From NCBI RefSeq assembly GCF_024718545.1, contig NZ_JAMXDB010000005.1, positions 1 through 64,000 on the forward strand: a stretch of 64,000 nt of DNA, read 5' to 3'. Source of the stretch: Weissella fangxianensis (GTDB lineage: Bacteria; Bacillota; Bacilli; Lactobacillales; Lactobacillaceae). Made by a program: the position numbers and the translations under genes. The notes below the pieces were generated by a model that was given only the letters and a program-made list of their open reading frames with translations, had not been told where the DNA came from and did no database searches. Of the stretch, positions 1-64,000 are shown one piece after another. Every line of letters begins with the position of its first letter. Within the stretch, counting starts at the first letter, position 1.

Positions 1-70
1 CGTATTTTATAAGGCGGAATACCTTGTAGATACATTGTGACAGCTTCAATTTGTACTTCTTTTGAAAACA
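1..70 (-). CDS. Transposase orfA-like protein, N-terminal fragment
   Basis: An ATG at 70-68 opens a frame that reads MFSKEVQIEAVTMYLQG and continues past the window edge. This resembles the N-terminal helix-turn-helix part of IS3-type OrfA proteins. Only 23 residues are visible, so the call rests on this short match plus the terminal-repeat-like sequence just upstream. The start codon follows directly after a strong hairpin, a common arrangement that shields IS transposase genes from outside transcription. Confidence 0.45.
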
Positions 71-75
71 TAGTA

Positions 76-118
76 AAACCCCGTAAGTTTTGGAAATTAC
101 TCCAACTTACGGGGTTCA
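76..118. terminator. Hairpin between IS transposase start and ABC operon
   Basis: AACCCCGTAAGTT and AACTTACGGGGTT form a near-perfect inverted repeat with a short A/T-rich loop. It could end the leftward ABC transporter mRNA and also lies inside the IS end, upstream of the transposase start. There is no long T run on either side, so it may act as a translation or transcription shield rather than an efficient terminator. Confidence 0.5.
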
Positions 119-168
119 GTTCAAAACAAGCAAATTGTTTCAACCTTTTTGTACTAAAGATATATTCA

Positions 169-828
169 TTACAAGACTGTAAATTGATGGTCTTTCAGTG
201 CTATTTGAACATCTGCCTCTTTGGCAATCTCGCGATCATGTGTAATTAAAATGACCGTTTTACCGTAATCATGAGCTAACTCTTTAAACAAGTTAACAAT
301 GATTATTGAATTCTCATGGTCTAAGTTTCCTGTCGCTTCATCGGCAGCAACAATTGGTGCATCAACCAGTAGCGCCCGAACGATAGCAACACGTTGCTGT
401 TCCCCGCCAGAAAGTTTCTGAACATTTTTAAAAGCCTGCACTTGATTAATACCGACTCGCGCTAACTGCTCTAAAATATATTGACGGTCACCTTTATGTG
501 ACGAACGCGTTATTGCCAAAGCTGTTTCAATGTTTTGGTAGGCTGTCATTGACGTTAATAAATTATACGATTGAAAAATCGTTGCCACATAACGTTGCCG
601 GTATTTGGTTAAGCCAATTTTGTTAATTGATACGCCATCAATCGCTATTTCACCTGCACGCGGTACATCCAGACCAGCTAGAAAGGATAAAATCGTCGTC
701 TTTCCTGAGCCAGACTCACCAATGATCGCATAAAACTTGTTAGATTCAAATGTTAAATTGACATTACTGTAGAGTTTGTTGGACTCATCAGTATACCAAT
801 GCGCTAATTTTTTAGTAGTTAATATCAT
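169..828 (-). CDS. ABC transporter ATP-binding protein (LolD/MacB type)
   Basis: This is a 219-aa ABC ATPase that would energise the membrane protein encoded just upstream. Walker A GESGSGKTT lies at residues 37-45, the signature LSGGEQQR near 138-145, and Walker B with its catalytic Glu (IVAADEAT) near 159-166. The length and the SGGEQQR signature fit the MacB/LolD/FtsE group that pairs with FtsX-fold permeases and moves peptides, lipids or antimicrobials rather than taking up nutrients. It starts 22 nt after the permease stop, so the two genes form an operon. The substrate cannot be read from the sequence. Confidence 0.9.
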   Translation of the reverse strand: MILTTKKLAHWYTDESNKLYSNVNLTFESNKFYAIIGESGSGKTTILSFLAGLDVPRAGEIAIDGVSINKIGLTKYRQRYVATIFQSYNLLTSMTAYQNIETALAITRSSHKGDRQYILEQLARVGINQVQAFKNVQKLSGGEQQRVAIVRALLVDAPIVAADEATGNLDHENSIIIVNLFKELAHDYGKTVILITHDREIAKEADVQIALKDHQFTVL

Positions 829-850
829 TTCATCTTCCTTAACTCTCTGG

Positions 851-2293
851 TTAATCCGCTTGTAAAATTTTCTTCGGTTTTAGTCGTAAAATCGTCATGC
901 CAGCACCACTAACTGACAACAAAGCAATCAAGATTGCAATACCACCTAACTCAGCAACTGCCATTGGCGTTAAGACAGTATTGATAGTCATTGGTTTTGT
1001 CGCTGATTGACCCATTGCACCATCGGTTATTTTGCCAGTAGCTGGTGCCCCATTGCCTTGGTGGTCTGATTTGTTTATATCGCCACCAGGGGCACCTTGT
1101 TTCATCGCAGACTGTTGCGAACTTTGCTGTTGTGAAACCAAACGTTCTGAAATTGGTCCAGAAGCTGCTGTCCCGGCAGCTGTCGCAATACCTAACGCCA
1201 CAACCAAAACAATTAACAATTCCGTAAATAACTGAGCAACTACCTTAACCTTAGTCTCCCCCAACGCGACTAAAATACCAATTTCATGCCGACGTTCACG
1301 TGTCATTAAGAGAATAATCAAACCAAGTATCAAAGCACCAGCAATCGCAACTACCCAAACAATCTTTGCAGCAAAGTTCGCAACGCCTTTCATTTGTTTG
1401 GCTGCTGACTTGTATGCCGCCGCATCGCTTGTTAGCGTCATGTTTGAATCATTCAAAATCTGCTTAGCTGCTTTAGTGAAGGCCTTTGTCTTTGATGAAT
1501 CGGTCATCGTGTAGGTTACATTTGAAACTTTTCCTTCAGTACCAGCCAATTCATTCGACAAAGTATACGAGGCATAGATTGTATTTGAAGGATCTTGGTG
1601 TGAAAAACCATTCGTGGTCGTTTTAGCGTTATAAATACCGACAATCTTCACTGATGTTTTCTTTGATGCATCCGAAGTATTGGCAAATTTAATGCGATCG
1701 CCTACCTTTAAATTATTAGCACTGGCTAGTTCAGATTCGATGACAACATTATTTTTATTTTCATCGCTGGCCTTGATACCTCGTCCACTGATCATCTTAG
1801 CTGTACCATCCGCAAAATTAGATGAACCAGCTGACGTACTAACACCATTAATTTGGATGCTCCCATTACTTGATGAGTTACCGAAAGGCCCACCCATACT
1901 TGAAGCAGACGAAGTCGAAACTGCATTAAAACCACTGGCGTTAACAGAAGCACTAGTTGATATATTGTATGATGCTACATTTGACAGTGCAGCAATCTTT
2001 TTAACTTTTGCAATTGTTGTTGTCGCCTGAGTGAACGATGGCTGCTGATTACTTTTCGATGAAGATGATGACATTTTTTTCTGCATCTTTTGCATCATCT
2101 TTTCTCGATTTTGTGACAAGGTAACAGTCGATCCAACTGAATTAGTCGCTGTCTTGGCCGACATTAATGCGGCATTTTGAATGATTAATCCTGCCATCAC
2201 AAACATCAAAACAACACTAGCAGTAATTATCAGCAAAACGGTCCGTCCTTTGCGGGACCACAGGGTAATCCCTGCTCGTTTAATAAAATTCAT
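851..2293 (-). CDS. ABC transporter permease, MacB/FtsX-like
   Basis: This is a 480-aa permease with the MacB plan: one N-terminal membrane segment (about residues 15-40), a large extracytoplasmic domain rich in Ser, Thr and Asn, and three C-terminal membrane segments. The frame is open back to 2362, but the ATG at 2293 has GGAG at good spacing while the upstream one has no ribosome site, so the shorter form is preferred. A low-complexity Gln/Ser/Gly stretch (about residues 375-430) is inserted between the second and third C-terminal helices, which is unusual. Operon with the following ATPase; substrate unknown. Confidence 0.85.
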   Translation of the reverse strand: MNFIKRAGITLWSRKGRTVLLIITASVVLMFVMAGLIIQNAALMSAKTATNSVGSTVTLSQNREKMMQKMQKKMSSSSSKSNQQPSFTQATTTIAKVKKIAALSNVASYNISTSASVNASGFNAVSTSSASSMGGPFGNSSSNGSIQINGVSTSAGSSNFADGTAKMISGRGIKASDENKNNVVIESELASANNLKVGDRIKFANTSDASKKTSVKIVGIYNAKTTTNGFSHQDPSNTIYASYTLSNELAGTEGKVSNVTYTMTDSSKTKAFTKAAKQILNDSNMTLTSDAAAYKSAAKQMKGVANFAAKIVWVVAIAGALILGLIILLMTRERRHEIGILVALGETKVKVVAQLFTELLIVLVVALGIATAAGTAASGPISERLVSQQQSSQQSAMKQGAPGGDINKSDHQGNGAPATGKITDGAMGQSATKPMTINTVLTPMAVAELGGIAILIALLSVSGAGMTILRLKPKKILQAD

Positions 2294-2470
2294 GTTTTTG
2301 ACTCCACTTCCGAATAATTTATGAGGTTTGAATAATTTTATTCTATGTGGACGAACTTTCATAAATGTTAAACTAGGCTCAACTGAAACTTAATAAGTGT
2401 CCATATTATCGCAAACCAACTTTTCTTATCCCACCCGCTTATATTTTTGTACCAAATACAGGATTGTATA

Positions 2471-2509
2471 TAAAAACGCTTACATTATTCGGGATGTTTC
2501 ATGTATAAT
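2471..2509 (+). promoter_or_regulatory. Promoter with cre-like site upstream of the SDR gene
   Basis: The -10 TATAAT (2504-2509, preceded by TG) and a weak -35 TTACAT (2480-2485) are 18 bp apart. TAAAAACGCTTACA at 2471-2484 matches the CcpA cre consensus TGWAANCGNTNWCA except at the second base, and it overlaps the -35. This position would let CcpA block the promoter when preferred sugars are present. Promoter and cre are read from the sequence; control by CcpA is inferred. Confidence 0.6.
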
Positions 2510-2558
2510 ATTCTTGTAAGTAATTCTAAACTCATTTATTTGAAAGGGGGATAATATA

Positions 2559-3293
2559 ATGGGAAAATTTACAGATAAGGTAGCAATTGTCACTGGTGGT
2601 GCATCAGGAATTGATTTAGCAACTGCCAAAGAATTAATGGCAGAAGGTGCTAAAGTCGTCATTTCGGATCTATCTGATAAAGGATCAGACGTTGCGGCTT
2701 CATTGGGGAATGAAGATCAAGTTATTTTTATAAAAACTAATGTCACTGATGAAGACGACATTAAACACGTTATTTCAGAAACAGTTGCTCATTTCGGCTC
2801 ATTAGACATTATGGTTGCCAACGCAGGTATTGCACGTGATGGTAATATTACAGACATGTCTTATGACCAATGGCGTTCGACGATCGACATCAATTTGAGT
2901 GGTGTTTTCTTGTCTGATAAGTATGCCATCGAGCAAATGCGCACACAAAAAAACGGTGGAGCCATTGTTAACATGGGGTCAATTCATAGCTTCGTTGGAA
3001 AAGTTGGTGTGACAGCCTATGCATCTGCCAAGGGTGGTGTTAAGTTGCTAACACAAACTTTGGGAGCAACCTATGCTTCAGAAGGTATCCGTGTTAACGC
3101 TGTTGCACCAGGATACATTGACACACCATTACTCGATGGTCATGATAAGGCATCCCTAGTGAACTTGCATCCAGCAGGTCGTCTAGGAAAGCCAGAAGAA
3201 ATTGGTAAAGCAGTTTCGTTCTTGGCAAGTGATGATGCATCATTCGTTAATGGTACGACCTTACTAGTTGATGGTGGTTATACAGCCATCTAA
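2559..3293 (+). CDS. Short-chain dehydrogenase/reductase (acetoin reductase / FabG-like)
   Basis: This is a 244-aa classical SDR. The NAG motif near residue 88, a Ser in MGSIHS near 140 and YASAK starting at Tyr154 form the usual catalytic set. The C-terminal PGYIDTPL and NGTTLLVDGGY segments are typical of FabG and acetoin/diacetyl reductases. The nucleotide-binding motif, normally TGxxxGxG, reads TGGASGID: the last glycine is Asp19. That change could affect cofactor binding. AAAGGGGG lies 8 nt before the ATG. Monocistronic, with a cre-overlapped promoter in front and a terminator behind, which would suit a fermentative reductase; the exact substrate is not decidable. Confidence 0.85.
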   Translation: MGKFTDKVAIVTGGASGIDLATAKELMAEGAKVVISDLSDKGSDVAASLGNEDQVIFIKTNVTDEDDIKHVISETVAHFGSLDIMVANAGIARDGNITDMSYDQWRSTIDINLSGVFLSDKYAIEQMRTQKNGGAIVNMGSIHSFVGKVGVTAYASAKGGVKLLTQTLGATYASEGIRVNAVAPGYIDTPLLDGHDKASLVNLHPAGRLGKPEEIGKAVSFLASDDASFVNGTTLLVDGGYTAI

Positions 3294-3330
3294 ATAAAAT
3301 TGAATGACCGATTAATGTTGGTCTAAGAAG

Positions 3331-3365
3331 AAGAGGTTGGGACAAAACAACGGTCCCAACCTCTT
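3331..3365 (+). terminator. Terminator of the SDR gene
   Basis: AAGAGGTTGGGAC and GTCCCAACCTCTT form a perfect 13-bp stem with a 9-nt loop, 37 bp after the SDR stop, followed by a short T-rich stretch. It also forms the left edge of a larger palindromic intergenic element. Confidence 0.75.
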
Positions 3366-3545
3366 TGTGCTAAAAATGCATTAATTATAAGGCTATAAAT
3401 TTTATAGCATAAACGCGTTCCAAAAGTCTGAAGCCTCAATGTAACACAATTTACGCCATTCTTGTCCTTCGCTTTGCTTCGGCCAAAAATGACGCAAATT
3501 GTGTTACACACCGGCTTCAAAGCGACTTTTGTCCCGCTCTCTTTT
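3331..3545. repeat. Palindromic intergenic element, MITE-like
   Basis: This 215-bp stretch between two genes is a nested inverted repeat. The outer arms read GAGGTTGGGACAAAA on the left and, inverted, GAGAGCGGGACAAAA on the right. Inside, GTAACACAATTT at about 3440 pairs with AAATTGTGTTAC at about 3500 around a short apical hairpin, and flanking blocks containing CAAAAGTC pair as well. No credible coding frame is present. This fits a non-autonomous mobile element or a structured RNA repeat; copy number in the genome would decide. Confidence 0.5.
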
Positions 3546-3589
3546 ATATTAGTTTTATTAGTTAGTAGATTGTTTTAAAAGACATCAAA

Positions 3590-3627
3590 AAAAGAACCCT
3601 ACTAACCGAAATTAGTAAGGTTCTTTT
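3590..3627 (-). terminator. Terminator of the rplU-rpmA operon
   Basis: On the minus strand, AAGAACCTTACTAA and TTAGTAGGGTTCTT form a 14-bp stem with one mismatch and a 6-nt loop, followed by an uninterrupted T run. It lies 10 nt past the rpmA stop. Confidence 0.85.
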
Positions 3628-3636
3628 AATCGCTAA

Positions 3637-3948
3637 TTACTTAGCAATGATTTCTTTGTATTCTTCACGAGATACAACTGATACTTGGCGCTTGTCACGG
3701 CCCATACGACCGAACTTTACAACACCATCAGTCAGTGCAAACAATGTATCATCGTTACCGCGACCAACGTTAACACCTGGGTAGATGTGAGTACCACGTT
3801 GGCGGTAAATGATTGATCCAGCTTTGATTTCTTGTCCGTCGGCACGCTTTGTACCTAGACGACGACCAGCTGAGTCACGACCGTTGGCTGATGAACCACC
3901 ACCTTTGTGGTGAGCAAGCATCGTCAAGTTATTCAAATTTAATTGCAT
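3637..3948 (-). CDS. rpmA: 50S ribosomal protein L27
   Basis: This 103-aa protein carries the L27 core ([18 protein letters not shown], then [10 protein letters not shown] and the [10 protein letters not shown] block). L27 sits at the peptidyl-transferase centre. As in other Firmicutes there is an N-terminal extension ahead of AHHKGG, normally removed by the Prp protease after a Leu-x-x-Phe-like motif. Here the extension reads [12 protein letters not shown], with Leu where Phe is usual. Only 25 nt separate this gene from rplU, so the prp (ysxB) gene that commonly lies between them is absent at this locus. Confidence 0.95.
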
Positions 3949-3973
3949 GATTTAAATCCTCCTATCCGATGGC

Positions 3974-4276
3974 TTAGGCAATTGAGTCAATGACAACCTT
4001 AGAATAAGGTTGGCGGTGACCTTGCTTAGCATGTGAGTGCTTCTTTGGCTTGTACTTGAAAGTAACAACCTTCTTTTCCTTACCTTGCTTCTCAACAGTT
4101 CCTGAAACAGTAACACCTTCAACGTAAGGTGCACCTACTTTGCCATCAGCGAAGACAACTTTGTCAAAGACAACCTTGTCACCTTCTGCGGCATCCAACT
4201 TCTCGACGTAAATTACGTCGCCGGCAGAAACTTTGTATTGCTTTCCACCGTTCTCAATGATTGCATATGCTGCCAT
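3974..4276 (-). CDS. rplU: 50S ribosomal protein L21
   Basis: This is a 100-aa L21 beginning [16 protein letters not shown], the conserved N-terminus, and ending with the [19 protein letters not shown]-binding tail. The frame is open further upstream to 4396, but that part overlaps the leader RNA, and the ATG at 4276 follows GGAGG, so the short form is taken. First gene of the rplU-rpmA operon. Confidence 0.95.
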
Positions 4277-4287
4277 GAGTCTGTAGA

Positions 4288-4395
4288 CCTCCATAAAAAA
4301 TTTTTGTAAAAACTTAGACTCACCAAAGCCCGCGAACTCAAAGAATTGCTTAATACAGGCCATGAGTGGTTGCAGTTTGTGAGATTCCACAAACA
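4288..4395 (-). promoter_or_regulatory. L21 leader (ribosomal protein autoregulatory RNA), probable
   Basis: About 110 nt between the inferred promoter and the rplU ribosome site can fold, and on the minus strand hold GGCCTGTATTAAGCA and a G/C-rich patch (TTCGCGGGCTTTGG). This position and content resemble the L21 leader family found before rplU in Firmicutes, thought to bind L21 and down-regulate the operon. I recognise it by position and general look; a covariance-model scan would be decisive. Confidence 0.55.
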
Positions 4396-4482
4396 CAACG
4401 TAAACTATTATAACCTAGTCAACACACAAATTCAATGATAATGCGTTAGTTCAAGTAAATAAGTATTACAAATACAAAAATA

Positions 4483-4518
4483 GCCTTGGGAGCGTTGATT
4501 TATCAACATTCCCAAGGC
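4483..4518 (-). terminator. Orphaned terminator of tRNA-Arg
   Basis: GCCTTGGGA pairs with TCCCAAGGC, and an inner GTTGAT with ATCAAC. On the minus strand the hairpin is followed by TATTTTTGTATTT. In the unlysogenised chromosome it would lie just after the 3' end of the tRNA-Arg gene now 43.5 kb away, so it is almost certainly that gene's native terminator, cut off by prophage insertion. Confidence 0.75.
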
Positions 4519-4525
4519 CATATTG

Positions 4526-4542
4526 ATGCAACTGGTGGGACT
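4526..4542. other. Prophage attachment site, left (17-bp core)
   Basis: ATGCAACTGGTGGGACT is identical to 48074-48090. The match breaks immediately on both sides. It is the duplicated 3' end of tRNA-Arg; the complete tRNA is regenerated at the other end. Confidence 0.92.
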
Positions 4543-4578
4543 AGCGAATGTTATTACTTCAACGATTGTACACCTATT

Positions 4579-4598
4579 GCAGTAACTATGCGGTAATT
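4579..4598 (+). repeat. Putative integrase arm-type sites, left arm
   Basis: GCAGTAACT (4579-4587) and GCGGTAATT (4590-4598) are two degenerate copies of the GCAGTAAAT motif repeated beside the integrase gene. They are spaced 11 bp start to start, as there. This spacing, one turn of DNA, and the location about 40 bp inside the core suggest integrase N-terminal domain binding sites. Confidence 0.5.
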
Positions 4599-4709
4599 TT
4601 TTCTACCTATACAAAAAACCGCAAGACTGGGAAACTTTAATTAAGGATAAAGAAAATATTGTTGTCTATATATGGTATATTAAATTTGATAAATTTTCGG
4701 AGGTGTAAC

Positions 4710-6509
4710 ATGAAAAAGCATATTCAGCCAATAATTATCATTTTTCTTGCTTCTATATTTGTAGTCAGTCCAATTATTTTAAATAAAACTCCAGTTTTAG
4801 GAGTTGATGGATATTTTCACTACGGAAGGATATATGAAGCTGCAATGCAAATTAAACACTTTAATTTTTCAGTGCTTAATCTGTACTCGTTTCAGCAGTC
4901 AGGGCGTATAGTAAATGAAGTTTATAGTCCTTTTTTGACTTATGTACTCGGTATCATACTATTGTTGTCTGGTTCTTGGTTAAAATTTCAAGTCATCATA
5001 AATATTTTAGTACTTTTTATTGCTGGCATTTCTGCATACTATGTTTCTATAAGACTTCATTTAAACGAGAAATTTAGCATCGCTTTAGGAATTATTTATT
5101 TAACTTCTAACGCTGTTGCCTCTTTTCTAATTGTTACCGGTTGGCGTTCAATAGGGTTAGCTTTCTTGCCATTAATGATCTTACCTATATTTGACATGCT
5201 ACAAGGTAATTTTAAATTAAAAAATTCACTTATATTGGCATTAGCCGTAAGCATACAAGTTCAGGGACATTTGCTAAGCGCTGCATTTGCAGTTCCTGTC
5301 TTAATTGCTCCTTTTGTTATTGGATTCATTCAAACACATAATAAGTGGTTGATGATACGCTATTTATTCATCTCTATTGCTTCAACCATTTTATTATGTT
5401 TAAATTCAATTTTGCCTTTTCTACAACTATCAAAAAATAATATCTTAGTACCACCTACTAAAATAGACGTTACTAATGCTATTTTCAATCCATTTAATGT
5501 GTTCACAAATAACGATATTCCTTTTTTTGGTAATCGTGTTTCTTTTACAGATAATATTTTGGCTATACTAGTTATTCTAGGTATTACAATTGTCATCTTA
5601 TACTGGAAAAATGTATCTAACCTCAGCAAAGTGCTTACTCTCTCTGGGTTTACCTATTTTTTTCTAGGTAGCAACTTAATGCCATGGCCTACTATTCAAC
5701 ATCACGTTCCAGTTATCTTGAATTTCTTACAGTTCTCCTTCAGATTCACTGTTCTGGGAGATGCTTTTGTATTGATTGGTGCTCCATTAGCAGTAAATGA
5801 ATTGATTAAAAATCTTCCTGATACATTTAAAAGAACAACAGAATTACTTCTTGTAATGTTATCCATTACTAGCGTTATAAATCTAGCAGTAAGTGTATCA
5901 GATAATGTTATTTCAAATTACAGAAAAACTACTACTGTCGCACAAAGTGCCGCAATCAATCCAAAAGATTTGAGGCTTAATCCAATGGATGGTCATCCAG
6001 TGAATACAACAACTGATCTAAGAGCAGCTTGGAGTAATCGAGACTTAAGTCAACTCATAAATACAGTAGATCGAACAACGCCAGATTACTTACCTATTAC
6101 TAAAGTCAACAATAATGAAGATTACTATGGACTATATACTAAACATGTTTTAGAAAAACACAGTTTATTTAATAAAAATGTACGATCACATGGAATTTTG
6201 CATATTTCTTGGTCCCAAAATAAAGCACACCAAATTGAGGTACCTGCCTTTATATATAAAAATACAAGTGCATATCTTAACGGCAAAAAATTAAATGCTA
6301 CAACTATTTCTAAGACACCAATTGGAACAATAAATCTTAATGGTGTTAAAGGTAAAAATTCACTTACACTACAATATAAAACTAGTCACATATTTAATCT
6401 TATGGTCATCGTGTCTGATTTGAGTTGGTTAATTTTAATTGGTTATTTTATATTTATGAACACGTTGGTAAGATCTGATAAAGAAATATCTAAATCAATA
6501 CCACAGTAA
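4710..6509 (+). CDS. Phage-borne GT-C-like polytopic membrane protein (probable lysogenic conversion gene)
   Basis: This is a 599-aa protein with about eleven membrane helices, a first external loop LGVDGYFHYGR after helix 1, a C-terminal extracytoplasmic domain (about residues 410-560) and a final helix. The layout matches GT-C glycosyltransferases and the membrane proteins labelled 6-pyruvoyl-tetrahydropterin synthase-related or YfhO-like; the chromosomal YfhO in this window has a comparable TVDLGQQYIDF loop. The ATG at 4710 follows CGGAGGTG, better than the upstream in-frame start at 4659. It lies between attL and the lysin on the strand opposite to the lytic genes, with its own terminator, the usual place for genes expressed in the lysogen. 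It is very AT-rich. Surface glycan modification is inferred. Confidence 0.65.
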   Translation: MKKHIQPIIIIFLASIFVVSPIILNKTPVLGVDGYFHYGRIYEAAMQIKHFNFSVLNLYSFQQSGRIVNEVYSPFLTYVLGIILLLSGSWLKFQVIINILVLFIAGISAYYVSIRLHLNEKFSIALGIIYLTSNAVASFLIVTGWRSIGLAFLPLMILPIFDMLQGNFKLKNSLILALAVSIQVQGHLLSAAFAVPVLIAPFVIGFIQTHNKWLMIRYLFISIASTILLCLNSILPFLQLSKNNILVPPTKIDVTNAIFNPFNVFTNNDIPFFGNRVSFTDNILAILVILGITIVILYWKNVSNLSKVLTLSGFTYFFLGSNLMPWPTIQHHVPVILNFLQFSFRFTVLGDAFVLIGAPLAVNELIKNLPDTFKRTTELLLVMLSITSVINLAVSVSDNVISNYRKTTTVAQSAAINPKDLRLNPMDGHPVNTTTDLRAAWSNRDLSQLINTVDRTTPDYLPITKVNNNEDYYGLYTKHVLEKHSLFNKNVRSHGILHISWSQNKAHQIEVPAFIYKNTSAYLNGKKLNATTISKTPIGTINLNGVKGKNSLTLQYKTSHIFNLMVIVSDLSWLILIGYFIFMNTLVRSDKEISKSIPQ

Positions 6510-6515
6510 ACACAA

Positions 6516-6557
6516 AAAGCCCACTAAGCTATTCAATCGAATAACCTAGTGGGCTTT
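6516..6557. terminator. Bidirectional terminator between conversion gene and lysin
   Basis: AAAGCCCACTA and TAGTGGGCTTT form the outer stem, extended by TATTC/GAATA around a short loop, with T-rich sequence on both strands. It can end both the rightward conversion gene and the leftward late transcript after the lysin. Confidence 0.85.
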
Positions 6558-6561
6558 AATT

Positions 6562-7653
6562 TTATTTAGCTAATAATGAATTGGCATTGTACCAAACGTT
6601 GCCATATCGTCCTTCAACAATACCAGCACCATTTGAGTTGTTATCGTATTGATCAATCGTTCCGTAGTTGTAACCACGCATGAACTTAACCTGATCACCT
6701 ACGCGAGTTGCTGCATAGTTACCACGAGTCACATTATCCAACATTGCTAGCGGAATACCATTAGCCGTCCAGTTAGCATCCTTGCCACCTGCCAGGTCAT
6801 AGTTGATAGCTTGCCACATGCCATTTGCATAAGCGATCTTGTCAACACGGAATGACTTGTAAGCCGTGAAGCGATTACCAGCGTTCTTAAATTTTTTGAT
6901 AGCTGATGTGTCCTTATTCACTACTGGCTTAGATGGTGTCACGTTTGGCACAACAACATCCTTATCAGTACCTGCCGTGAAGAAATTGTCGTACAGAATT
7001 GAAGCATCAAAACGCCCTAATGAACTAGCGAAACGTTGATTAGACGTCCATTGCCATGCGTGTTCAGTTGAGTAATGCTTCATGGCTGATGTTGGCACGT
7101 ATGGATATTGTGCGATCCACGCTTTTTCACCTGCAGGGCTTACTGCTAATGCTGAACCACCGGTATAAGTCGTTGAACGATAACCATAGGCACGAACACG
7201 GTTCTCAAAAGCATTCGCTACTGATTGCATTGCTGAGCCCATGCGCAATTGATAAGGTTGCTCAATATCAACTGCTAGTACGGCACCAACTGGCAAACCG
7301 TCCGCCTTAGCCATTCGTGCTGCATAGTCAGCCTCTTGGATAGCAGCAGTGGTTGTTGTTGCATGTAGATAGTGATACCCGTTAATGTACACACCAGCTT
7401 GCTTAGCAGCAGCAATGTTACCTCGTGCCGTGTAATCATGAAAGCCAACACCTTCACTGATTTTAGTAGTGACAGCTTTCAATCCATAGTTGTTACGCAT
7501 ATAGACGAACTCTGGTGATGTCATTTGACCATTGTGGTTAGATGTGTCGACCATATCCACACGAGGTGTATCAGCATGGGCAGTAGTTTCACTAACGCCA
7601 CCTAACGCTAAGATTGCCCCAGCGGCTAAGACAAGTGTCTTAATTTTATTCAT
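6562..7653 (-). CDS. Secreted GH25 lysozyme (phage endolysin) with signal peptide
   Basis: This is a 363-aa lysin. Residues 1-27 are a classic Sec signal peptide (two Lys, a hydrophobic core, AHA before DTP). Residues about 30-225 form a GH25 muramidase: VDMVDTSNHNG at the front and AVDIEQ hold the Asp and Asp/Glu expected in the active site. The C-terminal about 110 residues (from NAGNRF) look like an SH3-like wall-binding domain of unassigned type. A lysin with an export signal can reach the wall without the holin, as described for the Oenococcus phage fOg44 lysin; holin then times its activation. It overlaps the holin gene by 8 bp. Confidence 0.9.
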   Translation of the reverse strand: MNKIKTLVLAAGAILALGGVSETTAHADTPRVDMVDTSNHNGQMTSPEFVYMRNNYGLKAVTTKISEGVGFHDYTARGNIAAAKQAGVYINGYHYLHATTTTAAIQEADYAARMAKADGLPVGAVLAVDIEQPYQLRMGSAMQSVANAFENRVRAYGYRSTTYTGGSALAVSPAGEKAWIAQYPYVPTSAMKHYSTEHAWQWTSNQRFASSLGRFDASILYDNFFTAGTDKDVVVPNVTPSKPVVNKDTSAIKKFKNAGNRFTAYKSFRVDKIAYANGMWQAINYDLAGGKDANWTANGIPLAMLDNVTRGNYAATRVGDQVKFMRGYNYGTIDQYDNNSNGAGIVEGRYGNVWYNANSLLAK

Positions 7654-7966
7654 CTGTCATTCCTTTCAGTTTTGTGACTGCCAATTCAATGACAGTATCC
7701 AATTGCTTGTCATCAAACTTCACGCCTAACTTGTTGGCGCTTAATCGTTCAGCTAAAAATGACATTGCTGACTTTTTCTTATCCGTTGAACTGTGCAGAT
7801 GAGTTTCTGCATATTGCACCGCCTGCATTGCCCACTCGTTGAGTAGTAGCAAGTTCTTATTCTTTGTGTGGGCAACTAAAAAACGGCTACCAGAGTAAGC
7901 CAGTGCCGTTAATAAACCTGTATTCCAAAGGAACAATATGATGTTCCCGATTTGTTGTAAATTCAA
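7646..7966 (-). CDS. Phage holin, LLH family
   Basis: This 106-aa protein has one N-terminal membrane helix (about residues 5-28) and a charged, helical remainder ending KLKGMTDE, the plan of the LLH holin family found next to lysins in lactobacillus phages. It lies directly upstream of the lysin and overlaps it. Its role would be to depolarise or permeabilise the membrane at the end of the lytic cycle. Confidence 0.85.
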   Translation of the reverse strand: MNLQQIGNIILFLWNTGLLTALAYSGSRFLVAHTKNKNLLLLNEWAMQAVQYAETHLHSSTDKKKSAMSFLAERLSANKLGVKFDDKQLDTVIELAVTKLKGMTDE

Positions 7967-8448
7967 TTGTTTTCATCCCTCTCCTTGTGCATTTGAACAG
8001 CTTCATCAACCAATGTTCCCTGCTGTTGTTTGATTGGTAAATCCATGACACGTCGATACATTGCTTCACCAGTTCCATTACCACCTAAGTTGTGATATGG
8101 ATCATATAGATGAATGTAGTTATCAATATCGTCAACTGTCGCCCAAACTTGATGTAACAAATGCCTACCTTCCTGATACACACGGTCATGTAAAACAGAT
8201 AATGAAGCTTCATCTTGCTGCTTCACCTTATCCACTAAAACCTGATGTTCTCGTTTGTAGACATCAATTAAAGGTTGCGTTGCCTGTTCAATCGCTTTGA
8301 TCAAATGTTCATCTTTTCTTTTTCGTCTCTGCCGAGACCAATTACCAATTGACTTGAATATTGGTAGTGCTGAAATAGCGCCGATTATTCCAACGATTAC
8401 TGAAATCTCCGTGAGACGTTGGTCAAATGTACTTGTTAATAACCACAA
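7963..8448 (-). CDS. Phage membrane-anchored coiled-coil protein of the lysis cassette
   Basis: An N-terminal membrane segment (around IVGIIGAISALPIF) is followed by a basic stretch and a long charged helix; the family is not recognised. It overlaps the holin start by 4 bp and could be a second holin, an antiholin or a holin-associated protein. An ATG exists at 8472 but has no ribosome site and falls within a few bases of the preceding terminator's T run; the in-frame TTG at 8448 has a full AAGGAGG 5 nt upstream and is preferred (161 aa). The long helix contains several Gln/Lys heptads. Confidence 0.65.
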   Translation of the reverse strand: MWLLTSTFDQRLTEISVIVGIIGAISALPIFKSIGNWSRQRRKRKDEHLIKAIEQATQPLIDVYKREHQVLVDKVKQQDEASLSVLHDRVYQEGRHLLHQVWATVDDIDNYIHLYDPYHNLGGNGTGEAMYRRVMDLPIKQQQGTLVDEAVQMHKERDENN

Positions 8449-8473
8449 ATTACCCTCCTTAAATTTGTGCATT

Positions 8474-8500
8474 AAAAAACACCTAGTAAATCACTAGATG
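8474..8500 (-). terminator. Terminator between tail genes and lysis cassette
   Basis: On the minus strand CATCTAGT and ACTAGGTG pair (one G-U) around a 5-nt loop, followed by six T. It separates the last tail gene from the lysis genes, so the lysis cassette must depend on readthrough, antitermination or an unseen promoter. Confidence 0.7.
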
Positions 8501-8501
8501 A

Positions 8502-9980
8502 TTAATTAATTGGGTAACAAACCTCGAATGACGCTTTTGTCCCAGAATCTTTTCCTGATGTAGTAGATGATGCCCGTGAAACTTGACCTTTATCATCCAC
8601 CATAAAGTTTCCAGACTTGCCAGCAGCAAACCAAGATTGCCAAATATCATGAGACGGCATGTACTCAGACGGCAAGGTAAAGAAGACGCTTCCCACATCT
8701 GCCACCACGTTTAGTATCTCAATATACACAATGCCATTTAGTAATCGGTAACGTGCAATATCGGCTTTTGCGCCATTTGTAAGTGTCATATTCTTCCACC
8801 CTGAATCAGTCATCAAGGTACCACCAATCGTGGTGTTACCAGAAAACGTCTTGTTACCTGCAACGGTTTCATTATTAGTATTGTGAACTACTTGACTATC
8901 TTGTGCCAGTAGGGTAGAAGTTGGAGTAATTAAAGGTGTCCAACCAGAACCTGTATACTTATCAAGGTATCCACTACTTGATAAGCGGAACGCTGGGGCA
9001 AGTGTTGGGTAACCTGCTTGCTGACCTGGCATGAAGTAGATATAACCATCTGAAGCGATAATTGTATGCTCATTACCGTGGTCGGAAATAGGTAAACCAG
9101 AGGCTGATGTATCAGCTAACCCATCATTGATGGCATCACCAAGTCCTTTTGCAGACTCTCCACCACCAACAATCGTAAGCCCCCCTGCGCCCAAAGCGAC
9201 ACCACTTCCATGACTAAACCCAGAGTAGTAGTGTCCAATGGCTTGTTTAATATTAAGATTTGTATCGTTCATCTCAAGGAATGGGGTAGCACCTGCTGAA
9301 GGGACGTGTTTGTATAACCAATCTGCCTCCATGATATGACTGACTTTTACGTCAGTAAAACTTTTTGTTCCTGTTGCCGATTGGTCCCCTGTGGTATTAA
9401 CAGTCTTGCTGTAGTCCACAACACCATCTTTACCAGCAGGACCTTGCGGACCAGTATCCCCTTTATCACCTTTTGGTCCTTGGATACCTTGTTTTCCCTG
9501 TATTCCTTGCGGACCTTGTGGACCAGTGTCTCCCTTATCACCTTTGGCAATCGTCTTCACATAATTAGCAACTGTTTTGTCCATTGCTGTTTTGACATCT
9601 GCTAAAACAGTATCAAATGTTACGTACGGGACTGTATTTCCTTTTAAACTGCGTAAATTTTTAACCACAGTAAATGAAATTGTACCTTCTGATGGGTAAA
9701 TTTCTACATCACCATCATCATTGGTTACACGAATTTCTAATTGATAGTCATCAGGGGTTAGTGTCGTTAATTTTTCATCTTTAAAGTCAACCCATACTTC
9801 CGTTCCAGCATTTACTGGTGTCGTATCAAATAAAAAACCGCTGTCGTTGGCAACGGTTAAGGTTAATTTTTTACCAGAAACATCCTGGACTGAGTTATCG
9901 TTCCATAAGCGAAATCTAAATATCGTAGCTGTATCAGAAACTTTATTAGATATATCGCCTAAAATTTTAACTGTCTTCAT
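8502..9980 (-). CDS. Baseplate/tail fibre protein, BppU N-terminus with collagen-like repeats
   Basis: This is a 492-aa protein. Residues 1-115 form a BppU-type domain (attachment to the baseplate), similar in layout to the N-terminus of the next upstream gene. Residues about 146-186 are Gly-X-Y collagen-like triplets ([13 protein letters not shown] and so on), which would form a trimeric shaft. The C-terminal 300 residues, rich in Gly, Ser and Thr, are probably the receptor-binding tip. It is the last tail gene before the lysis block, the usual place for host-range proteins. Confidence 0.8.
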
Positions 9981-9992
9981 GTATCCCTCCGA

Positions 9993-11795
9993 TTAAATGT
10001 AATAGGTCAGGCTACCGTTTACCCAATCACCATCATTATTGCTGTCACCTTTATCCCAATTAAGACCAGTCTTAACTGTTGTATTTGGATAATCACCTTT
10101 ACCATCAATATCAAAAGTTGAGATAGTGATTGATTCAGTTCCTTTAGTCATACGAGTAGCTGAAATACCCCAAACCGCTGAATGAGGCATTGCCCACTTT
10201 GGCAATTTTGCAATGACCTTATTCTTAGTACGTGTTCCACCATAGACTAGAAAATGTAGTTGAATTTTTTGAGGAGCAATTTCAGTAACATAAGCATTAA
10301 AATTTCCTGCAGGATGGTTCTTCCAACCATTAACCAACTGTAATTCTTCGTATCGTAATTCCCCAGATAAACTATTAGTGGTAATAGAATCGACACCCCA
10401 TGACAACAATTTTTCTCGCTTCGAATCATCATTTGGCGTCCATGCTCCAACATTCAAATTGCGATTATGAGCGTCAATAACATTTTGTGCAGTTAGACCT
10501 GCGATGTTTACATCGACACCTGAATTAACACCCAAAGCAACGGCATCATCAAGAATCTGTTTTGTTACCTTATTAACCAGATAAGATACTTCCACTACTG
10601 GTAGACGTTTCTTTACCTCTTGTAGTGAGCCATAATCAAATGAGATAAACATCATTTCATTTTGTACATTGAACTTCTTAATGATTTTAATCAGGGAATC
10701 CCAATTGGCAGCGGTGTAATTGTCAGTAGAATCTTTCTTAATTTCAATAACTGGAATAATTCGCTTGTCTTTTGCAATGGTCAAAGCTTCTTCTAATGTT
10801 GGAATAACCAACTCAGAAGTTTCATATTGTCCTGCCTTACTTCCATTGCTAATTGGTATCTTACGCAAATCGGCAAAATTATATGAACTAATGGCACCAG
10901 ACTTAGTGGTCATACGGTCAATGTTGCCATCATGCATAACCACCCAATGGCCGTCTTTGGTTACATGAATGTCAATTTCCATACCAGAATGATTAGCAAT
11001 TTTACGCATGGCTACCAAAGAATTTTCTGGTGCAATCTTTTGCGCCCCACGATGTGCAAAGAATTTCGTTCCAACTTTAAAGGCTGGATGTGATAGTGCT
11101 TCCGCGTACGTGTGGCCGCCAAATTTATTGGCATCATCTGCTTTACCATGGAGATCACCGGTTACATCACCAGTCACCTTTCCTTCAACAGTTCCTTTTA
11201 CAATAACGTCTTTATCAAACGTATTATTTTCTTTGAATTCATTAGTCTTATTCTTAACCGCCACTTCATTACTATTGATTGTATTCACATAATCATTAAT
11301 CGTTGCCTTCAGCTTGTCATAAGCTGACTGAAAGCCATCTAACTTACCTTTGACTTCATTAATAATTTTTTGAATTGAATCGATATAATCTTGTGATGCA
11401 CGCGTAGAAATGACGATACCATTTTCAAACACAGTGAACATAATCGGAATGGTAGAAACAACTGTATTTTTATTATCAGTAACTGTTAAAAAGGCTTCTT
11501 TAATATCACCCACTGCTTCATACATTTCATTTGGAATATACATTGAAAATAAGCCAGCAGTCGCTGAAATCATCTCATTAATACCATTGATCACCTTAAT
11601 TTTATCAGCTGAATCGCGAGCTTTTAATGTCACATCTTGGTTAGTTAAGTCATGTGGCAATCCATTGTCTTTCATTGCAAAGTATACAATGCGGCCGTTA
11701 TCACCTTGTCGACCACTCAAATCTTCCACCACTGTTGAATCCGTTTTATTTAACGTTGTATCAACTACTGTATATCGGCCTTGTTTTTCTGCCAT
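9993..11795 (-). CDS. Baseplate protein with glycerophosphodiester phosphodiesterase domain
   Basis: This is a 600-aa protein: BppU-like N-terminus (about 1-130), a helical linker, a GDPD domain (about 245-460), and a C-terminal beta-rich domain. The GDPD signature is intact: AHRG, PEN, EIDIHVTKDGHWVVMHD with its acidic pair and second His, and a later EIK. GDPD domains on tail proteins are thought to cut glycerol-phosphate teichoic acids during adsorption; that role is inferred from the family and position. It lies 13 nt upstream of the collagen-like tail gene. Confidence 0.85.
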   Translation of the reverse strand: MAEKQGRYTVVDTTLNKTDSTVVEDLSGRQGDNGRIVYFAMKDNGLPHDLTNQDVTLKARDSADKIKVINGINEMISATAGLFSMYIPNEMYEAVGDIKEAFLTVTDNKNTVVSTIPIMFTVFENGIVISTRASQDYIDSIQKIINEVKGKLDGFQSAYDKLKATINDYVNTINSNEVAVKNKTNEFKENNTFDKDVIVKGTVEGKVTGDVTGDLHGKADDANKFGGHTYAEALSHPAFKVGTKFFAHRGAQKIAPENSLVAMRKIANHSGMEIDIHVTKDGHWVVMHDGNIDRMTTKSGAISSYNFADLRKIPISNGSKAGQYETSELVIPTLEEALTIAKDKRIIPVIEIKKDSTDNYTAANWDSLIKIIKKFNVQNEMMFISFDYGSLQEVKKRLPVVEVSYLVNKVTKQILDDAVALGVNSGVDVNIAGLTAQNVIDAHNRNLNVGAWTPNDDSKREKLLSWGVDSITTNSLSGELRYEELQLVNGWKNHPAGNFNAYVTEIAPQKIQLHFLVYGGTRTKNKVIAKLPKWAMPHSAVWGISATRMTKGTESITISTFDIDGKGDYPNTTVKTGLNWDKGDSNNDGDWVNGSLTYYI

Positions 11796-11799
11796 AATT

Positions 11800-12180
11800 T
11801 TACTCCTTCATTAGTTTGTTTAATTCCATAATTTGATTAAAAGTATCTAGTGATCTATTCAATTCGATTAATGTTTTTTTGTAGTCGTCAACCAAAAGGT
11901 TCAAATCACTACCTTTATTTGTATAGTAAATTTTTTTAACATTAATATTTCCAAATGGATTCATGTGATATGACGTTAAAGTATCCACTAACAAGTTATG
12001 CCATCTTATTAATTGATCTAATGTATCAATTAAATAAATATAGGTTTTTTCATTAACCACAGTAATTCCAAAAGGGCCACCGGAAGTTGGTGGATAATTT
12101 ATCATATATAGCTCATACAACCTTTTATGAAGTTTGTATAATGCACCATCCACATCATTCAATTTTTCTGTGTCGAACAT
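11800..12180 (-). CDS. Hypothetical tail-region protein
   Basis: This 126-aa, mostly alpha-helical, aromatic-rich protein starts MFDTEKLNDVDGALYKLHKR. The family is not recognised. It sits between the tail GH25 enzyme and the GDPD baseplate gene with 3-4 nt gaps, so it is translated with them and is probably a small baseplate or adaptor component. Confidence 0.65.
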   Translation of the reverse strand: MFDTEKLNDVDGALYKLHKRLYELYMINYPPTSGGPFGITVVNEKTYIYLIDTLDQLIRWHNLLVDTLTSYHMNPFGNINVKKIYYTNKGSDLNLLVDDYKKTLIELNRSLDTFNQIMELNKLMKE

Positions 12181-12183
12181 AAG

Positions 12184-12993
12184 CTACTCCTTTTTAACAG
12201 CGGTTAATTTACCCGTGTTATCTACTCTCAACTCAAATTTCGTACCGTTAGGGCTTTCCAAAATATTTAATTCCGGTTTCCCTGCAACAGCCTGCCAATG
12301 TGTATAAGCATACGCACGGTTACCGTTGTCATCACTGTATTGAATAATAGGGGTAATGGTGGTTGGCACAATATCACCAGTTTTGGCTAACTTTGCCCAA
12401 TCATCTTTGCCCCCATAAAATTTATTTAAATCAAGGCTGCCGTTGTAGCCAGGTAAATTACCGTGTGAACTATATTGATAAATTGTTGGTGTCGTCCAAC
12501 TACCAAATACCGTGTTATCTGTCCAAGGCTCTTCTTGATAGCCAGTTGATTCTTCAGAAGCATACTGAGCACACCACAATCCATAATCTTTAGAAACAAT
12601 AGACCAATCGTAAGCGTTAGTGACTGATTTACTCATGTAGATTAGAGGCTTAACTTTTGTCTGCTTATACACATAATCTAGCCATGTTTTAGCATAACTA
12701 ACTCCTTTGGTAACAACTTCACCTTCCCAATCTAAAGTTAATACCGCTTCACCAACATAATCTTTAACATTATTTAAAAAATATTTAGCCTCCGCCTCTG
12801 CTCCGGAACCATCGGCATAGTGATAAACGCCTAACAGCTTTTTAGTTTTTTTAGCACTAATATACTGACTTGTTCTGACAGGCGATAAATAATCTACACC
12901 CTGTGTCATTTTAACAATGATAAAATCAGCAGATACTTTAGATAAATCAATATCTGGTTGCCAATTTGAAACATCTATTCCGTTCAGTGTCAT
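12184..12993 (-). CDS. Tail-associated GH25 lysozyme
   Basis: This is a 269-aa muramidase: NGIDVSNWQPDIDL at the front and TLDWEGE (Asp and Glu) match GH25 active-site strands. About 60 C-terminal residues (from TPIIQYSDDNGN) form a small extra domain. The ATG at 12993 follows GGAGAGGTGG and overlaps the upstream stop as ATGA; an in-frame start at 13017 is less likely. There is no signal peptide, and the gene lies inside the tail module, so it probably digests peptidoglycan during DNA injection rather than at lysis. It is a second GH25 distinct from the secreted lysin. Confidence 0.85.
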   Translation of the reverse strand: MTLNGIDVSNWQPDIDLSKVSADFIIVKMTQGVDYLSPVRTSQYISAKKTKKLLGVYHYADGSGAEAEAKYFLNNVKDYVGEAVLTLDWEGEVVTKGVSYAKTWLDYVYKQTKVKPLIYMSKSVTNAYDWSIVSKDYGLWCAQYASEESTGYQEEPWTDNTVFGSWTTPTIYQYSSHGNLPGYNGSLDLNKFYGGKDDWAKLAKTGDIVPTTITPIIQYSDDNGNRAYAYTHWQAVAGKPELNILESPNGTKFELRVDNTGKLTAVKKE

Positions 12994-14117
12994 TCTTCCA
13001 CCTCTCCTATGTTCCATAGTTTTCGATTAGCATCAGTATTTATAATGTTTCCTATATTGGTTTGTAAGTTTGAAATAGTTTTACCCAACGTTTCATTGCT
13101 TTTACGAGCTTTTTGTAAATTAGTGTAGTTACGAGCATAATCAAACAGTTTATTACCAAACGTCACAGTATCAGATTGTTTCGCATCCTGTGGATGTATG
13201 GTCATACCAATAATGCGTACATCCACATCCACTCCCAGACGATCCTTAATAAGACCAGAATTACCAATGGCAACGTTGTTAATTTCTGATAGTTTCGCAT
13301 GATGCTCAAACTCAGCTTGTTCCATTGTGTACTGGACGATTGGATAATCTTGCAATTTTGATTTGATATAAGCTAATAATGAATTATTATCTGTGAAGCG
13401 ATCATCCTGAACGGTTGCTGCTTGTTTAATGCCCCAAATAGTCTGAGCAGGACTGTTGTATTCGGCCGTAGCTTCATACGTTCCATCATCCTTTTGCTTA
13501 CCCAACCCTTTAATTTTGGTACGAATATTACTGTAATCTTCAGTCCATTGAATTTTGCTGGCATTATAGCCGTCAATAAAAACAAACTGATTAGCTTGTC
13601 CTAATTTTTTATAAATATGAATGGTCCAGTTGTTAAGATAAAATTCAAGTTTGAAATCATCTTTCAACGTGTTCATCAATAGCGAATCGGCATAGTCAGC
13701 ACCAAAACCATCACTAAACGAATAGTTATTGAACTTATCGTGTATGACATATTTAAATGATGTACCGTTGGTAATCAGCTTCATACACTTATCCAAACTT
13801 TGCGAACCAGTCAATTTATTTTCCACGTACCTATCGTGTAAGTCCGTCCCAACATGGACAGCTGATACTTGATACGTGCGTACGTCACCAGTAGATGTGG
13901 GGCTCACGTTGCTCAGGCGGAACCATTGGCCAGTTTCAGGCACAAGCACTCTTGTTTGTGGCAACATAGCTTCTGCAGCTATCTTATTGCGATCGTTAGC
14001 CACAAAACTAAATGACAAAGTGCTAAACTCATTCAATGTCTCTGTAATTGATAAGTTATTGACAACTGCTGGGACTTCATCAAGATGAGCTGTATATGCA
14101 TAAACTATATTTGCCAT
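12990..14117 (-). CDS. Tail-associated protein (Tal / prophage endopeptidase tail family)
   Basis: This 375-aa protein starts MANIVYAYTAHLDEVPAVVNNL and has the beta-rich fold and spacing of Gp44/Tal tail-tip proteins that follow Dit in siphophages. It forms the central hub through which the tape measure exits. Overlaps Dit upstream by 1 bp and the tail GH25 gene downstream by 4 bp, indicating coupled translation. Confidence 0.8.
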   Translation of the reverse strand: MANIVYAYTAHLDEVPAVVNNLSITETLNEFSTLSFSFVANDRNKIAAEAMLPQTRVLVPETGQWFRLSNVSPTSTGDVRTYQVSAVHVGTDLHDRYVENKLTGSQSLDKCMKLITNGTSFKYVIHDKFNNYSFSDGFGADYADSLLMNTLKDDFKLEFYLNNWTIHIYKKLGQANQFVFIDGYNASKIQWTEDYSNIRTKIKGLGKQKDDGTYEATAEYNSPAQTIWGIKQAATVQDDRFTDNNSLLAYIKSKLQDYPIVQYTMEQAEFEHHAKLSEINNVAIGNSGLIKDRLGVDVDVRIIGMTIHPQDAKQSDTVTFGNKLFDYARNYTNLQKARKSNETLGKTISNLQTNIGNIINTDANRKLWNIGEVEE

Positions 14118-14953
14118 TAATAGTAAAACCTCGTTTCAAATGAAATCGTGAAACCACTCGCACCAGTAATTTCCATATCGTTGTACCCCTGTGCGAAGTC
14201 TAGGAAACTGCGACTCGAGTAATCATTACCCAGCCGTTGAATACCATTAACGATTGGAACTAGCCCAACTAATTTAAAACTATCGTTATCCGTCAGCGCC
14301 TTTTTATACGTAAAGGCTTGGTTAGTGGTCTTATTCGTAATTGTCAGTCCGTTTGGTGCGCTACCTTTAAACGTGATGGTGACTGGTCGTTCATCAGCCA
14401 ATAATGGAATGACTGACGGATTGTAGACTTTAAAACTTGCCGTTGTAAATTCGTACTGATAATCATTAAATGGCACACCGAGGCTCGCATCATAGTCAAC
14501 GCCATTCACTTTGGCTTTTTGTAGTGTTGTGGCGATACTTTCTGCAAAGCCCTCATAACAAACCAGGCTAATTGCCACATTTTTAGCTTTCCAGTAATTA
14601 CCTAATCGGGGGTAAGTGAACGCATCAGCAACTACTTTCCAACGCATAAACGGCGTTCGTAAACTAATCACGTAAAAAGGCTCCACACTACTAAATATTT
14701 TTAGTACCTTGAGCCTTTGTAATTCGTAATCAAAATTATCGTGTGCAAATACATCAAACGTTATAGGAATCGTGGTCTGTGTGACCTGTGTGCCTGTTAA
14801 AGACGCCCCATAATCACTCGTCTGTGCGTAAGTATGCGCATAGGCTGGTGATGGTGGGTCAAACTTAACAACACGAATACCTTCTGCCCCTAAATCATAG
14901 ACAGTTCCATCTAACTTTTGAATTAAAATGTCACTTTGAAATTTAGTAGCCAT
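14117..14953 (-). CDS. Distal tail protein (Dit)
   Basis: This is a 278-aa protein. The N-terminal region (GAEGIRVVKFDPPSPAYAHTYA) and overall length match the siphophage tail component (Dit) family that forms the hexameric ring joining the tail tube to the baseplate. It follows the tape measure gene with an 11-bp overlap and precedes Tal, the canonical order. Confidence 0.85.
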   Translation of the reverse strand: MATKFQSDILIQKLDGTVYDLGAEGIRVVKFDPPSPAYAHTYAQTSDYGASLTGTQVTQTTIPITFDVFAHDNFDYELQRLKVLKIFSSVEPFYVISLRTPFMRWKVVADAFTYPRLGNYWKAKNVAISLVCYEGFAESIATTLQKAKVNGVDYDASLGVPFNDYQYEFTTASFKVYNPSVIPLLADERPVTITFKGSAPNGLTITNKTTNQAFTYKKALTDNDSFKLVGLVPIVNGIQRLGNDYSSRSFLDFAQGYNDMEITGASGFTISFETRFYY

Positions 14954-17900
14954 ACATATTACCTGTTGTTTGTCCTTTCAGTTGAATATCTTGATTTTGC
15001 AGTACCCTAATCTTTGGATACGTAGCACGAGCGACTTCGCCACTGTCTAATTGCACGACCATATGAACATCCCCACTTAGGTCAACACCACCGTTTGATT
15101 GGTTGACACTTTTTGCGTGTGATCCATGTGGTACTTGCGCAATCATGTTAGATTGTGAGCCACTCTTAGCCGTATTAACGACTTGTGCTAACTTAGCTGC
15201 AAAACTATTAGGCTGCTTATCAGCAGTCTCCTTAATTGAACCTAGAATGGTCTCATCAGCACTGCGACGATTTGGATTAATCACCCATTCATCTTCGCCA
15301 TCTACTTCGCCGACTAAGCCAACACCATTAGTTCGGCCGCCATTAGCGTACCAATGATGGTTTTTCCAGAAAGCATAAGCATTTTTAATACCGCCATAAC
15401 GTCCATTAACGTATGACTTCATCCACTTCAATTGCGTGATTGGGTTAGTCATGTAATCAGATCCAAACGAAGCCATCTTTGAAGGTGGCAATGCTTGCCC
15501 GATACCATAAGCACTAGAACTAGGGTTTTGCGCCTTAGGGTTCCAACCAGACTCATGGTTAATAATGTAATTCCATTTGTCGAAGTTACTCTTGACACCT
15601 GCTTGCTTTAACCAATTCTTATGTGACCCACTAGGCTTGGCTCCTGGTCCGGATGCTTGCTCGCCACCACCATTAAATGAACCTAATAAGCCGCTCATCA
15701 TATCTGAAACCCAATCAAATATACCACCAACTTGTGATCTAATCAGTTTCTGTAATGGCGAGTCTGACTTATTGGCGCTTTTCTTACCCTTAGCGGCACT
15801 TTTACCGAAGTCTAGGAATGTCGTTGCATCTCCAAACTTTAAACCACTAGACTTATAATACTTTCCATTACCACCATAGTTATAACCTTCTTCACTGTAC
15901 CGACCATTATTAACGCCAGTAACAACTGAAACGTGGTTACCGTATTTAGAACCTTTAGAATATACAGCCACATCACCAACGCTAGGTGTGCTTTTATGCT
16001 TTGCACGAGCGCTTGTCCAATTAGAACCATTACCTAAGCCTGTGAACAACCTCGGTTTAACACCAACATTTGCCAAACGACTGGCAACGAATGATACACA
16101 CTCTCTAAAGAAGTAACCCCACGGATCACCACTTGGCGCACCTTCATCCTTGCTTTTATTCTTAAAACGATAGTCATCACCTAAACCACCGCTACCACTA
16201 CCAGACATAGTGTCTTTGAGCATTTTCCATAGCTCATGCCACCAATTACTCTGTTGACCTTTAACACCCTTGCTTCCACCAACGGCAGAACCCAAAGAGC
16301 TAAAAGCCTTACCAGATAAGCCACCAAACCCTTTGGTCATTGGGTTGAATACCTTATCTTCGATATACTTCACGGGGTGCATGGCTATGTTTAAGAAGTC
16401 CTTGGCTTTACCAGTTGCAGATGAAATAGCGTCACTAATATCGTCTGCCACGTCTCCAAAGAAACTCTTAACACTACCAAACCAGCCATTAGTACCTTTA
16501 GCGAATTGACGACCGCCTAGCATTGACTGGGTAACGCTGGCAGGCACGACAGTCTCACCACCTTCGAAGTTAACCAATCGATTACGACCAGGCAAGATAG
16601 TTCCCTGCCCTTTGTTATCAATGATCAACTCTTGTCCAGTAGGACTATCGAAACCATCATTAACCATAGCTAGTCCACTTGGCGCACCAGCAGTACCAGT
16701 CGCCAACTTCTTTAAGGGTTTGATTGTTTGCTTTTTACCACCAAAGTTATGGATAACCCCATTAATGCCACTAACGCCAGTATTGATGAAGCCAATAATA
16801 CCGTTCATACCATCTTTAGCCAAACCTTTAATGTCGTCCCATATATCACTGAAAAAGTCTTTAATACCCGTCCACATATTCGTCCAGGTTTTAGAGACAT
16901 TAGTTCCAAAGCCACTTAGTTTATCGCTCATCCAATTCCAAGCATTAGAAGCGGTCTTTTTAATACCATTCCAGATATCCGTAAAGAAACTAGAAATACT
17001 ACTCCAGACTTTATTCCATGTCTTTTGGATAGACTTCAATAAACTAGAAATTATACTGGTAAACCAATCATAGATTTTTCCAAAGAATTTTTTAATACCG
17101 TTCCAAATGCCTTCGAAGAAGTTAGAAATAGCATGCCAACTCTTACGCCAAACCCTAGAAATATGAGCCATCATCTTCGATAGGTATGAACTGACGGCAT
17201 TAATTGCATTGGCAAACAAGCGCTTGATACCATGTTTGCCATTCCAAATATTGCCAAAGAAGTCTGCAATAGCCCCCCAAACTTTACTCCATGTTTTTGA
17301 GATACCTCCTAACACTTTATGCATAACACTACTAATTGCATTAATAGCATCGTTGAACAATCGCTTAATACCATGTTTACCATTCCAAATATTATCAAAG
17401 AAGTCTGCAATGGCTCCCCAAACTTTGTTCCATGTTGTTGAGATACCATTTAGAACATCACCTAACACATCTGAAATCGCATTGATAGCGTCACTGAATG
17501 TCCGCTTGACACCATGCTTTCCATTCCAAAGTTCATCAAAGAAATCAGAAATAGCATTCCAAACTTTACTCCACGTTTTTTGAATCGGTCGCCATATGTT
17601 TATTAGAAAATCTGTTAAACCATTCCAAATTTTTTTAACGCCTTTAACAAAGTTATTAAAGAATTTCTTTAAAGGCTTAACTAATGGCTTGGTAATTGCT
17701 ATACCAATACCAATTGGCAGTGCTAGAGCGTAAAGCATTGCTTTACCAAACCCAATAGCAATTTTCTTGACAGCTTTAATAAATTTATTCCAACCTTTTT
17801 TGAAACCTTTAACAAGGCCACTAAACCAATCACCGATAGCATCGGCACCCTTACCAATTGATTTGCCAATACCTTTAAACCACTTACCAATATTTTTAAC

Positions 17901-19853
17901 AAATTTATGGATGTTCTTACCGCCATTACTAAATGACTTACCAATACTCTTGAAAAAGTCTCCGATTGTATCGAATGCATTTCCAAACCATTTTCCGATA
18001 CTTTTAGCGAAATCGACTGTAGCATCAACTATGCCATTAACGAAATCACGGAACTTTTTGTTGTGTTTGTATAGACTAACTAATGCAACTCCAAGCCCTA
18101 TAACTGCCGACGCAACGGCTACAAATATATTTGCTTTCAACACTGCATTTAGCAAGGCAAAAGCCGTCTTAATACCAGTTATAATGCCAACAACCGATTT
18201 CAAACCTACAAAAACAGCAAGGGCCGTTCCGATAGCTTTAAATGCTGTCGCCAGTGCCGCTAAAATAGCTGGATGTTCCTTTAACTTTTCCAACCACTTG
18301 CTCATGGTCTTAACGCCATTAGCGATACCATCAAAAGCTTTAGTGGCTACTCCAGCTAAATTATTAATAATGTCAGTAAGATTTTTCTTACCAATTGCAT
18401 CGATAATTTTTTGCCAACCATTCACAACTTCGGCTTCTAAATTACCAAAAGCACCCTGGAACTCTGCAGTTCCTCTAGCAAACTTCTTGGCTTTATCCGT
18501 AGAACCGAGCTGATCAATGGCTTTATTGAAGTCATCAGCACTGATTTGTCCTTTTTCCATGGCTTCACGAAAGTCACCAGTAAACGCACCATTCTTTTTC
18601 ATGGCTTCCTGCAATTTACCTGAAGCACCAGGAATAGCGTCAGTTAATTGATTCCAATTTTCAGTAGTTAGCTTTCCTGTACTAGCAGTCTGAGTCATAA
18701 CCATAGCAACTGACTTAAAATCATCTTTGGTTCCACCAGCAACCGCTGTTAGATTTCCAGCTGATTCAGTCAACTTCTCAAAGTTATCAACACCGTTGGC
18801 AGCTAATTGTGCAGTCGTATTAGAAACATCTTCCAAATCATACACAGTATCATCAGCATACTTTTTAACATCTTTACCGACGGACTTAATTTTATCTTTA
18901 CCAAAGCCAGCTAGTTGCATAGTGGCATCAAACCCCTGCATAGCATCGGAAGCTTTACCAGCCTCTCCAATCAAACCAGTTAGATAGCCTGTTACTTTAC
19001 CAATACCCTGGGCGGCAACATTACCAACGAATGATCCACTGATAATGTCCTTTAAGCTACCAAATTTAGATTTGGCTTCTTGCGCTTCATGTTGGATATT
19101 ACGTAGCCCATTGCTGGCATTATCGTTCAGTTGTAAATTGGTCACATACTTTTTAGGCACTTCATTAAGTAATCTTTCATAGTCGATTACTTCGCCTTTT
19201 TCAGCCTTAGCCAACAATTCAGTACGAGTCTTTTTAGGTAACTTCTTTAATAACTTATCAAAGTTATCGATACCATGACGTTGCGCATCTACTTGCAACT
19301 TTGTCTTGGTAGACATAGGCACAGTTTTTAGAATTTGATTGAAGCTTGCAACTTCTCCACGTTCGGCTTTAGCTTTTAATTCTGTCCATGTTTCCTCTGG
19401 CAGTTCAGCGAGTAAATCATCAAACGATAGGATTTCACCCTTCTCAGCCTTGGCTTGTAGCTCGGTACGGATATCTTCGGGTACTTCATCCAGTAAGTCG
19501 TCAAACGTCCTAATCTCAGCTGTGTGAGCCTTAGCTAGTAGTTCGGTACGCGTCTCTTCAGGTAACGCGTCCAATAGGTCATCAAATGTTTCAATCTCGC
19601 CTTTTTCAGCTTTGGCCAGCAGTTCAGTTTGCTCTTCCTCAGGTATTTCAGCCAATAATTCTTGAAAATTATCAACACCTTCTGTTTCGGCTTTGGCTTC
19701 TAACTTAGCGATTAATGGTTCATTACCAAACGCCTTTTTAAAGGTCTCGTAACCTTCTTTTCCTTGCTGTTCAGCCTTTGATTTAAAGTCCGTCCAGGTC
19801 TTATCTGTTTGATCATCAAGGATCAGGTCAATATTAATTGCACCATCTGCCAT
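14943..19853 (-). CDS. Tape measure protein with internal repeats, CHAP and lytic transglycosylase domains
   Basis: This 1636-aa protein sets tail length. Order: seven 27-aa repeats (about 51-239); a TP901-type tape measure region (about 280-480); hydrophobic segments (about 530-590); Trp-rich repeats of about 48 aa with SKVWGAIADFF and NGKHGIKRLF motifs (about 750-1010); a CHAP domain (about 1240-1345) with Cys in RECVSFV and His in GNHVSVV; an SLT-like domain (about 1410-1500) with Glu in NHESGWNP. The two hydrolases would open the wall during injection. The N-terminal 27-residue array is unusual for a tape measure. Confidence 0.92.
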   Translation of the reverse strand: MADGAINIDLILDDQTDKTWTDFKSKAEQQGKEGYETFKKAFGNEPLIAKLEAKAETEGVDNFQELLAEIPEEEQTELLAKAEKGEIETFDDLLDALPEETRTELLAKAHTAEIRTFDDLLDEVPEDIRTELQAKAEKGEILSFDDLLAELPEETWTELKAKAERGEVASFNQILKTVPMSTKTKLQVDAQRHGIDNFDKLLKKLPKKTRTELLAKAEKGEVIDYERLLNEVPKKYVTNLQLNDNASNGLRNIQHEAQEAKSKFGSLKDIISGSFVGNVAAQGIGKVTGYLTGLIGEAGKASDAMQGFDATMQLAGFGKDKIKSVGKDVKKYADDTVYDLEDVSNTTAQLAANGVDNFEKLTESAGNLTAVAGGTKDDFKSVAMVMTQTASTGKLTTENWNQLTDAIPGASGKLQEAMKKNGAFTGDFREAMEKGQISADDFNKAIDQLGSTDKAKKFARGTAEFQGAFGNLEAEVVNGWQKIIDAIGKKNLTDIINNLAGVATKAFDGIANGVKTMSKWLEKLKEHPAILAALATAFKAIGTALAVFVGLKSVVGIITGIKTAFALLNAVLKANIFVAVASAVIGLGVALVSLYKHNKKFRDFVNGIVDATVDFAKSIGKWFGNAFDTIGDFFKSIGKSFSNGGKNIHKFVKNIGKWFKGIGKSIGKGADAIGDWFSGLVKGFKKGWNKFIKAVKKIAIGFGKAMLYALALPIGIGIAITKPLVKPLKKFFNNFVKGVKKIWNGLTDFLINIWRPIQKTWSKVWNAISDFFDELWNGKHGVKRTFSDAINAISDVLGDVLNGISTTWNKVWGAIADFFDNIWNGKHGIKRLFNDAINAISSVMHKVLGGISKTWSKVWGAIADFFGNIWNGKHGIKRLFANAINAVSSYLSKMMAHISRVWRKSWHAISNFFEGIWNGIKKFFGKIYDWFTSIISSLLKSIQKTWNKVWSSISSFFTDIWNGIKKTASNAWNWMSDKLSGFGTNVSKTWTNMWTGIKDFFSDIWDDIKGLAKDGMNGIIGFINTGVSGINGVIHNFGGKKQTIKPLKKLATGTAGAPSGLAMVNDGFDSPTGQELIIDNKGQGTILPGRNRLVNFEGGETVVPASVTQSMLGGRQFAKGTNGWFGSVKSFFGDVADDISDAISSATGKAKDFLNIAMHPVKYIEDKVFNPMTKGFGGLSGKAFSSLGSAVGGSKGVKGQQSNWWHELWKMLKDTMSGSGSGGLGDDYRFKNKSKDEGAPSGDPWGYFFRECVSFVASRLANVGVKPRLFTGLGNGSNWTSARAKHKSTPSVGDVAVYSKGSKYGNHVSVVTGVNNGRYSEEGYNYGGNGKYYKSSGLKFGDATTFLDFGKSAAKGKKSANKSDSPLQKLIRSQVGGIFDWVSDMMSGLLGSFNGGGEQASGPGAKPSGSHKNWLKQAGVKSNFDKWNYIINHESGWNPKAQNPSSSAYGIGQALPPSKMASFGSDYMTNPITQLKWMKSYVNGRYGGIKNAYAFWKNHHWYANGGRTNGVGLVGEVDGEDEWVINPNRRSADETILGSIKETADKQPNSFAAKLAQVVNTAKSGSQSNMIAQVPHGSHAKSVNQSNGGVDLSGDVHMVVQLDSGEVARATYPKIRVLQNQDIQLKGQTTGNMYGY
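19137..19703 (-). repeat. Seven 27-codon tandem repeats in the tape measure gene
   Basis: Each unit reads close to LLAKAEKGEI-xx-FDDLL-xxLPEE-xx-TE. Units are about 81 bp at DNA level but have diverged in sequence, so selection appears to act on the protein pattern. An eighth, weaker unit precedes them (about residues 24-50). They predict short amphipathic helices in a solenoid or long coiled arrangement. Confidence 0.85.
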
Positions 19854-19876
19854 TTATCGTCCTCCTTTCCTCAAAA

Positions 19877-20500
19877 CTACTCACTATCCGCAAATAGACC
19901 GTCAAATATAGCAGACGCATTACCACTAAAGGTATCGTCTGCCTTATTTTTATCTAATTGATAATACATTTGCGCTTCAGCTATCACACCTGCTTGTTGC
20001 GCATTGTCCTTGTAATTAGATAAGTCATCATTACGGATTTGTCTAATGCGATTTATTGGTGTTTTCTCTCCCAAATTATCAAACAACGCCTTAAAAACGT
20101 CCCAATGCATGCGATCTATTTCATTATTCAAATCAATATGATAATCACTCATGAATGACGCATATATGGCTGCAGCGTCCTGTTCGAAATCATAGTCAGC
20201 GATACTTTCAGCTGTTTCGGACTCTTCGGCTTGCTCGGCACCATCATCAAAATTGCCATAAGGCGTTGCGTTGATATAAGTAAATAAATTAGAAACAATA
20301 CTTCCTTTAGTTGCTAAGTCGTCTATTTGTAAATCAACGGAAAATATATGAAAACACTGGTCAATCTTTTCAATATCACTTAGTGTTTCATCATCTAACA
20401 CACCAAACGCCTTGATCACTCGATTAAAAGCCAAATTGACATGATAAATATGCCCAGCTAAATCAATAGTTTGTTCAGGTCGTTTAGTGAATGAAAACAT
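19877..20500 (-). CDS. Gp15-family tail assembly protein
   Basis: This 207-aa protein belongs by pattern to the bacteriophage Gp15 family, found directly before the tape measure in Gram-positive siphophages (conserved features include IDLAGHIYHVNLAFNRVIK and the acidic C-terminal half). It is probably the second tail-assembly chaperone. Its ATG overlaps the upstream stop as TAATG, with AAAGGA upstream, so it has its own initiation and no frameshift needs to be invoked. Confidence 0.8.
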   Translation of the reverse strand: MFSFTKRPEQTIDLAGHIYHVNLAFNRVIKAFGVLDDETLSDIEKIDQCFHIFSVDLQIDDLATKGSIVSNLFTYINATPYGNFDDGAEQAEESETAESIADYDFEQDAAAIYASFMSDYHIDLNNEIDRMHWDVFKALFDNLGEKTPINRIRQIRNDDLSNYKDNAQQAGVIAEAQMYYQLDKNKADDTFSGNASAIFDGLFADSE

Positions 20501-20913
20501 TAGTCATTATCCTTTCCACGACGTTGCTTGCGATTAGTACCATACTTTTCACGTAGTTCGTTGCTTTGGCCAGCTTCAAAGATAGCTTGGGCGACCTTTG
20601 TGATAGTTGCCGTTCGGTTATCTGCATAACGTACAATTTCGTCAGCTTCTTTTTGGCCCAACGCAGCAACCAAGTATTCCTTAGAAATGGACAACATTTC
20701 AGCATAGCCGTCCTGAACAATCTTTCGTTGCTCATCTAAAGTCAAATCTTCATCATAATCAGCCTTTTCAATGTCGTGTAGCAAGTTACCAGCTTTAAGC
20801 ATCATATCTGAATACTTGTCGTCTAGTTCCTTGGTATAACGAGCCGTATAGGTCTTTTTACCGATAACAAAATCTTCCGACTTGATAACTAAACTTGTAA
20901 TATTAATTGCCAT
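20500..20913 (-). CDS. Tail assembly chaperone
   Basis: This 137-aa charged helical protein starts MAINITSLVIKSEDFVIGKKTYTARYT and lies between the tail tube region and Gp15, the position of the tail assembly chaperone that guides the tape measure. The C-terminus is basic (NRKQRRGKDND). Stop and next start overlap by one base. Confidence 0.75.
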   Translation of the reverse strand: MAINITSLVIKSEDFVIGKKTYTARYTKELDDKYSDMMLKAGNLLHDIEKADYDEDLTLDEQRKIVQDGYAEMLSISKEYLVAALGQKEADEIVRYADNRTATITKVAQAIFEAGQSNELREKYGTNRKQRRGKDND

Positions 20914-21000
20914 GTGTATTCTCTCCTATAATTTGAGCATCAAAAAAATGGGCCTTACACCCATTCGGTAGTTTTATATGCTTACTGGCGTTTATATTGT

Positions 21001-21447
21001 TTACTCTGCTGGAGCTTCTGACTCCGCAGGCTTTGCGGTAACAGTAACCGTTGCTTCAGCAGTTTTAGCACCATCATCAGTAGTTGCTACTGCGGTAGCT
21101 TGACCAGCTTTCACACCAGTAATCTTTCCATTGGCATCGATAGTAAATGTTTCAGGGCTTCCTGACTTCCAAGTTACCTCTTTGTTAGTAGCATTACTTG
21201 GAGCGACTGTTGCCTTAAGTTGTGCCGTAGCAGCTTCTTCAACAGATAGTTCTGTCTTATCAAGAGACACGCTTGTAACAGGTTGTGTCTTAGTCTTGAA
21301 TGACACACCTGTTGCCGCATCCTCACCTGCATAAGTTAGGACATGTTTATCATATTCTGTGTTAGGCTTTAATTTTTTAATAACGACTGGGGAATCAATA
21401 TTTGATTGAACAATCTTGCCATCTAAATATAAATCAAACTTTGCCAT
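21001..21447 (-). CDS. Ig-like (BIG2) virion protein
   Basis: This is a 148-aa protein with a short beta-rich N-terminus and a bacterial Ig-like group 2 domain (about residues 57-135: VTSVSLDKTELSVEEAATAQL, then ITGVKAGQATAVATT), then an acidic Pro/Ala/Glu tail. BIG2 domains decorate tail tubes and capsids and bind carbohydrates. It lies 12 nt after the end of the +1-frame extension of the tail tube gene. An independent decoration protein of the tail is the likeliest role. Confidence 0.75.
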   Translation of the reverse strand: MAKFDLYLDGKIVQSNIDSPVVIKKLKPNTEYDKHVLTYAGEDAATGVSFKTKTQPVTSVSLDKTELSVEEAATAQLKATVAPSNATNKEVTWKSGSPETFTIDANGKITGVKAGQATAVATTDDGAKTAEATVTVTAKPAESEAPAE

Positions 21448-21458
21448 GATGCTCCTTT

Positions 21459-21525
21459 CTACTCAGCCTCAATAGTTGCGGTGTCGGCTGTAGTCGTTAC
21501 TCTACTCACCTCCGGTTTCGTCGGG
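21459..21525 (-). other. Putative +1 frameshift extension of the tail tube protein
   Basis: At 21525-21523 the tail gene reads CCC followed by G, so tRNA-Pro could slip from CCC to the overlapping CCG. The +1 frame is then open for 20 codons, ending at the TAG at 21461-21459, and encodes a tail ending VSRVTTTADTATIEAE. The in-frame TAG of the short form is 18 nt past the slip site. The extension is homologous to the one after the capsid gene. The stop is followed directly by AAAGGAG, the ribosome site of the next gene. Confidence 0.7.
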
Positions 21526-21993
21526 GTTACTCGGCGTTACATCCTCAATCTTCTTAGGCTTTCCATTAGCAGCTAGTGTGAAGCTGAATGTTTGCTTAAC
21601 GTTGGCAGCACCACCAAATGGCACAACTGATACCAAAGTAGCCACAAAGACTAATTGATTGCCTGCTGGGTCAGTCCAACGTGCCAAAGTACGCAATGAG
21701 TCACCCACGTCAGTAAAGCGCTCAGCAACGTAATCTTGTGCTTCGTCACCATCAACACGATGTCCAGCAATAGCAAATTGTACCGCCTTACCAGTAACGT
21801 CATGGTCAGAGAAACCTTCTCCAGTCCAGTATGGTGTAGTGTCGGCTGTTTCTGATGCAGAGGGTGTAATTGTTTGAATACCAACTGCAACAGGTGCCCA
21901 ATTAGCACTGTCGATGTCATCTAATGATTTATTTCCAGTTGTATCAATCTCTAATTTGTTTTTGTAATTTAGGTTAAATTCTGTATTAGCCAT
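21502..21993 (-). CDS. Major tail tube protein
   Basis: This 163-aa protein starts MANTEFNLNYKNKLEI. Length, position after the three minor capsid/connector genes and before the chaperones, and the SFTLAANGKPKKIED tail fit the tail tube family of PSA-like phages. The conventional product ends NPDETGGE. A +1 shift at the CCC codon would replace the last six residues by twenty. Confidence 0.85.
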   Translation of the reverse strand: MANTEFNLNYKNKLEIDTTGNKSLDDIDSANWAPVAVGIQTITPSASETADTTPYWTGEGFSDHDVTGKAVQFAIAGHRVDGDEAQDYVAERFTDVGDSLRTLARWTDPAGNQLVFVATLVSVVPFGGAANVKQTFSFTLAANGKPKKIEDVTPSNPDETGGE

Positions 21994-22006
21994 GTTGTTT
22001 CCTTTC

Positions 22007-22396
22007 TTAAATCGTCAAGTTTGCAGCCCCTGATAGGGACCACACTGTCATTTCATCTTTTTCGCCCTCGAGTTCGGGCTGATCTAAATTCATTTGGTTA
22101 AATTCATACGAACCGTTTGAGCTAGTGACCATCAACTCTTCTTTAGATAATTCGCCATAAATGGCCCACATAATCGCCGCAGTATCTTCCGCCGACTTCT
22201 CTTGTACCATCAGTTCCCATTTGAAATCCATTTCCTTAGTGGTATCCCAATAAGAAGTGGTCGTACGTCCACCAGGAACAGGGAACAAAGCAATGCTGGG
22301 TTCATCAGTTAAAAAGGATAGTTGTACGGGCAATGGCAAATTCAAATGAGTATTTAGATATGTCGCTAATTGCTCCATAAAGTCGTTGTCATTCAT
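22007..22396 (-). CDS. Minor capsid / tail completion protein (Minor_capsid_3 type)
   Basis: This 129-aa protein starts MNDNDFMEQLATYLN. It is the third of three consecutive small genes whose order and length match the minor capsid 1, 2 and 3 series between the capsid and tail tube genes of lactic phages. Probably the tail terminator or completion protein. Overlaps the upstream gene by 4 bp. Confidence 0.75.
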   Translation of the reverse strand: MNDNDFMEQLATYLNTHLNLPLPVQLSFLTDEPSIALFPVPGGRTTTSYWDTTKEMDFKWELMVQEKSAEDTAAIMWAIYGELSKEELMVTSSNGSYEFNQMNLDQPELEGEKDEMTVWSLSGAANLTI

Positions 22397-22734
22397 TCAC
22401 GCAACCCCCTTTTAAAAGTATCTACCCAACTATCCATATAATCTTTAGAAGCCTTTCTGTCCCATCTAGGACCTGTTCCTGGTGTGGTGTAGTTATGGAA
22501 TGAAACAATACCATTTGTGCCATAGAACTGGGCACGAGCATAGACCTCACCATAAGAAAGACGGTCTGGAGTAATTGTTAAATTAGCTCTCAAAGGTCCC
22601 TTTCTTAATGGTACATACTTTTCCATGTCCTTGCCCATTTGGCTGGTCAAAGCTAACTTAGCCTTTTGCTTATTAGTATGACTGAGCAGCTGTTCCACAC
22701 TACCAACATCAAGATGTATTGCTAAATCTGCCAT
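22393..22734 (-). CDS. Minor capsid protein (Minor_capsid_2 type)
   Basis: This 113-aa protein contains ADLAIHLDVGSVEQLL at the start and YVPLRKGPLRANLTI, typical of the HK97 gp10-like/minor capsid 2 family that acts in head-tail joining. Translationally coupled on both sides by 1-4 bp overlaps. Confidence 0.8.
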   Translation of the reverse strand: MADLAIHLDVGSVEQLLSHTNKQKAKLALTSQMGKDMEKYVPLRKGPLRANLTITPDRLSYGEVYARAQFYGTNGIVSFHNYTTPGTGPRWDRKASKDYMDSWVDTFKRGLRE

Positions 22735-23081
22735 TAAACCACCTCGATTTCATAACTGAACACACCATCGGAAAACGGATAACCAAAATATTTAATGTTC
22801 GTTATCTTGTGTACAGTGCTATTGAACATAACCTTGCCACCTATCCAACTATCATCAAAGGTAGCTTCAGGTGTGTATTGTGGGTAAACAAACAGCTTAG
22901 CAGGTTTACTGCGGTCCTTATTATTATCAGTTCCTTGCGTACTAATAACATCTTGGAAACGAACATTGTTTAATACCTGCCAGGTTGGTTCTACATGTTC
23001 GCCATATAGTGTTCTATCTTTGGCTGGTGTTGGTTTGGCCACATTTACTGTGTGAACTAATAACCGTTTATCAACGAACAT
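22734..23081 (-). CDS. Minor capsid protein (Minor_capsid_1 type, head-closure)
   Basis: This 115-aa protein is rich in beta strands and ends SYEIEVV; it contains DSWIGGKVMFNSTVHKI. The pattern fits the minor capsid 1/head closure family. Overlaps the upstream connector gene by 11 bp. Confidence 0.75.
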   Translation of the reverse strand: MFVDKRLLVHTVNVAKPTPAKDRTLYGEHVEPTWQVLNNVRFQDVISTQGTDNNKDRSKPAKLFVYPQYTPEATFDDSWIGGKVMFNSTVHKITNIKYFGYPFSDGVFSYEIEVV

Positions 23082-23478
23082 AAGCCACTCCTTTATATAG
23101 CAAACCTAGCGCACCCAAAATCGATACCACATCAGGCGATAAATATAAGCTCGTATCAGATGAACCTGTATCACTCTTACCTGTCGAAACAGTTGTATCT
23201 CCAATAGACGAACTAGAAATATTACCCATATCCCTGGCATCAGATGCTGTCTCAATACCTGTTTTAGCCACGTATTCCATTTGTAAACCAACAGCCTGTT
23301 TAAACTGTTCTTTCATCCAATCTGGCCAATCATTCATAAGTTTGTCATTCTTTAGTAGACGAAAGTTAGTTACTGAATTAATGGCCATTGTTGCACGCAT
23401 CAGAACTTTGTTGAATGACTCTTCGTTCATATCTTGGAAATGAAGCTGCTGATATTCCTCATACGTTAAATAGGCCAT
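23071..23478 (-). CDS. Head-tail connector protein
   Basis: This 135-aa protein starts MAYLTYEEYQQL, a frequent opening of phage gp6-like head-tail adaptors, followed by a helical core and a Ser/Thr-rich flexible stretch (about 95-115). The ATG at 23478 has GGAGG 7 nt upstream; that ribosome site begins just after the stop of the capsid +1-frame extension. Confidence 0.75.
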   Translation of the reverse strand: MAYLTYEEYQQLHFQDMNEESFNKVLMRATMAINSVTNFRLLKNDKLMNDWPDWMKEQFKQAVGLQMEYVAKTGIETASDARDMGNISSSSIGDTTVSTGKSDTGSSDTSLYLSPDVVSILGALGLLYKGVAYVR

Positions 23479-23489
23479 CAAGTAACCTC

Positions 23490-23535
23490 CTATTCCACTT
23501 CAATCGTTGCAGTCGTAGGCGTGGTCGTTATTTTA
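23490..23535 (-). other. Putative +1-frame extension after the major capsid gene
   Basis: In the +1 frame overlapping the capsid stop, 16 codons encode ASKITTTPTTATIEVE and end at TAG (23492-23490), next to the following gene's ribosome site. The peptide aligns without gaps to the tail tube extension (VSRVTTTADTATIEAE), and aligned codons often differ at the third base. The proline slip site seen in the tail gene is TCC-G here, so efficiency is uncertain. Confidence 0.6.
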
Positions 23536-24378
23536 CTCGCCTTCGGACTTACTCGGTGCATCTGCAGAACGTACAATCAATGCGTCATTATCAATTGCGA
23601 CACCATAATGTTGGTCAGCATTAAACTTCGTTTGCTTGTGGTCAATATCACGTGCAGACTCAGCCAATAGCTCACGCTTTAAGTAAATCTTTAGAGCGCC
23701 TGGCTTAACAGCAACGAATTGTCCATCTTCTACCTTCTTAGAACGAACGATTTCCCAGCCTAACAACTCACCAAAGGCACCAGACACTAGAATGTTGTCA
23801 CCCAATTGTGAGGCACGAGTCCAGTTATCAGCTGCTGCTTTACGTAGCTTAGCTGCATCCTTATAAGATAAGAACAAAGTACCCATTTGGTCAGTTGTCT
23901 GTCCCTCAATGGCATCAGGAGCATCCACGAAAGTAGCTTCAATCTTATCAATCAAGTCCATATCAATGTCTGCGTTAGCAAGTGTCAATGGTGCTTCTAA
24001 TGCAGCTGCTAATACATCATTGTCAATCTTTGAAGCAAGTGCCATGCGGACTTGTCGTTGTGCTTCACCTACTGGATCTCCATAACCTGATAGAACAGAC
24101 TCATCAGTTAATTCAACACCCTTTGCGGCTTTCTTAATACCAATCTTACGAGTTGTCGTTTCTAGCAAGTCGTAATCAATTGCGGTACCTTCAGCCACAT
24201 CAACGGCATCACCGATGTACTTGTATGAAGGTACGGTAATCTCGTCTCCTGGGCGACCTTGTAGTGTCGTATCCAGTTGTGCGATACTAGTGAACTTCAA
24301 TGCTTGTGGTAATTCTGCCTGGATCATAGCCCCCATTACTTCGGGGTCAATCATATTCTCTAATTTTGTAACTGCCAT
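23533..24378 (-). CDS. Major capsid protein (N4-gp56-like)
   Basis: This 281-aa protein has the features of the N4-gp56-like capsid family: GRPGDEITVPSYKYIGDA, then AEGTAIDYDLLETTTRKIGIKKAAKGVELTDE, and a C-terminal HYGVAIDNDALIVRS. It follows the scaffold gene with a 1-bp overlap. The conventional C-terminus is PSKSEGE; see the extension entry. Confidence 0.9.
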   Translation of the reverse strand: MAVTKLENMIDPEVMGAMIQAELPQALKFTSIAQLDTTLQGRPGDEITVPSYKYIGDAVDVAEGTAIDYDLLETTTRKIGIKKAAKGVELTDESVLSGYGDPVGEAQRQVRMALASKIDNDVLAAALEAPLTLANADIDMDLIDKIEATFVDAPDAIEGQTTDQMGTLFLSYKDAAKLRKAAADNWTRASQLGDNILVSGAFGELLGWEIVRSKKVEDGQFVAVKPGALKIYLKRELLAESARDIDHKQTKFNADQHYGVAIDNDALIVRSADAPSKSEGE

Positions 24379-24995
24379 TATTTATCTCCTTCAACTAATG
24401 TTTGATATTGAGCTGGGTTATCGGTCTTTAATGCCACCAACTCTTGATATGAGTAATCAGCTAATGCCTTGTTACCATTACCACCATCAGGGTTTGGATT
24501 TCCCTTAGATGTAATCGTTGGCTTTGGATTACTCTCGTTTTCATCAGCAAATAAGAAGTCGTTATCCTTTTTAACTGCTTCAAGTTGCTCTGATAAGCCA
24601 ATAAGCTTGCCGTTGTCGTCAAAGTTTACCTTTTCGGTATCTAACAACGCCTTAACAGCCTTATCGTTCTTGGCTCCAGCCTTACTTAACGCAGCCGCAA
24701 TCTCGTAATCTTTCTTAGTTGCTTGTAATTGCTCTTCGGCTTTGGCTTTAGAATCGTCAAATTGCTTTTGTAAGTCCTTGAGCTGGCCTTGTAATTCACT
24801 CCCTTTCTTGCTGTTCTTTTGCGCTTCAGAAAGTTGCCCATTAACATCTTCAAGTTGAGACTTTAATGAGTCACGTTCCTGCTCTGCGTTAGCTTGTGCC
24901 TGCTTCAATGGGTTAATTTCTTTCCCATATTCGGCCATAACTGAGCGAATTTGTTCATCGTTTAAACCAATACCTTGTAGCGTTTCGGTATTCAT
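24378..24995 (-). CDS. Capsid scaffold protein (GP20 / DUF4355 type)
   Basis: This 205-aa protein is dominated by a coiled coil (about residues 25-110, rich in Lys, Glu and Gln) with a Gly/Asn/Pro hinge and a short C-terminal helix. Position between minor head and major capsid genes and composition identify a scaffolding protein that shapes the procapsid. Confidence 0.85.
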   Translation of the reverse strand: MNTETLQGIGLNDEQIRSVMAEYGKEINPLKQAQANAEQERDSLKSQLEDVNGQLSEAQKNSKKGSELQGQLKDLQKQFDDSKAKAEEQLQATKKDYEIAAALSKAGAKNDKAVKALLDTEKVNFDDNGKLIGLSEQLEAVKKDNDFLFADENESNPKPTITSKGNPNPDGGNGNKALADYSYQELVALKTDNPAQYQTLVEGDK

Positions 24996-25080
24996 ACATC
25001 CTCCTAAGCTGTTGATGAGCGAGCCAGCTCTCGCACAGATTTATTGCATGAAAAAAGAACAGTTTAATGACGTATTCAGG

Positions 25081-26283
25081 TCAATTCTTTGTTTTGCGTT
25101 GCATTTTTAGTTTGTAAACATCTAATAATTTTTGGTTCTTATATATCCGCTCCCTAGAATAGTCACGGTGTAAGAACTCGTTGTTATCTAATAGCTTGCG
25201 TATTCCTAAGCGTCGCTTGCCTAATAGCGATTGGTAATGCTGGGTTAGTTTATCGTCACCCAATTGTTTAGCGGCTTCTAACTTATACTTGGCTTCACGG
25301 ATACCACGTTCATATGAGCGCTGACTAGCCTGTTTCTTACCGTTAGCAATTGCTTGTTTCGGGTTGGGTATTTTCGTGTCAGGCACCTTATTAACGCCGA
25401 TAATAAAAGGGGTTAAGGTATGCCGACAATTAATTCCCATCGTCCCACCAGGTTCGCCATAATCATGATCGTATAATGACGCTACATAACCAACATCTGC
25501 TTCGTGACTTTCAAAACCACTTCTTCGCTTGGTAACAACATGCCCCTGTATGGGCGCACAGGCTGGTCGTGAAGCTTCGTGCGCACTCATTATGAAAGTA
25601 TCAACGCCAAGCTCTTCAGCAGCACTTGTGCGCATTTCATTGTATACACGATAAGTTGTAGATGTCATCACAGTATCTGCATATCGTTCAATGGACCATG
25701 TATGCCCACCTTTATCAATAAAACCAGATGGAATACCTTTGTCTATCCATTTCATGACCGTATCAGAGACCGCCTTATCAGGCGATTTAAGCCCTGTTGT
25801 TACTTCTGCGACTGATTGTTCAACTATCTTTTGATAGACCTGCATAACTGGGTTTTTGCCCAAATTAGTGGTCAATAGCGTTTGGTTGACTAGATTGTCA
25901 ATATCTAGGAACGTCTGTTTCGCATAGTTAGATAACGTTTCTTGTACGCTGTTGTAACTTGGTGTGGTTGCATCAGTATCTGCCACAATTTGCTCAGCAG
26001 TATCCTGATAGACCTTCAAGCCTTCGTTTTGGATAATCTCATCAATCAACTCACGAGCAACGCCTGTCTGCTTAGCAACATACGCAATGTTCTCTTCATT
26101 GAGCATGTGCATATCGTTTAGCTTTTCTAGTTGCCACAAGTAAGGGTTATCTTTTAAATCAGCAACACCACGCTGCTTAATTCGTTTAATCATACGAATA
26201 AATAACTCTTGCGCCATATTGCTGTAAATGTCACCAACTACTGAAGCACCTAAAAGCATTTGGTCATCATTTACTTTAGCCAT
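25081..26283 (-). CDS. Minor head protein (Mu gpF-like / minor capsid 2)
   Basis: This 400-aa protein has an N-terminal helical half and a C-terminal region with SAHEASRPACAPIQGHVV and GEPGGTMGINCRHTLTPFI. The conserved His/Cys pattern is shared by Mu gpF-like minor head proteins, which stay in the capsid and may be ejected with DNA. Starts 1 bp inside the portal stop. Confidence 0.85.
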   Translation of the reverse strand: MAKVNDDQMLLGASVVGDIYSNMAQELFIRMIKRIKQRGVADLKDNPYLWQLEKLNDMHMLNEENIAYVAKQTGVARELIDEIIQNEGLKVYQDTAEQIVADTDATTPSYNSVQETLSNYAKQTFLDIDNLVNQTLLTTNLGKNPVMQVYQKIVEQSVAEVTTGLKSPDKAVSDTVMKWIDKGIPSGFIDKGGHTWSIERYADTVMTSTTYRVYNEMRTSAAEELGVDTFIMSAHEASRPACAPIQGHVVTKRRSGFESHEADVGYVASLYDHDYGEPGGTMGINCRHTLTPFIIGVNKVPDTKIPNPKQAIANGKKQASQRSYERGIREAKYKLEAAKQLGDDKLTQHYQSLLGKRRLGIRKLLDNNEFLHRDYSRERIYKNQKLLDVYKLKMQRKTKN

Positions 26284-27791
26284 TATTCATCACCAGATGA
26301 GTCGTTATAAATATCTTGGTCTAAAGCGCTAGGTACAGGTTCAGACTCATCAGCAATCTCCTGTAGTATATCCAACGCTTCATTCTCTGGCACATCAAGT
26401 ATTTTCATAATGGCACGTTTCTTTGAAATCAAACCTGCTGATACTGCTTGCGTGTAGTAAGTCAGTTGCACATTCTTATCAGTGAATACTCCATCATCAA
26501 AGTTAAACTGGATATCGCCAATCTTTGGGATGTCACCGTGGTATAGTCCCTCGGCGGTTGCTAACTCTAAGATAGTGACTACTAACTCCTGTAACGCACG
26601 TTCAACGTTATTCAAGTGTGAGTTACGTGTTTGATAGGTCATAGAGTTCTCAGATACTACTTCAGTCGCTGTCTTTAACCCATTAGCGGCATCAAATGAG
26701 AATGTGCCTGCTGATAAACCAGTCTGCATTTCTAACGTACTGATAAACTGATTAATTGACTGAATGAATTGGTCTGCTCGAATATCCGTTGACAAATCGG
26801 TAATTGTACTATCATCCATGTCACCATTCAAACCAACATAAACATTCTGATCAGTATCAAAGAATTGCACAAATTCACCACGTTCATCAACCATCTTAGT
26901 TAAGCTTTCAGGAACCATGACTCGCCTTTGTCCCATCTTCACCTCCCAGTGGAATTGATCATATGCATCATTGATTTGTTTCAATGTTGAACGGGCATTA
27001 TCAAAGATTGATAATCCTAACGGAGATGTAATATTGCGGTTGTTGAAACCAAATGGCTTTAGATAGACGAATAATGGGCGAGTAAAGTTATCTAGCTCTG
27101 CATGCTCTGCTAAGTCGGCATAGATTTCATTAGCCGATAACGTTTGGCGTACACCTACTTCATTCTTATCCTTTGAACGATACAACTCATTATCAATTAC
27201 GTATTTATCGCCGTTCCATGAATGAAACTCTAGCAACGTCCAGTAAACCGTATCTTGTCCTTCAACTGTGGTTGTTTTTGTTGCAATCGCTGCTTCTGAA
27301 ATATCATTAGCATTTGATTGTAGCGGAAAGAACACGGGTGCTTGTACATAGGCAATCTTAATTTCATCACCATCTACATAAGGGCGCATTGCTAAACCGC
27401 CCAAAGCTAGTCCAGACTCCAAGTAGCGTTCAAAGTTCTTAATGAAATCATTCTTGGAAAACACATCATGAACATATTCATCAGCTGACTTATTATCAGC
27501 AATCGTAAATGTCATCTGCTCATTAACCAACAACGAAGCCATTCGCCTAACCAATACTTGAGCCATGTTTAAGGACGTATATGGACGATGTCTAATCTCC
27601 CCATACGTGTTGCGGTAAGCTACGTCTTTAAATTTACCCTCGAAGTATTTTAAATTCTCACGAATGCGGTCATATTCCGCCTCTGGCACGCCTATTCTTG
27701 GGTGGTCAGTGATGTTGGTTAATGTATTCGTAACGCCCATCTTAGCGCCTCCTCTGCGAAAAAAATTTAAAACGGAATCAACTAACTTCAT
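26283..27791 (-). CDS. Portal protein (SPP1 gp6-like)
   Basis: This 502-aa protein contains LKYFEGKFKDVAYRN, AQVLVRRMASLLVNEQM and TEVVSENSMTYQTRNSHLNNVERAL, characteristic of the SPP1-type portal. Twelve copies form the DNA entry ring at one capsid vertex. AAGGAG lies 7 nt upstream of the ATG. Confidence 0.9.
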   Translation of the reverse strand: MKLVDSVLNFFRRGGAKMGVTNTLTNITDHPRIGVPEAEYDRIRENLKYFEGKFKDVAYRNTYGEIRHRPYTSLNMAQVLVRRMASLLVNEQMTFTIADNKSADEYVHDVFSKNDFIKNFERYLESGLALGGLAMRPYVDGDEIKIAYVQAPVFFPLQSNANDISEAAIATKTTTVEGQDTVYWTLLEFHSWNGDKYVIDNELYRSKDKNEVGVRQTLSANEIYADLAEHAELDNFTRPLFVYLKPFGFNNRNITSPLGLSIFDNARSTLKQINDAYDQFHWEVKMGQRRVMVPESLTKMVDERGEFVQFFDTDQNVYVGLNGDMDDSTITDLSTDIRADQFIQSINQFISTLEMQTGLSAGTFSFDAANGLKTATEVVSENSMTYQTRNSHLNNVERALQELVVTILELATAEGLYHGDIPKIGDIQFNFDDGVFTDKNVQLTYYTQAVSAGLISKKRAIMKILDVPENEALDILQEIADESEPVPSALDQDIYNDSSGDE

Positions 27792-27801
27792 GGTTCACTC
27801 C

Positions 27802-29106
27802 TTATATTTTCAGTTCTAATAGTCGTGCATTATCTAGTACGAAATACTTAAACGCATCAACTGTGTGGTCGTCTACTTTAATTACCTTTGGATCGTCTGT
27901 TTCAACTGTCTTCTCATCCCAACGATAATTACGGTGTTGTTCAATAAATACCTTATTCGATTGATTGTCTAGATAATAAAAACGACCACTCGCTAATAAT
28001 GAGTAGACGCTATCAATCATTGTTGTATTTTTCTTTTTAGCCACTGGATGCCAGCCAATGCGATAATCTTTGAAATACTGATTACGTAATGCTGCTTCAG
28101 CACTATCAATGGTGCGTTTAACGATTGGCAAGTGTCCCCATGATTTAGAAGACTGATTTTTAATAAAATCATGTATTTTAAGTGATAAATCACTGGGTGC
28201 CAGCTTAATTGACTGACCAGCTGGTGAATAATAATACGTATCTAATAAGATAACTTTTTTCTTAGCCGTCACACCAAATAACAATACTGTTGTCGCTGAG
28301 TTAGCATGTCCAGCATCTAACGCATAGGCAACTTGTGTTATTGGATCATCATTTGGTATTTCTTGTAATGGATGAAACATATCCATATTGTAAACATTGG
28401 TTCCTAATCCAACAGCTTCACCTAAAAATTGCCAACGATAATAGTCTGGATCACTAGCTTTTGATTGTTCAATTTCTTTTACATACTGGTCTGATAGAAA
28501 CTCCATCTCATCATCTAGGTATGTCGAATGGTCAACCAGCCAACCATCTATCGTCTTGCGTTCCTCAACCCATTGATTCACCCAATCATACGGGTTTCTA
28601 GGTGGATTATACGAATAAAAGGTGACAACCTGCTTGTTGTTGGGTAGTTTAGCACGAGTATAGGTTAGACGGACTGTATCCACCTCTTCCCAGCTGTCGA
28701 ATTCAGCTAACTCTTCAAACCACAATGAGCTAACATATCCCTTAGCTATTTTCTGTGATTTCTGTTTCATAGGATCATCAACCCCAAAGAAATAAAAACC
28801 ACTGCCTGTTACCCTATCGATAATCTTTAATGGTGAACGCATATATCGAAACCGGTTTTCAAACCCCAGCATAAAGATGGCCCATTTAATTTGCTCATAC
28901 ACTGAACCAGCTAATGTATTACCAACTTTACGAAACACAGCAACATTTGCCATTTTATCTGCTAAAAAATCAGTCACGATTTTAATTGAGATAGCAGATG
29001 ATTTAGTTGAAGCTCGACCACCTTTCAACACAAAATTTGAATACTCAGGACGAAAGAACAAATAATCAAAATGTGGATTACTTAAATCAGCAACATTAAT
29101 CTTCAT
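27802..29106 (-). CDS. terL: Terminase large subunit
   Basis: This is a 434-aa packaging ATPase and nuclease of the PBSX type. Walker A is GGRASTKSS near residue 30; Walker B with adjacent Glu is in [11 protein letters not shown]; the nuclease half includes [15 protein letters not shown] and [16 protein letters not shown] start at 29136 is possible, but the ATG at 29106 follows AAAGGA at good spacing. Overlaps the small subunit by 11 bp. Confidence 0.92.
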
Positions 29107-29968
29107 TATCCTGTCCTTTCTTTTGCCTTTCTTCAAATACTAAGTGAATCTCATCATAGGCACTAGAATCTTCTATATACTCCTTAGCCTTAGCTTCTGC
29201 CATATCAGCTTCAGCTTTTGCTTTTCGTACCTGTGCATGTTGCATATCGTCTGGTGTTAGCTTATTCAACTCTTCAAGCAACTTCTTTTGTGCTGCCTGC
29301 TTATCGTATAGATCAAGCACAACACCATCACGACCAATTGACACCTTTTTAATTAAGCTTGTATCAACCTTTGACTTGTCTTTGAGTTGCACCCACGAAC
29401 GATGAGATATTAACGGCTTACCGTCCTTGTCCATCACATCTTTACCGTAGTCATCCTTAATAGAGACATTATTTTTACCAAAGTCCAAATAGTCCCCAAT
29501 GTCTGAAAACGCCTGCTTCATAAGGTTTGCTAAAATATCTTCCTTATTAGCGCCTAGGTCATGTAAACGTGCTTGTCTCATCTCTTGAACCAGAGATTTA
29601 ACCTTAGCGTTTCTTAGCATCTTAGAACCGTTAACCATTGCCGTGTCATAGTCCGCATCATACACATTGATATATGCTTGCGTAGCATTGAATAGTCTCA
29701 CATATTCGATAACAAAAGCTTTTTGCTTATCAGTCAATTCACTATCAGCTAGTTCATCAATGACCTGTTCCACTTCATTTTCGGGTGCACCCTTTTTGCT
29801 TTTTGTGTGCACACTTTTTTGAGGCGGTGCACTCTTATTTCGCACCCACTCATAACGCCTTTTCCAACTCTTAACCGTATTGATTGTTACACCATACTTA
29901 TCGGCTATGTCTTTGTACTTCATACCAGCGTTATAATCTTGTTCTGCGTTTTCCCACTTCTCGGTCAT
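29096..29968 (-). CDS. terS: Terminase small subunit
   Basis: This is a 290-aa protein: N-terminal helix-turn-helix ([23 protein letters not shown] then NTVKSWKRR), a linker, a terminase small subunit core ([32 protein letters not shown]), and a charged helical C-terminus. It recognises the packaging site and feeds the large subunit, encoded directly downstream. Confidence 0.9.
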
Positions 29969-29974
29969 TACATA

Positions 29975-30079
29975 TCACCCACCTCGCTTTTTATTTTGTG
30001 CTTCATCAGCTTTCTTTTCCTTCTTATCAATTGTGCCGATAATCTGATCTTCTAATCGGCGATACCATTGGCTACTCAT
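29975..30079 (-). CDS. Small hypothetical protein upstream of terS
   Basis: An ATG at 30079 opens a 34-codon frame (MSSQWYRRLEDQIIG, then a Lys/Glu-rich helix ending KKRGG). GGAG lies about 11 nt upstream. Its stop is 6 nt before the small terminase start. The basic helix suggests nucleic-acid contact, but nothing more can be said. Confidence 0.5.
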   Translation of the reverse strand: MSSQWYRRLEDQIIGTIDKKEKKADEAQNKKRGG

Positions 30080-30114
30080 CTACATGCTGTACTCCTTTTC
30101 AGTGCAAAATAAAA

Positions 30115-30136
30115 AGCCAATCATTTCTGATTGACT
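30115..30136 (-). terminator. Terminator upstream of the packaging genes
   Basis: On the minus strand AGTCAATCA and TGATTGGCT pair around GAAA and are followed by TTTTTATTTT. It lies 34 nt past the stop of the 81-aa gene and separates it from the packaging operon, which would need readthrough or a further promoter. Confidence 0.75.
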
Positions 30137-30170
30137 CAATTATTATTAAAAAATTTAATTTTTTATTTAG

Positions 30171-30416
30171 CTAATCTAATTTATTCTGTATTTCTTTTTG
30201 TATCTCCATTGCTTTTATATCGCTTCTAATATTACCTTCCTGGTCTATGTCATCTTTATATCTATTACTTCCTAATATATTTTCGATGTCCTTAGGAAGT
30301 AATGCCGTTTTACCACCATCATTACTGAAATACCAAACATTACCACCATTTTTTGCACCATTGCCAAAAGGTAATTTGTTATTATCTTCACGTACCTTTA
30401 ACTCTACTTTTTTCAT
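30171..30416 (-). CDS. Hypothetical phage protein
   Basis: This 81-aa, AT-rich frame starts MKKVELKVREDNNKLPFG. GGGGGG lies 6-7 nt upstream of the ATG. It contains NVWYFSNDGGKTALLPKDI, suggestive of a small beta-hairpin plus helix. Flanked by its own promoter and a terminator, so it is an independent unit between the late regulator and terminase. Function unknown. Confidence 0.6.
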   Translation of the reverse strand: MKKVELKVREDNNKLPFGNGAKNGGNVWYFSNDGGKTALLPKDIENILGSNRYKDDIDQEGNIRSDIKAMEIQKEIQNKLD

Positions 30417-30445
30417 TTTTAAATCCCCCCTGTAATATTACTTGA

Positions 30446-30474
30446 ACGATACAATAATAATATTTAAAAGTCAA
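30446..30474 (-). promoter_or_regulatory. Promoter of the 81-aa gene
   Basis: On the minus strand TTGACT (30474-30469) and TATCGT (30451-30446) are separated by 17 bp, 30 bp upstream of the start codon at 30416. The -35 is good, the -10 weak. Confidence 0.5.
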
Positions 30475-30478
30475 TCTA

Positions 30479-30577
30479 TGCAAGCGGTTAGGATTTGCAC
30501 CTAACAACGAATAAATCACTGGTCTGTGCCTATTCAACACTGGTATTTACTGCGTCTACCTATTCCGCCACGCTTGC
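30479..30577 (-). tRNA. tRNA-like sequence (class II, Leu-like), degenerate anticodon arm
   Basis: On the minus strand GCAAGCG and CGCTTGC form a perfect 7-bp acceptor stem with discriminator A. GGCGGAATAGGTAGACGC matches the D arm of bacterial tRNA-Leu, and TTAGG-TGCAAAT-CCTAA is a good T arm with G instead of the usual second T. The middle 47 nt do not give a regular five-pair anticodon stem with a seven-base loop; a long variable arm (GAATA/TATTC, CAC/GTG) is possible. It could be a decayed or atypical phage tRNA. No amino acid is assigned. Confidence 0.4.
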
Positions 30578-30673
30578 TATGTAGAACAGTGATTGGCAGT
30601 AGTCACACGTACAAATAATAGAGGGATAGAATCATCTAACCAACTGTTCCACAATACCTATTATGCGCTGTTT

Positions 30674-31123
30674 TCAGGCTTGTAACCGCCGTTTATCCGC
30701 CACAATACTGACACCGTTTTCGACTGTTGAATATAAATGACCTGCAATACCGCTTTTGAAATCATCTCGCCATCTTAAACATGTCCGTTCCCCAATGTGC
30801 TCATTCAATGATATTTCAACCCAACTTTGATTTTTGCCGTAGTAGGCTTTCAACACTCGCTGTTGTTTTGCAATGGTAATGACGTAAAACGAGTCTATGA
30901 TGTCTTTTTGCAATATCCATTGTTGTAGTTGCGTGTCTCTTTGCTCACGTATCATGCGCAGTTCTACTGGATTGTTGTAATCGTTTTGCTTACGTCCACC
31001 ACCAATGTTCTCGTCAGGTGTGCGATCACTATTAAATCGCAATTCCATTTTGCGCAAACGGATATTAGTTGCTAATCTACCTGTAAAATAATCACTCAAT
31101 AACTTATCTAACCTATCCGCCAT
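30674..31123 (-). CDS. ArpU/RinA-type late transcription regulator (DUF722-like)
   Basis: This 149-aa protein starts MADRLDKLLSDYFTG; GGGAGG is well placed for the ATG at 31123 (an upstream in-frame start at 31138 is weaker). It ends with a helix-turn-helix-like stretch (EISLNEHIGERTCLRWRDDF) and a basic tail. Position between replication and packaging modules, size and pattern fit regulators of late gene expression such as ArpU, RinA and DUF722 proteins. It probably activates the terminase-to-lysis transcript. Confidence 0.75.
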   Translation of the reverse strand: MADRLDKLLSDYFTGRLATNIRLRKMELRFNSDRTPDENIGGGRKQNDYNNPVELRMIREQRDTQLQQWILQKDIIDSFYVITIAKQQRVLKAYYGKNQSWVEISLNEHIGERTCLRWRDDFKSGIAGHLYSTVENGVSIVADKRRLQA

Positions 31124-31156
31124 TGGCACACCTCCCAAGCGTTTTACTATTCCATT

Positions 31157-31185
31157 ATTATACCATGTAACTTATGTATTCTTAA
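31157..31185 (-). promoter_or_regulatory. Promoter of the late regulator
   Basis: On the minus strand TTAAGA (31185-31180) and a perfect TATAAT (31162-31157) are 17 bp apart, about 33 bp upstream of the start codon. It lies just after the terminator of the restriction-modification genes, giving the regulator its own transcript. Confidence 0.6.
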
Positions 31186-31209
31186 ATGGAATAATTATGA
31201 TAAAATAAA

Positions 31210-31237
31210 AAAGCCGCTACATTTCTGCAACGACTTT
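31210..31237 (-). terminator. Terminator of the restriction-modification cassette
   Basis: On the minus strand AAAGTCGTTGCA and TGTAGCGGCTTT pair (with several G-U pairs) around GAAA, followed by TTTTTTATTTT. It lies 11 nt after the specificity gene's stop. Confidence 0.8.
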
Positions 31238-31248
31238 ATTACTAATCT

Positions 31249-32268
31249 TTATATGAGATGTGAGTTAGAAATTGATTTAATGTAATCTTCCATAAATTGC
31301 CAATTAATGTTTCCATCATCAGAGAGAGGAATCATTATTTTTTGTCTTACCAAACGATTATCAGAAATTTCTCTATTAAAAGAAAAGTTTCCATGCAAGG
31401 ATTGTTCAATACATGCTATTAGAAACGCTGCATTATATTTGTTCAGTCTCCTATGTGATAATGCAGTAACATGGTCAGAAACTATAGTAGTGTATTCATG
31501 ATAGAAAGCTCGTCCAACTGAACCACTATTGTTTATTCCGATAAAATTTGCGAAAGATCTATACCGTTTGTTTGGAGTAGAAATATAGTTATCCACTCCG
31601 TTATTAAGAGCGGTAGAAGATATATATGGAATATCTCCTTGTTGTTGTCCAGCTTTTATAAGCCGTTTCCCTCGTTGGATAGAGTCGAAAATTTTTGAAA
31701 TAGGTAATAGAGCCCAGGAAATAGTATCTAAGCCTATCCTACTTGGGTTGCTAGGTTCTAATATAGGGACTTTAATAGTTTTCATTATATTTATAATATA
31801 TTGTTCCATATAATCCCAGTTAGGTTGATTATTGGGGGACTTTGGTAACATTATTCTATCTTGTTTTAGATGAGGCAAAGTGCGTTTATAACCAAAACTA
31901 TATTTTGAACGAAGCATATTAGCTGATGTCGCGACAAATATGCCTGTATAAGGATTAATTTTTTCAGAATAGGCCGCTGCAATGTTCACAGTGCCGATGA
32001 AACTATCCAATTTGTATAAAGCATATCCCACAGAACCATCACCGTCATTTATAAAAACTACTGTGTTTCCTTTTGTTTCAATTTGTGTGTTTCTTTTTGT
32101 AAATTTAACAATTCCGCCATTTGTGTATTTGGCTCCCACGTAGCCTATATCGATTCCTGATGGTAGTTCAGAAGCGTTACTTACTTTCCCTTTTTTAAAT
32201 TTAAATAACTCATCTAATTTAAAGTCTCCCCACTCTACTTCGTTCAGATTTGGTAGAGTGGGTTCTAT
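31249..32268 (-). CDS. BcgI-like specificity subunit (B/S), likely expressed by -1 frameshift
   Basis: The frame encodes about 339 aa with two target-recognition halves. The first opens WGDFKLDELFKFKKGK and continues GYVGAKYTNGGIVKF, the usual start of type I S and BcgI B subunits; the second starts near residue 180 (WALLPISKIFDSIQRGKRL). Each half ends with LP-x-W-x-YMEQYI or W-x-FMEDYIK helices. No ATG, GTG or TTG exists before the conserved N-terminus: the first is a GTG at 32139, 43 codons in. The frame meets the preceding gene in the -1 phase at an A7 run. Either ribosomes shift, or an ATA (32268) is used. Coordinates give the whole open part. Confidence 0.75.
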   Translation of the reverse strand: MEPTLPNLNEVEWGDFKLDELFKFKKGKVSNASELPSGIDIGYVGAKYTNGGIVKFTKRNTQIETKGNTVVFINDGDGSVGYALYKLDSFIGTVNIAAAYSEKINPYTGIFVATSANMLRSKYSFGYKRTLPHLKQDRIMLPKSPNNQPNWDYMEQYIINIMKTIKVPILEPSNPSRIGLDTISWALLPISKIFDSIQRGKRLIKAGQQQGDIPYISSTALNNGVDNYISTPNKRYRSFANFIGINNSGSVGRAFYHEYTTIVSDHVTALSHRRLNKYNAAFLIACIEQSLHGNFSFNREISDNRLVRQKIMIPLSDDGNINWQFMEDYIKSISNSHLI

Positions 32269-32290
32269 TTTTTTGTGGAGTTTACCTCTT
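32229..32290 (-). promoter_or_regulatory. Putative programmed -1 ribosomal frameshift site (RM to S)
   Basis: In the zero frame the gene ends ACA AAA AAA TAG, so A_AAA_AAA (32274-32268) is in the correct X_XXY_YYZ phase, directly before the stop. AAGAGG (32290-32285), a Shine-Dalgarno-like stimulator, lies 10 nt upstream, as in E. coli dnaX. Five nt downstream begins a perfect 10-bp stem, CCCACTCTAC (32262-32253) with GTAGAGTGGG (32238-32229), and a 14-nt loop. The -1 frame enters the specificity subunit. Confidence 0.75.
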
Positions 32291-34220
32291 CATCAAACAA
32301 ATAACCCCTGCCATGGACAGTTTGGTCAAATTTAAAAGCTAAATAATCTTGTACAGTTTTTTCAAACGCATCAGGTTTTGGGATTGAATCGTTAAAATAG
32401 AAATAGCTATGTAGCCATTCATCCTCTGGTGTAATGGCCGATTTTACCATAAAAGATGTTTCCGATGGCAAATCATAAAGTACCGTGTCTACTAGTTTTT
32501 TCCTTTTAGTAGCAGCATATCCATTATCCTGTAGACCTAAATGCTTTTTAACAATCCATCCGTCATCTTTAAAATTAATGAATTTAACTTGTTTTTGATC
32601 AGGATGCGGCTCCTTTGCTGTGAATAAAGCAATAACGGGTTCTACACCGGCACGTTGGCCATGAAAAGTATTTGGATTAAGCGTAATGACAGCATCTAGT
32701 GAATGTTTTTCTAGAATAGCTTGCTTGATTTCTTTCTCAATTTTACTTTTCCCTGTCATTGTAGACGGAGGAACAATTACTGCCAGTTTTCCGCCTTTTG
32801 CACTAATATCCAGTGCGTGTTTTATGAAATTAATTTCGTATAAACTAGGATTTGACTTTGAACCTTGACTATAGGGAGGATTCATTAGTACTTTTGTAAT
32901 AGGTACTGGAGTAGTTCCATCTTCACTTATGAAGTCTTCGGCCGTTTTAGAAAACATATCATCTAGCATTAAATTAGATTTACCATCACCACGTAATATC
33001 ATATTAGTTGTTGCAACAGTGTACATTTTTTCTTGCATTTCTATTCCAAAAAGTTGATGCTGCTTAATGTGACTATTTGAATACTTAGTTTTTGCATCAA
33101 ATGGTTCTTTCATCATACTGTTCATAGCACTAATTAAAAACGATCCGCTGCCTGCCGTAGGATCAAGAACATAGTCATTTCTACCAACTTGAATTAATTC
33201 AGTCATGAGGCTCGTAATATGTTTTGGCGTTAAAACGATTCCCAAACCATTTCCATCACTGTCACCATACTTAACAAATTCTCCGTAAAAATTCCCAAGA
33301 ATATCAAATTCAGTATTATTTTTAAAATGTTCTAAAACATTTGATTTTAAAATTGATGCAAAATAGCGAATTGGTGTCATTCCTAAATCTTGACGCTTTT
33401 GGTTTAAAGCAACGTTGGTCTTAATAAAAGAAAATTTATTTAGTACAATGCTTCTTTTTTCTTCTGGCAAGATTGCCCGATCTTCCATATAATCCTTAAC
33501 ACTTCTATAAATTAGTGACCCATCAGTAGGACGGGCTCTCCCCTTTAAATCCTCTAAATTTAAAATGTTACTATCTAAAGCTAATAAAATAGCGCTGACT
33601 ACAGTTGCTTTATTCTCCCCCTCTAAACTCGCATACTTTCTTAGTTCTTCATGTAAACGTGCTGCTATTTTCTTAAATTCTAACTCATCTTTCTGTTCTT
33701 TAGAAATATCTCCTAAAACATTGACACCGTACCATTCATCAAAATTAGCAGATGAAAATACCTGCCAATCATCAACCTTACCTACATTTTTGATAGTAGT
33801 ACTTTCCCCATCATTTGTTACAGAATATGCCAACGTTTCTCTAACGTCACTCGATCCTACAGCACCTATGGCAATAACGTCTTTAAAATTGGTAGTTTTC
33901 TCTACAATATTTTTAGCATAATGAACTGCCCCATTAACGGCATAGTTAGCCGTTGCTTTAGGAATAGATAAATCAACTTCACCTTTATCGTCTAGCATAA
34001 TTAGGTTTGACTTTGAATATTTATCTTCGACCACAACTAATGTATCGTTAATCAAAAAAACAAATTCGGGCTTACCTGCTCCCTTACCACCTTGTTTACT
34101 GGCATTTTTTAGAGCTGTTTTCACTTCTTTGATGGAAGAAGTTTGCTCAGTATATTCAATGCCTAGGCTCTCTATTTCTCTTCTGACCCATTGATCGGCA
34201 TTGGTTTTTTCATTAGTCAT
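32265..34220 (-). CDS. BcgI-like restriction-modification subunit (nuclease plus adenine methylase)
   Basis: This is a 651-aa protein. The N-terminus carries a PD-(D/E)XK-type nuclease: PE at about 51-52 and VVVEDK at about 62-67. A helical linker follows, then a type I-like N6-adenine methyltransferase with DPTAGSGSFL (near 352) and NPPYSQ (near 443). Size and order match BcgI subunit A of type IIB systems, which cut on both sides of the site and need a separate specificity subunit. The ATG at 34220 follows AGGAG; a TTG at 34229 is less likely. No separate HsdR-like helicase is present. AT-rich, with its own terminator: an inserted defence cassette. Confidence 0.85.
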   Translation of the reverse strand: MTNEKTNADQWVRREIESLGIEYTEQTSSIKEVKTALKNASKQGGKGAGKPEFVFLINDTLVVVEDKYSKSNLIMLDDKGEVDLSIPKATANYAVNGAVHYAKNIVEKTTNFKDVIAIGAVGSSDVRETLAYSVTNDGESTTIKNVGKVDDWQVFSSANFDEWYGVNVLGDISKEQKDELEFKKIAARLHEELRKYASLEGENKATVVSAILLALDSNILNLEDLKGRARPTDGSLIYRSVKDYMEDRAILPEEKRSIVLNKFSFIKTNVALNQKRQDLGMTPIRYFASILKSNVLEHFKNNTEFDILGNFYGEFVKYGDSDGNGLGIVLTPKHITSLMTELIQVGRNDYVLDPTAGSGSFLISAMNSMMKEPFDAKTKYSNSHIKQHQLFGIEMQEKMYTVATTNMILRGDGKSNLMLDDMFSKTAEDFISEDGTTPVPITKVLMNPPYSQGSKSNPSLYEINFIKHALDISAKGGKLAVIVPPSTMTGKSKIEKEIKQAILEKHSLDAVITLNPNTFHGQRAGVEPVIALFTAKEPHPDQKQVKFINFKDDGWIVKKHLGLQDNGYAATKRKKLVDTVLYDLPSETSFMVKSAITPEDEWLHSYFYFNDSIPKPDAFEKTVQDYLAFKFDQTVHGRGYLFDEEVNSTKK

Positions 34221-34304
34221 AATTATCAACTCCTACTAAACATGTATCATGAATAAATCACTTTTGTTATTGTATCATTATTAACCATGTAATGGTGGAT
34301 ATAC

Positions 34305-34949
34305 TTACATCTCTACTTGAACCACTTCCTGATGAGCATTAGCCCAACTCTCGGCTTCTTCTTTGGCGTCGAATTTAGTGGCACAATCAAACGCGTAAAT
34401 TGTTGATACCGACTTAAGATTCTTGAAGTTGTCTAAATTAACATAGTGATAGTCACCATCTTCATCACATTCTTTACTTCTCACAACCCATTTCTTAGGT
34501 TTCTCAACTTCAAACACATCTTCACCATTCACCCAACGAAGGATTGCGATTAGGCGGTTGTTATTTTCTTTGTTATTACCATTACACCACCAATGCTTAA
34601 CAACATCTGGTAATGTTGATATTTCAATTGTGACAACGAAAAATCCCTCAACACAACGCCACTCTTCCAATTTATCCATAAACTCCTGTGACACCACATA
34701 TTTCTTGCTCATCTTATCTTCCTTTCGTCCGTCATACATAACATCAGTTAAATATATATTAAGTTTAGGAACTCTACCTGATTTTAAAACATTACTATTA
34801 TTAGACTCATAGATTACATAAGGAAATCCTGTTAACGGTCTAAACTGTGAATAAGTACCAATAACATATTTAAGTCCATTGGCGCCTAATATGCCCAACA
34901 CTTCACGCTCTTGTTGCTCATTTGCTACGATATATGCTTTATTTGTCAT
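34305..34949 (-). CDS. Phage protein with DUF1642-like C-terminal half, possible two-gene fusion
   Basis: This is a 214-aa frame. Residues 1-79 are unrecognised; from Met80 (34712) the sequence MSKKYVVSQEFMDKLEEW to the end resembles DUF1642 proteins of lactic phages. A strong AAAGGA ribosome site lies at the right distance before the internal ATG at 34712, so a 135-aa product may also be made. This looks like two neighbouring small genes that became one frame. Function unknown. Confidence 0.65.
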   Translation of the reverse strand: MTNKAYIVANEQQEREVLGILGANGLKYVIGTYSQFRPLTGFPYVIYESNNSNVLKSGRVPKLNIYLTDVMYDGRKEDKMSKKYVVSQEFMDKLEEWRCVEGFFVVTIEISTLPDVVKHWWCNGNNKENNNRLIAILRWVNGEDVFEVEKPKKWVVRSKECDEDGDYHYVNLDNFKNLKSVSTIYAFDCATKFDAKEEAESWANAHQEVVQVEM

Positions 34950-35380
34950 TTGACTGTCCTCGTATCTTCCTTGTAAATATTCATCAATTGATTTGCTAGA
35001 TATTTTGTTCCCTCATCTGCACTCAATTCATTTGGTACAAAGTGAGCATTATCAAATCCTATTACACGAATAGATACATTTTTAAGTTGCTCAATTTGAT
35101 TTAACTCTTTTTGATTATGATTTGTCTCGTTAAAATATGGATGTTGATCTAATTGCATTGGTTTTAACTCATTATTGATTAATGTAAAATATGCACCGTA
35201 CGTAAGACCGCCTATAGGACTATCATCAATTCGCTCATAAAACTCATCAGTGTAATCAACCGGCAAATCATCAGGAATAACCACATAACCATTTAATGAA
35301 AATGGACCTTGTTTTGTGAATGTATCAAACGGCTGTAAATCTGGCTTGGTTGCCACTTTTAATATTTCTTCATAAGTCAT
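34946..35380 (-). CDS. Hypothetical phage protein
   Basis: This is a 144-aa acidic protein, no recognised family (MTYEEILKVATKPDLQPFDTF). Its ATG overlaps the upstream stop (TAATG) and its stop overlaps the next start, so it belongs to the coupled early operon between the orphan methylase and the DUF1642-like gene. Confidence 0.65.
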   Translation of the reverse strand: MTYEEILKVATKPDLQPFDTFTKQGPFSLNGYVVIPDDLPVDYTDEFYERIDDSPIGGLTYGAYFTLINNELKPMQLDQHPYFNETNHNQKELNQIEQLKNVSIRVIGFDNAHFVPNELSADEGTKYLANQLMNIYKEDTRTVK

Positions 35381-35529
35381 TAGTAGCCCCTCTCAATCAT
35401 CTTGAGTGCCTCTCGCACTGTGAATTTATCATTTTCATGTTCATGTTCAAACTCTGCCCAATCTTGATACCCACGACTTTCAGCAAACTCATTTAAGTCG
35501 CTAAGTCCTACCCATTTTTTCATCTTCAT
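35380..35529 (-). CDS. Small hypothetical phage protein
   Basis: A 49-codon frame from ATG 35529 (a second in-frame ATG is at 35523) reads MKMKKWVGLSDLNEFAESRG and ends MIERGY. It contains an acidic EFEHEHEND stretch. The stop overlaps the next ATG as TAATG, which supports translation. No strong ribosome site is seen at its own start. Confidence 0.6.
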   Translation of the reverse strand: MKMKKWVGLSDLNEFAESRGYQDWAEFEHEHENDKFTVREALKMIERGY

Positions 35530-35570
35530 ACGGGCTCGCAGTCTTTCCACCCTTGGCTGTTTGTTCTTAT

Positions 35571-36005
35571 TTAAAATCCATAAACAACAATTGCACTCGG
35601 AAATGGTGCTGCGTCCATTGCTTTTCCATTAAGCTCAAACTTAAGTCGACCTTTCAAAAATTTTACAATACTTTTGTTTTGAATAAACTCATGCCAATAA
35701 GTCGTATCAGTTCTTGAAGGTATTAGCATTACAATGAATCTATTCGGATCACGCAAATGTTCTTTATAGGCTTTTTCAATAAATTTATTGATAGACCTAC
35801 CATAAGGCGGATTCATGAACACATTTCCATCCCACTTTTGAGTTAAAGCATCGTCCATTTCTGTGAAGTATTTCTCTAATTTGTGGTTTTCAACACTTGC
35901 ACATGCATCTAAATCGAATTTAAACTTTTTGTTTAATTCTATAAATAAATCGTCTGGAGTTTCCCAACTCATATTTTTTGAACTAAATAACACTTTGTTT
36001 ACCAT
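35571..36005 (-). CDS. Phage DNA N6-adenine methyltransferase (Dam family)
   Basis: This 144-aa protein has SWETPDDLFIELNKKFKFDLDACAS, then the catalytic NPPYGRSI motif and a C-terminal PFPSAIVVYGF, the pattern of the short phage Dam methylase family. There is no partner endonuclease beside it, so it is an orphan methylase. It may protect phage DNA from host restriction or tune regulation. It is distinct from the methylase domain of the downstream RM gene. Confidence 0.9.
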   Translation of the reverse strand: MVNKVLFSSKNMSWETPDDLFIELNKKFKFDLDACASVENHKLEKYFTEMDDALTQKWDGNVFMNPPYGRSINKFIEKAYKEHLRDPNRFIVMLIPSRTDTTYWHEFIQNKSIVKFLKGRLKFELNGKAMDAAPFPSAIVVYGF

Positions 36006-36030
36006 TTTTAAATACCCTCGGCTGTTTGTT

Positions 36031-36330
36031 CTAGTTGTTAGCGTGTACCACTTTGCGTAGCTTCATCAGTTGCCTGTCATCTTCTGGTATCTCATCAGTA
36101 AGCTTACCGTATCGGTTTTCTAGCTCATGAACTAATTTCATCATTCTGTTGACATTAATTCTGCCAGGCTTCACACGTGGGTGTTCTTCGTAATATCTAC
36201 CCACAAAATTTTTACCAGCTACCGTGAACTCTCTTAGATGCAACCGCTTAGCAATTTCTGCTACTGTGTAGTCGTCTTCCCACATTTCAACGAATAGTTG
36301 GTACTTATATTCATGGTTGTTTTTAATCAT
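36031..36330 (-). CDS. Hypothetical phage protein with HTH-like N-terminus
   Basis: This is a 99-aa basic protein. Residues 15-45 (EMWEDDYTVAEIAKRLHLREFTV) resemble a helix-turn-helix. It starts 8 bp inside the RusA stop. A DNA-binding accessory of the replication module is plausible; family not recognised. Confidence 0.6.
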   Translation of the reverse strand: MIKNNHEYKYQLFVEMWEDDYTVAEIAKRLHLREFTVAGKNFVGRYYEEHPRVKPGRINVNRMMKLVHELENRYGKLTDEIPEDDRQLMKLRKVVHANN

Positions 36331-36769
36331 GTGATCGGCTCCAATCTATTTCAACTCTGGGGTTATCTTTATCAATGCCTTTAAAATCGTCATACGTCGC
36401 CACCACGTACTTTAAATTGTCGTTAGGCATAAATACCCTACCCCGAACTGAACTAGCCTGAAAAGCGTCAAAAATGAACTTATGCGTAAACGTCCAGTTA
36501 TCTAAGTCCGTGCGTCTGTCTGGCAAGTACCAATCAAACTTAAATTTAGTCTTTGCTCCAATCGGAGCTAATCCATCGACCATGGCTTGGTCAACAAGTG
36601 GCATGATTTTCGCTTGAATTTGATGCTTGCGTTTGTTGGCAATCATTCGCCCAGCACGCATACCATGGATCATAATCCAATTGTTTAAGGTCATTTTGAC
36701 TAACCGCATTTTCCCCTGCTTTTTCATTGGCAAAATAAATGCAGTTAGTGGAATGATTAACTTTGCCAT
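36323..36769 (-). CDS. RusA-like Holliday junction resolvase
   Basis: This 148-aa protein shows the RusA pattern: DRRTDLDNW with its acidic cluster, a following KFIFDAFQ helix, and FMPNDNLKYVV with a further Asp and Asn. It would resolve branched DNA after recombination and replication. Overlaps neighbours on both sides. Confidence 0.8.
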   Translation of the reverse strand: MAKLIIPLTAFILPMKKQGKMRLVKMTLNNWIMIHGMRAGRMIANKRKHQIQAKIMPLVDQAMVDGLAPIGAKTKFKFDWYLPDRRTDLDNWTFTHKFIFDAFQASSVRGRVFMPNDNLKYVVATYDDFKGIDKDNPRVEIDWSRSHD

Positions 36770-36927
36770 TAAGCTACCCGCACAATCTTAAAATCACTGG
36801 GCTTCATACCGTAAACACTGGCTAAATATTCTTGTTGGTATGCCACCTGTTTCAACGGATATGCACCCCAATACCTATCTTCATTCAGTACATGGGCGTG
36901 CAATTCATATCTTGGTTCTTCGTCCAT
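36769..36927 (-). CDS. Small hypothetical phage protein
   Basis: A 52-codon frame from ATG 36927 (MDEEPRYELHAHVLNEDRYWGAYP) with GGGAGG 7 nt upstream. Its stop overlaps the RusA ATG (TAATG), and it begins 3 nt after the DnaC-like gene. Strong context makes it a real gene; no function is recognised. Confidence 0.75.
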   Translation of the reverse strand: MDEEPRYELHAHVLNEDRYWGAYPLKQVAYQQEYLASVYGMKPSDFKIVRVA

Positions 36928-36929
36928 TG

Positions 36930-37661
36930 CTATGCCTCCCTTATATCTCGTAACTTATCCATAGCGATAACATGTGCAGGGTTCTTAGGAATAAGTCGTG
37001 ATAGCGTTGCGCCGTCATACTTGTTTGCAAGGGATACCGCATTATCATTTGAAGTAATAATCGTTGCCTTACCTTTTCTGGCATCCGCCAATCTGAACAA
37101 CATACCTGCCACTTTTTCTTTAGCTTCCTTTTGCGTTTCCTTACCAAAGTCATCAAGGATCAACACATCTGCTTCTCTCATATATTTTTCAACTACCGCC
37201 AATTGTTGTTGTAGTTTCTCGTCGTGAAACGATTTATAGGTCATATCTCGCCACTCAACTAGGGAAACGAACATTTTAGAATATTTATCAGATAGTCCAT
37301 CCAATATCGCCAATGCTAAGGACGTTTTACCTGTCCCTGCTTTGCCATAAAACATAACGTTGAATAATTTGCTTTCTAACTCTTTCATGACCTTATATGC
37401 TTGATTAGCAACATTTCTGGCGATTTGCTCGTTGTCACCCTGTTTAGTTGGTTGCCAATCCGTAAAGGTAAATGATCGTTGCTCTTCATTACCCCACAGA
37501 CTAGCCGCTAAATATTTATTGCGTTCCTGTGCTTGCCACTTAGCTGTGATAGCTTGTGCATCTTTTTGTTCTTTGGCAGCACGTTGCTCTGGTGTGAGTG
37601 TCTTTGGTTCTAAGCCCTTGGCTCGTAACTGTTGAACCCAGCCTTGCATTGTATCTGTCAT
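36930..37661 (-). CDS. DnaC-like helicase loader ATPase
   Basis: This 243-aa protein has an N-terminal helical part and an AAA+ domain: Walker A GKAGTGKTS near 110, Walker B VLILDDFGKE near 170, a sensor Asn in ITSND and an Arg finger region. It would load the replicative helicase at the phage origin with the organizer encoded upstream (4-bp overlap). Confidence 0.88.
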   Translation of the reverse strand: MTDTMQGWVQQLRAKGLEPKTLTPEQRAAKEQKDAQAITAKWQAQERNKYLAASLWGNEEQRSFTFTDWQPTKQGDNEQIARNVANQAYKVMKELESKLFNVMFYGKAGTGKTSLALAILDGLSDKYSKMFVSLVEWRDMTYKSFHDEKLQQQLAVVEKYMREADVLILDDFGKETQKEAKEKVAGMLFRLADARKGKATIITSNDNAVSLANKYDGATLSRLIPKNPAHVIAMDKLRDIREA

Positions 37662-38530
37662 AGTTCGCCCCTCCAGTGTGCTTCCATTTCTTTAGCCCAC
37701 TCTTCAGCTTCACTATTTTTAGGCACTTGGTTGTTAGACTTACGCTCGTTGTAATCACGTTTTTCAGCTTGCCATTTACCAACTGTATCAATGCCATTTT
37801 TTAGCTTGTTCTCTAAAATGGCTCGTACATACTTATAGTTGCGTTTCCCTAGATCGGACGCCTCTTCCAATGCCATGATTACAACACCGATTTCTAAACC
37901 ATCATCTTCAAAATAAGCGTATAAGTTTTCTATTTGATTTGGAGACAGCACTAATGAAAAACCTGTTTTATCGATTGTTTGAGCTAATTGGTTACGTTCA
38001 GAGATAGCAGGGAGGTGTTTTACAGGTTCTTTCTCTTTCTCTAACTCTCTATCTACCTCTTGCTCTATATCTAACTCTTTATCTAACTCTTCCTCTTCCT
38101 TATCGTAACGGTCTGTCACACCTGCGTAACTAAGTGACGTTTTGCCGTTACTATGTAACGTTTGCCGCTCTCTAAACTTTCTCATTCTCATTGCCGAGTC
38201 GGTTTCAGAACCTGTTAAATCAGCGCTTGCTACAAGAAACATATCTTCTTTAATTTCTGGGTGTGTAATAAGCTTTTTGGCTTCAAGATAGGCAAGCAAG
38301 GCACGAACGTCTTCGACATTTTCATCTAATATTAAAGACAATTCTTCAGCAATATCTCGTCCTGCACCTTGAAAATAAATCATGCCGTTAGTTGAAGCAC
38401 TTTTAACTAACATCTCAAGATAAATGATTGTGTATGTGTCTCCACCAGCCATTCTGCGTAGCAACTTAATGTATGGGTCATTAAAGAAGTCTTGCTTAAG
38501 TTTTATCCAAAAGAATTTTTTATTAGCCAT
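37658..38530 (-). CDS. Phage replisome organizer
   Basis: This is a 290-aa protein. The N-terminal 120 residues (FFWIKLKQDFFNDPYIKLLRRMAGGDTYTIIYLEMLVKS) match the replisome organizer N-terminal domain, a winged-helix origin-binding fold. A Glu/Lys/Asp-rich linker (about 145-170) leads to a DnaD-like C-terminal region. The phage origin probably lies inside this gene. Confidence 0.88.
   Translation of the reverse strand: MANKKFFWIKLKQDFFNDPYIKLLRRMAGGDTYTIIYLEMLVKSASTNGMIYFQGAGRDIAEELSLILDENVEDVRALLAYLEAKKLITHPEIKEDMFLVASADLTGSETDSAMRMRKFRERQTLHSNGKTSLSYAGVTDRYDKEEEELDKELDIEQEVDRELEKEKEPVKHLPAISERNQLAQTIDKTGFSLVLSPNQIENLYAYFEDDGLEIGVVIMALEEASDLGKRNYKYVRAILENKLKNGIDTVGKWQAEKRDYNERKSNNQVPKNSEAEEWAKEMEAHWRGEL
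38035..38100 (+). repeat. Short direct repeats inside the replisome organizer gene (candidate origin)
   Basis: On the + strand, variants of TCTATATCTAACTCT/TCTTTATCTAACTCT recur about every 15-18 bp. They encode the Glu/Asp/Lys-rich linker. In related phages the replication origin consists of iterons inside this gene, so an origin is plausible, but the low-complexity protein could also explain the repeats. Confidence 0.35.
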
Positions 38531-38538
38531 GTTGCCTC

Positions 38539-39081
38539 CTAAAACGGTAATTTATCCTCAAAGTTCTGATTGTTGCCATTCATTTGTTCAGACGAGAAAC
38601 CAGTTTGTTGTTGCTTAGGTTGTGGTCGTTGTTGTGGCTGTTGGAAAACGCCTTGGTTGCCTTGATTAAAATTGTTACCTTGGTTGAAATTTCCCTGATT
38701 ATTATTTCCTTGATTATTGTTGAAATTATTCGGTGTACCTTGCTTGCGTTGCTCTGTTTGTTCCTTGCTTTCTAATAGCGAGAAGTTATTAACGACAACT
38801 TCAGTAACGAATACTTTTTGTCCTTGCTGGTTATCATAGCTACGTGTTTGTAGTCGTCCTTCCAGTCCAATCAATGAACCTTTAGCTGTCATATTTGCCA
38901 TGTTTTCAGCGCTCTTACGCCAAATAACAAAGTTAATAAAGTCGCTACCTCGTTCACCATTACCGTCAGTAAATGAGCGTTCAACTGCTACTGTTGCACT
39001 GGCTACGGCTGTACCTGACGTGGTGTATTTCAACTCCATATCTTTAGTTAGTCTGCCAGTTAGTGTGACGTTGTTTATCAT
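38539..39081 (-). CDS. ssb: Single-stranded DNA-binding protein
   Basis: This is a 180-aa SSB: an OB-fold of about 110 residues (MINNVTLTGRLTKDMELKYTTSGTAVASATVAVER, FINFVIWRKSAENMA, KGSLIGLEGRLQTRSY) followed by a Gln/Asn-rich linker and an acidic tip ending EDKLPF, the variant of the DDIPF tail that recruits partner proteins. GGAGG precedes the ATG, which lies inside the upstream HNH gene. Confidence 0.95.
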   Translation of the reverse strand: MINNVTLTGRLTKDMELKYTTSGTAVASATVAVERSFTDGNGERGSDFINFVIWRKSAENMANMTAKGSLIGLEGRLQTRSYDNQQGQKVFVTEVVVNNFSLLESKEQTEQRKQGTPNNFNNNQGNNNQGNFNQGNNFNQGNQGVFQQPQQRPQPKQQQTGFSSEQMNGNNQNFEDKLPF

Positions 39082-39754
39082 CGATTTCCTCCATTCGTTT
39101 GTAGGTCATAATGCCTAGCTGATTTAATGTTTGTGGATCTAATAAAATTCCCTTAACGTGGTATTTTTCTTTGAATGTTGGCCAACCTAGTTTGTGGGCC
39201 TCTTGATGATGTTCACGACATAAAGCGATTAAATGCTTGTGTCTATGGTCGACTAAATTGCGGTCGTTACCCATTCCTACACCATCTACGTGATGAACGT
39301 CTGCATGTTTGCCACAAATAACGCATGACCGATGTTTCAGTGACATATACATGTACATATCTAAATCGTCTTGATAGGTCATACCGCTATGCTTCATCGG
39401 CACTTTGTTTCTAATCGCAAAGTCCAATAGGAATGTGATAAATCGTCTGGCCGTGGTCATATCCGTGTCGGAAAAACTGAAATATGGATTACCTGTTTCA
39501 GCAGTGAAGTAATACTTCATCCACTCTTTACACTCTTCTGGTAAATATCCTGACCATTTGGCGATTTCTGCAATGATTGCATACGCCTTTTTACGTTGCA
39601 GTTTACTTATATGCCGTTCATCTTGCACGTCCACAATTACTTGTGGTTGCTCTGCAGTTGTGAATAGGGATAAATTAGCCAACTCTTCACGATTTTCAAG
39701 CGTAATAACTACTTGATTACCATTTATCGCTGTAATTTTTCCCCATAAATCCAT
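39044..39754 (-). CDS. HNH nuclease, phage recombination module
   Basis: This 236-aa protein has an N-terminal beta domain and a C-terminal HNH-like zinc site: CVICGK, then HHVDGVGMGNDRN, and ALCREHHQEAHKLG. It corresponds to the putative HNHc nuclease family found between RecT-type genes and SSB in lactic phages; functionally comparable to NinB/Orf-type recombination helpers. Overlaps SSB by 38 bp. Confidence 0.82.
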   Translation of the reverse strand: MDLWGKITAINGNQVVITLENREELANLSLFTTAEQPQVIVDVQDERHISKLQRKKAYAIIAEIAKWSGYLPEECKEWMKYYFTAETGNPYFSFSDTDMTTARRFITFLLDFAIRNKVPMKHSGMTYQDDLDMYMYMSLKHRSCVICGKHADVHHVDGVGMGNDRNLVDHRHKHLIALCREHHQEAHKLGWPTFKEKYHVKGILLDPQTLNQLGIMTYKRMEEIDDKQRHTNWQTN

Positions 39755-40572
39755 TACAAAACTCCTACATTTTCTGGATCAACACGATAAGTTGACCGAT
39801 ACAATCGACTATATGTTTTTGCTTGAACTGGTTTCTCTTCACCATTGATTAGCCTGACGATATGGTCTTGGTTTGCTAAGATTTCACGCATGCCACGATC
39901 CAACGTTTCCTGTTCAATCTTGTAAATATCGGCTAATGGCTCATCTTCTTTACTGACTGCCACAATGTATACTTCAAATTCTTTGCCAGTCATTTGGCGT
40001 AACATTTCTTGATAAGCTGCCATTTGAATGTGGTAGCCCCTACTGATGAAAAAATTCTCGTATTCGTTGTAGTAGTCAGACCATTCACCACCTACTAAGC
40101 CATGCGATTCCTTTAGTGATCTAACTGTTTTGAAATCGACAAAGTATTGTTCTTCTAAGTTCACCGCATCTAACTTGCCACGCCAATCAACACCGTTTAT
40201 TGAACCATCAATGACATACTCTTTATCAGGCGCACCGTTTACTAATGCCATAATGACCGGGTCTGCTTCAATGCGTTTAATCATTTTTTGAGCAACTTTG
40301 AATTCCGTTTTTAAATCACCCTTTGTCTTGCCACGTTGTGAAATGATTTCAGGATGTTCATCAATAAACGCTTGGTGAGCTTGTGGGCTTTCAAAATACG
40401 AATGTAAGAAATTACCTACTAGCAAGGCTTTATTGTCATCAAAGATGTTATAAGTGCCTGCCATATTTGCTAATGCTTCTGCTTCCCCGTTGAACAAGAA
40501 GTTCTTGAAAGTAGATGCGTGCATGTGAATATACGCTTCTCTTGGGTCATAATAATCTAATTCTTCTGCCAT
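39754..40572 (-). CDS. PD-(D/E)XK exonuclease partner of RecT
   Basis: This 272-aa protein has the PD-(D/E)XK pattern: a conserved Glu/His helix early, GKLDAVN with the catalytic Asp, and YFVDFKT with Asp-x-Lys. It belongs to the RecE/DUF3799-like group that degrades one strand to give RecT its substrate. It follows recT by 3 nt. Confidence 0.82.
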   Translation of the reverse strand: MAEELDYYDPREAYIHMHASTFKNFLFNGEAEALANMAGTYNIFDDNKALLVGNFLHSYFESPQAHQAFIDEHPEIISQRGKTKGDLKTEFKVAQKMIKRIEADPVIMALVNGAPDKEYVIDGSINGVDWRGKLDAVNLEEQYFVDFKTVRSLKESHGLVGGEWSDYYNEYENFFISRGYHIQMAAYQEMLRQMTGKEFEVYIVAVSKEDEPLADIYKIEQETLDRGMREILANQDHIVRLINGEEKPVQAKTYSRLYRSTYRVDPENVGVL

Positions 40573-40575
40573 GAT

Positions 40576-41709
40576 TTACCCCCAAAACTCATCTGGTTGA
40601 TAAGGCGTGTCACCCATGTCAATCTCTTCATCAGGTTCCGTATTTTGCTCATTCAAGTAATCTGCTACTCGTTCTAACAATTGGACTTTAGTTGCACTCT
40701 GTTGATATAGCGTGTGATGTTGATCTAACCAGTGTTTTATTTCTGCTACCGTATTTTCGCTATTTACTTGGTCAGGTGCGCTTTTAACTGGTTCATCGGG
40801 TAATTCTTCAACTTGGGCTGTTTCGTCGTTAAACGGCAATTCTGCGTCGCTTATGACGTCTTTCTTTGGTGCTGGTTCTGGCTCAAGTTCACTGACTTCT
40901 TTAACAGGTTCTGGTTCAACATTCTCTGGTTCCTTTGTAGCAACCTTAGCCATGCGAGATAAGGCATTTTGCTTTGGTGCTGGCGCCACATCTTTAGGAT
41001 CGTCATCATAATTATTCTCATTGGCCGTGGTGCTATTAATTGCTGCAATCAAGTTATCGTCATCTCCTGAAGTGTTGATAATATTCTTAGCTGCTCGGTT
41101 GATAACCGTACGTTTTGCCATTTCTTCAGGGAACTTTTTATGAACATTGGTAGATCTTGCTTGTCCCCATGATGTATCAATTTGTTTCTTAGTCATGACC
41201 TCATATTGCTTTTCCCCATCAGCCTTAGTAATTACTGCATAGGCTCCGACAATTTCGTTGTCTAGCTTCATGAAATCAGTGTGATGTGCTTTGACAATCA
41301 AGCCGCCATTCTCATCGTAATCAACATCAAATTCTTCATCTTTGCGTACAACATATGCTTGAATATCCTTGATATCTTTCAAACGTTTTAGAACTTGTTG
41401 TGTTCCAAAATATGATCGTTGCATTTGTAGTTGGTTACCGTATGCAATGAAATAGACTTGAGTCTTTGCTGGGCTTAGCCCTTGTACAACCATGTCAAAT
41501 AATGTCTTTTTGATTGAATCTGCCGATACGTTGGTAATACCCTTTACCGTTGGCAACGTTGCCACCGCCTCTTGTAGTGCATTTGCAACATGGTACCCAT
41601 CAGGTACCTTAAAACCTTGTGATTCAACTAGGTCCTGAAAATTTTTAGTTACTGAGTTGGCAACTAATTGTTGTGATGCAGTTTTTGAAATATTGAATGT
41701 CTCTGTCAT
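40576..41709 (-). CDS. recT: RecT single-strand annealing protein
   Basis: This is a 377-aa RecT: the core (about 15-230) has ALQEAVATLPTVKG, GLSPAKTQVYFIAYGNQLQMQRSYFG and MAKRTVINRAAKNIIN. The last about 140 residues are an acidic, Pro/Glu-rich tail ending GDTPYQPDEFWG, longer than in many RecT proteins. It anneals homologous strands during recombination-driven replication. Confidence 0.93.
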   Translation of the reverse strand: MTETFNISKTASQQLVANSVTKNFQDLVESQGFKVPDGYHVANALQEAVATLPTVKGITNVSADSIKKTLFDMVVQGLSPAKTQVYFIAYGNQLQMQRSYFGTQQVLKRLKDIKDIQAYVVRKDEEFDVDYDENGGLIVKAHHTDFMKLDNEIVGAYAVITKADGEKQYEVMTKKQIDTSWGQARSTNVHKKFPEEMAKRTVINRAAKNIINTSGDDDNLIAAINSTTANENNYDDDPKDVAPAPKQNALSRMAKVATKEPENVEPEPVKEVSELEPEPAPKKDVISDAELPFNDETAQVEELPDEPVKSAPDQVNSENTVAEIKHWLDQHHTLYQQSATKVQLLERVADYLNEQNTEPDEEIDMGDTPYQPDEFWG

Positions 41710-41888
41710 TGTCTTTCCTCCGTATTAACTTTGTAACCGTTCTTTTTTATCCATGTTTCAGACTTTTCTAGTGGAATGTACTCACCATCTATTTCCACAA
41801 TTTTGTCTCCTAAATAGATTTCGTCACCCTCGAAGTCATAGCCCCAAGGTGCTTCATCATCTGGTGGATCTATCAAGTCATTTGGCAT
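41706..41888 (-). CDS. Hypothetical phage protein
   Basis: This is a 60-aa acidic protein (MPNDLIDPPDDEAPWGYDFEG) with a beta-hairpin-like middle. Overlaps recT by 4 bp (ATGA). The family is not recognised; operon position suggests a recombination-module accessory. Confidence 0.7.
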   Translation of the reverse strand: MPNDLIDPPDDEAPWGYDFEGDEIYLGDKIVEIDGEYIPLEKSETWIKKNGYKVNTEERQ

Positions 41889-41944
41889 ATAGTGCCTCCT
41901 TGTGTTAATCTTGAAGGGTAATTTGTCTCCAAGCTAATTACCCG

Positions 41945-41979
41945 AACACCTAGTCACTCCATATGATTAGGTGTTTTTT
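41945..41979 (+). terminator. Rightward terminator-like hairpin at the end of an early gene
   Basis: AACACCTA and TAGGTGTT pair across a 15-nt loop and are followed on the + strand by six T. It overlaps the stop codon of the leftward XRE gene. No + strand gene ends here, so it may block antisense transcription, or act only as mRNA structure on the leftward transcript. Confidence 0.45.
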
Positions 41980-42166
41980 CGTGTCCGATTAAGTAATCAA
42001 CTGATACATCAAAGTAATCAGCTAATTTGATTAGTGTTGCTATATTTGGCTCGCGATCACCTTTTTCATATCTGGCATAAGATTGTTGAGAAATACCTAA
42101 CTCATTTGCTAATTGATGTTGTGTCAACCCCTTAGCTTTGCGTAATTCTTTTAATCTGTTCATCTT
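41954..42166 (-). CDS. XRE-family transcriptional regulator
   Basis: This 70-aa helix-turn-helix protein consists of almost only the XRE domain (RLKELRKAKGLTQHQLANELGISQQSYARYEKGDREP, then LADYFDVSVDYLIG). The ATG at 42166 has AGGTGG upstream; the longer frame to 42229 is not supported. A third XRE-type regulator in the prophage besides CI and Cro, placed before the recombination genes. Confidence 0.8.
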   Translation of the reverse strand, partial: KMNRLKELRKAKGLTQHQLANELGISQQSYARYEKGDREPNIATLIKLADYFDVSVDYLIGHEKTPNHME

Positions 42167-42350
42167 GCCACCTTCCTTCGTAATATCTTGAATACATTCT
42201 GTCGTGTGATAGGTGCAACTTTTTAGCAATCACTTCTAAGTAATGACTGCGGTTGCTGTTTTTGATATTTGGATATTTGTTGCGCATATCAGCAAACTGT
42301 TGATAACGCTTCTCATATTCATCAGTTAGCTCTTGATGTCTATTTGCCAT
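42132..42350 (-). CDS. Hypothetical phage protein
   Basis: This is a 72-aa basic helical protein (MANRHQELTDEYEKRYQQFADMR), with a helix-turn-helix-like end (VIAKKLHLSHDRMYSRYYEG). Overlaps both neighbours. No family recognised. Confidence 0.6.
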   Translation of the reverse strand: MANRHQELTDEYEKRYQQFADMRNKYPNIKNSNRSHYLEVIAKKLHLSHDRMYSRYYEGRWQDEQIKRITQS

Positions 42351-42573
42351 TCACTACCTTCTTTACCTTGATACCGTCAGCTTTTGCCTTACCATCAACT
42401 AGGCAAATAATTACCCAGCAAATACCACGCATGATGCCTTTGATAAACCACCAAATTTGAACCCTGTATGTGTAAGCTAGGTAGATCACACACATTACTG
42501 CGATAGTTGGCAAAATCGCTGCTAACGTTGCCATACCTAGTAACTGAATGAACATTACCATTTCTGCTAACAT
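42340..42573 (-). CDS. Small phage membrane protein
   Basis: This is a 77-aa protein with two predicted membrane segments (about 5-32 and 40-62) and a basic C-terminus (KAKADGIKVKKVVNGK). Early-operon position; may act on host membrane functions or exclusion, but this is not shown by the sequence. Confidence 0.6.
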   Translation of the reverse strand: MLAEMVMFIQLLGMATLAAILPTIAVMCVIYLAYTYRVQIWWFIKGIMRGICWVIICLVDGKAKADGIKVKKVVNGK

Positions 42574-42587
42574 GTCTTACCTCCTCC

Positions 42588-42788
42588 CTAATACCAATTG
42601 CTGAATTTACTGAAACGCACCACATCATGATATGAGTACGTGATAGTACGAATATCAGGTGTTTTGTCAGGGACATTGCGTTGGAACAATTCAGTGGGTT
42701 TAATCTTAAATCTGAAAGTGTTCACGCATACCCCTAAAATCTTGCATGCCTCTTTTTGCGTGACCTTGCGATTTCTATCTGGTTCCAT
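42588..42788 (-). CDS. Excisionase-like small HTH protein
   Basis: This is a 66-aa protein with a MerR/excisionase-like helix-turn-helix (KVTQKEACKILGVCVNTFRFKI) and a C-terminal strand region. It may be the prophage excisionase or a regulator; no other Xis candidate is obvious. Ribosome site is modest. Confidence 0.6.
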   Translation of the reverse strand: MEPDRNRKVTQKEACKILGVCVNTFRFKIKPTELFQRNVPDKTPDIRTITYSYHDVVRFSKFSNWY

Positions 42789-42803
42789 AAAACTGCCTGC
42801 TTT

Positions 42804-43067
42804 CTAAAATTTAAATTTAGCTTCAATACCCATATCCTTAGCTAAATCTTCCATTGCGTCAGTTAGTTGAGTGAAGTTATCTATGACACTTACGTTTAGA
42901 CTTACATCTTCCGTTGTGTCATGTCTCAAACTACTCATATCTGCTTCATGCATAGCGACTAGCAAATCATTAGATAATTGGATAATGCTGTATTTATCAG
43001 GTACAAGTGTTGTTGCTCGCACATAGTTGTCAGTTTGTAGTTCTGGGTGTGTTTTGTATTGAGTCAT
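42804..43067 (-). CDS. Hypothetical phage protein
   Basis: This is an 87-aa protein (MTQYKTHPELQTDNYVRATT) with no recognised family. It lies 2 nt after the antirepressor gene, in the same early operon. Confidence 0.6.
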   Translation of the reverse strand: MTQYKTHPELQTDNYVRATTLVPDKYSIIQLSNDLLVAMHEADMSSLRHDTTEDVSLNVSVIDNFTQLTDAMEDLAKDMGIEAKFKF

Positions 43068-43069
43068 AA

Positions 43070-43837
43070 TTAATTCTCTCTTTCAATTGTTGGTAAGATG
43101 TCATTTTCTTTCAGCAAGCTGTAGATAAATACGCGACCCTTTTGTGTCCATTTAGTATTCATCCTTACGTCACTACTTCCATCTTTTTTGGTGATGTCAA
43201 CTGTTGTACTAAATGTGTATCCTTTGTCTTGATACTTTGAATAAAGAACCCATTGACCACCGATTTTGTATTGCACACCTAAGCTATGCAGCTTGTCGTT
43301 CGTCTGCTTTGCTGACCAACCATAATCTTTTGCAATTTGTGTGATTGTTACTAGTGATTTTGATTGCATGATTTTGTCATAGTAATCAGCCTTAGGACGT
43401 GATTCCGAAACCTGTTGTGTGAGCAGTACATTCTTCTCACGCTCATTCTTCAATTCCGTTGCTACCTTGATTAAGGTATCGGGACTTAATAAGATTTCTT
43501 CAATCTTGTCATTTGTTAGATATGCGCCATGCTTGCGAATGCTTGGCAAGACTTCTTCTGTCACCCATTCTTGGAATTTATCAGCAACTGGACTATTTGC
43601 TTTAATTACTAACTTGTAAAATTGTGGCTCGGTAATAAAATCACCCTTGCTAATTTTCGACACTTCTGTCGAAAGTCCCAAATACTTATTAACTCTGTTC
43701 CAAATTGGATACACTGCACCATTTTTCTTTGTTTCAGAAATTCCAATTCCAATTGCTGCACTTTCTGCATCGAACATTACTTGTCCGTTTACTTCCTTGA
43801 CTTTTAAGTTGTTAAAAACTTGAATATCATTACTCAT
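43070..43837 (-). CDS. Phage antirepressor (BRO-N plus KilAC)
   Basis: This is a 255-aa protein with a BRO-N-type N-terminal domain (about 1-110: VMFDAESAAIGIG, QEWVTEEVLPSIRKHGAYL) and a KilAC-type C-terminal domain (about 145-245: ITQIAKDYGWSAKQTNDKLHSLG). Such proteins interfere with the CI repressor or related regulators during induction. First large gene of the leftward early region after the switch. Confidence 0.88.
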   Translation of the reverse strand: MSNDIQVFNNLKVKEVNGQVMFDAESAAIGIGISETKKNGAVYPIWNRVNKYLGLSTEVSKISKGDFITEPQFYKLVIKANSPVADKFQEWVTEEVLPSIRKHGAYLTNDKIEEILLSPDTLIKVATELKNEREKNVLLTQQVSESRPKADYYDKIMQSKSLVTITQIAKDYGWSAKQTNDKLHSLGVQYKIGGQWVLYSKYQDKGYTFSTTVDITKKDGSSDVRMNTKWTQKGRVFIYSLLKENDILPTIEREN

Positions 43838-43912
43838 GGTTATACCTACTTTCTTTGTTGTTATAATTGTTTTACTGGCTTATTTGCCTAGTTCACTGAA
43901 AGGAACTTGACT

Positions 43913-44089
43913 ATGGAATCTCAAATATTATCGTTATATCGGAATGCCATAAATGAAGGTGCCACTTCGTTTGATATTCCGATGGATATCTGTCAATCAG
44001 AAACTGAAATAAGAAAAACTTTCAGAAAATACAATATTTCAGTTGATGTTTATCAAAATTGGACCAGCTATACCGTTAAAATTTTATAA
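43913..44089 (+). CDS. Small + strand hypothetical protein in the early region
   Basis: A 58-aa protein (MESQILSLYRNAINEGATSF) from ATG 43913 with GAAAGGA 8 nt upstream; the in-frame start at 43907 is worse. It is the only rightward gene among leftward early genes and ends at a bidirectional terminator facing the paralogue pair. It may be expressed in the lysogen. Family not recognised. Confidence 0.6.
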   Translation: MESQILSLYRNAINEGATSFDIPMDICQSETEIRKTFRKYNISVDVYQNWTSYTVKIL

Positions 44090-44095
44090 TTTTTA

Positions 44096-44134
44096 AAAAC
44101 GCTTTTATTGATGGATAATCAGTTTAAGCGTTTT
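44096..44134. terminator. Bidirectional terminator between convergent genes
   Basis: AAAACGCTT and AAGCGTTTT pair around a 21-nt A/T-rich loop, with T runs on both strands. It ends the 58-aa + strand gene and overlaps the stop codon of the leftward paralogue at 44105. Confidence 0.7.
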
Positions 44135-44344
44135 GTTTTTGAAGGCATCATCATCGTTGTTGATATAAGGTGCTACAAACGCAATTCTTTTTAAATGAGC
44201 CATATTATGACCATCAATTTCTTTTCCAACAAGATCATTAAAATCAATATCATCTATTTTTAAAGTCGCATAGCTGCCAGCATATGACTTTATTTCAATA
44301 TCATGTTTTGTTAAATCAATTGAAATTTCTTCTATTTTTTCCAT
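44105..44344 (-). CDS. Hypothetical protein, tandem paralogue A
   Basis: This is a 79-aa protein beginning MEKIEEISIDLTKHDIEI. It is clearly homologous to the next upstream gene (same first 11 residues; shared AGSY-xx-LKID and LKRI-x-F-x-APY). Predicted as a small beta-rich domain. A tandem duplication has diverged in the middle. Family unknown. Confidence 0.65.
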   Translation of the reverse strand: MEKIEEISIDLTKHDIEIKSYAGSYATLKIDDIDFNDLVGKEIDGHNMAHLKRIAFVAPYINNDDDAFKNKTLKLIIHQ

Positions 44345-44364
44345 GTTTAAGCCTCCTCATGCTT

Positions 44365-44598
44365 TTAGTAACCAACAATTACTTGAAGCATTTTTTTGTG
44401 TTCGTCTTCAAGACCATTGAAGTATGGAGCTGTAAAATCAATTCTCTTAAGAGATTTAATTTTTATGCCATCGACTGAAACATTTGGTGTTGGAAAATTA
44501 ATTCCATCAATTTTTAATTTCACATAACTTCCAGCCTTAGAAATAATTTCTACATCGTGCTTTGCTAAATCAATTGAAATTTCTTCTATTTTTTCCAC
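44365..44598 (-). CDS. Hypothetical protein, tandem paralogue B
   Basis: This is a 77-aa protein beginning MEKIEEISIDLAKHDVEI, paralogue of the gene 20 nt downstream. Conserved features are the N-terminal strand, AGSYVKLKIDGI, and LKRIDFTAPYFNG. It lies directly after the Cro-like gene, so it is one of the first products made on induction. Function unknown. Confidence 0.65.
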   Translation of the reverse strand: MEKIEEISIDLAKHDVEIISKAGSYVKLKIDGINFPTPNVSVDGIKIKSLKRIDFTAPYFNGLEDEHKKMLQVIVGY

Positions 44599-44610
44599 AT
44601 CTAAGCCTCC

Positions 44611-44838
44611 TTATGCCAACCAGTTATCGCCGTGGTAACCAGTGTATTGAAATAATGTTCGTAACTTTTCTTTAGCTGACTTGCTATCCTCACGCCCGTT
44701 TAGAAGTCGTGATACATATTGTTCTGACGTACCAATAACATCTGCAAGTTCTTTTCGTGAAATTTCGTTCTCATCTAAATGAATTTGAAAGTCACCGTAT
44801 GCTCGCTTCAAAGTTCGCCGTGCTTCTTTAACACTCAT
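44611..44838 (-). CDS. Cro-like regulator
   Basis: This 75-aa protein contains a helix-turn-helix (EISRKELADVIGTSEQYVSRLLNG). The ATG at 44838 has GGAGG at 8 nt; the ATG at 44844 is too close. It is the first leftward gene from the switch region, opposite the CI-type repressor, the place of Cro. Confidence 0.8.
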   Translation of the reverse strand: MSVKEARRTLKRAYGDFQIHLDENEISRKELADVIGTSEQYVSRLLNGREDSKSAKEKLRTLFQYTGYHGDNWLA

Positions 44839-44879
44839 GTGCATTTCCTCCTTTTTTATAAAGTTAATATCAAGTTATC

Positions 44880-44908
44880 TTGACTTAAAATTAGACTAGG
44901 TCTAAAAT
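44880..44908 (+). promoter_or_regulatory. Rightward repressor promoter with operator O1
   Basis: TTGACT (44880-44885) and TAAAAT (44903-44908) are 17 bp apart. The operator TTAGACTAGGTCTAA (44891-44905) sits in the spacer and -10, so repressor bound there would block it. It points to the repressor gene, about 190 bp away. Confidence 0.55.
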
Positions 44909-45016
44909 AAGTACATAGAAAAATAAGCATTGTAAAAACCTATATATCAACGTTCGCTCGTCCAAAAGCATTTGATATTTAAGTTCTTTTTGCTTGCTAC
45001 TTAACTCGATGAATTA

Positions 45017-45067
45017 AGTATAAGTCTAAGCCTAAAATAAAACAAGTGTTTTTTAGTCTAAGTCTAA
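45017..45067 (-). promoter_or_regulatory. Leftward lytic promoter with operators O2 and O3
   Basis: On the minus strand TTGTTT (45045-45040) and TATACT (45022-45017) are 17 bp apart, pointing to the Cro-like gene. Operators TAAGTCTAAGCCTAA (45021-45035, in the spacer) and TTAGTCTAAGTCTAA (45053-45067) fit, with O1, the palindromic consensus TTAGNCTNAGNCTAA. Confidence 0.55.
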
Positions 45068-45101
45068 TTTTAATTCATCATATTATGGAGAAACCCTTGA
45101 T

Positions 45102-45443
45102 ATGACTGTATTAGATAGAATTAAAAAAGTTTCTAAAATGCGTGGATATAATCTTACTAAGGTTAATGATTTAGCTAATCTTGGCAAAAATACAATATAT
45201 TCATGGAAAAATAAAGAACCTAGCCACAACAATGTGCAAGCCGTTGCTGACGTCCTAGGCGTATCAGTTGACTACCTATTAGGTAACACTGATGATATGA
45301 ACGCTAATAAAAAAGCCGCCACTTCTAGCGATGACTTGAAAGAATATTTTGATGAGCACCCTGTTTTAAAATTTGATGGTAAGGAAATACCAGACGCAGA
45401 GATGAAAATTATTAAGCGTATATTGGAGGATATGGATGATTGA
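45102..45443 (+). CDS. CI-type repressor (XRE family)
   Basis: This 113-aa protein has an N-terminal helix-turn-helix (LDRIKKVSKMRGYNLTKVNDLANLGKNTIYSWKNKEPS, then VADVLGVSVDYLLG) and a short C-terminal helical part ending EDMDD, without the LexA-like self-cleaving domain. It overlaps the ImmA-like protease gene by 8 bp; such pairs in ICEBs1 and related phages have the protease cleave the repressor. Keeps the lytic promoter off in the lysogen. Confidence 0.88.
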   Translation: MTVLDRIKKVSKMRGYNLTKVNDLANLGKNTIYSWKNKEPSHNNVQAVADVLGVSVDYLLGNTDDMNANKKAATSSDDLKEYFDEHPVLKFDGKEIPDAEMKIIKRILEDMDD

Positions 45444-45843
45444 TATTTTAGATTACCTGCTCTACCTATGTAGAAGTCTGGGTATTAATTATAAAATATC
45501 AGATGAATTAGATAGCTCCATTCCCGACATCAGCGTACCTTCTCAAAGAAAAATAATCATCAACGCTAACTATGATACGAATGTTGAAGTAGCGTTTAGA
45601 TTAGCACATGAGATTTCTCATGTTATGCTTGGCAATTATGAAGAGAATTGTGTGTATCAGTTCTCTATTGGTACTCGTAAGCGGAGTGAACATGAAGCAA
45701 ATGAGAACGCTGTAAAAATTTTGGGCAAATTTGTATATGCAGATACGCCAGTTGAATATCGCAATTATGTAAATTTCATGAATGAGTTTGGGCTACCGTC
45801 TTCATTTGAACCGATGGTTGAGGATATAATTAAGGAAATATAA
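45436..45843 (+). CDS. ImmA/IrrE-family metalloprotease
   Basis: This 135-aa protein has the zinc signature HEISH near residue 58 (LAHEISHVMLG) and a downstream Glu in KRSEHEANENA. Family members cleave the adjacent XRE repressor after DNA damage or another inducing signal, which would trigger this prophage. Its start lies inside the repressor gene. Confidence 0.88.
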   Translation: MIDILDYLLYLCRSLGINYKISDELDSSIPDISVPSQRKIIINANYDTNVEVAFRLAHEISHVMLGNYEENCVYQFSIGTRKRSEHEANENAVKILGKFVYADTPVEYRNYVNFMNEFGLPSSFEPMVEDIIKEI

Positions 45844-45896
45844 ACATACGTGCAAACCTGATCCACGTTAAAAGCTGTTTAAGGAGTATGTTTCTT

Positions 45897-46667
45897 ATGG
45901 ATAAGCCACAAGAAAATCGGGTTTTAGGTATTATTTCTATCGTTTTGGGTGTGGTAGCATTGGTGTTTTCTTGGATGCCATTTATTAACAATATGGCAGC
46001 AGTAATAGCTATCATTGGTCTAATATTGGGGGTTATTGCCCTAATTATAAATCGAAAACATAAAAAGCTTATGGCTTGGTTAGGTGTCATTTTTTCTGCT
46101 GTTGCCTTTGGTATTGTGTTAATGACACAATCGGCATTCGAAAAATCATTTGATGATACCTTTGATACTACAAGTTCAAGCGAAAATTCATCTAAAAAAT
46201 CAGAAAATACTGAAAAAGTTTCTACTAAGAAGTCTGATGACCCTTCAGATAGAAAGTGGACTTTTAAAAACAACGTTTTTGACGCTGGCAATATGACTTA
46301 CAAAATTACCAAATCCGAATTAATGGATAGCGTTGCAGAAGACGGTTCAAAAACATTGGTTCTTCACATGGACGTAACAAACAACGCAAAAAAGAACATG
46401 GATCCATCAAATGTCTACATGGTATTACGCGCATTCCAAAAGAACGACACATCACGAGTTGAATTAGATCCTGGTATAGTCGCTCTTGATGAAAACGGTA
46501 ATAGTCCTATTCAATCTGAAGAAGACGCTTTGAACAACGATTTATTGCCTAGCAAAACTGCTCAAGTCGCTGTGTCATTTGATTTAAAAAACACTAATGA
46601 TGTTGAAGTTGAATTTTCAAATCCTAACTTTAAGGTAATTGGAACAAAAACGTATAAGGTCCAATAA
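45897..46667 (+). CDS. DUF4190/DUF5067-like membrane protein (superinfection exclusion candidate)
   Basis: This is a 256-aa protein. Two N-terminal membrane helices (about 10-35 and 40-60) match the DUF4190 pattern, followed by a third segment near 65-85, a Ser/Lys-rich linker (about 85-115), and a C-terminal extracytoplasmic DUF5067/DUF4352-like beta domain (NMTYKITKSELMDSV to NPNFKVIGTKTYKV). The ATG at 45897 is chosen because AAGGAG is only 1 nt from the ATG at 45888. Genes of this type lie between repressor and integrase in many lactic phages; exclusion of other phages is inferred from position. Confidence 0.7.
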   Translation: MDKPQENRVLGIISIVLGVVALVFSWMPFINNMAAVIAIIGLILGVIALIINRKHKKLMAWLGVIFSAVAFGIVLMTQSAFEKSFDDTFDTTSSSENSSKKSENTEKVSTKKSDDPSDRKWTFKNNVFDAGNMTYKITKSELMDSVAEDGSKTLVLHMDVTNNAKKNMDPSNVYMVLRAFQKNDTSRVELDPGIVALDENGNSPIQSEEDALNNDLLPSKTAQVAVSFDLKNTNDVEVEFSNPNFKVIGTKTYKVQ

Positions 46668-46677
46668 AATAAAAAAA

Positions 46678-46713
46678 CACGTACACTCCCATCGACAAAC
46701 AGTAGTGTACGTG
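46678..46713 (-). terminator. Hairpin between the exclusion candidate and the integrase
   Basis: CACGTACACT and AGTGTACGTG form a perfect 10-bp stem with a 16-nt loop. The T run is on the minus strand, so it best stops leftward transcription; for the rightward transcript it is preceded by A-rich sequence and may only be weak. Confidence 0.6.
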
Positions 46714-46834
46714 CATTCCAATATTAACAAAACTCAGTTTCCTGCGCTTTTATTTAACGTATCTAGTATACCAGACCTGGATATGTCGGTAAACTATCTA
46801 TATTTTTTACATGAAAGGTTAGGTTTAAACTAAT

Positions 46835-47914
46835 ATGGCAAGTATTTATAGACGCAACAAAGGTTGGGCTGCCAGTATATCTGTAAAAACTGATACAGGG
46901 TTCAAGACAAAAACCAAATCTGGTTTTAAAACGAAGTCAAATGCCAAAGCGTGGGCAACCAAAATGGAAGCTGAAAAACAAACCCATGGTGTTAGCATGG
47001 CAAAAGATCAACCGTTAGCTGATTATTTTCATAGCTGGTACACGGTGTATAAGAAAGATAAAGCCCCTGCCACCTACAAGTGGTATGCACACATTGAGAC
47101 ATACCTGCGACAATATCTGCCAGCAGTCACATTGCAGGGTCTCACACGTCCTATTGCACAAAAGTTTCTTAATACATTAGGCGAAAAGTATGCCACGGCT
47201 ACAGTCAGAAAAACACGTTCACTACTCCATGAGGCGATTAAATCAGCTATCTATGATGAGTTGATTTTCAAGGATCCAATGAATGGTTTGAATGCGATTG
47301 GTAAAGATGGAAAATCAGCAGAATTAAAATTTCTTGAGGAGCCACAAATGAAAGCCTTAGTAAACTACATTCAAGAAATTCCCCTATCTGAACGTGTTGA
47401 CTCTGACGAGATGATTTTACTAGCACTAAATACTGGTGCACGCTATGAAGAGTTAGCAGGTCTTACTTGGTCGGATATTAAAGCTGGCGCAATTGACATT
47501 AACAAAGCATGGGATCAGTTTGAAAGGAACATCAAGGAACCTAAAACCAGAGCTTCACGGCGAACTGTTAGTGTACCGCAAAATTTACTAAATGATTTAT
47601 TTAGTTGGAAACCGTCTCATAGCTCCGCTGACTTCGTTTTTGGCGATAAACGACCGATTACAAGTGCCAGCGCAAACAAACGCTTAAAACGGTTATTAGA
47701 GCTTACTCACTCACCTAAAATTATTTCATTCCACGGATTGCGACATACCCACGCCAGCTGGTTGTTATCTCATGGAGTTGACATTCAATATGTTTCTGCT
47801 CGTTTAGGACATCAATCTGTTTCAATGACGCTAAAAGTTTACACTCACATGCTTGATAGAACACGCTCAATCGAGGATGAACACTCGGTTTCTCTGCTAG
47901 AAAACTTGCAGTAA
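46835..47914 (+). CDS. int: Tyrosine-type phage integrase
   Basis: This is a 359-aa integrase: AP2-like arm-binding N-terminus (ASIYRRNKGWAASISV), SAM-like core-binding domain (about 60-160), and catalytic domain with Arg near 203 (TGARYEELAGL), HGLRHTH near 302-307, GH in LGHQSV and the Tyr nucleophile near 336 (VYTHM). It lies 160 bp from the attachment core and tRNA-Arg, its target. Confidence 0.95.
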   Translation: MASIYRRNKGWAASISVKTDTGFKTKTKSGFKTKSNAKAWATKMEAEKQTHGVSMAKDQPLADYFHSWYTVYKKDKAPATYKWYAHIETYLRQYLPAVTLQGLTRPIAQKFLNTLGEKYATATVRKTRSLLHEAIKSAIYDELIFKDPMNGLNAIGKDGKSAELKFLEEPQMKALVNYIQEIPLSERVDSDEMILLALNTGARYEELAGLTWSDIKAGAIDINKAWDQFERNIKEPKTRASRRTVSVPQNLLNDLFSWKPSHSSADFVFGDKRPITSASANKRLKRLLELTHSPKIISFHGLRHTHASWLLSHGVDIQYVSARLGHQSVSMTLKVYTHMLDRTRSIEDEHSVSLLENLQ

Positions 47915-47938
47915 ATGCGCAGTAAATCGGCAGTAAAT
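47908..47938 (+). repeat. Putative integrase arm-type sites, three 11-bp-spaced repeats
   Basis: GCAGTAAAT occurs exactly at 47908, 47919 and 47930, in phase with the DNA helix and starting inside the end of the integrase gene. Two degenerate copies with the same 11-bp spacing lie inside the left end of the prophage. Confidence 0.65.
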
Positions 47939-48004
47939 TTCATGATTTCCGTTGATATTTAATGATATTTGATGACACTCAAAAGGATCCTTAAAGCTAA
48001 AGAA

Positions 48005-48046
48005 AACCCTTGATACATCAACGTTTAAGCTGGTATATCAAGGGTT
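48005..48046 (-). terminator. Phage-supplied terminator for tRNA-Arg, possible
   Basis: AACCCTTGATA and TATCAAGGGTT are a perfect 11-bp inverted repeat with a 20-nt loop. Read leftward from tRNA-Arg, it is followed by TTTTCTTTAG. It would replace the native terminator displaced by integration. The long loop makes it weaker than usual. Confidence 0.5.
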
Positions 48047-48073
48047 ATCAATGATTTATTAAAATGTACCTAA

Positions 48074-48090
48074 ATGCAACTGGTGGGACT
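48074..48090. other. Prophage attachment site, right (17-bp core in tRNA-Arg)
   Basis: ATGCAACTGGTGGGACT is identical to 4526-4542 and covers the tRNA 3' acceptor strand and part of the T arm. Integration keeps the tRNA sequence intact. Confidence 0.92.
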
Positions 48091-48148
48091 CGAACCCACA
48101 ACCGCTCGGGTAGAAACCGAGTGCACTATCCAGTTGTGCTACAGTTGC
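48075..48148 (-). tRNA. tRNA-Arg (anticodon TCT)
   Basis: This is a 74-nt tRNA: acceptor GCAACTG/CAGTTGC, D arm GCAC/GTGC, anticodon stem CTCGG/CCGAG with loop TTTCTAC giving anticodon TCT (reads AGA), T arm GTGGG-TTCGAGT-CCCAC, discriminator A. CCA is not encoded. The 3' half is the phage target; the native terminator is now beyond the prophage. Confidence 0.95.
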
Positions 48149-48212
48149 ATATCAAATAGATGGAACGAATATGCATCCGCCTCATCTATTGTACGTTTAT
48201 TTGCATAATGAA

Positions 48213-48728
48213 TCAAGCATAGTTGTCATTAAAATTATTCTGGATTGCTTTATGGAGATCAGCTTGCGAAATACCTAACTCCACTAAACCTAATTTCAAG
48301 AATGACCGCCAAGCATGCGAAAAGTCTGCTTGACGTTTTTGATGATAACTGTTTAACAACATCGTCTTAATGCCCATAAATTGATGAGCTAAATGCCGTT
48401 GTGGAAAACGACCAAATTGTGCAATATCTTCATCAGTCATAACCATTAAATGCGTCCACTGTTGTCGCAAACTAATCGTCAAAAACTGAACAAATGCTTG
48501 ACTATACAAAGCTAACACTTCTTGTTCATCTTGCCGTGGTTGCTTACCAGGGACATTTAATAATACCGATTGCGTTTTGAATGTCAACTCACTTAAACTG
48601 ACATCTAAGTTAAGATAGTCATTCAATAAAATTTGTTTCGGACCAATTGGTGTTTCCCATTGTGCACTAACTCCGTGCATCATGTCCCTAGTTTGTCGCA
48701 AATATTTTGCAATATCTAACTCCGTCAT
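48213..48728 (-). CDS. Unrecognised protein of a three-gene chromosomal cluster
   Basis: This is a 171-aa protein (MTELDIAKYLRQTRDMMHG), predicted alpha-helical, with no membrane segment and no family recognised. Begins 4 nt after the stop of the second gene of the cluster. Probably a cytoplasmic partner of the two upstream proteins. Confidence 0.65.
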   Translation of the reverse strand: MTELDIAKYLRQTRDMMHGVSAQWETPIGPKQILLNDYLNLDVSLSELTFKTQSVLLNVPGKQPRQDEQEVLALYSQAFVQFLTISLRQQWTHLMVMTDEDIAQFGRFPQRHLAHQFMGIKTMLLNSYHQKRQADFSHAWRSFLKLGLVELGISQADLHKAIQNNFNDNYA

Positions 48729-48732
48729 ACGA

Positions 48733-49755
48733 CTAAGGCTCCTCTGCAGGCGCTACTGATTGTGGCGACAAAACTTCTGGTTGCACAGCCGCTGCTTTAG
48801 CTTCAGCCTCACGGGCTTCAACCTCTTGTAAGTTCTGATCGAAAACCAATGGTTCACTTTCAACTTCAATGAATTGTCGCTCAACAAGATACCAAGCACC
48901 AATAAAATCATAATCCAACAATACATCTAACCACGACACGCTGTCTTTACCATCAATGACTTGGAAATGCCACCGTTGCGCATCATTTGCCGTTGCATCA
49001 TTAACATAAAAGACACGAACTTCAACATTATTTTCCAAAACTAATCCAGCACCATTAGGAATTGCTTGTAAGAAGTAATCTGAATCGGCGGATAAGACGA
49101 ATAAACGATCCAATATGCCTGCAGGCATCTCCTTTTGGCGTAGCGGATATAGAAAGTCATCTGTCGTTTCCAAAATATTGTAATCAACTTGATAACCAAA
49201 CGTAGCTGCCATATAACGACCAAAATTAGTTAACAACGTAACCAATGGTCGAATACGGGCAACGGTCGTTTTCTTTCGAAAATTCTCAACTAACAAATCT
49301 GTAATTGATTCAGCATTGAAAAAGATTTGCTTACGAGTTAGTGACCAATAGAATAACCGCTTATTAGTTCCTAATTCTTTAAAGTAGGCTCCACCATTTT
49401 GATCATGGTTTACTTCAAATTGGAAAGTTGCTGGTATATCTAACTCTGGAAATACCAATGTTAATTCTTCACGTTCGGCTGGCGTCAAGATATCATAATC
49501 AGTAACGGTAGCAAAACTCAAGAAACGATCAAGAGCTAACATATACCAATCTGCCTGTGAGTATTGACGTGGCACAACGACCCATTCTGTATCTAAAGTT
49601 GCTGTGGTTAATTGTTGTGCTAATAAATGAACTTTGTTTGGATCAGTCGCATTTGCTAATTCATTGACTTGTGCCAGCAATTGTTGAATTCGGCCAATAT
49701 CATCTGCCAAAATTTTGACATATGAATCAACACGCTTTTGTAGGTGCTCAGTCAT
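48733..49755 (-). CDS. Unrecognised protein of a three-gene chromosomal cluster
   Basis: This is a 340-aa soluble protein (MTEHLQKRVDSYVKILADDIGRIQQLL) with a coiled N-terminus, a mixed core, and an acidic Ala/Glu/Pro C-terminus (EAREAEAKAAA). The ATG at 49755 has GGAGG 8 nt upstream; the GTG at 49764 is too close. Overlap or near overlap with both neighbours suggests a complex. Function unknown. Confidence 0.65.
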   Translation of the reverse strand: MTEHLQKRVDSYVKILADDIGRIQQLLAQVNELANATDPNKVHLLAQQLTTATLDTEWVVVPRQYSQADWYMLALDRFLSFATVTDYDILTPAEREELTLVFPELDIPATFQFEVNHDQNGGAYFKELGTNKRLFYWSLTRKQIFFNAESITDLLVENFRKKTTVARIRPLVTLLTNFGRYMAATFGYQVDYNILETTDDFLYPLRQKEMPAGILDRLFVLSADSDYFLQAIPNGAGLVLENNVEVRVFYVNDATANDAQRWHFQVIDGKDSVSWLDVLLDYDFIGAWYLVERQFIEVESEPLVFDQNLQEVEAREAEAKAAAVQPEVLSPQSVAPAEEP

Positions 49756-49756
49756 C

Positions 49757-50635
49757 TTAAACACCTCCTTCTTCAGCTGCTGCAGCTAAACTACCAACAT
49801 AATTTTCGTATAAACTACCAACTGCTTGTTGGAATTCATCAAATGTACCAAATGTATCGGTAATTGCCCGTTGCTCATAAATTAAAATCGTATCTTCTTT
49901 AGAATAATTCAAAATCTGCGTATTATTTTCAGCAATCAAGGCTGGCACTGTTTGCGCCTTCGCATCAGCTGAATCGAGCTGCTTTAAACGTTCCTTCAAA
50001 ACTTCACGTTGCTCAGACTGACCACGATTACCAAATAAGCCACCACGTTCTTCAGATGATGACAATTGCGCCAAAAGTTGCGTACGTTCAGCATCACGTT
50101 GGTTTTGTTCATCCACGACTTTTTGCAAGGTTTCATTCGCACGCGTCGTATCTTCAATTACTTGTGAATTATAACGTTGACCATGTGCTGATAGTTCAAC
50201 TGCTTTCTCTAATTTTTCATACTCATCATCATTAAAAATAAATTTAACCGCCAAGGGATCTAGAATACCAAAATGGCGACGATCCCACCAGTTTCCAAAG
50301 TACAGCTGGAAAACACCTAGTTGGGTTTCTTCATAATAAAAGAAAGGAAATTTTTCAGACAAATAGTTGATTAACTTTTGTCCTAGATGATGACTTAATT
50401 CATCTTTCATATCGTCTACCAAAACTGCCAATGGGCGATTTGTTTCTGTTTCAGACTTTTGACGTACTTTTAAATCATACTTTTGGCTATCTAATAACTC
50501 ATATATCTGTCGGTCGTCCCCCGCAACAACCGCTGATTGAATACTAGTTAAATAATCTAGTTTCGTCTGCAACTTTTGTTGTAACACGGATTGATTCGAC
50601 GGTAAATCTGTCTGAATGTATGGCGTACTTTCCAT
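49757..50635 (-). CDS. Unrecognised coiled-coil protein of a three-gene chromosomal cluster
   Basis: This is a 292-aa protein with an N-terminal domain (about 1-150) and a Gln/Glu/Arg-rich coiled coil (about 150-230), including a Gly/Ser-rich break (SSSEERGGLFGNRGQ). First gene of the cluster downstream of glnA's terminator. The coiled coil is superficially SbcC-like, but no ATPase motif is present. Function unknown. Confidence 0.65.
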   Translation of the reverse strand: MESTPYIQTDLPSNQSVLQQKLQTKLDYLTSIQSAVVAGDDRQIYELLDSQKYDLKVRQKSETETNRPLAVLVDDMKDELSHHLGQKLINYLSEKFPFFYYEETQLGVFQLYFGNWWDRRHFGILDPLAVKFIFNDDEYEKLEKAVELSAHGQRYNSQVIEDTTRANETLQKVVDEQNQRDAERTQLLAQLSSSEERGGLFGNRGQSEQREVLKERLKQLDSADAKAQTVPALIAENNTQILNYSKEDTILIYEQRAITDTFGTFDEFQQAVGSLYENYVGSLAAAAEEGGV

Positions 50636-50725
50636 CTCAACCCCTCCTATTTTTATAATAATTGATAAATTGATTAAATTTAGCTATTAAAATAATAGCC
50701 TACTACTATCATACAACCTAAACTT

Positions 50726-50765
50726 AAAAAACAGCGTAACTTGTGTACAAGTTAGCGCTGTTTTT
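50726..50765. terminator. Terminator of the glnRA operon
   Basis: AAAACAGCG and CGCTGTTTT flank an inner AACTTGT/ACAAGTT stem, with T runs on both strands; 18 nt after the glnA stop. Confidence 0.85.
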
Positions 50766-50782
50766 ATAAGTTTTTAACAATT

Positions 50783-52129
50783 TTAGTACTGTTCTAGATA
50801 AGTATCAATTTCCCACTGCGAAACTTCACGACGGTAGGCTTGATACTCAAGACGTTTAGCATCGATAAATGTACGTCCCATATGCTTACCAAGGGCTGCC
50901 ATAACAATTTCGTCTTCTTCTAGCTTATTAACTGCTTCGAATAGCGTATCAGGTAGGTCGGTAATACCAGCACGACGGCGCTCCGCTTCATCCATCAAAT
51001 AGATGTTACGATCCACTGCATGTTTTGGTTCTAACTTATGCTCAATACCATCTAACCCTGCTCCCAAGATAGCAGCGAATGCCAAATATGGATTTGCTGT
51101 AGGATCAACAGAACGTAATTCGAGACGGGTAGAGTTACCACGTGATGATGGCACACGAACCATAGGTGAACGATTTGAACCTGACCAAGCAATATAAACA
51201 GGTGCTTCATAACCAGGTGTTAGACGCTTATATGAATTAACTGTTGGATTAGTAATAGCCGTATAGTTAGCCGCATGTGCTAAGATACCACCCAAGAAGT
51301 GGTATGCCGTATCAGATAATTGCAACTCACCGTTTTCATCATAGAAAACATTACCATCATCAGTGAACAAAGACATGTTAACGTGCATACCATTACCATT
51401 GATACCTGAAATTGGCTTTGGTAAGAAGGTTGCATACAAACCATGCTTACGTGCAATGGTCTTAACAATCATCTTAAATGTTTGAATATTATCAGCAGCA
51501 TCTAATGCATCAGCATATTTAAAGTCAACCTCATGCTGACCTGGTGCAACTTCGTGGTGCGCAGCTTCTACTTCAAAGCCCATCTTTTCCATTTCAAGCA
51601 CGATTTCACGACGAGTGTTTTCTCCCATGTCTAATGGTGCTAAATCAAAATAGCCACCCTTATCATTTAGGTTCATCGTTGGCTTACCATTTTGATCCAT
51701 CTTCAACAAGAAAAACTCAGGCTCAGTACCCAGGTTAAACTTTGTATAACCATCAGCTTCCATTTGCTTCAAAACACGCTTTAAGTTATTACGTGGATCT
51801 CCTTCAAATGGCTCACGATCCGCTGTATAAATATCGGCAATTAGACGAGCAACTTTACCACCATGTTCGTCAGTTGCCCATGGGAAAATCATAAATGTGT
51901 CTAAATCCGGATAAAGGTACATATCTGATTCTTCAATACGCACAAACCCTTCGATGGATGAGCCATCAAACATTAGTTTGTTAGCTAAAACCTTCTCTAA
52001 TTGAGATACTGGCACCTCAACGTTCTTAATGTTGCCAAATACGTCTGAAAATTGTAAACGTAAAAACTCAACTTTTTCATCAGCAATTTTCTGTCGAATA
52101 TCATCTTTTGTGTATGCTCTACGTGCCAT
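50783..52129 (-). CDS. glnA: Glutamine synthetase, type I
   Basis: This 448-aa protein makes glutamine from glutamate, ammonia and ATP. It has the GSI landmarks: [23 protein letters not shown], the ATP site GNGMHVN, and NRSPMVRVP with [18 protein letters not shown]. It lacks the adenylylation loop of enterobacterial enzymes, as in the feedback-regulated GSI-alpha of Firmicutes. In an operon with glnR, 33 nt downstream. Confidence 0.97.
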
Positions 52130-52162
52130 CGTTCAATTCTCCTTTATACTATAAAAACACTC

Positions 52163-52507
52163 TTAAAATTTTTGTTTTCCGTTAAGCCGTCCGATATTTA
52201 ACAACTCATCAGCTAACATATGACGTAAACTTTCCTCCGAAGGTTCTTTCGTATGCTTTCTTTGTTGCTTTTGGTCAACTTCATGAATCTCAGCAACGGT
52301 ATACCCAGCATCCAAATATTCAGCAATTTGGAGCAAACGATCGACATCGTCCAATGAAAAACGACGCTGTTTACCTGCCCCTCTTTGAGGCTCAATCAAC
52401 CCTTGCTGGTCATAATAACGTACTTGACGATCTGACAAACCTGTTAATTCCCGCACAACGCTCATTGGTAAGACAGCTAAATCACGTCGTAATTCTCGTT
52501 CACTCAT
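52163..52507 (-). CDS. glnR: GlnR nitrogen regulator (MerR family)
   Basis: This 114-aa protein has the MerR-type DNA-binding domain (SVVRELTGLSDRQVRYYDQQGLIEPQR) and a C-terminal tail that in B. subtilis senses feedback-inhibited glutamine synthetase. Represses its own operon when glutamine is plentiful. GGGAGGT precedes the ATG. Confidence 0.95.
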   Translation of the reverse strand: MSERELRRDLAVLPMSVVRELTGLSDRQVRYYDQQGLIEPQRGAGKQRRFSLDDVDRLLQIAEYLDAGYTVAEIHEVDQKQQRKHTKEPSEESLRHMLADELLNIGRLNGKQKF

Positions 52508-52566
52508 ATCACTGACCTCCCTATGACTAGCATATTACCACGCTCGTGCGCGTTGGTGATCATCAA

Positions 52567-52583
52567 TGTCACCTATTCTAACA
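52567..52583 (-). promoter_or_regulatory. GlnR operator upstream of glnRA
   Basis: On the minus strand TGTTAGAATAGGTGACA fits the GlnR/TnrA consensus TGTNAN7TNACA exactly. It lies 60 bp upstream of glnR and overlaps the last codons of miaA. The inner TAGAAT preceded by TGT could serve as the -10, so binding would block transcription directly. Confidence 0.8.
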
Positions 52584-53496
52584 TGAAGTCAGTTAATTGG
52601 TCTATGATTTGGTCTAACTGCGCTGGTTGTTGTACTAAGTCATACCAGTGAATATCATGGAACTGGTTGTTAAACCAAGTCATTTGGCGTTTCGCATAAC
52701 GACGTGAGGCCCGTTTTAATTTTACCACTGCCTCGTCATAAGTGGCAGTGCCATTAAGATATCCAAATAATTCTTTATAACCAATGGCACGTTTAGCCGT
52801 GCTCTCATCAGGTAGGTGGTAAACTAGTTTCGCTTCATCCAAAATACCTGACGCCATCATGTTATCGACCCGTTGATTGATGCGTTCATACAACAATGGA
52901 CGATCTGTTGTTAAACCGATAATCAGGGCATCATATTGACGGTTAGGTTCAGGTTGTAACGATGAAAAAGGCTGTCCAGTATGAGTACTAACTAATAACG
53001 CTCGTACTAAACGCCGAATTTGTCCTGGTAAAATGCGCGTTTCACTTACTGAATCAACTTTTTTTAGAGCATCTCGGAGAACCTGTTCTCCCTCCGTATG
53101 AGCAACTGTTGTCCAATGTTGCACAAAATCAGGATCATCAATATCCGGTGTCTGTGCTAAAGGCCGGTCTCCCAATAAAGCTTGTACGTAAAACCCAGTT
53201 CCCCCAACTAATATTGGCAGTTTTCCACGACTGCTAATATCAGCAATTGCTTCTTGTGCCGCCGTCACAAACTTTGCTGCTGAATAATTTTCATCGGCAT
53301 CGGCAATGTCAATTAAGTGATGTGGGACTGCTGCTTGTTCCACCGACGTTGCCTTAGCTGTCCCAATATTTAAGCCACGATAAATTTGCATTGAATCACC
53401 GGATACGATTTCACCATCAAACTTTTGGGCTAATTTGATGGACAATGCTGTCTTCCCAACAGCGGTCGGACCGACAATAACAACAATTTTTTGCAT
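52573..53496 (-). CDS. miaA: tRNA dimethylallyltransferase
   Basis: This 307-aa enzyme adds the dimethylallyl group to A37 of tRNAs reading UNN codons. P-loop GPTAVGKT at residues 8-15, then SGDSMQIYRGLNIGTAK and LVGGTGFYVQALL, and the C-terminal RRYAKRQMTWF. Located before glnR, as in many Firmicutes. Confidence 0.96.
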   Translation of the reverse strand: MQKIVVIVGPTAVGKTALSIKLAQKFDGEIVSGDSMQIYRGLNIGTAKATSVEQAAVPHHLIDIADADENYSAAKFVTAAQEAIADISSRGKLPILVGGTGFYVQALLGDRPLAQTPDIDDPDFVQHWTTVAHTEGEQVLRDALKKVDSVSETRILPGQIRRLVRALLVSTHTGQPFSSLQPEPNRQYDALIIGLTTDRPLLYERINQRVDNMMASGILDEAKLVYHLPDESTAKRAIGYKELFGYLNGTATYDEAVVKLKRASRRYAKRQMTWFNNQFHDIHWYDLVQQPAQLDQIIDQLTDFMLE

Positions 53497-53504
53497 AATT
53501 AATT

Positions 53505-54134
53505 CTATTTCCTTTTTCGATACTTCAGTGCTTGTTTGATATCATCAGTAATAATGGCCGAAACATTGAGATGCATCAATAGTCCCGTCACACTTGGACG
53601 GTTGATCGTCCACCAATAGGTTGGCAACCACCATGGTGATAATAGTCGTAAGGGAGCATAACGATAATCTAAGTTGACTTGTTGAATAATTTTATCTTTT
53701 GCTAATCGCCAGCAAAGTCGGTTGGGATAATGTCGCAAATAGCCAATTGGTATGCGCTTATCTAATGCCCGCCATTCACGCAATGGTTGCTCCCAAAATG
53801 ATTGCAACATCAGTTGATTCGATACCCCAGCAGCTTGCAACTGCTTGTATAGCTCTTTTGCGCCGTCACGACCCTTTAATTCAATCAACAAAAAGCCATC
53901 GTAGTGCGATGCTTTGATTAAGGCCAGAAAATCCTTAAAAGTTGGTAAATTCTTGGTTTCTTCTGCGTTTATATCGTGCTTTAAAACCAACCGCTGGTTA
54001 GCCAGTTGGACATCAAGTTCTAAGCCCTCGGCGTCCATATCGATTGCCCGTTGAAAGGCGGCCAAAGAGTTTTCTTTTGTGCCACGATCATGGACACCAC
54101 GGTGGGCAATAATAGTTTTTTTTGGTAAATGCAT
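53505..54134 (-). CDS. Glycerophosphodiester phosphodiesterase family protein
   Basis: This 209-aa protein has IIAHRGVHDRGTKENS, EGLELDVQLANQRLVLKHD and LLIELKG, the GDPD active-site pattern with the two His and acidic residues. It is short for the family. It probably hydrolyses glycerophosphodiesters from lipids or teichoic acid; no signal peptide, so cytoplasmic. Confidence 0.85.
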   Translation of the reverse strand: MHLPKKTIIAHRGVHDRGTKENSLAAFQRAIDMDAEGLELDVQLANQRLVLKHDINAEETKNLPTFKDFLALIKASHYDGFLLIELKGRDGAKELYKQLQAAGVSNQLMLQSFWEQPLREWRALDKRIPIGYLRHYPNRLCWRLAKDKIIQQVNLDYRYAPLRLLSPWWLPTYWWTINRPSVTGLLMHLNVSAIITDDIKQALKYRKRK

Positions 54135-54207
54135 TTTAACACCTCTATTTATTAAATGCTGTTAAATATGTTAAAATAGTTATAGTAAAAGTTTGGAGGA
54201 TCATCGT

Positions 54208-54390
54208 ATGAAAAAATTTGGGGTCGGCGTCCTTACCGGCGTTGCAAGTACCGTTGCAGCCGCAGCAACAGCTGCTGTCACTTTCCACAAGGTTGCCGTT
54301 AAACCGGTTATCGATGAAGAAGAAAAATTCGAAGAAACTGAGCGTAAGTCTGCTCGCAAAGCTGCCCAATCACACGGTAGCCGTTTCTAA
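54208..54390 (+). CDS. DUF3042 family protein
   Basis: This is a 60-aa protein with an N-terminal membrane segment (FGVGVLTGVASTVAAAATAAVTF) and a charged C-terminus (EEEKFEETERKSARKAA), matching DUF3042. GGAGG lies 8 nt upstream of the ATG at 54208. Function unknown; conserved in Lactobacillales. Confidence 0.85.
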   Translation: MKKFGVGVLTGVASTVAAAATAAVTFHKVAVKPVIDEEEKFEETERKSARKAAQSHGSRF

Positions 54391-54407
54391 TAACTACATG
54401 ATAACAA

Positions 54408-54471
54408 AAAACCAGCTAAATGGTGTATTAACCTTTGATTGATAAGATTAATGCATCATCGAGCTGGTTTT
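54408..54471. terminator. Bidirectional terminator between DUF3042 and rhodanese genes
   Basis: AAAACCAGCT and AGCTGGTTTT form a 10-bp stem with a long loop; the + strand side is followed by ATTTTTATT and the minus side by TTGTTATC. Confidence 0.7.
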
Positions 54472-54475
54472 ATTT

Positions 54476-54880
54476 TTATTGATTAGACTTTACTTTACCC
54501 TTGTAATCAGCAAAGCCATTTTTCAAGACATACACTTGATCGTAGCCATCTTTTTTCAAGATATTTGCCATACGAGCAGCAACTTGCATATTTTCATCAT
54601 ACAAAAAGACTGGCTTGTCTTTACGAAGAGCCGCATGATTTTCTTTCAACATCACATATTGAATATTACGTGCGCCAAAAACATGTTTTGATCTAAACTT
54701 GGCTGGTTCACGGATATCAACGATGTCATAGCCGTGACTTTGTGACTCAAAGTCCTCAGATAAAAGTACAGTAGCAGATTTCTTTAACAAACTGTTTGTC
54801 CACAACTTGTTACCAACATACCACAAAAACCAAAGTAAAATAATCGTAAATAGCGTTATCCACATGCTATAATTCCCCAT
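54476..54880 (-). CDS. Membrane-anchored rhodanese-like protein lacking the catalytic Cys
   Basis: This 134-aa protein (YqhL-like) has one N-terminal membrane helix (about 7-22) and a rhodanese domain (YDIVDIREPAKFRSKHVFGARNI, then PVFLYDENMQVAARMANIL). The residue at the usual catalytic Cys is Asp95, so sulfur transfer is unlikely. It is probably a binding or scaffold domain. Neighbourhood with glcK matches the yqhL position in other Firmicutes. Confidence 0.88.
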   Translation of the reverse strand: MGNYSMWITLFTIILLWFLWYVGNKLWTNSLLKKSATVLLSEDFESQSHGYDIVDIREPAKFRSKHVFGARNIQYVMLKENHAALRKDKPVFLYDENMQVAARMANILKKDGYDQVYVLKNGFADYKGKVKSNQ

Positions 54881-54963
54881 TTCTTAACTCATACTTATCA
54901 CATCATATCAAAAATTCCATCAGAAATCTTTTCTAAAAATATAATTAATACATTTTTACACAA

Positions 54964-54998
54964 AAAGCCTGAGACATTTACTTTTGTCCCAGGCCTTT
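54964..54998 (-). terminator. Terminator of the LysM-CHAP gene
   Basis: On the minus strand AAAGGCCTGGGACAA pairs with TGTCTCAGGCTTT (one mismatch), followed by TTTGTG. The stem sequence (CTGGGACAAAA) recalls the repeated GTTGGGACAAAA arm at 3336. Confidence 0.7.
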
Positions 54999-55039
54999 CT
55001 GCTTTAAATTACTGCTCATTTATTATTTAAGGGTAATAA

Positions 55040-55891
55040 TTAATGGATGAATGTCAAACCTGAAGCAGAAATTGTACGTGTATGATAAGCCATACCTGCA
55101 TAATTACCTTCAGAAATTGTGATTGAATCACCATTAACTGAGTCAACGACAGCAACGTGTCCCAAAGCACCAGCACCTTGAGAACCTGCACCAAAGACAA
55201 CTACTGAACCAGTTGATGGTTGACCATCAACTGTACGTCCGGCAGCAGCGGCAGATGCGCCCCATCCAGAAGCATTTCCCCAGTTGTTACCAACCCATGA
55301 TAGCGCATTTTTAACAAACCATGTGCATTGTCCGGCTGGGTATGAATTACCAGCTGTACTGTAAGTTGGTGCAGCGTGTGTTGCCGTTAACACAGTAGTT
55401 GGTTGTACTGTTGATGTCGCAGCAGTCTTTTCTACTTTTTGAGTTTGTGTATCTGCTTTTTGAGCTTGAGTGTCGGCACTCTTAGCAGTGGCTTCAGCAT
55501 TGACCTTAGTGTCATCAGCCTTAGGTGCAACATTTGTGTTAGTTGCTGTGGCTGCTGAAGCGTCTAACTTCAAAGTTTCGCCAACATGGATTGAATTAAC
55601 GTCTGACACACCATTGGCAGATGCAATTTCGTCAACTGATAAATCTGTTGCAGAAGCAATTGTTGAAAGTGTATCACCTGATTGAACAGTGTATTCCTTA
55701 CCAGCTGTTAGCAAAACTGATTTAACATCATCAACAGTCTTTGCACGCCATGAAGCATGTGTATCATTACTGTCATTTGTTTCATCAGCAGAAACAGTCG
55801 TAGTTTGTGTCATAGGCAAAATTGCAGCGGCAGCAGCAGTAGCAGCGGCAATAAGCCAACCCTTGTTTGAACGTTGTACATTTGAAGTCAT
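55040..55891 (-). CDS. Secreted LysM-CHAP peptidoglycan hydrolase
   Basis: This is a 283-aa protein: signal peptide (about 1-35, ending VSA-DE), one LysM wall-binding domain (about 67-109, YTVQSGDTLSTIASATDLSVDEIA), an Ala/Thr/Lys linker with ADTQAQKADTQTQK repeats, and a C-terminal CHAP amidase/endopeptidase (about 180-283) with Cys in PAGQCTWFV and His in GALGHVAVV. ATG 55891 follows AAGGGGA. A probable cell-separation or growth autolysin; a WalR-type box upstream supports this. Confidence 0.9.
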   Translation of the reverse strand: MTSNVQRSNKGWLIAAATAAAAAILPMTQTTTVSADETNDSNDTHASWRAKTVDDVKSVLLTAGKEYTVQSGDTLSTIASATDLSVDEIASANGVSDVNSIHVGETLKLDASAATATNTNVAPKADDTKVNAEATAKSADTQAQKADTQTQKVEKTAATSTVQPTTVLTATHAAPTYSTAGNSYPAGQCTWFVKNALSWVGNNWGNASGWGASAAAAGRTVDGQPSTGSVVVFGAGSQGAGALGHVAVVDSVNGDSITISEGNYAGMAYHTRTISASGLTFIH

Positions 55892-55937
55892 TTGTTTATT
55901 CCCCTTGATTTGTGATTGCTCTCTCAGCGATGTTTTT

Positions 55938-55970
55938 ATAATAGCAAACTGATTTAACATCCGAGTTACA
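55938..55970 (-). promoter_or_regulatory. Promoter with WalR-type box
   Basis: On the minus strand TGTAAC-TCGGA-TGTTAA (55970-55954) fits the WalR (YycF) consensus TGTWAH-N5-TGTWAH exactly. An extended -10 TGCTATTAT (TATTAT at 55943-55938) follows at 10 bp, so the box overlaps the -35 position, typical of activation. WalRK controls wall hydrolases in Firmicutes. Confidence 0.65.
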
Positions 55971-56112
55971 TTGATATAACAGTATTTTAATAAAAATTTA
56001 GGGTTTTCCTGTTATTCACAAATTTACTTATTCACAAAAATGTTGATACACCAACGTTTCCAAACAAATTTTAAAGACTTCATTAAGAATAATATGTCTT
56101 CTTTACAAAAAA

Positions 56113-56141
56113 ATAATTTGTAACAAAATGTTACAAATTAT
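56113..56141 (-). terminator. Terminator of glcK
   Basis: ATAATTTGTAACA and TGTTACAAATTAT form a perfect 13-bp stem with a 3-nt loop, followed on the minus strand by seven T; 13 nt after the glcK stop. Confidence 0.88.
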
Positions 56142-56153
56142 CCAAAGTTTTTT

Positions 56154-57128
56154 TTAATTTTCAGCTTGTGCTTGCAATGCCAAAGAAGCAGCACCATAAG
56201 CACCAGCATCATTACCTAATTCAGCTAGTTTCAATTCCGTCACATGACGTGTCATCTTGAAAGCAAAATCATTGAAATTCTTCTTTACTCGAGTAAGTAA
56301 GAAATCACCTGCTGCTGACACACCGCCACCAATAACGATTGCTGATGGGTTCAACAAATTAGCAATATTTGCCGTTGCCAAGCCAAGGTAAAATGCCACC
56401 TTATCAACGACTTCATTAGCTAGGTAATCACCTTCCTTAGCGAGATCAAACACTATTTTTGATGTTATTTCTTCACCATTTGACACCATCGCTTTTAACT
56501 TTGAATCACCAGCATAAGCATCAGCATAATCATGTGCTAAGTGAACGACCCCAGTAGCAGATGCATATTGCTCTAAGCAACCATAGTTACCACAAGTACA
56601 CTGGTACCCACCAGGCTCAACGATCATATGTCCAACTTCACCAGCAGCACCCTTAGCCCCATGAATCATTTTTCCTTCATTGACTAAGCCACCACCAACG
56701 CCTGTGCCAAGCGTCACAAAGACAACTTCCGGTTGATTGTTACCAGCACCACGCCATTGCTCACCTAATGCGGCTGCATTGGCATCATTATCAACTGCGA
56801 CCGGGAACCCTAAGCCAGTCTCTAAATCGGCCTTAACATTTTGTGATTCTTTCCAATTCAGGTTAAAGGCACCTTGGACGGTACCGTCTTTTTCATTAAC
56901 AGTTCCTGGCGTTCCCATACCAACACCAATAATACGTTCTTTATCTAATTGATACAGATCAAGATGATAGTTAATTGAATCAATAATATCAGGAACAATG
57001 TGACTACCCTCATCAAGGATATTGGTTTGAATAGACCATTTTTGTTGAATATCACCAGTTGCAGTCATAATTGCAAACTTAATTGTGGTACCACCTAAAT
57101 CAATCCCGATTAATTTATCTTTCGCCAT
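56154..57128 (-). CDS. glcK: Glucokinase, ROK family
   Basis: This 324-aa protein phosphorylates glucose to glucose 6-phosphate. It has GIDLGGTTIKFAIM (ATP), GVGMGTPG, DNDANAAALGEQWRGAG, GTGVGGGLV and the zinc site CTCGNYGCLEQYAS. A cre site and promoters lie upstream. Terminates at a strong hairpin. Confidence 0.95.
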   Translation of the reverse strand: MAKDKLIGIDLGGTTIKFAIMTATGDIQQKWSIQTNILDEGSHIVPDIIDSINYHLDLYQLDKERIIGVGMGTPGTVNEKDGTVQGAFNLNWKESQNVKADLETGLGFPVAVDNDANAAALGEQWRGAGNNQPEVVFVTLGTGVGGGLVNEGKMIHGAKGAAGEVGHMIVEPGGYQCTCGNYGCLEQYASATGVVHLAHDYADAYAGDSKLKAMVSNGEEITSKIVFDLAKEGDYLANEVVDKVAFYLGLATANIANLLNPSAIVIGGGVSAAGDFLLTRVKKNFNDFAFKMTRHVTELKLAELGNDAGAYGAASLALQAQAEN

Positions 57129-57184
57129 GACTTAAAACCTCTTTTTCAAAAAAATATTATAAAATCTCCAACGCTTTCAAGACC

Positions 57185-57235
57185 ATTATACCGGTAACGC
57201 AGACATTATACAATAGGTTTGTGAAACCGTTTACA
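57185..57235 (-). promoter_or_regulatory. glcK promoter and cre site
   Basis: TGAAACCGTTTACA (57222-57235) fits the CcpA consensus TGWAANCGNTNWCA exactly. Downstream on the minus strand are TTGTAT (57213-57208) and TATAAT (57190-57185), 17 bp apart; a second TATAAT is at 57210-57205. The cre lies at the upstream edge of the promoter, next to the yqgQ stop. Confidence 0.7.
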
Positions 57236-57237
57236 AA

Positions 57238-57456
57238 TTATTTTGTTGATTCAATCCCTTGGCGTCGTTCTTCCATCTCATGCTCATGGGTTAATACTAA
57301 TTTCACTTGCGCATATCTTTTGTTTTCTAGTAAGCCCGCCTTATATAAATTATCAACTTCAATGGCGGCCAATTCAATGTCCCACAAACGGTTACCCAAG
57401 TGAATGTAAATATCGTATTTTTTCAGTAATTGTAAAACATCTAAAAAAGTTTTCAT
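57238..57456 (-). CDS. yqgQ: YqgQ-family protein (DUF910)
   Basis: This is a 72-aa protein (MKTFLDVLQLLKKYDIYIHLGNRLWDIELAAIEVDNLYKAGLL), the complete DUF910 pattern. Usually encoded between rhomboid yqgP and glcK in Firmicutes, as here. Biochemical role unknown. Confidence 0.92.
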   Translation of the reverse strand: MKTFLDVLQLLKKYDIYIHLGNRLWDIELAAIEVDNLYKAGLLENKRYAQVKLVLTHEHEMEERRQGIESTK

Positions 57457-57473
57457 GTTTCTTACTCCTCAAT

Positions 57474-58151
57474 TTAGCGAATGCTTAAACCGACTGTTAG
57501 TAGAATGCCAATATAAACGATCAGCGCCAACGCAGCCACTATGACTTGTTTATTTGATGCCTGACTTTTTTTCAACAAAAGTGGTGCAAGTAAAAAGCCC
57601 CCAGCTAAGCCACCAATATGGGCACTAATTGCAATATTCGATCCACCAATAACAGGTATTAAGGACAGTATAACAAATAAGCCTAACGTCTTCGCTTGCG
57701 CTAACCAAAATCCCTGTTTGTCCAACAATCCCATTAGAAAAATCATCCCAAACAAACCAAAAATTCCACCGGAAGCACCAGCAGATATTGCATTAGCGGA
57801 TCCAAAGGCTAGTGAATTCAAACTACCCAGTCCAACAGCAGCTATGTAGCCGATCAAATATCGCACACTGCCAAAATATTGTTCTAATAGTCGGCCAACA
57901 TAATACAGTGTAATCATATTAAGCACCAAATGCATTAGCGTTACATGGAGAAAGCCTGCGGTAATCACCCGCCACCACTGGCCCATGTACACAACTGCCG
58001 GTTTAAACATTGCCCCTAGTTGATAGAGCGCGGGAGTTGATACCGCCATTTGACCACTGATGATGACTTCGCCAATAAAAATGACGACCATTAATATAAT
58101 TAGTGAAACAGTTATTGGTGCTTGTTGCCAACTTATTTTAAAATTTCTCAT
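57474..58151 (-). CDS. Rhomboid family intramembrane serine protease
   Basis: This 225-aa protein has about six to seven membrane helices. Catalytic Ser is in AGASGGIFG and His in SAHIGGLAGG; HLVLNM of the second helix is conserved. It matches the core of B. subtilis YqgP (GluP) without the extra N-terminal domain and TPR part. Its start overlaps the fthC stop by 4 bp. Confidence 0.92.
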   Translation of the reverse strand: MRNFKISWQQAPITVSLIILMVVIFIGEVIISGQMAVSTPALYQLGAMFKPAVVYMGQWWRVITAGFLHVTLMHLVLNMITLYYVGRLLEQYFGSVRYLIGYIAAVGLGSLNSLAFGSANAISAGASGGIFGLFGMIFLMGLLDKQGFWLAQAKTLGLFVILSLIPVIGGSNIAISAHIGGLAGGFLLAPLLLKKSQASNKQVIVAALALIVYIGILLTVGLSIR

Positions 58152-58705
58152 TTGGATTCCTTATCTAATACAATTACCTGATCAACGAGCTGATCTGTTG
58201 CTTCAACTGACCAAGTTGGTTGTTCATATAAATTTTTTGTAATGGTTGTGGCAACCTTGGTTGCGGTAGTCTTTGGTAGCCAACGATCATAATAACCACC
58301 ACCAAAACCAATTCGATCACCAGTTGGTGTAAAAGCAAGTCCCGGGACCAAAACAAAATCAACGTCATCTGGTGAAACAACTCGACCACCAACCGGCTCC
58401 AACATACCAAATTTATGGCGAGCATAAACTGTATCTTGGTCGATTGTTGTAAATTCCATCTGTCGTTGTGGTAACACTCGCGGTAAGACGACTGTTTTGT
58501 TTTGCAATAATGCAATTTGAATTAATAATTCAGTGGATAACTCTTCATCTTGTGACATCGTTAACGCAACTACTTGTGCCTGCTCCCAAGTTGACAAAGC
58601 CGTCACCTTTTTGACCATGTTTTGCATCAGGTAAGTTTGCATCATTTCAGTCATCCCCGCCAAGTTAGCTAAAGCCTGCTCGCGAATTACTAGTTTTGTT
58701 GTCAT
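58148..58705 (-). CDS. 5-formyltetrahydrofolate cyclo-ligase
   Basis: This 185-aa enzyme converts 5-formyl-THF to methenyl-THF. It shows the family end motif GDRIGFGGGYYDRWLP and the middle VLPRVLPQRQMEF. The ATG at 58705 follows GGAGGAA; the upstream in-frame start at 58732 is not supported. Forms an operon with the rhomboid and yqgQ. Confidence 0.93.
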   Translation of the reverse strand: MTTKLVIREQALANLAGMTEMMQTYLMQNMVKKVTALSTWEQAQVVALTMSQDEELSTELLIQIALLQNKTVVLPRVLPQRQMEFTTIDQDTVYARHKFGMLEPVGGRVVSPDDVDFVLVPGLAFTPTGDRIGFGGGYYDRWLPKTTATKVATTITKNLYEQPTWSVEATDQLVDQVIVLDKESK

Positions 58706-58723
58706 ATTTCCTCCATACAATAA

Positions 58724-58773
58724 AAGCACCAAATGTTATCCCGCTCTTAATGATTGGTTGTCATTTGGTGCTT
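58724..58773 (-). terminator. Terminator of the class B PBP gene
   Basis: AAGCACCAAATG and CATTTGGTGCTT form a perfect 12-bp stem with a 26-nt loop, followed on the minus strand by TTTATTG; 11 nt after the PBP stop. Confidence 0.82.
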
Positions 58774-58783
58774 CCATTATAAA

Positions 58784-60838
58784 CTATTTTTTAGCTGATC
58801 CTGAATCTTGCACATCTTTCCAATATGCCTTATAAATATCTTTCGCAATCTTCTGATTAACATTTTCATCTGACTGATTAACCCCTGGTACAACAATTGC
58901 CATGGCAACGTCAGAATTAGGGACAAATGAAATTAGCGAACTAGTTAATGTTGATTGACCATTCGTAAAGGTTTCCGCCGTACCAGTTTTAGCAGAAACT
59001 GCCGGCTTGATATCCTTTAGACCAGTTCCAGTTGCATACTTTGAACTACTATGAACAACATCATTCATACCATCCCAAATCATTTGACGCTGTGCTGATG
59101 TCCAGTTAACTGTTCCCATCACTTCTGACGGAATAGTTGTGGTGATTTTGTTTTTATCACGATCACGCGTTGTAATTGACTGGACGATGTGTGGACGAAT
59201 ACGGTAACCACCATTCGCAATCGTTGCGACATATTGCGCAAGTTGCATCGTGGTATACGTATCATATTGTCCAAATGACTCATCCAAGGCTTTACCAATA
59301 TCCGAACGAGAAGTCTCACCACGAATTCCAGTAATTTCACCAGGCAAATCAATTCCTGTTTTAACACCTAGACCAAAGCGCGAGAAACCATCACGCATTG
59401 TCTGGAAGACACTGGTTGGTAGTGTTGACAATGACATACCGTCATAATAATTTAAGCCACCTAATTTCAGCATCACTTGCATGACATACGTATTGGATGA
59501 CATCATCAAGGCTTGATCCGCTGTTAGCGGCATATTACCACTACCATTTTGGTTCCACCACGATGTCTTAGCAGACGTACCCGCCACCTTAATTGGCTGA
59601 TCAGTCAATGTACTATTTTGTGGTGTAATAACATTATTCATAAAGCCAGTTGTTATCGTAGCAGGCTTAACAACCGAACCAACAACATTAGCTTGATTAA
59701 CCGTTGACAAAGCATCCGAGGTTACTGAACCCGTTGACGAATCACGGTTTACCCCAGCACTGGCATAAACACCACCCGTTTTCGGATTCAACACAACTGC
59801 ATAAGCACCAGTCGTATTACCACCAGGAAGCTTATCCTTCAACACTTGTTCGACATCATTTTGGAATTTATTATTGATCGTCAAATTCAAGTTACCACCA
59901 GCTTGACCCGAGTAAAGTGTTTCTTCATTGGTCTTATCGTTATTACCTGATGTTACCTTGACGCGCCCCTTAGACCCTTTCAACGTATCTTCATATTGCT
60001 TTTCTAGATATGATGTTCCAACAATATCATCTCGTGAATAACCCTTAGTTAATAGCTCATTAACTGAGTCAGATGGCAAGCCACTCTTTGAGGTCGATGT
60101 GCCTCCGACCAACGATTTAATATTCCCACCACCCGGATAATCACGCGTATAGTAAATACCGACACGCACGCCTGGCATCTTAGACTGACGTTCACCGATG
60201 TTAGCAATCTCTGACTGCTTCACGTCGTCTTCTTTAAGATAAACCGTTGATAATGAATAGGCATTAGACATCTTTTGGAAAATCAATGCGCGATTCTTTT
60301 GGTCATCAGTTAAAGTAAACTTAGCTTGGTGTTTTTCAATATAATTTGTCAATGCATCAACATAAGCATCAGTTCCTGGTGCTGCATTCGTACCAGAAGC
60401 CTTCACAACTGCTTTAGCGTGCTTTGGAGACTGAATATAATATTTGGCAAAATTAGCAGCCGATAATTCCTCAGAACTTGTGTCGATCGTGACATATTTA
60501 CCAACTTGATTGGCAATTTTATACATCTGCTTATCAGTAATTGTACGTGGCTTGGTATATGTAATGGCCTGTGAACCTTTGTTCGTCACCAATACCTTAC
60601 CAGTACTATCATAAATTAGTCCACGTTGCACATTGGTCTTTTCAATGCTGGATTCAGCGCTAGTTACCTCTGTTTTATATTTGGCACTATCCGTGATTTG
60701 TAAATCAACCAATCGCCATCCTAATGCTACTAGCATTAAAATCACAATACCCATTAAAACATTTAGCCGAACTGGTATCCGCGACATTGAACCTTTTCTG
60801 GTTTTACGACGGCCACCACGGCGCTTAGGAGATCGCAT
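58784..60838 (-). CDS. Class B penicillin-binding protein (PBP2B-like transpeptidase)
   Basis: This is a 684-aa protein. A basic N-terminus precedes one membrane anchor (about 22-45), then a dimerisation/pedestal domain, and the transpeptidase domain with SVVK near 386, SSN near 448 and KTGTAE near 616. No glycosyltransferase domain, so class B. It cross-links peptidoglycan, probably at the septum. It stands alone, not in a dcw cluster. Confidence 0.92.
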   Translation of the reverse strand: MRSPKRRGGRRKTRKGSMSRIPVRLNVLMGIVILMLVALGWRLVDLQITDSAKYKTEVTSAESSIEKTNVQRGLIYDSTGKVLVTNKGSQAITYTKPRTITDKQMYKIANQVGKYVTIDTSSEELSAANFAKYYIQSPKHAKAVVKASGTNAAPGTDAYVDALTNYIEKHQAKFTLTDDQKNRALIFQKMSNAYSLSTVYLKEDDVKQSEIANIGERQSKMPGVRVGIYYTRDYPGGGNIKSLVGGTSTSKSGLPSDSVNELLTKGYSRDDIVGTSYLEKQYEDTLKGSKGRVKVTSGNNDKTNEETLYSGQAGGNLNLTINNKFQNDVEQVLKDKLPGGNTTGAYAVVLNPKTGGVYASAGVNRDSSTGSVTSDALSTVNQANVVGSVVKPATITTGFMNNVITPQNSTLTDQPIKVAGTSAKTSWWNQNGSGNMPLTADQALMMSSNTYVMQVMLKLGGLNYYDGMSLSTLPTSVFQTMRDGFSRFGLGVKTGIDLPGEITGIRGETSRSDIGKALDESFGQYDTYTTMQLAQYVATIANGGYRIRPHIVQSITTRDRDKNKITTTIPSEVMGTVNWTSAQRQMIWDGMNDVVHSSSKYATGTGLKDIKPAVSAKTGTAETFTNGQSTLTSSLISFVPNSDVAMAIVVPGVNQSDENVNQKIAKDIYKAYWKDVQDSGSAKK

Positions 60839-61020
60839 AATCTAAACCCTTTCCTTCACATTCTCTAGTCTACCCATTGTAGCATAAATCATAACGACCA
60901 AGCCTTAATAGAACAACCGGATTTTTAAAAACTCTCTAACAATTGATTATAAATCATAGTCGAGTGCCTGTCATTTTTATGTTTTAATAGTAATAATTGA
61001 AATTAACTTGGAGAACTACT

Positions 61021-63663
61021 ATGTTTAAAAATATTAATCCCCTCAAATGGCGGACATCAACCAAAGCCCTTTGGATGAGTTTTCTATTACCTATGGCGAT
61101 TATGCTGGCTTATTTTGCTAGCCGTCATATGGCACCATTCGGATCAAGTTCCATCCTGACCGTGGATCTCGGCCAACAATACATTGACTTTTATGCTGGC
61201 TTTCGGCAAACAATTTTGCACGATCCTTTACGTATCTTTTATGATTTTTCCAAAGGATTAGGTGGTGAAACATATGGAGACTGGGCCTATTATTTATTAA
61301 GTCCAACAAATTTTTTATTGCTGCCCTTTTCAAATGTCCACTTACCAGCTGCTATCCTGCTGCTGACCGTATTAAAATATGGTCTGGCCGGCTGGAGTTT
61401 CGCCTTTGCGATTCGTAAACTGCATTGGCAAATCGGTTGGCGCCTCCCCTTATTTGCCATTTCTTATGCTTTTATGGGTTGGTTTGTTGCCAATGATTTG
61501 AATTTACTCTGGCTAGATGCCGCGATTCTCTTACCACTGATTGTCACTGGTTTAGAAAACTATCTCACTCATGAAAAAGGCTGGCCGTTCATAGTAACCT
61601 TAACAGCTGTCATTATCATCAATTATTATATGGCTTACATGATTGGTGTTTTCCTCATCCTCTACTTCATCTGGCGCTTGACTTGGCAACCATACCGTTG
61701 GCGACAACGGTTAACCATGTTACGCCGGTTCTTGCTAGGTGGAATTGTCAGTATCGGTTTAGCAACGCTCGTTTGGTTACCAACCGCTTATACTTTAATG
61801 AACAGTAAAGGGCAACACATGTTGTCTAACCTAAATTGGCAGTTTGAGTATCAACCAACCGATATCTTAGGCAAACTTTTCCTAGGAACATTTAATTTTG
61901 AACAAATGCCCAGCGGTTTACCGAATATTTTTATTGGTAGCTTGCCAATCATCATTCTTTGGTTCTTCTTCACACTCAGAAATATTCGCTGGCAAACGCG
62001 TTTCGTCGCATTTGTTGTTACTGCCATCCTAGTTATTTCAATGATGTATGCGCCATTAAATCTCTTATGGCATGGTTTCCAATTTCCAGTTTGGTATCCT
62101 TACCGGTTTTCTTATCTATTTAGCTTTTGGATCTTATGGTTGGTGGCTTCAGTCTGGTCACCATACTTACGACTTTCTTGGTACCAATTTTTAACCTTGT
62201 TAATTCTTGCTGGCAGCGTCTTTATCTATTTGTTCTCTCGGATTGGCGACTTGAACTTTATTACAGCTGCGCAATTATACATTGGTGGCGGTTTCTTTCT
62301 TGTCCTACTTCTACTCCATATTTTACCTGCGAAAATTAAGTTTTGGTTACCAACCGTGACCTTACTTGTTATTGGTGAAATGACGACCAGTACAGTCTGG
62401 ACACTTAATAACTTTAGTTACCTCACAAATACAGAATATCAGACATATATTCGCAGCCTTAACAACATAACAAAGCATTTACCCAAGAGTAGTACTGACT
62501 TTTATCGTGTCGCACAGTCTTTCCAACGAACAAAGGGTGATCCATTACAAGGTAATTACCGTGGTGCCTCAACTTTTAGTTCTGCATTAGAGCACCAACA
62601 AAGTGATATCATGGCAGCCTTCGGACAACCTGAGGGCGACAATTATATTGCCTATTCAAGTGGTACGCTAATGACCGACTCATTGTTGGGGATGCGTTAT
62701 CTACTACAACCCACTGGTAATCAGCCAACCGTTAGTGGTACGCCAACGAATATGCAAACCTATTCACGTTCTGATACAAACGGTACTTATCAGTTGGTCA
62801 ATCAAACAAAACAGGCAATTTTGTCTCAAAATCCCAATGCATTGCCACTAGGATTCGCTGCCAGTGATAATGTCCGCAATGTCAAGTTCAAAGAAAATGA
62901 CCCTTTGCGAAATCAAAATACTTTATGGGGCAGTTTGAACGGCTATAATCAACAAGATATTTTTACAAGTGCTAACTTTTCTAAATCAAGTGCAAGTAAT
63001 TTGAATGCACCTGCAACCATTACAGGGGCTTACTTAACTAAGCAAAACAAAAATGAAGGCGGCTCGTTAACGTTAACTTATGTGCCAACGTCAAATAACC
63101 CATACTATCTAACCCTTGGTAATGCTGTGACGAATGACAACTTAGAAATCCAATTGAATGGACAACCATTGCCGGCTATTCCAAGCCACCGTCATACGAT
63201 TATTGCGCCACTACCAGCGCATGCTAAGGGACAATCGCAAGAAGTAACTTTTTCATTGAAAAAGAAAGACGTTTGGTTACAAAATGTTTCGCTATATCAA
63301 GGTAATCAACGCCAAATAAATCAACAGGCCAAAACATTGCAGCAGCATCCTTATAAGATCAAAAAACAATCACCCATTAAAATCAGCGGTGACATCACGA
63401 TGCCCAAAAAGGATAGCATGATGATGACAACCATTCCTAAGTCGTCTGGTTGGCAAGTTTATGTTGACGGCAAGAAAACAAGTACTGTCACGGTCGGGAA
63501 ATTCTTCATCGGGGTTCCTCTTGAATCTGGTAAACATCAAGTAACCTTTAAATTCAAAACCCCACTTTTCAAAATTGGTGCCATTGTCTCGCTTGGTTTT
63601 CTACTGATTATCCTTGGATTTAAATGGTCTGAAAGCCAGAAAAGACGGCACACATTGCTTTAA
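61021..63663 (+). CDS. YfhO family membrane protein (GT-C-like)
   Basis: This 880-aa protein has an N-terminal half with about twelve membrane helices and the external TVDLGQQYIDFYAGFR loop after the first, then an extracytoplasmic C-terminal domain and a final helix. YfhO proteins have been linked to lipoteichoic acid glycosylation in Bacillus. GGAG precedes ATG 61021; the longer frame from 60997 lacks support. Compare the phage-borne membrane gene at 4710, which has a similar plan. Confidence 0.9.
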   Translation: MFKNINPLKWRTSTKALWMSFLLPMAIMLAYFASRHMAPFGSSSILTVDLGQQYIDFYAGFRQTILHDPLRIFYDFSKGLGGETYGDWAYYLLSPTNFLLLPFSNVHLPAAILLLTVLKYGLAGWSFAFAIRKLHWQIGWRLPLFAISYAFMGWFVANDLNLLWLDAAILLPLIVTGLENYLTHEKGWPFIVTLTAVIIINYYMAYMIGVFLILYFIWRLTWQPYRWRQRLTMLRRFLLGGIVSIGLATLVWLPTAYTLMNSKGQHMLSNLNWQFEYQPTDILGKLFLGTFNFEQMPSGLPNIFIGSLPIIILWFFFTLRNIRWQTRFVAFVVTAILVISMMYAPLNLLWHGFQFPVWYPYRFSYLFSFWILWLVASVWSPYLRLSWYQFLTLLILAGSVFIYLFSRIGDLNFITAAQLYIGGGFFLVLLLLHILPAKIKFWLPTVTLLVIGEMTTSTVWTLNNFSYLTNTEYQTYIRSLNNITKHLPKSSTDFYRVAQSFQRTKGDPLQGNYRGASTFSSALEHQQSDIMAAFGQPEGDNYIAYSSGTLMTDSLLGMRYLLQPTGNQPTVSGTPTNMQTYSRSDTNGTYQLVNQTKQAILSQNPNALPLGFAASDNVRNVKFKENDPLRNQNTLWGSLNGYNQQDIFTSANFSKSSASNLNAPATITGAYLTKQNKNEGGSLTLTYVPTSNNPYYLTLGNAVTNDNLEIQLNGQPLPAIPSHRHTIIAPLPAHAKGQSQEVTFSLKKKDVWLQNVSLYQGNQRQINQQAKTLQQHPYKIKKQSPIKISGDITMPKKDSMMMTTIPKSSGWQVYVDGKKTSTVTVGKFFIGVPLESGKHQVTFKFKTPLFKIGAIVSLGFLLIILGFKWSESQKRRHTLL

Positions 63664-63772
63664 AACCCTGAAAGCTCTTTACACACGTATATCCACGTGG
63701 TAATGTAAATCTTGAAACTTTGGGGATACCATTAGTCTAAACAAATTATTTAATACACAGGAGAACACAGTC

Positions 63773-64000
63773 ATGGCTGAAGAAAAAACATTTCCGATGA
63801 CTATCGAAGGAAAAGCCAAAATCGAAGACGAATTAAATACACTAATTACAGAAACACGTTCTGAAATTACTGGACGCATTCAATTAGCACGTAGTTTTGG
63901 TGACTTATCGGAAAATTCAGAATACGCATCAGCAAAGGATGAACAAGCCTTTGTTGAGGGACGCATTAAAACATTACAAAACATGCTTGATAACGCTGAA
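63773..64000 (+). CDS. greA: Transcription elongation factor GreA (partial, 3' end outside window)
   Basis: 76 codons are visible: [24 protein letters not shown], then [31 protein letters not shown], the coiled-coil N-terminal domain with the acidic tip that rescues stalled RNA polymerase. CAGGAGAA precedes the ATG. The C-terminal FKBP-like domain lies beyond the window. Confidence 0.95.

Follow-up and report, generated by a model that had tools for sequence, protein, structure and literature searches.

Restriction enzymes must fix the ratio of their catalytic to their recognition subunits, and the known solutions are to encode the two in separate genes or to join them in a single fused chain. 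Within the BcgI-type IIB systems, such as BcgI and the system of phage phi42 (which we take to be Sau42I), one chain (RM) combines a nuclease with an N6-adenine methylase, and a second chain (S), the DNA-recognition subunit, carries two TRDs; the class is further characterised by cutting to either side of the recognition site. This is also the composition of the system described here, whose RM is 48.6% identical to that of phi42 and whose gene order is the same; however, the phi42 S gene begins with an ATG in the +1 frame that overlaps the RM stop and its junction has no slippery heptamer, whereas the S considered here lies in the -1 frame and has no start nearby. In the sections of a review that deal with these enzymes, the BcgI-like group is given as 2RM:1S, and the mode of action of a fused two-TRD chain is called a "mystery", the count being 1RM:2TRD (PMC3874165). 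In AloI, TstI and CjeI, according to the portions of two papers that describe these single-chain type IIB enzymes, RM and S are covalently joined (PMC3874165, PMC4027205), an arrangement that resembles the RM-S product predicted below.

The window, that is, the whole stretch of 64,000 nucleotides from Weissella fangxianensis that was analysed, has the following features at its R-M locus:

32265..34220, minus strand: RM gene, 651 aa, with ATG at 34220 and a TAG stop; predicted BcgI-like nuclease-N6-adenine methyltransferase
32285..32290, minus strand: AAGAGG, putative Shine-Dalgarno (SD)-like stimulator, 10 nt 5' of the heptamer
32268..32274, minus strand: candidate slippery heptamer A_AAA_AAA in zero-frame phase, abutting the TAG; an equivalent site occurs in the relatives L013 and L053-L055
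32265..32267, minus strand: zero-frame TAG stop of RM
32229..32262, minus strand: putative stimulatory stem-loop, CCCACTCTAC / GTAGAGTGGG, with a 14-nt loop, 5 nt 3' of the heptamer
31249..32268, minus strand: S coding region in the -1 frame, with two TRDs; I + 338 aa, reached by a shift at A7

The RM protein matched the Pfam family N6_Mtase (1.7e-33) and, over residues 2-642, the PADLOC model REase_MTase_IIG (5.6e-195), and P50-E51, E64, K66 and N446-P-P-Y449 are invariant across seven aligned RMs. As in the BcgI-like enzymes, a single chain bears an N6-adenine methylase and an N-terminal nuclease of the PD-(D/E)xK type, and the protein is presumably active as a nuclease. The S protein matched PADLOC Specificity_II (1.2e-35) and Methylase_S (3e-30), the latter in two stretches that correspond to the two TRDs expected of a BcgI-like type IIB/IIG subunit. 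A search of solved structures related RM to type I M subunits, similar methyltransferases and RM.BsaXI (12 sequences), and gave no match for S. The pair departs from both described arrangements: S is not a separate gene with its own start, as a BcgI-like S would be, and RM and S do not form one continuous ORF as in AloI and TstI, the TAG at 32267-32265 intervening and the frames differing. Both genes lie on the minus strand of a prophage whose terminase small and large subunit and portal genes are found at 26283-29968; comparison of the window with phage records returned none that is near. The same prophage encodes a phage Dam-type N6-adenine methyltransferase at 35571-36005, some 1.4 kb away from the R-M pair. 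The stretch 30460-30580, which lies between the terminase genes and the R-M pair, has a tRNA-like look, and ARAGORN reported no tRNA at 30300-30800.

The original prediction read the RM/S junction as a programmed -1 frameshift, and the parts of the signal that it named are all present: AAGAGG 10 nt upstream (32290-32285), A_AAA_AAA immediately ahead of the TAG and in zero-frame phase (32274-32268), and a perfect stem of 10 pairs (32262-32253 / 32238-32229) 5 nt downstream. RM ends in ACA AAA AAA TAG, and the spacer before the stem is TAGAA. A 101-nt fold at the junction gave -22 kcal/mol (z -3.04), equalled by none of 200 shuffles, and the 55-nt fold of the survey described below gave z -3.5. 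The claim that the -1 frame encodes an S with no ATG, GTG or TTG ahead of its conserved N-terminus was likewise borne out, as this frame is open from 32289, contains none of these codons between 22 nt upstream and 128 nt downstream of the RM stop, and has its first at GTG 32139, inside TRD1. The predicted shift product comes to 651 + 339 = 990 aa, in agreement with the length first given for an R-M-S chain beside the 651-aa R-M protein. The upstream ORF ends with the X_XXY_YYZ pattern of a frameshift site in zero-frame phase (A_AAA_AAA before TAG), and the junction also has the SD-like element upstream and the stem about 5-8 nt downstream that are expected of such a signal; evolutionary conservation of the signal, a further expected property, was also observed.

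Conservation is evident in the alignment of homologous loci that had been proposed as a check, in which heptamer and stem arms are kept in L013 (Enterococcus sp. MMGLQ5-1, RM 80% identical to the window RM) and in L053-L055 (RM 57% identical, a single junction sequence in three IMG/VR contigs). The L013 junction reads ACA AAA AAA TAA, with stem arms as in the window, and that of L053-L055 reads TCA AAA AAA TAG; its stem has 11 bp, and GAGG stands 10 nt upstream. An exact A7, its phase, a 4-5 nt spacer and the stem arms are retained in these relatives; the loop, the stop (TAG or TAA) and the TRDs vary. In a 13.9-kb query from the contig of L054 (which is also L122), up to 69% of the length matched Listeria phages. 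The stem arms are made up of the codons of P-T-L-P and V-E, which do not differ among the window, L013 and L053-L055; the loop codons do. Among codons for identical amino acids in the same three RM genes, 99 of 325 are identical (11 of 95 where the residue is P, T, V, A or G), and the rough chance of stem-arm codon identity across three such diverged systems is about 2e-5; the constraint on these codons is more than chance. At the level of sequence, the signal, the startless open -1 frame, the two TRDs and the conservation of the signal in diverged systems are established.

A wider view of RM/S junctions was obtained by similarity search. A first scan of viral contigs with the window RM alone found no relatives, and an alignment used as query returned 59 loci. 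The window S protein, searched against 100 genomes, gave besides the window only distant and partial matches, and RM was therefore chosen as the query. A fixed stem pattern had 0 matches and a gapped pattern matched 15 contigs, among which are the three of L053-L055. The survey started from 229 loci, several of them from one contig, with those from the S search (L001-L012) and the pattern search (L115-L129) left out; 16 were dropped for an unmatched RM end and 6 for fewer than 150 nt following, and the 207 that were kept collapsed to 114 non-redundant junctions at a limit of at least 90% identity over 120 nt. The sample was drawn via similarity to a few queries and is no census; a first pass preceded the choice of class limits.

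Among the 114 junctions, S lies in the +1 frame in 52, in the -1 frame with a start at -12 to +20 in 23, and in the -1 frame without a start in that interval in 15; an in-frame extension of RM by 140 aa or more occurs in 21, and no S runs across the remaining 3. A heptamer in phase and ending no more than 15 nt from the stop was found in 13 of the 15 startless -1-frame junctions versus none of the 52 +1-frame junctions, and the other classes gave 4/23 (-1 with a start), 1/21 (in frame) and 0/3 (no S). A GGGAAAG that stands 24 nt before the stop in L246, ahead of a stem, raises the startless total to 14/15, and an earlier pass over 112 junctions, with about 45 nt upstream scanned, found a single +1-frame junction with a heptamer (L186, at -36). 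Fisher's p of 5e-12 for 14/15 against 4/75 comes from hand-entered counts and serves as a guide only. The four heptamers in the class with a start belong to the junction of L013, to L050, to L253 and to L145 (an ATGA overlap, with TTTAAAT at -12).

The frameshift type was defined as 18 junctions, the 15 without a start plus those of L013, L050 and L253. Their heptamers are A_AAA_AAA (5), A_AAA_AAG (3), G_GGA_AAG (6) and G_GGA_AAA (3), and one has none. Possible S starts are a GTG at -22 in L013, where an SD at the usual distance is lacking, a GTG at -1 in L050 and an ATG at +14 in L253, and there are possible starts far upstream in L203 (-55) and L241 (-52). The S frames measure 338-400 aa except for L114 (209 aa), those of L254 and L224 being cut by the contig end. 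L114 is also the junction with no X_XXY_YYZ heptamer (GGATTTTTAA); its S is in the -1 frame with no start and a stem is present, and it may represent a decayed copy or slippage on the TTT found at the stop.

Downstream structure was assessed on the 55 nt that begin at the second base of the stop, with L142 (the locus of L246) grouped with the other junctions. The mean z was -3.6 in 17 frameshift-type junctions (14 below -2) versus 0.0 in 75 others (5 below -2; Mann-Whitney p 3e-9), and the stems no better than shuffles were those of L133/L253 (z -0.2), L205 (-0.7) and L135/L241 (-1.3). In ten junctions the 3' arm consists of the codons of a V-(E/K)-W-G-like motif and the 5' arm covaries with it: at pairs 8, 9, 11 and 12 both sides vary with pairing kept in 8 or 9 of the 10 rows, and 1 of 5000 arm shuffles reached the observed pairing, which is understated by a window row that is out of register (outermost pair A.G). 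Since the 5' arm tracks the 3' arm, the stem is no mere by-product of coding for this motif. SD cores ending exactly 10 nt before the heptamer occur in 7 of the 18 frameshift-type junctions (8 of 18 at 9-11 nt); the background from 385 three-nt windows further upstream averaged 0.55 and never exceeded 4. The spacing in dnaX is 10 nt. No SD core was found near the junction in L253, L254 and L205, and the best SD core of L013 lies 7 nt upstream. SD hybridisation energy did not differ between frameshift-type and other junctions, L246 having been measured at the wrong place, and the other junctions need an SD to start S. Homologue conservation, the heptamers of the survey, the stems and the SD peak at 10 nt together support the original prediction of a programmed -1 frameshift, and also support its extension from one locus to a recurrent feature of a family.

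The alternatives that had been raised with the prediction (ATA initiation, transcript slippage, phase variation and sequencing error) are a poor fit to the homologues. It is improbable that S is a separate protein, begun at a non-canonical ATA overlapping the TAG or by termination-reinitiation. An ATA does occupy the same position in the window, L013 and L053-L055, and many relatives begin S by an overlap at the RM stop; however, no SD stands 5-10 nt from the window ATA, the equivalent -1 codon is GTA or another in L220 and in the E. coli copies, and a separate start leaves unexplained both the heptamers, absent within 15 nt of the stop in all 52 +1-frame junctions, and the stems, which have no counterpart in the mean z of the 75 others. 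Harder still to credit is slippage of RNA polymerase on A7, by which a fraction of the mRNAs would carry A8 and fuse RM and S. Although the tract is a homopolymer and the protein product would be nearly the same, in 9 of the 18 frameshift-type junctions G_GGA_AAG or G_GGA_AAA replaces A7 with no homopolymer run, so that polymerase slippage is not the common mechanism, and a stem ahead and an SD behind exert their effect on ribosomes. Least credible is a sequencing error, a pseudogene or a phase-variable A tract, under which RM and S would be one uninterrupted RMS gene, with A8, in the true or ON state. One base would join the frames and in-frame fusions occur in the family, but 18 non-redundant junctions, among them some from complete E. 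coli genomes, share this frame relation, and 17 of the 18 have a heptamer; the tract is exactly A7 in L013 and all of L053-L055, and the five in-frame fusions scanned have one TRD, not two.

As to TRD number in the family, two were found in each of the six frameshift-type S proteins scanned (of 18, the window included), and one in each of the five scanned in-frame fusions (of 21). The latter, L018, L030, L035, L248 and L252, are natural fusions of RM with half an S, as are L023 and L033, and one of the scanned one-TRD fusions is a close sister (81%) of a frameshift-type system. In L144 / L247, RM and the first TRD are in frame; next come a run of TDRQ repeats (a tetranucleotide repeat) and then one more open frame, which is in a different phase, an arrangement that looks phase-variable.

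In a tree of 100 RM proteins, built by a quick method and with some long branches, the frameshift types divide between two clades with a deep separation. That of the window has 3 frameshift-type rows among start-type relatives; the second has 15 together with 5 start-type and 3 in-frame rows, and there A_AAA_AAG, G_GGA_AAG and G_GGA_AAA take the place of A7 and many stems are strong and covarying. The tree implies at least 7 label changes (shuffled mean 16.9), and repeated origin, loss, or exchange of the junction plus S as a module are possible histories of the frameshift types. L139 and L138 have RMs that are 97% identical and are both of the frameshift type, and their junctions and S N-termini differ, which suggests module exchange.

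The carriers include the A. haemolyticus plasmid CP085285, in which S spans the start of the record, and E. coli phage PhiR12_3, in which S is annotated 180 nt after RM. A match was found in 29 of 5426 complete E. coli genomes, in 20 over at least 80% of the query, and the junctions examined, from 7 of the 29 and from PhiR12_3, have heptamer and stem in 8/8, of two kinds. S is marked incomplete or as a pseudogene, with N- and C-terminus missing, in 2 of the 7 genomes, and in the other 5 its start is set 33-75 nt after the RM stop. Frameshifting, if true, would explain why annotation cannot start such S genes, and mis-started S subunits would become readable. In the E. coli loci L231-L237 the R-M genes lie in prophage-like regions, and L231, L232 and L235 each adjoin tRNA-Ile/tRNA-Arg/tRNA-Arg genes.

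The window, then, very probably holds a prophage-borne BcgI-like (type IIB/IIG) R-M system whose S is expressed through programmed -1 ribosomal frameshifting. Most ribosomes would terminate at the TAG and yield the 651-aa RM. A fraction would be paused by AAGAGG behind and the stem ahead, two tRNA-Lys would re-pair one base back on A_AAA_AAA, and translation would enter S to give the 990-aa RM-S. We infer that this fusion is made and that RM and RM-S pair as RM.RM-S, with one S per two RM units as in the 2:1 ratio of BcgI; the shift rate would then set the amount of S and hence of active enzyme. The shift may serve stoichiometry, for which the EcoKI M-S fusion offers a precedent, and the TRD counts fit a proposed rule that a two-TRD S must be under-supplied relative to RM.

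More broadly, we think it reasonably probable that -1 frameshifting has evolved separately and recurrently in BcgI-like R-M systems of Bacillota and Pseudomonadota, on prophages, plasmids and chromosomes, that it makes RM and RM-S from one gene pair, and that RM.RM-S, with two RM per two-TRD S, assembles as made. Such enzymes would be intermediate between the two-chain and single-chain forms, and the shift rate would act as a translational dial on restriction. If this is true, both forms come from one mRNA, fused and free RM coexist, and the family has a novel means of setting the subunit proportions of a restriction enzyme, and with it a point of translational control in an anti-phage system that can be tested directly.

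In the parts of two papers that treat them, the frameshift sites of dnaX, phage lambda G/T, IS911 and IS150 have, as in the window, a heptamer, an SD-like element upstream and a stem generally 5-8 nt downstream (PMC4066793, PMC5009743); none of these genes is a restriction enzyme, whereas the shift in the window would add a DNA-recognition subunit. The passages on heptamers in the first of these give C_CCA_AAG, G_GGA_AAG and A_AAA_AAG as the most efficient in E. coli, with A_AAA_AAA below X_XXA_AAG, count A_AAA_AAG and A_AAA_AAA together as 72% of IS-element heptamers, and describe G_GGA_AAA as "inefficient" in one place and "more efficient" in another (PMC4066793); the corresponding section of the second calls G_GGA_AAG highly shift-prone (PMC5009743). 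The original prediction knew of no restriction system using frameshifting, and the literature searched agrees: there was no report among the best matches in openly accessible papers (for two queries the best 20 of 29,756 and of 521), and none in the sections covered of the GeneTack survey (PMC3711429) and the recoding review (PMC5009743), so that novelty may be claimed provisionally. The nearest parallel to a pairing of fused with free chains is an engineered EcoKI HsdM-HsdS fusion which, in the part of the report concerned with it, was active in vitro only with added HsdM and was functional in vivo, which the authors tentatively attribute to stray HsdM (PMC3510504). That fusion was made by mutagenesis, whereas the two forms in the window would arise from one natural gene pair via frameshifting. 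In AloI, TstI and CjeI, every chain is an RMS from one ORF, at 1RM:2TRD, whereas the window system would make free RM as well.
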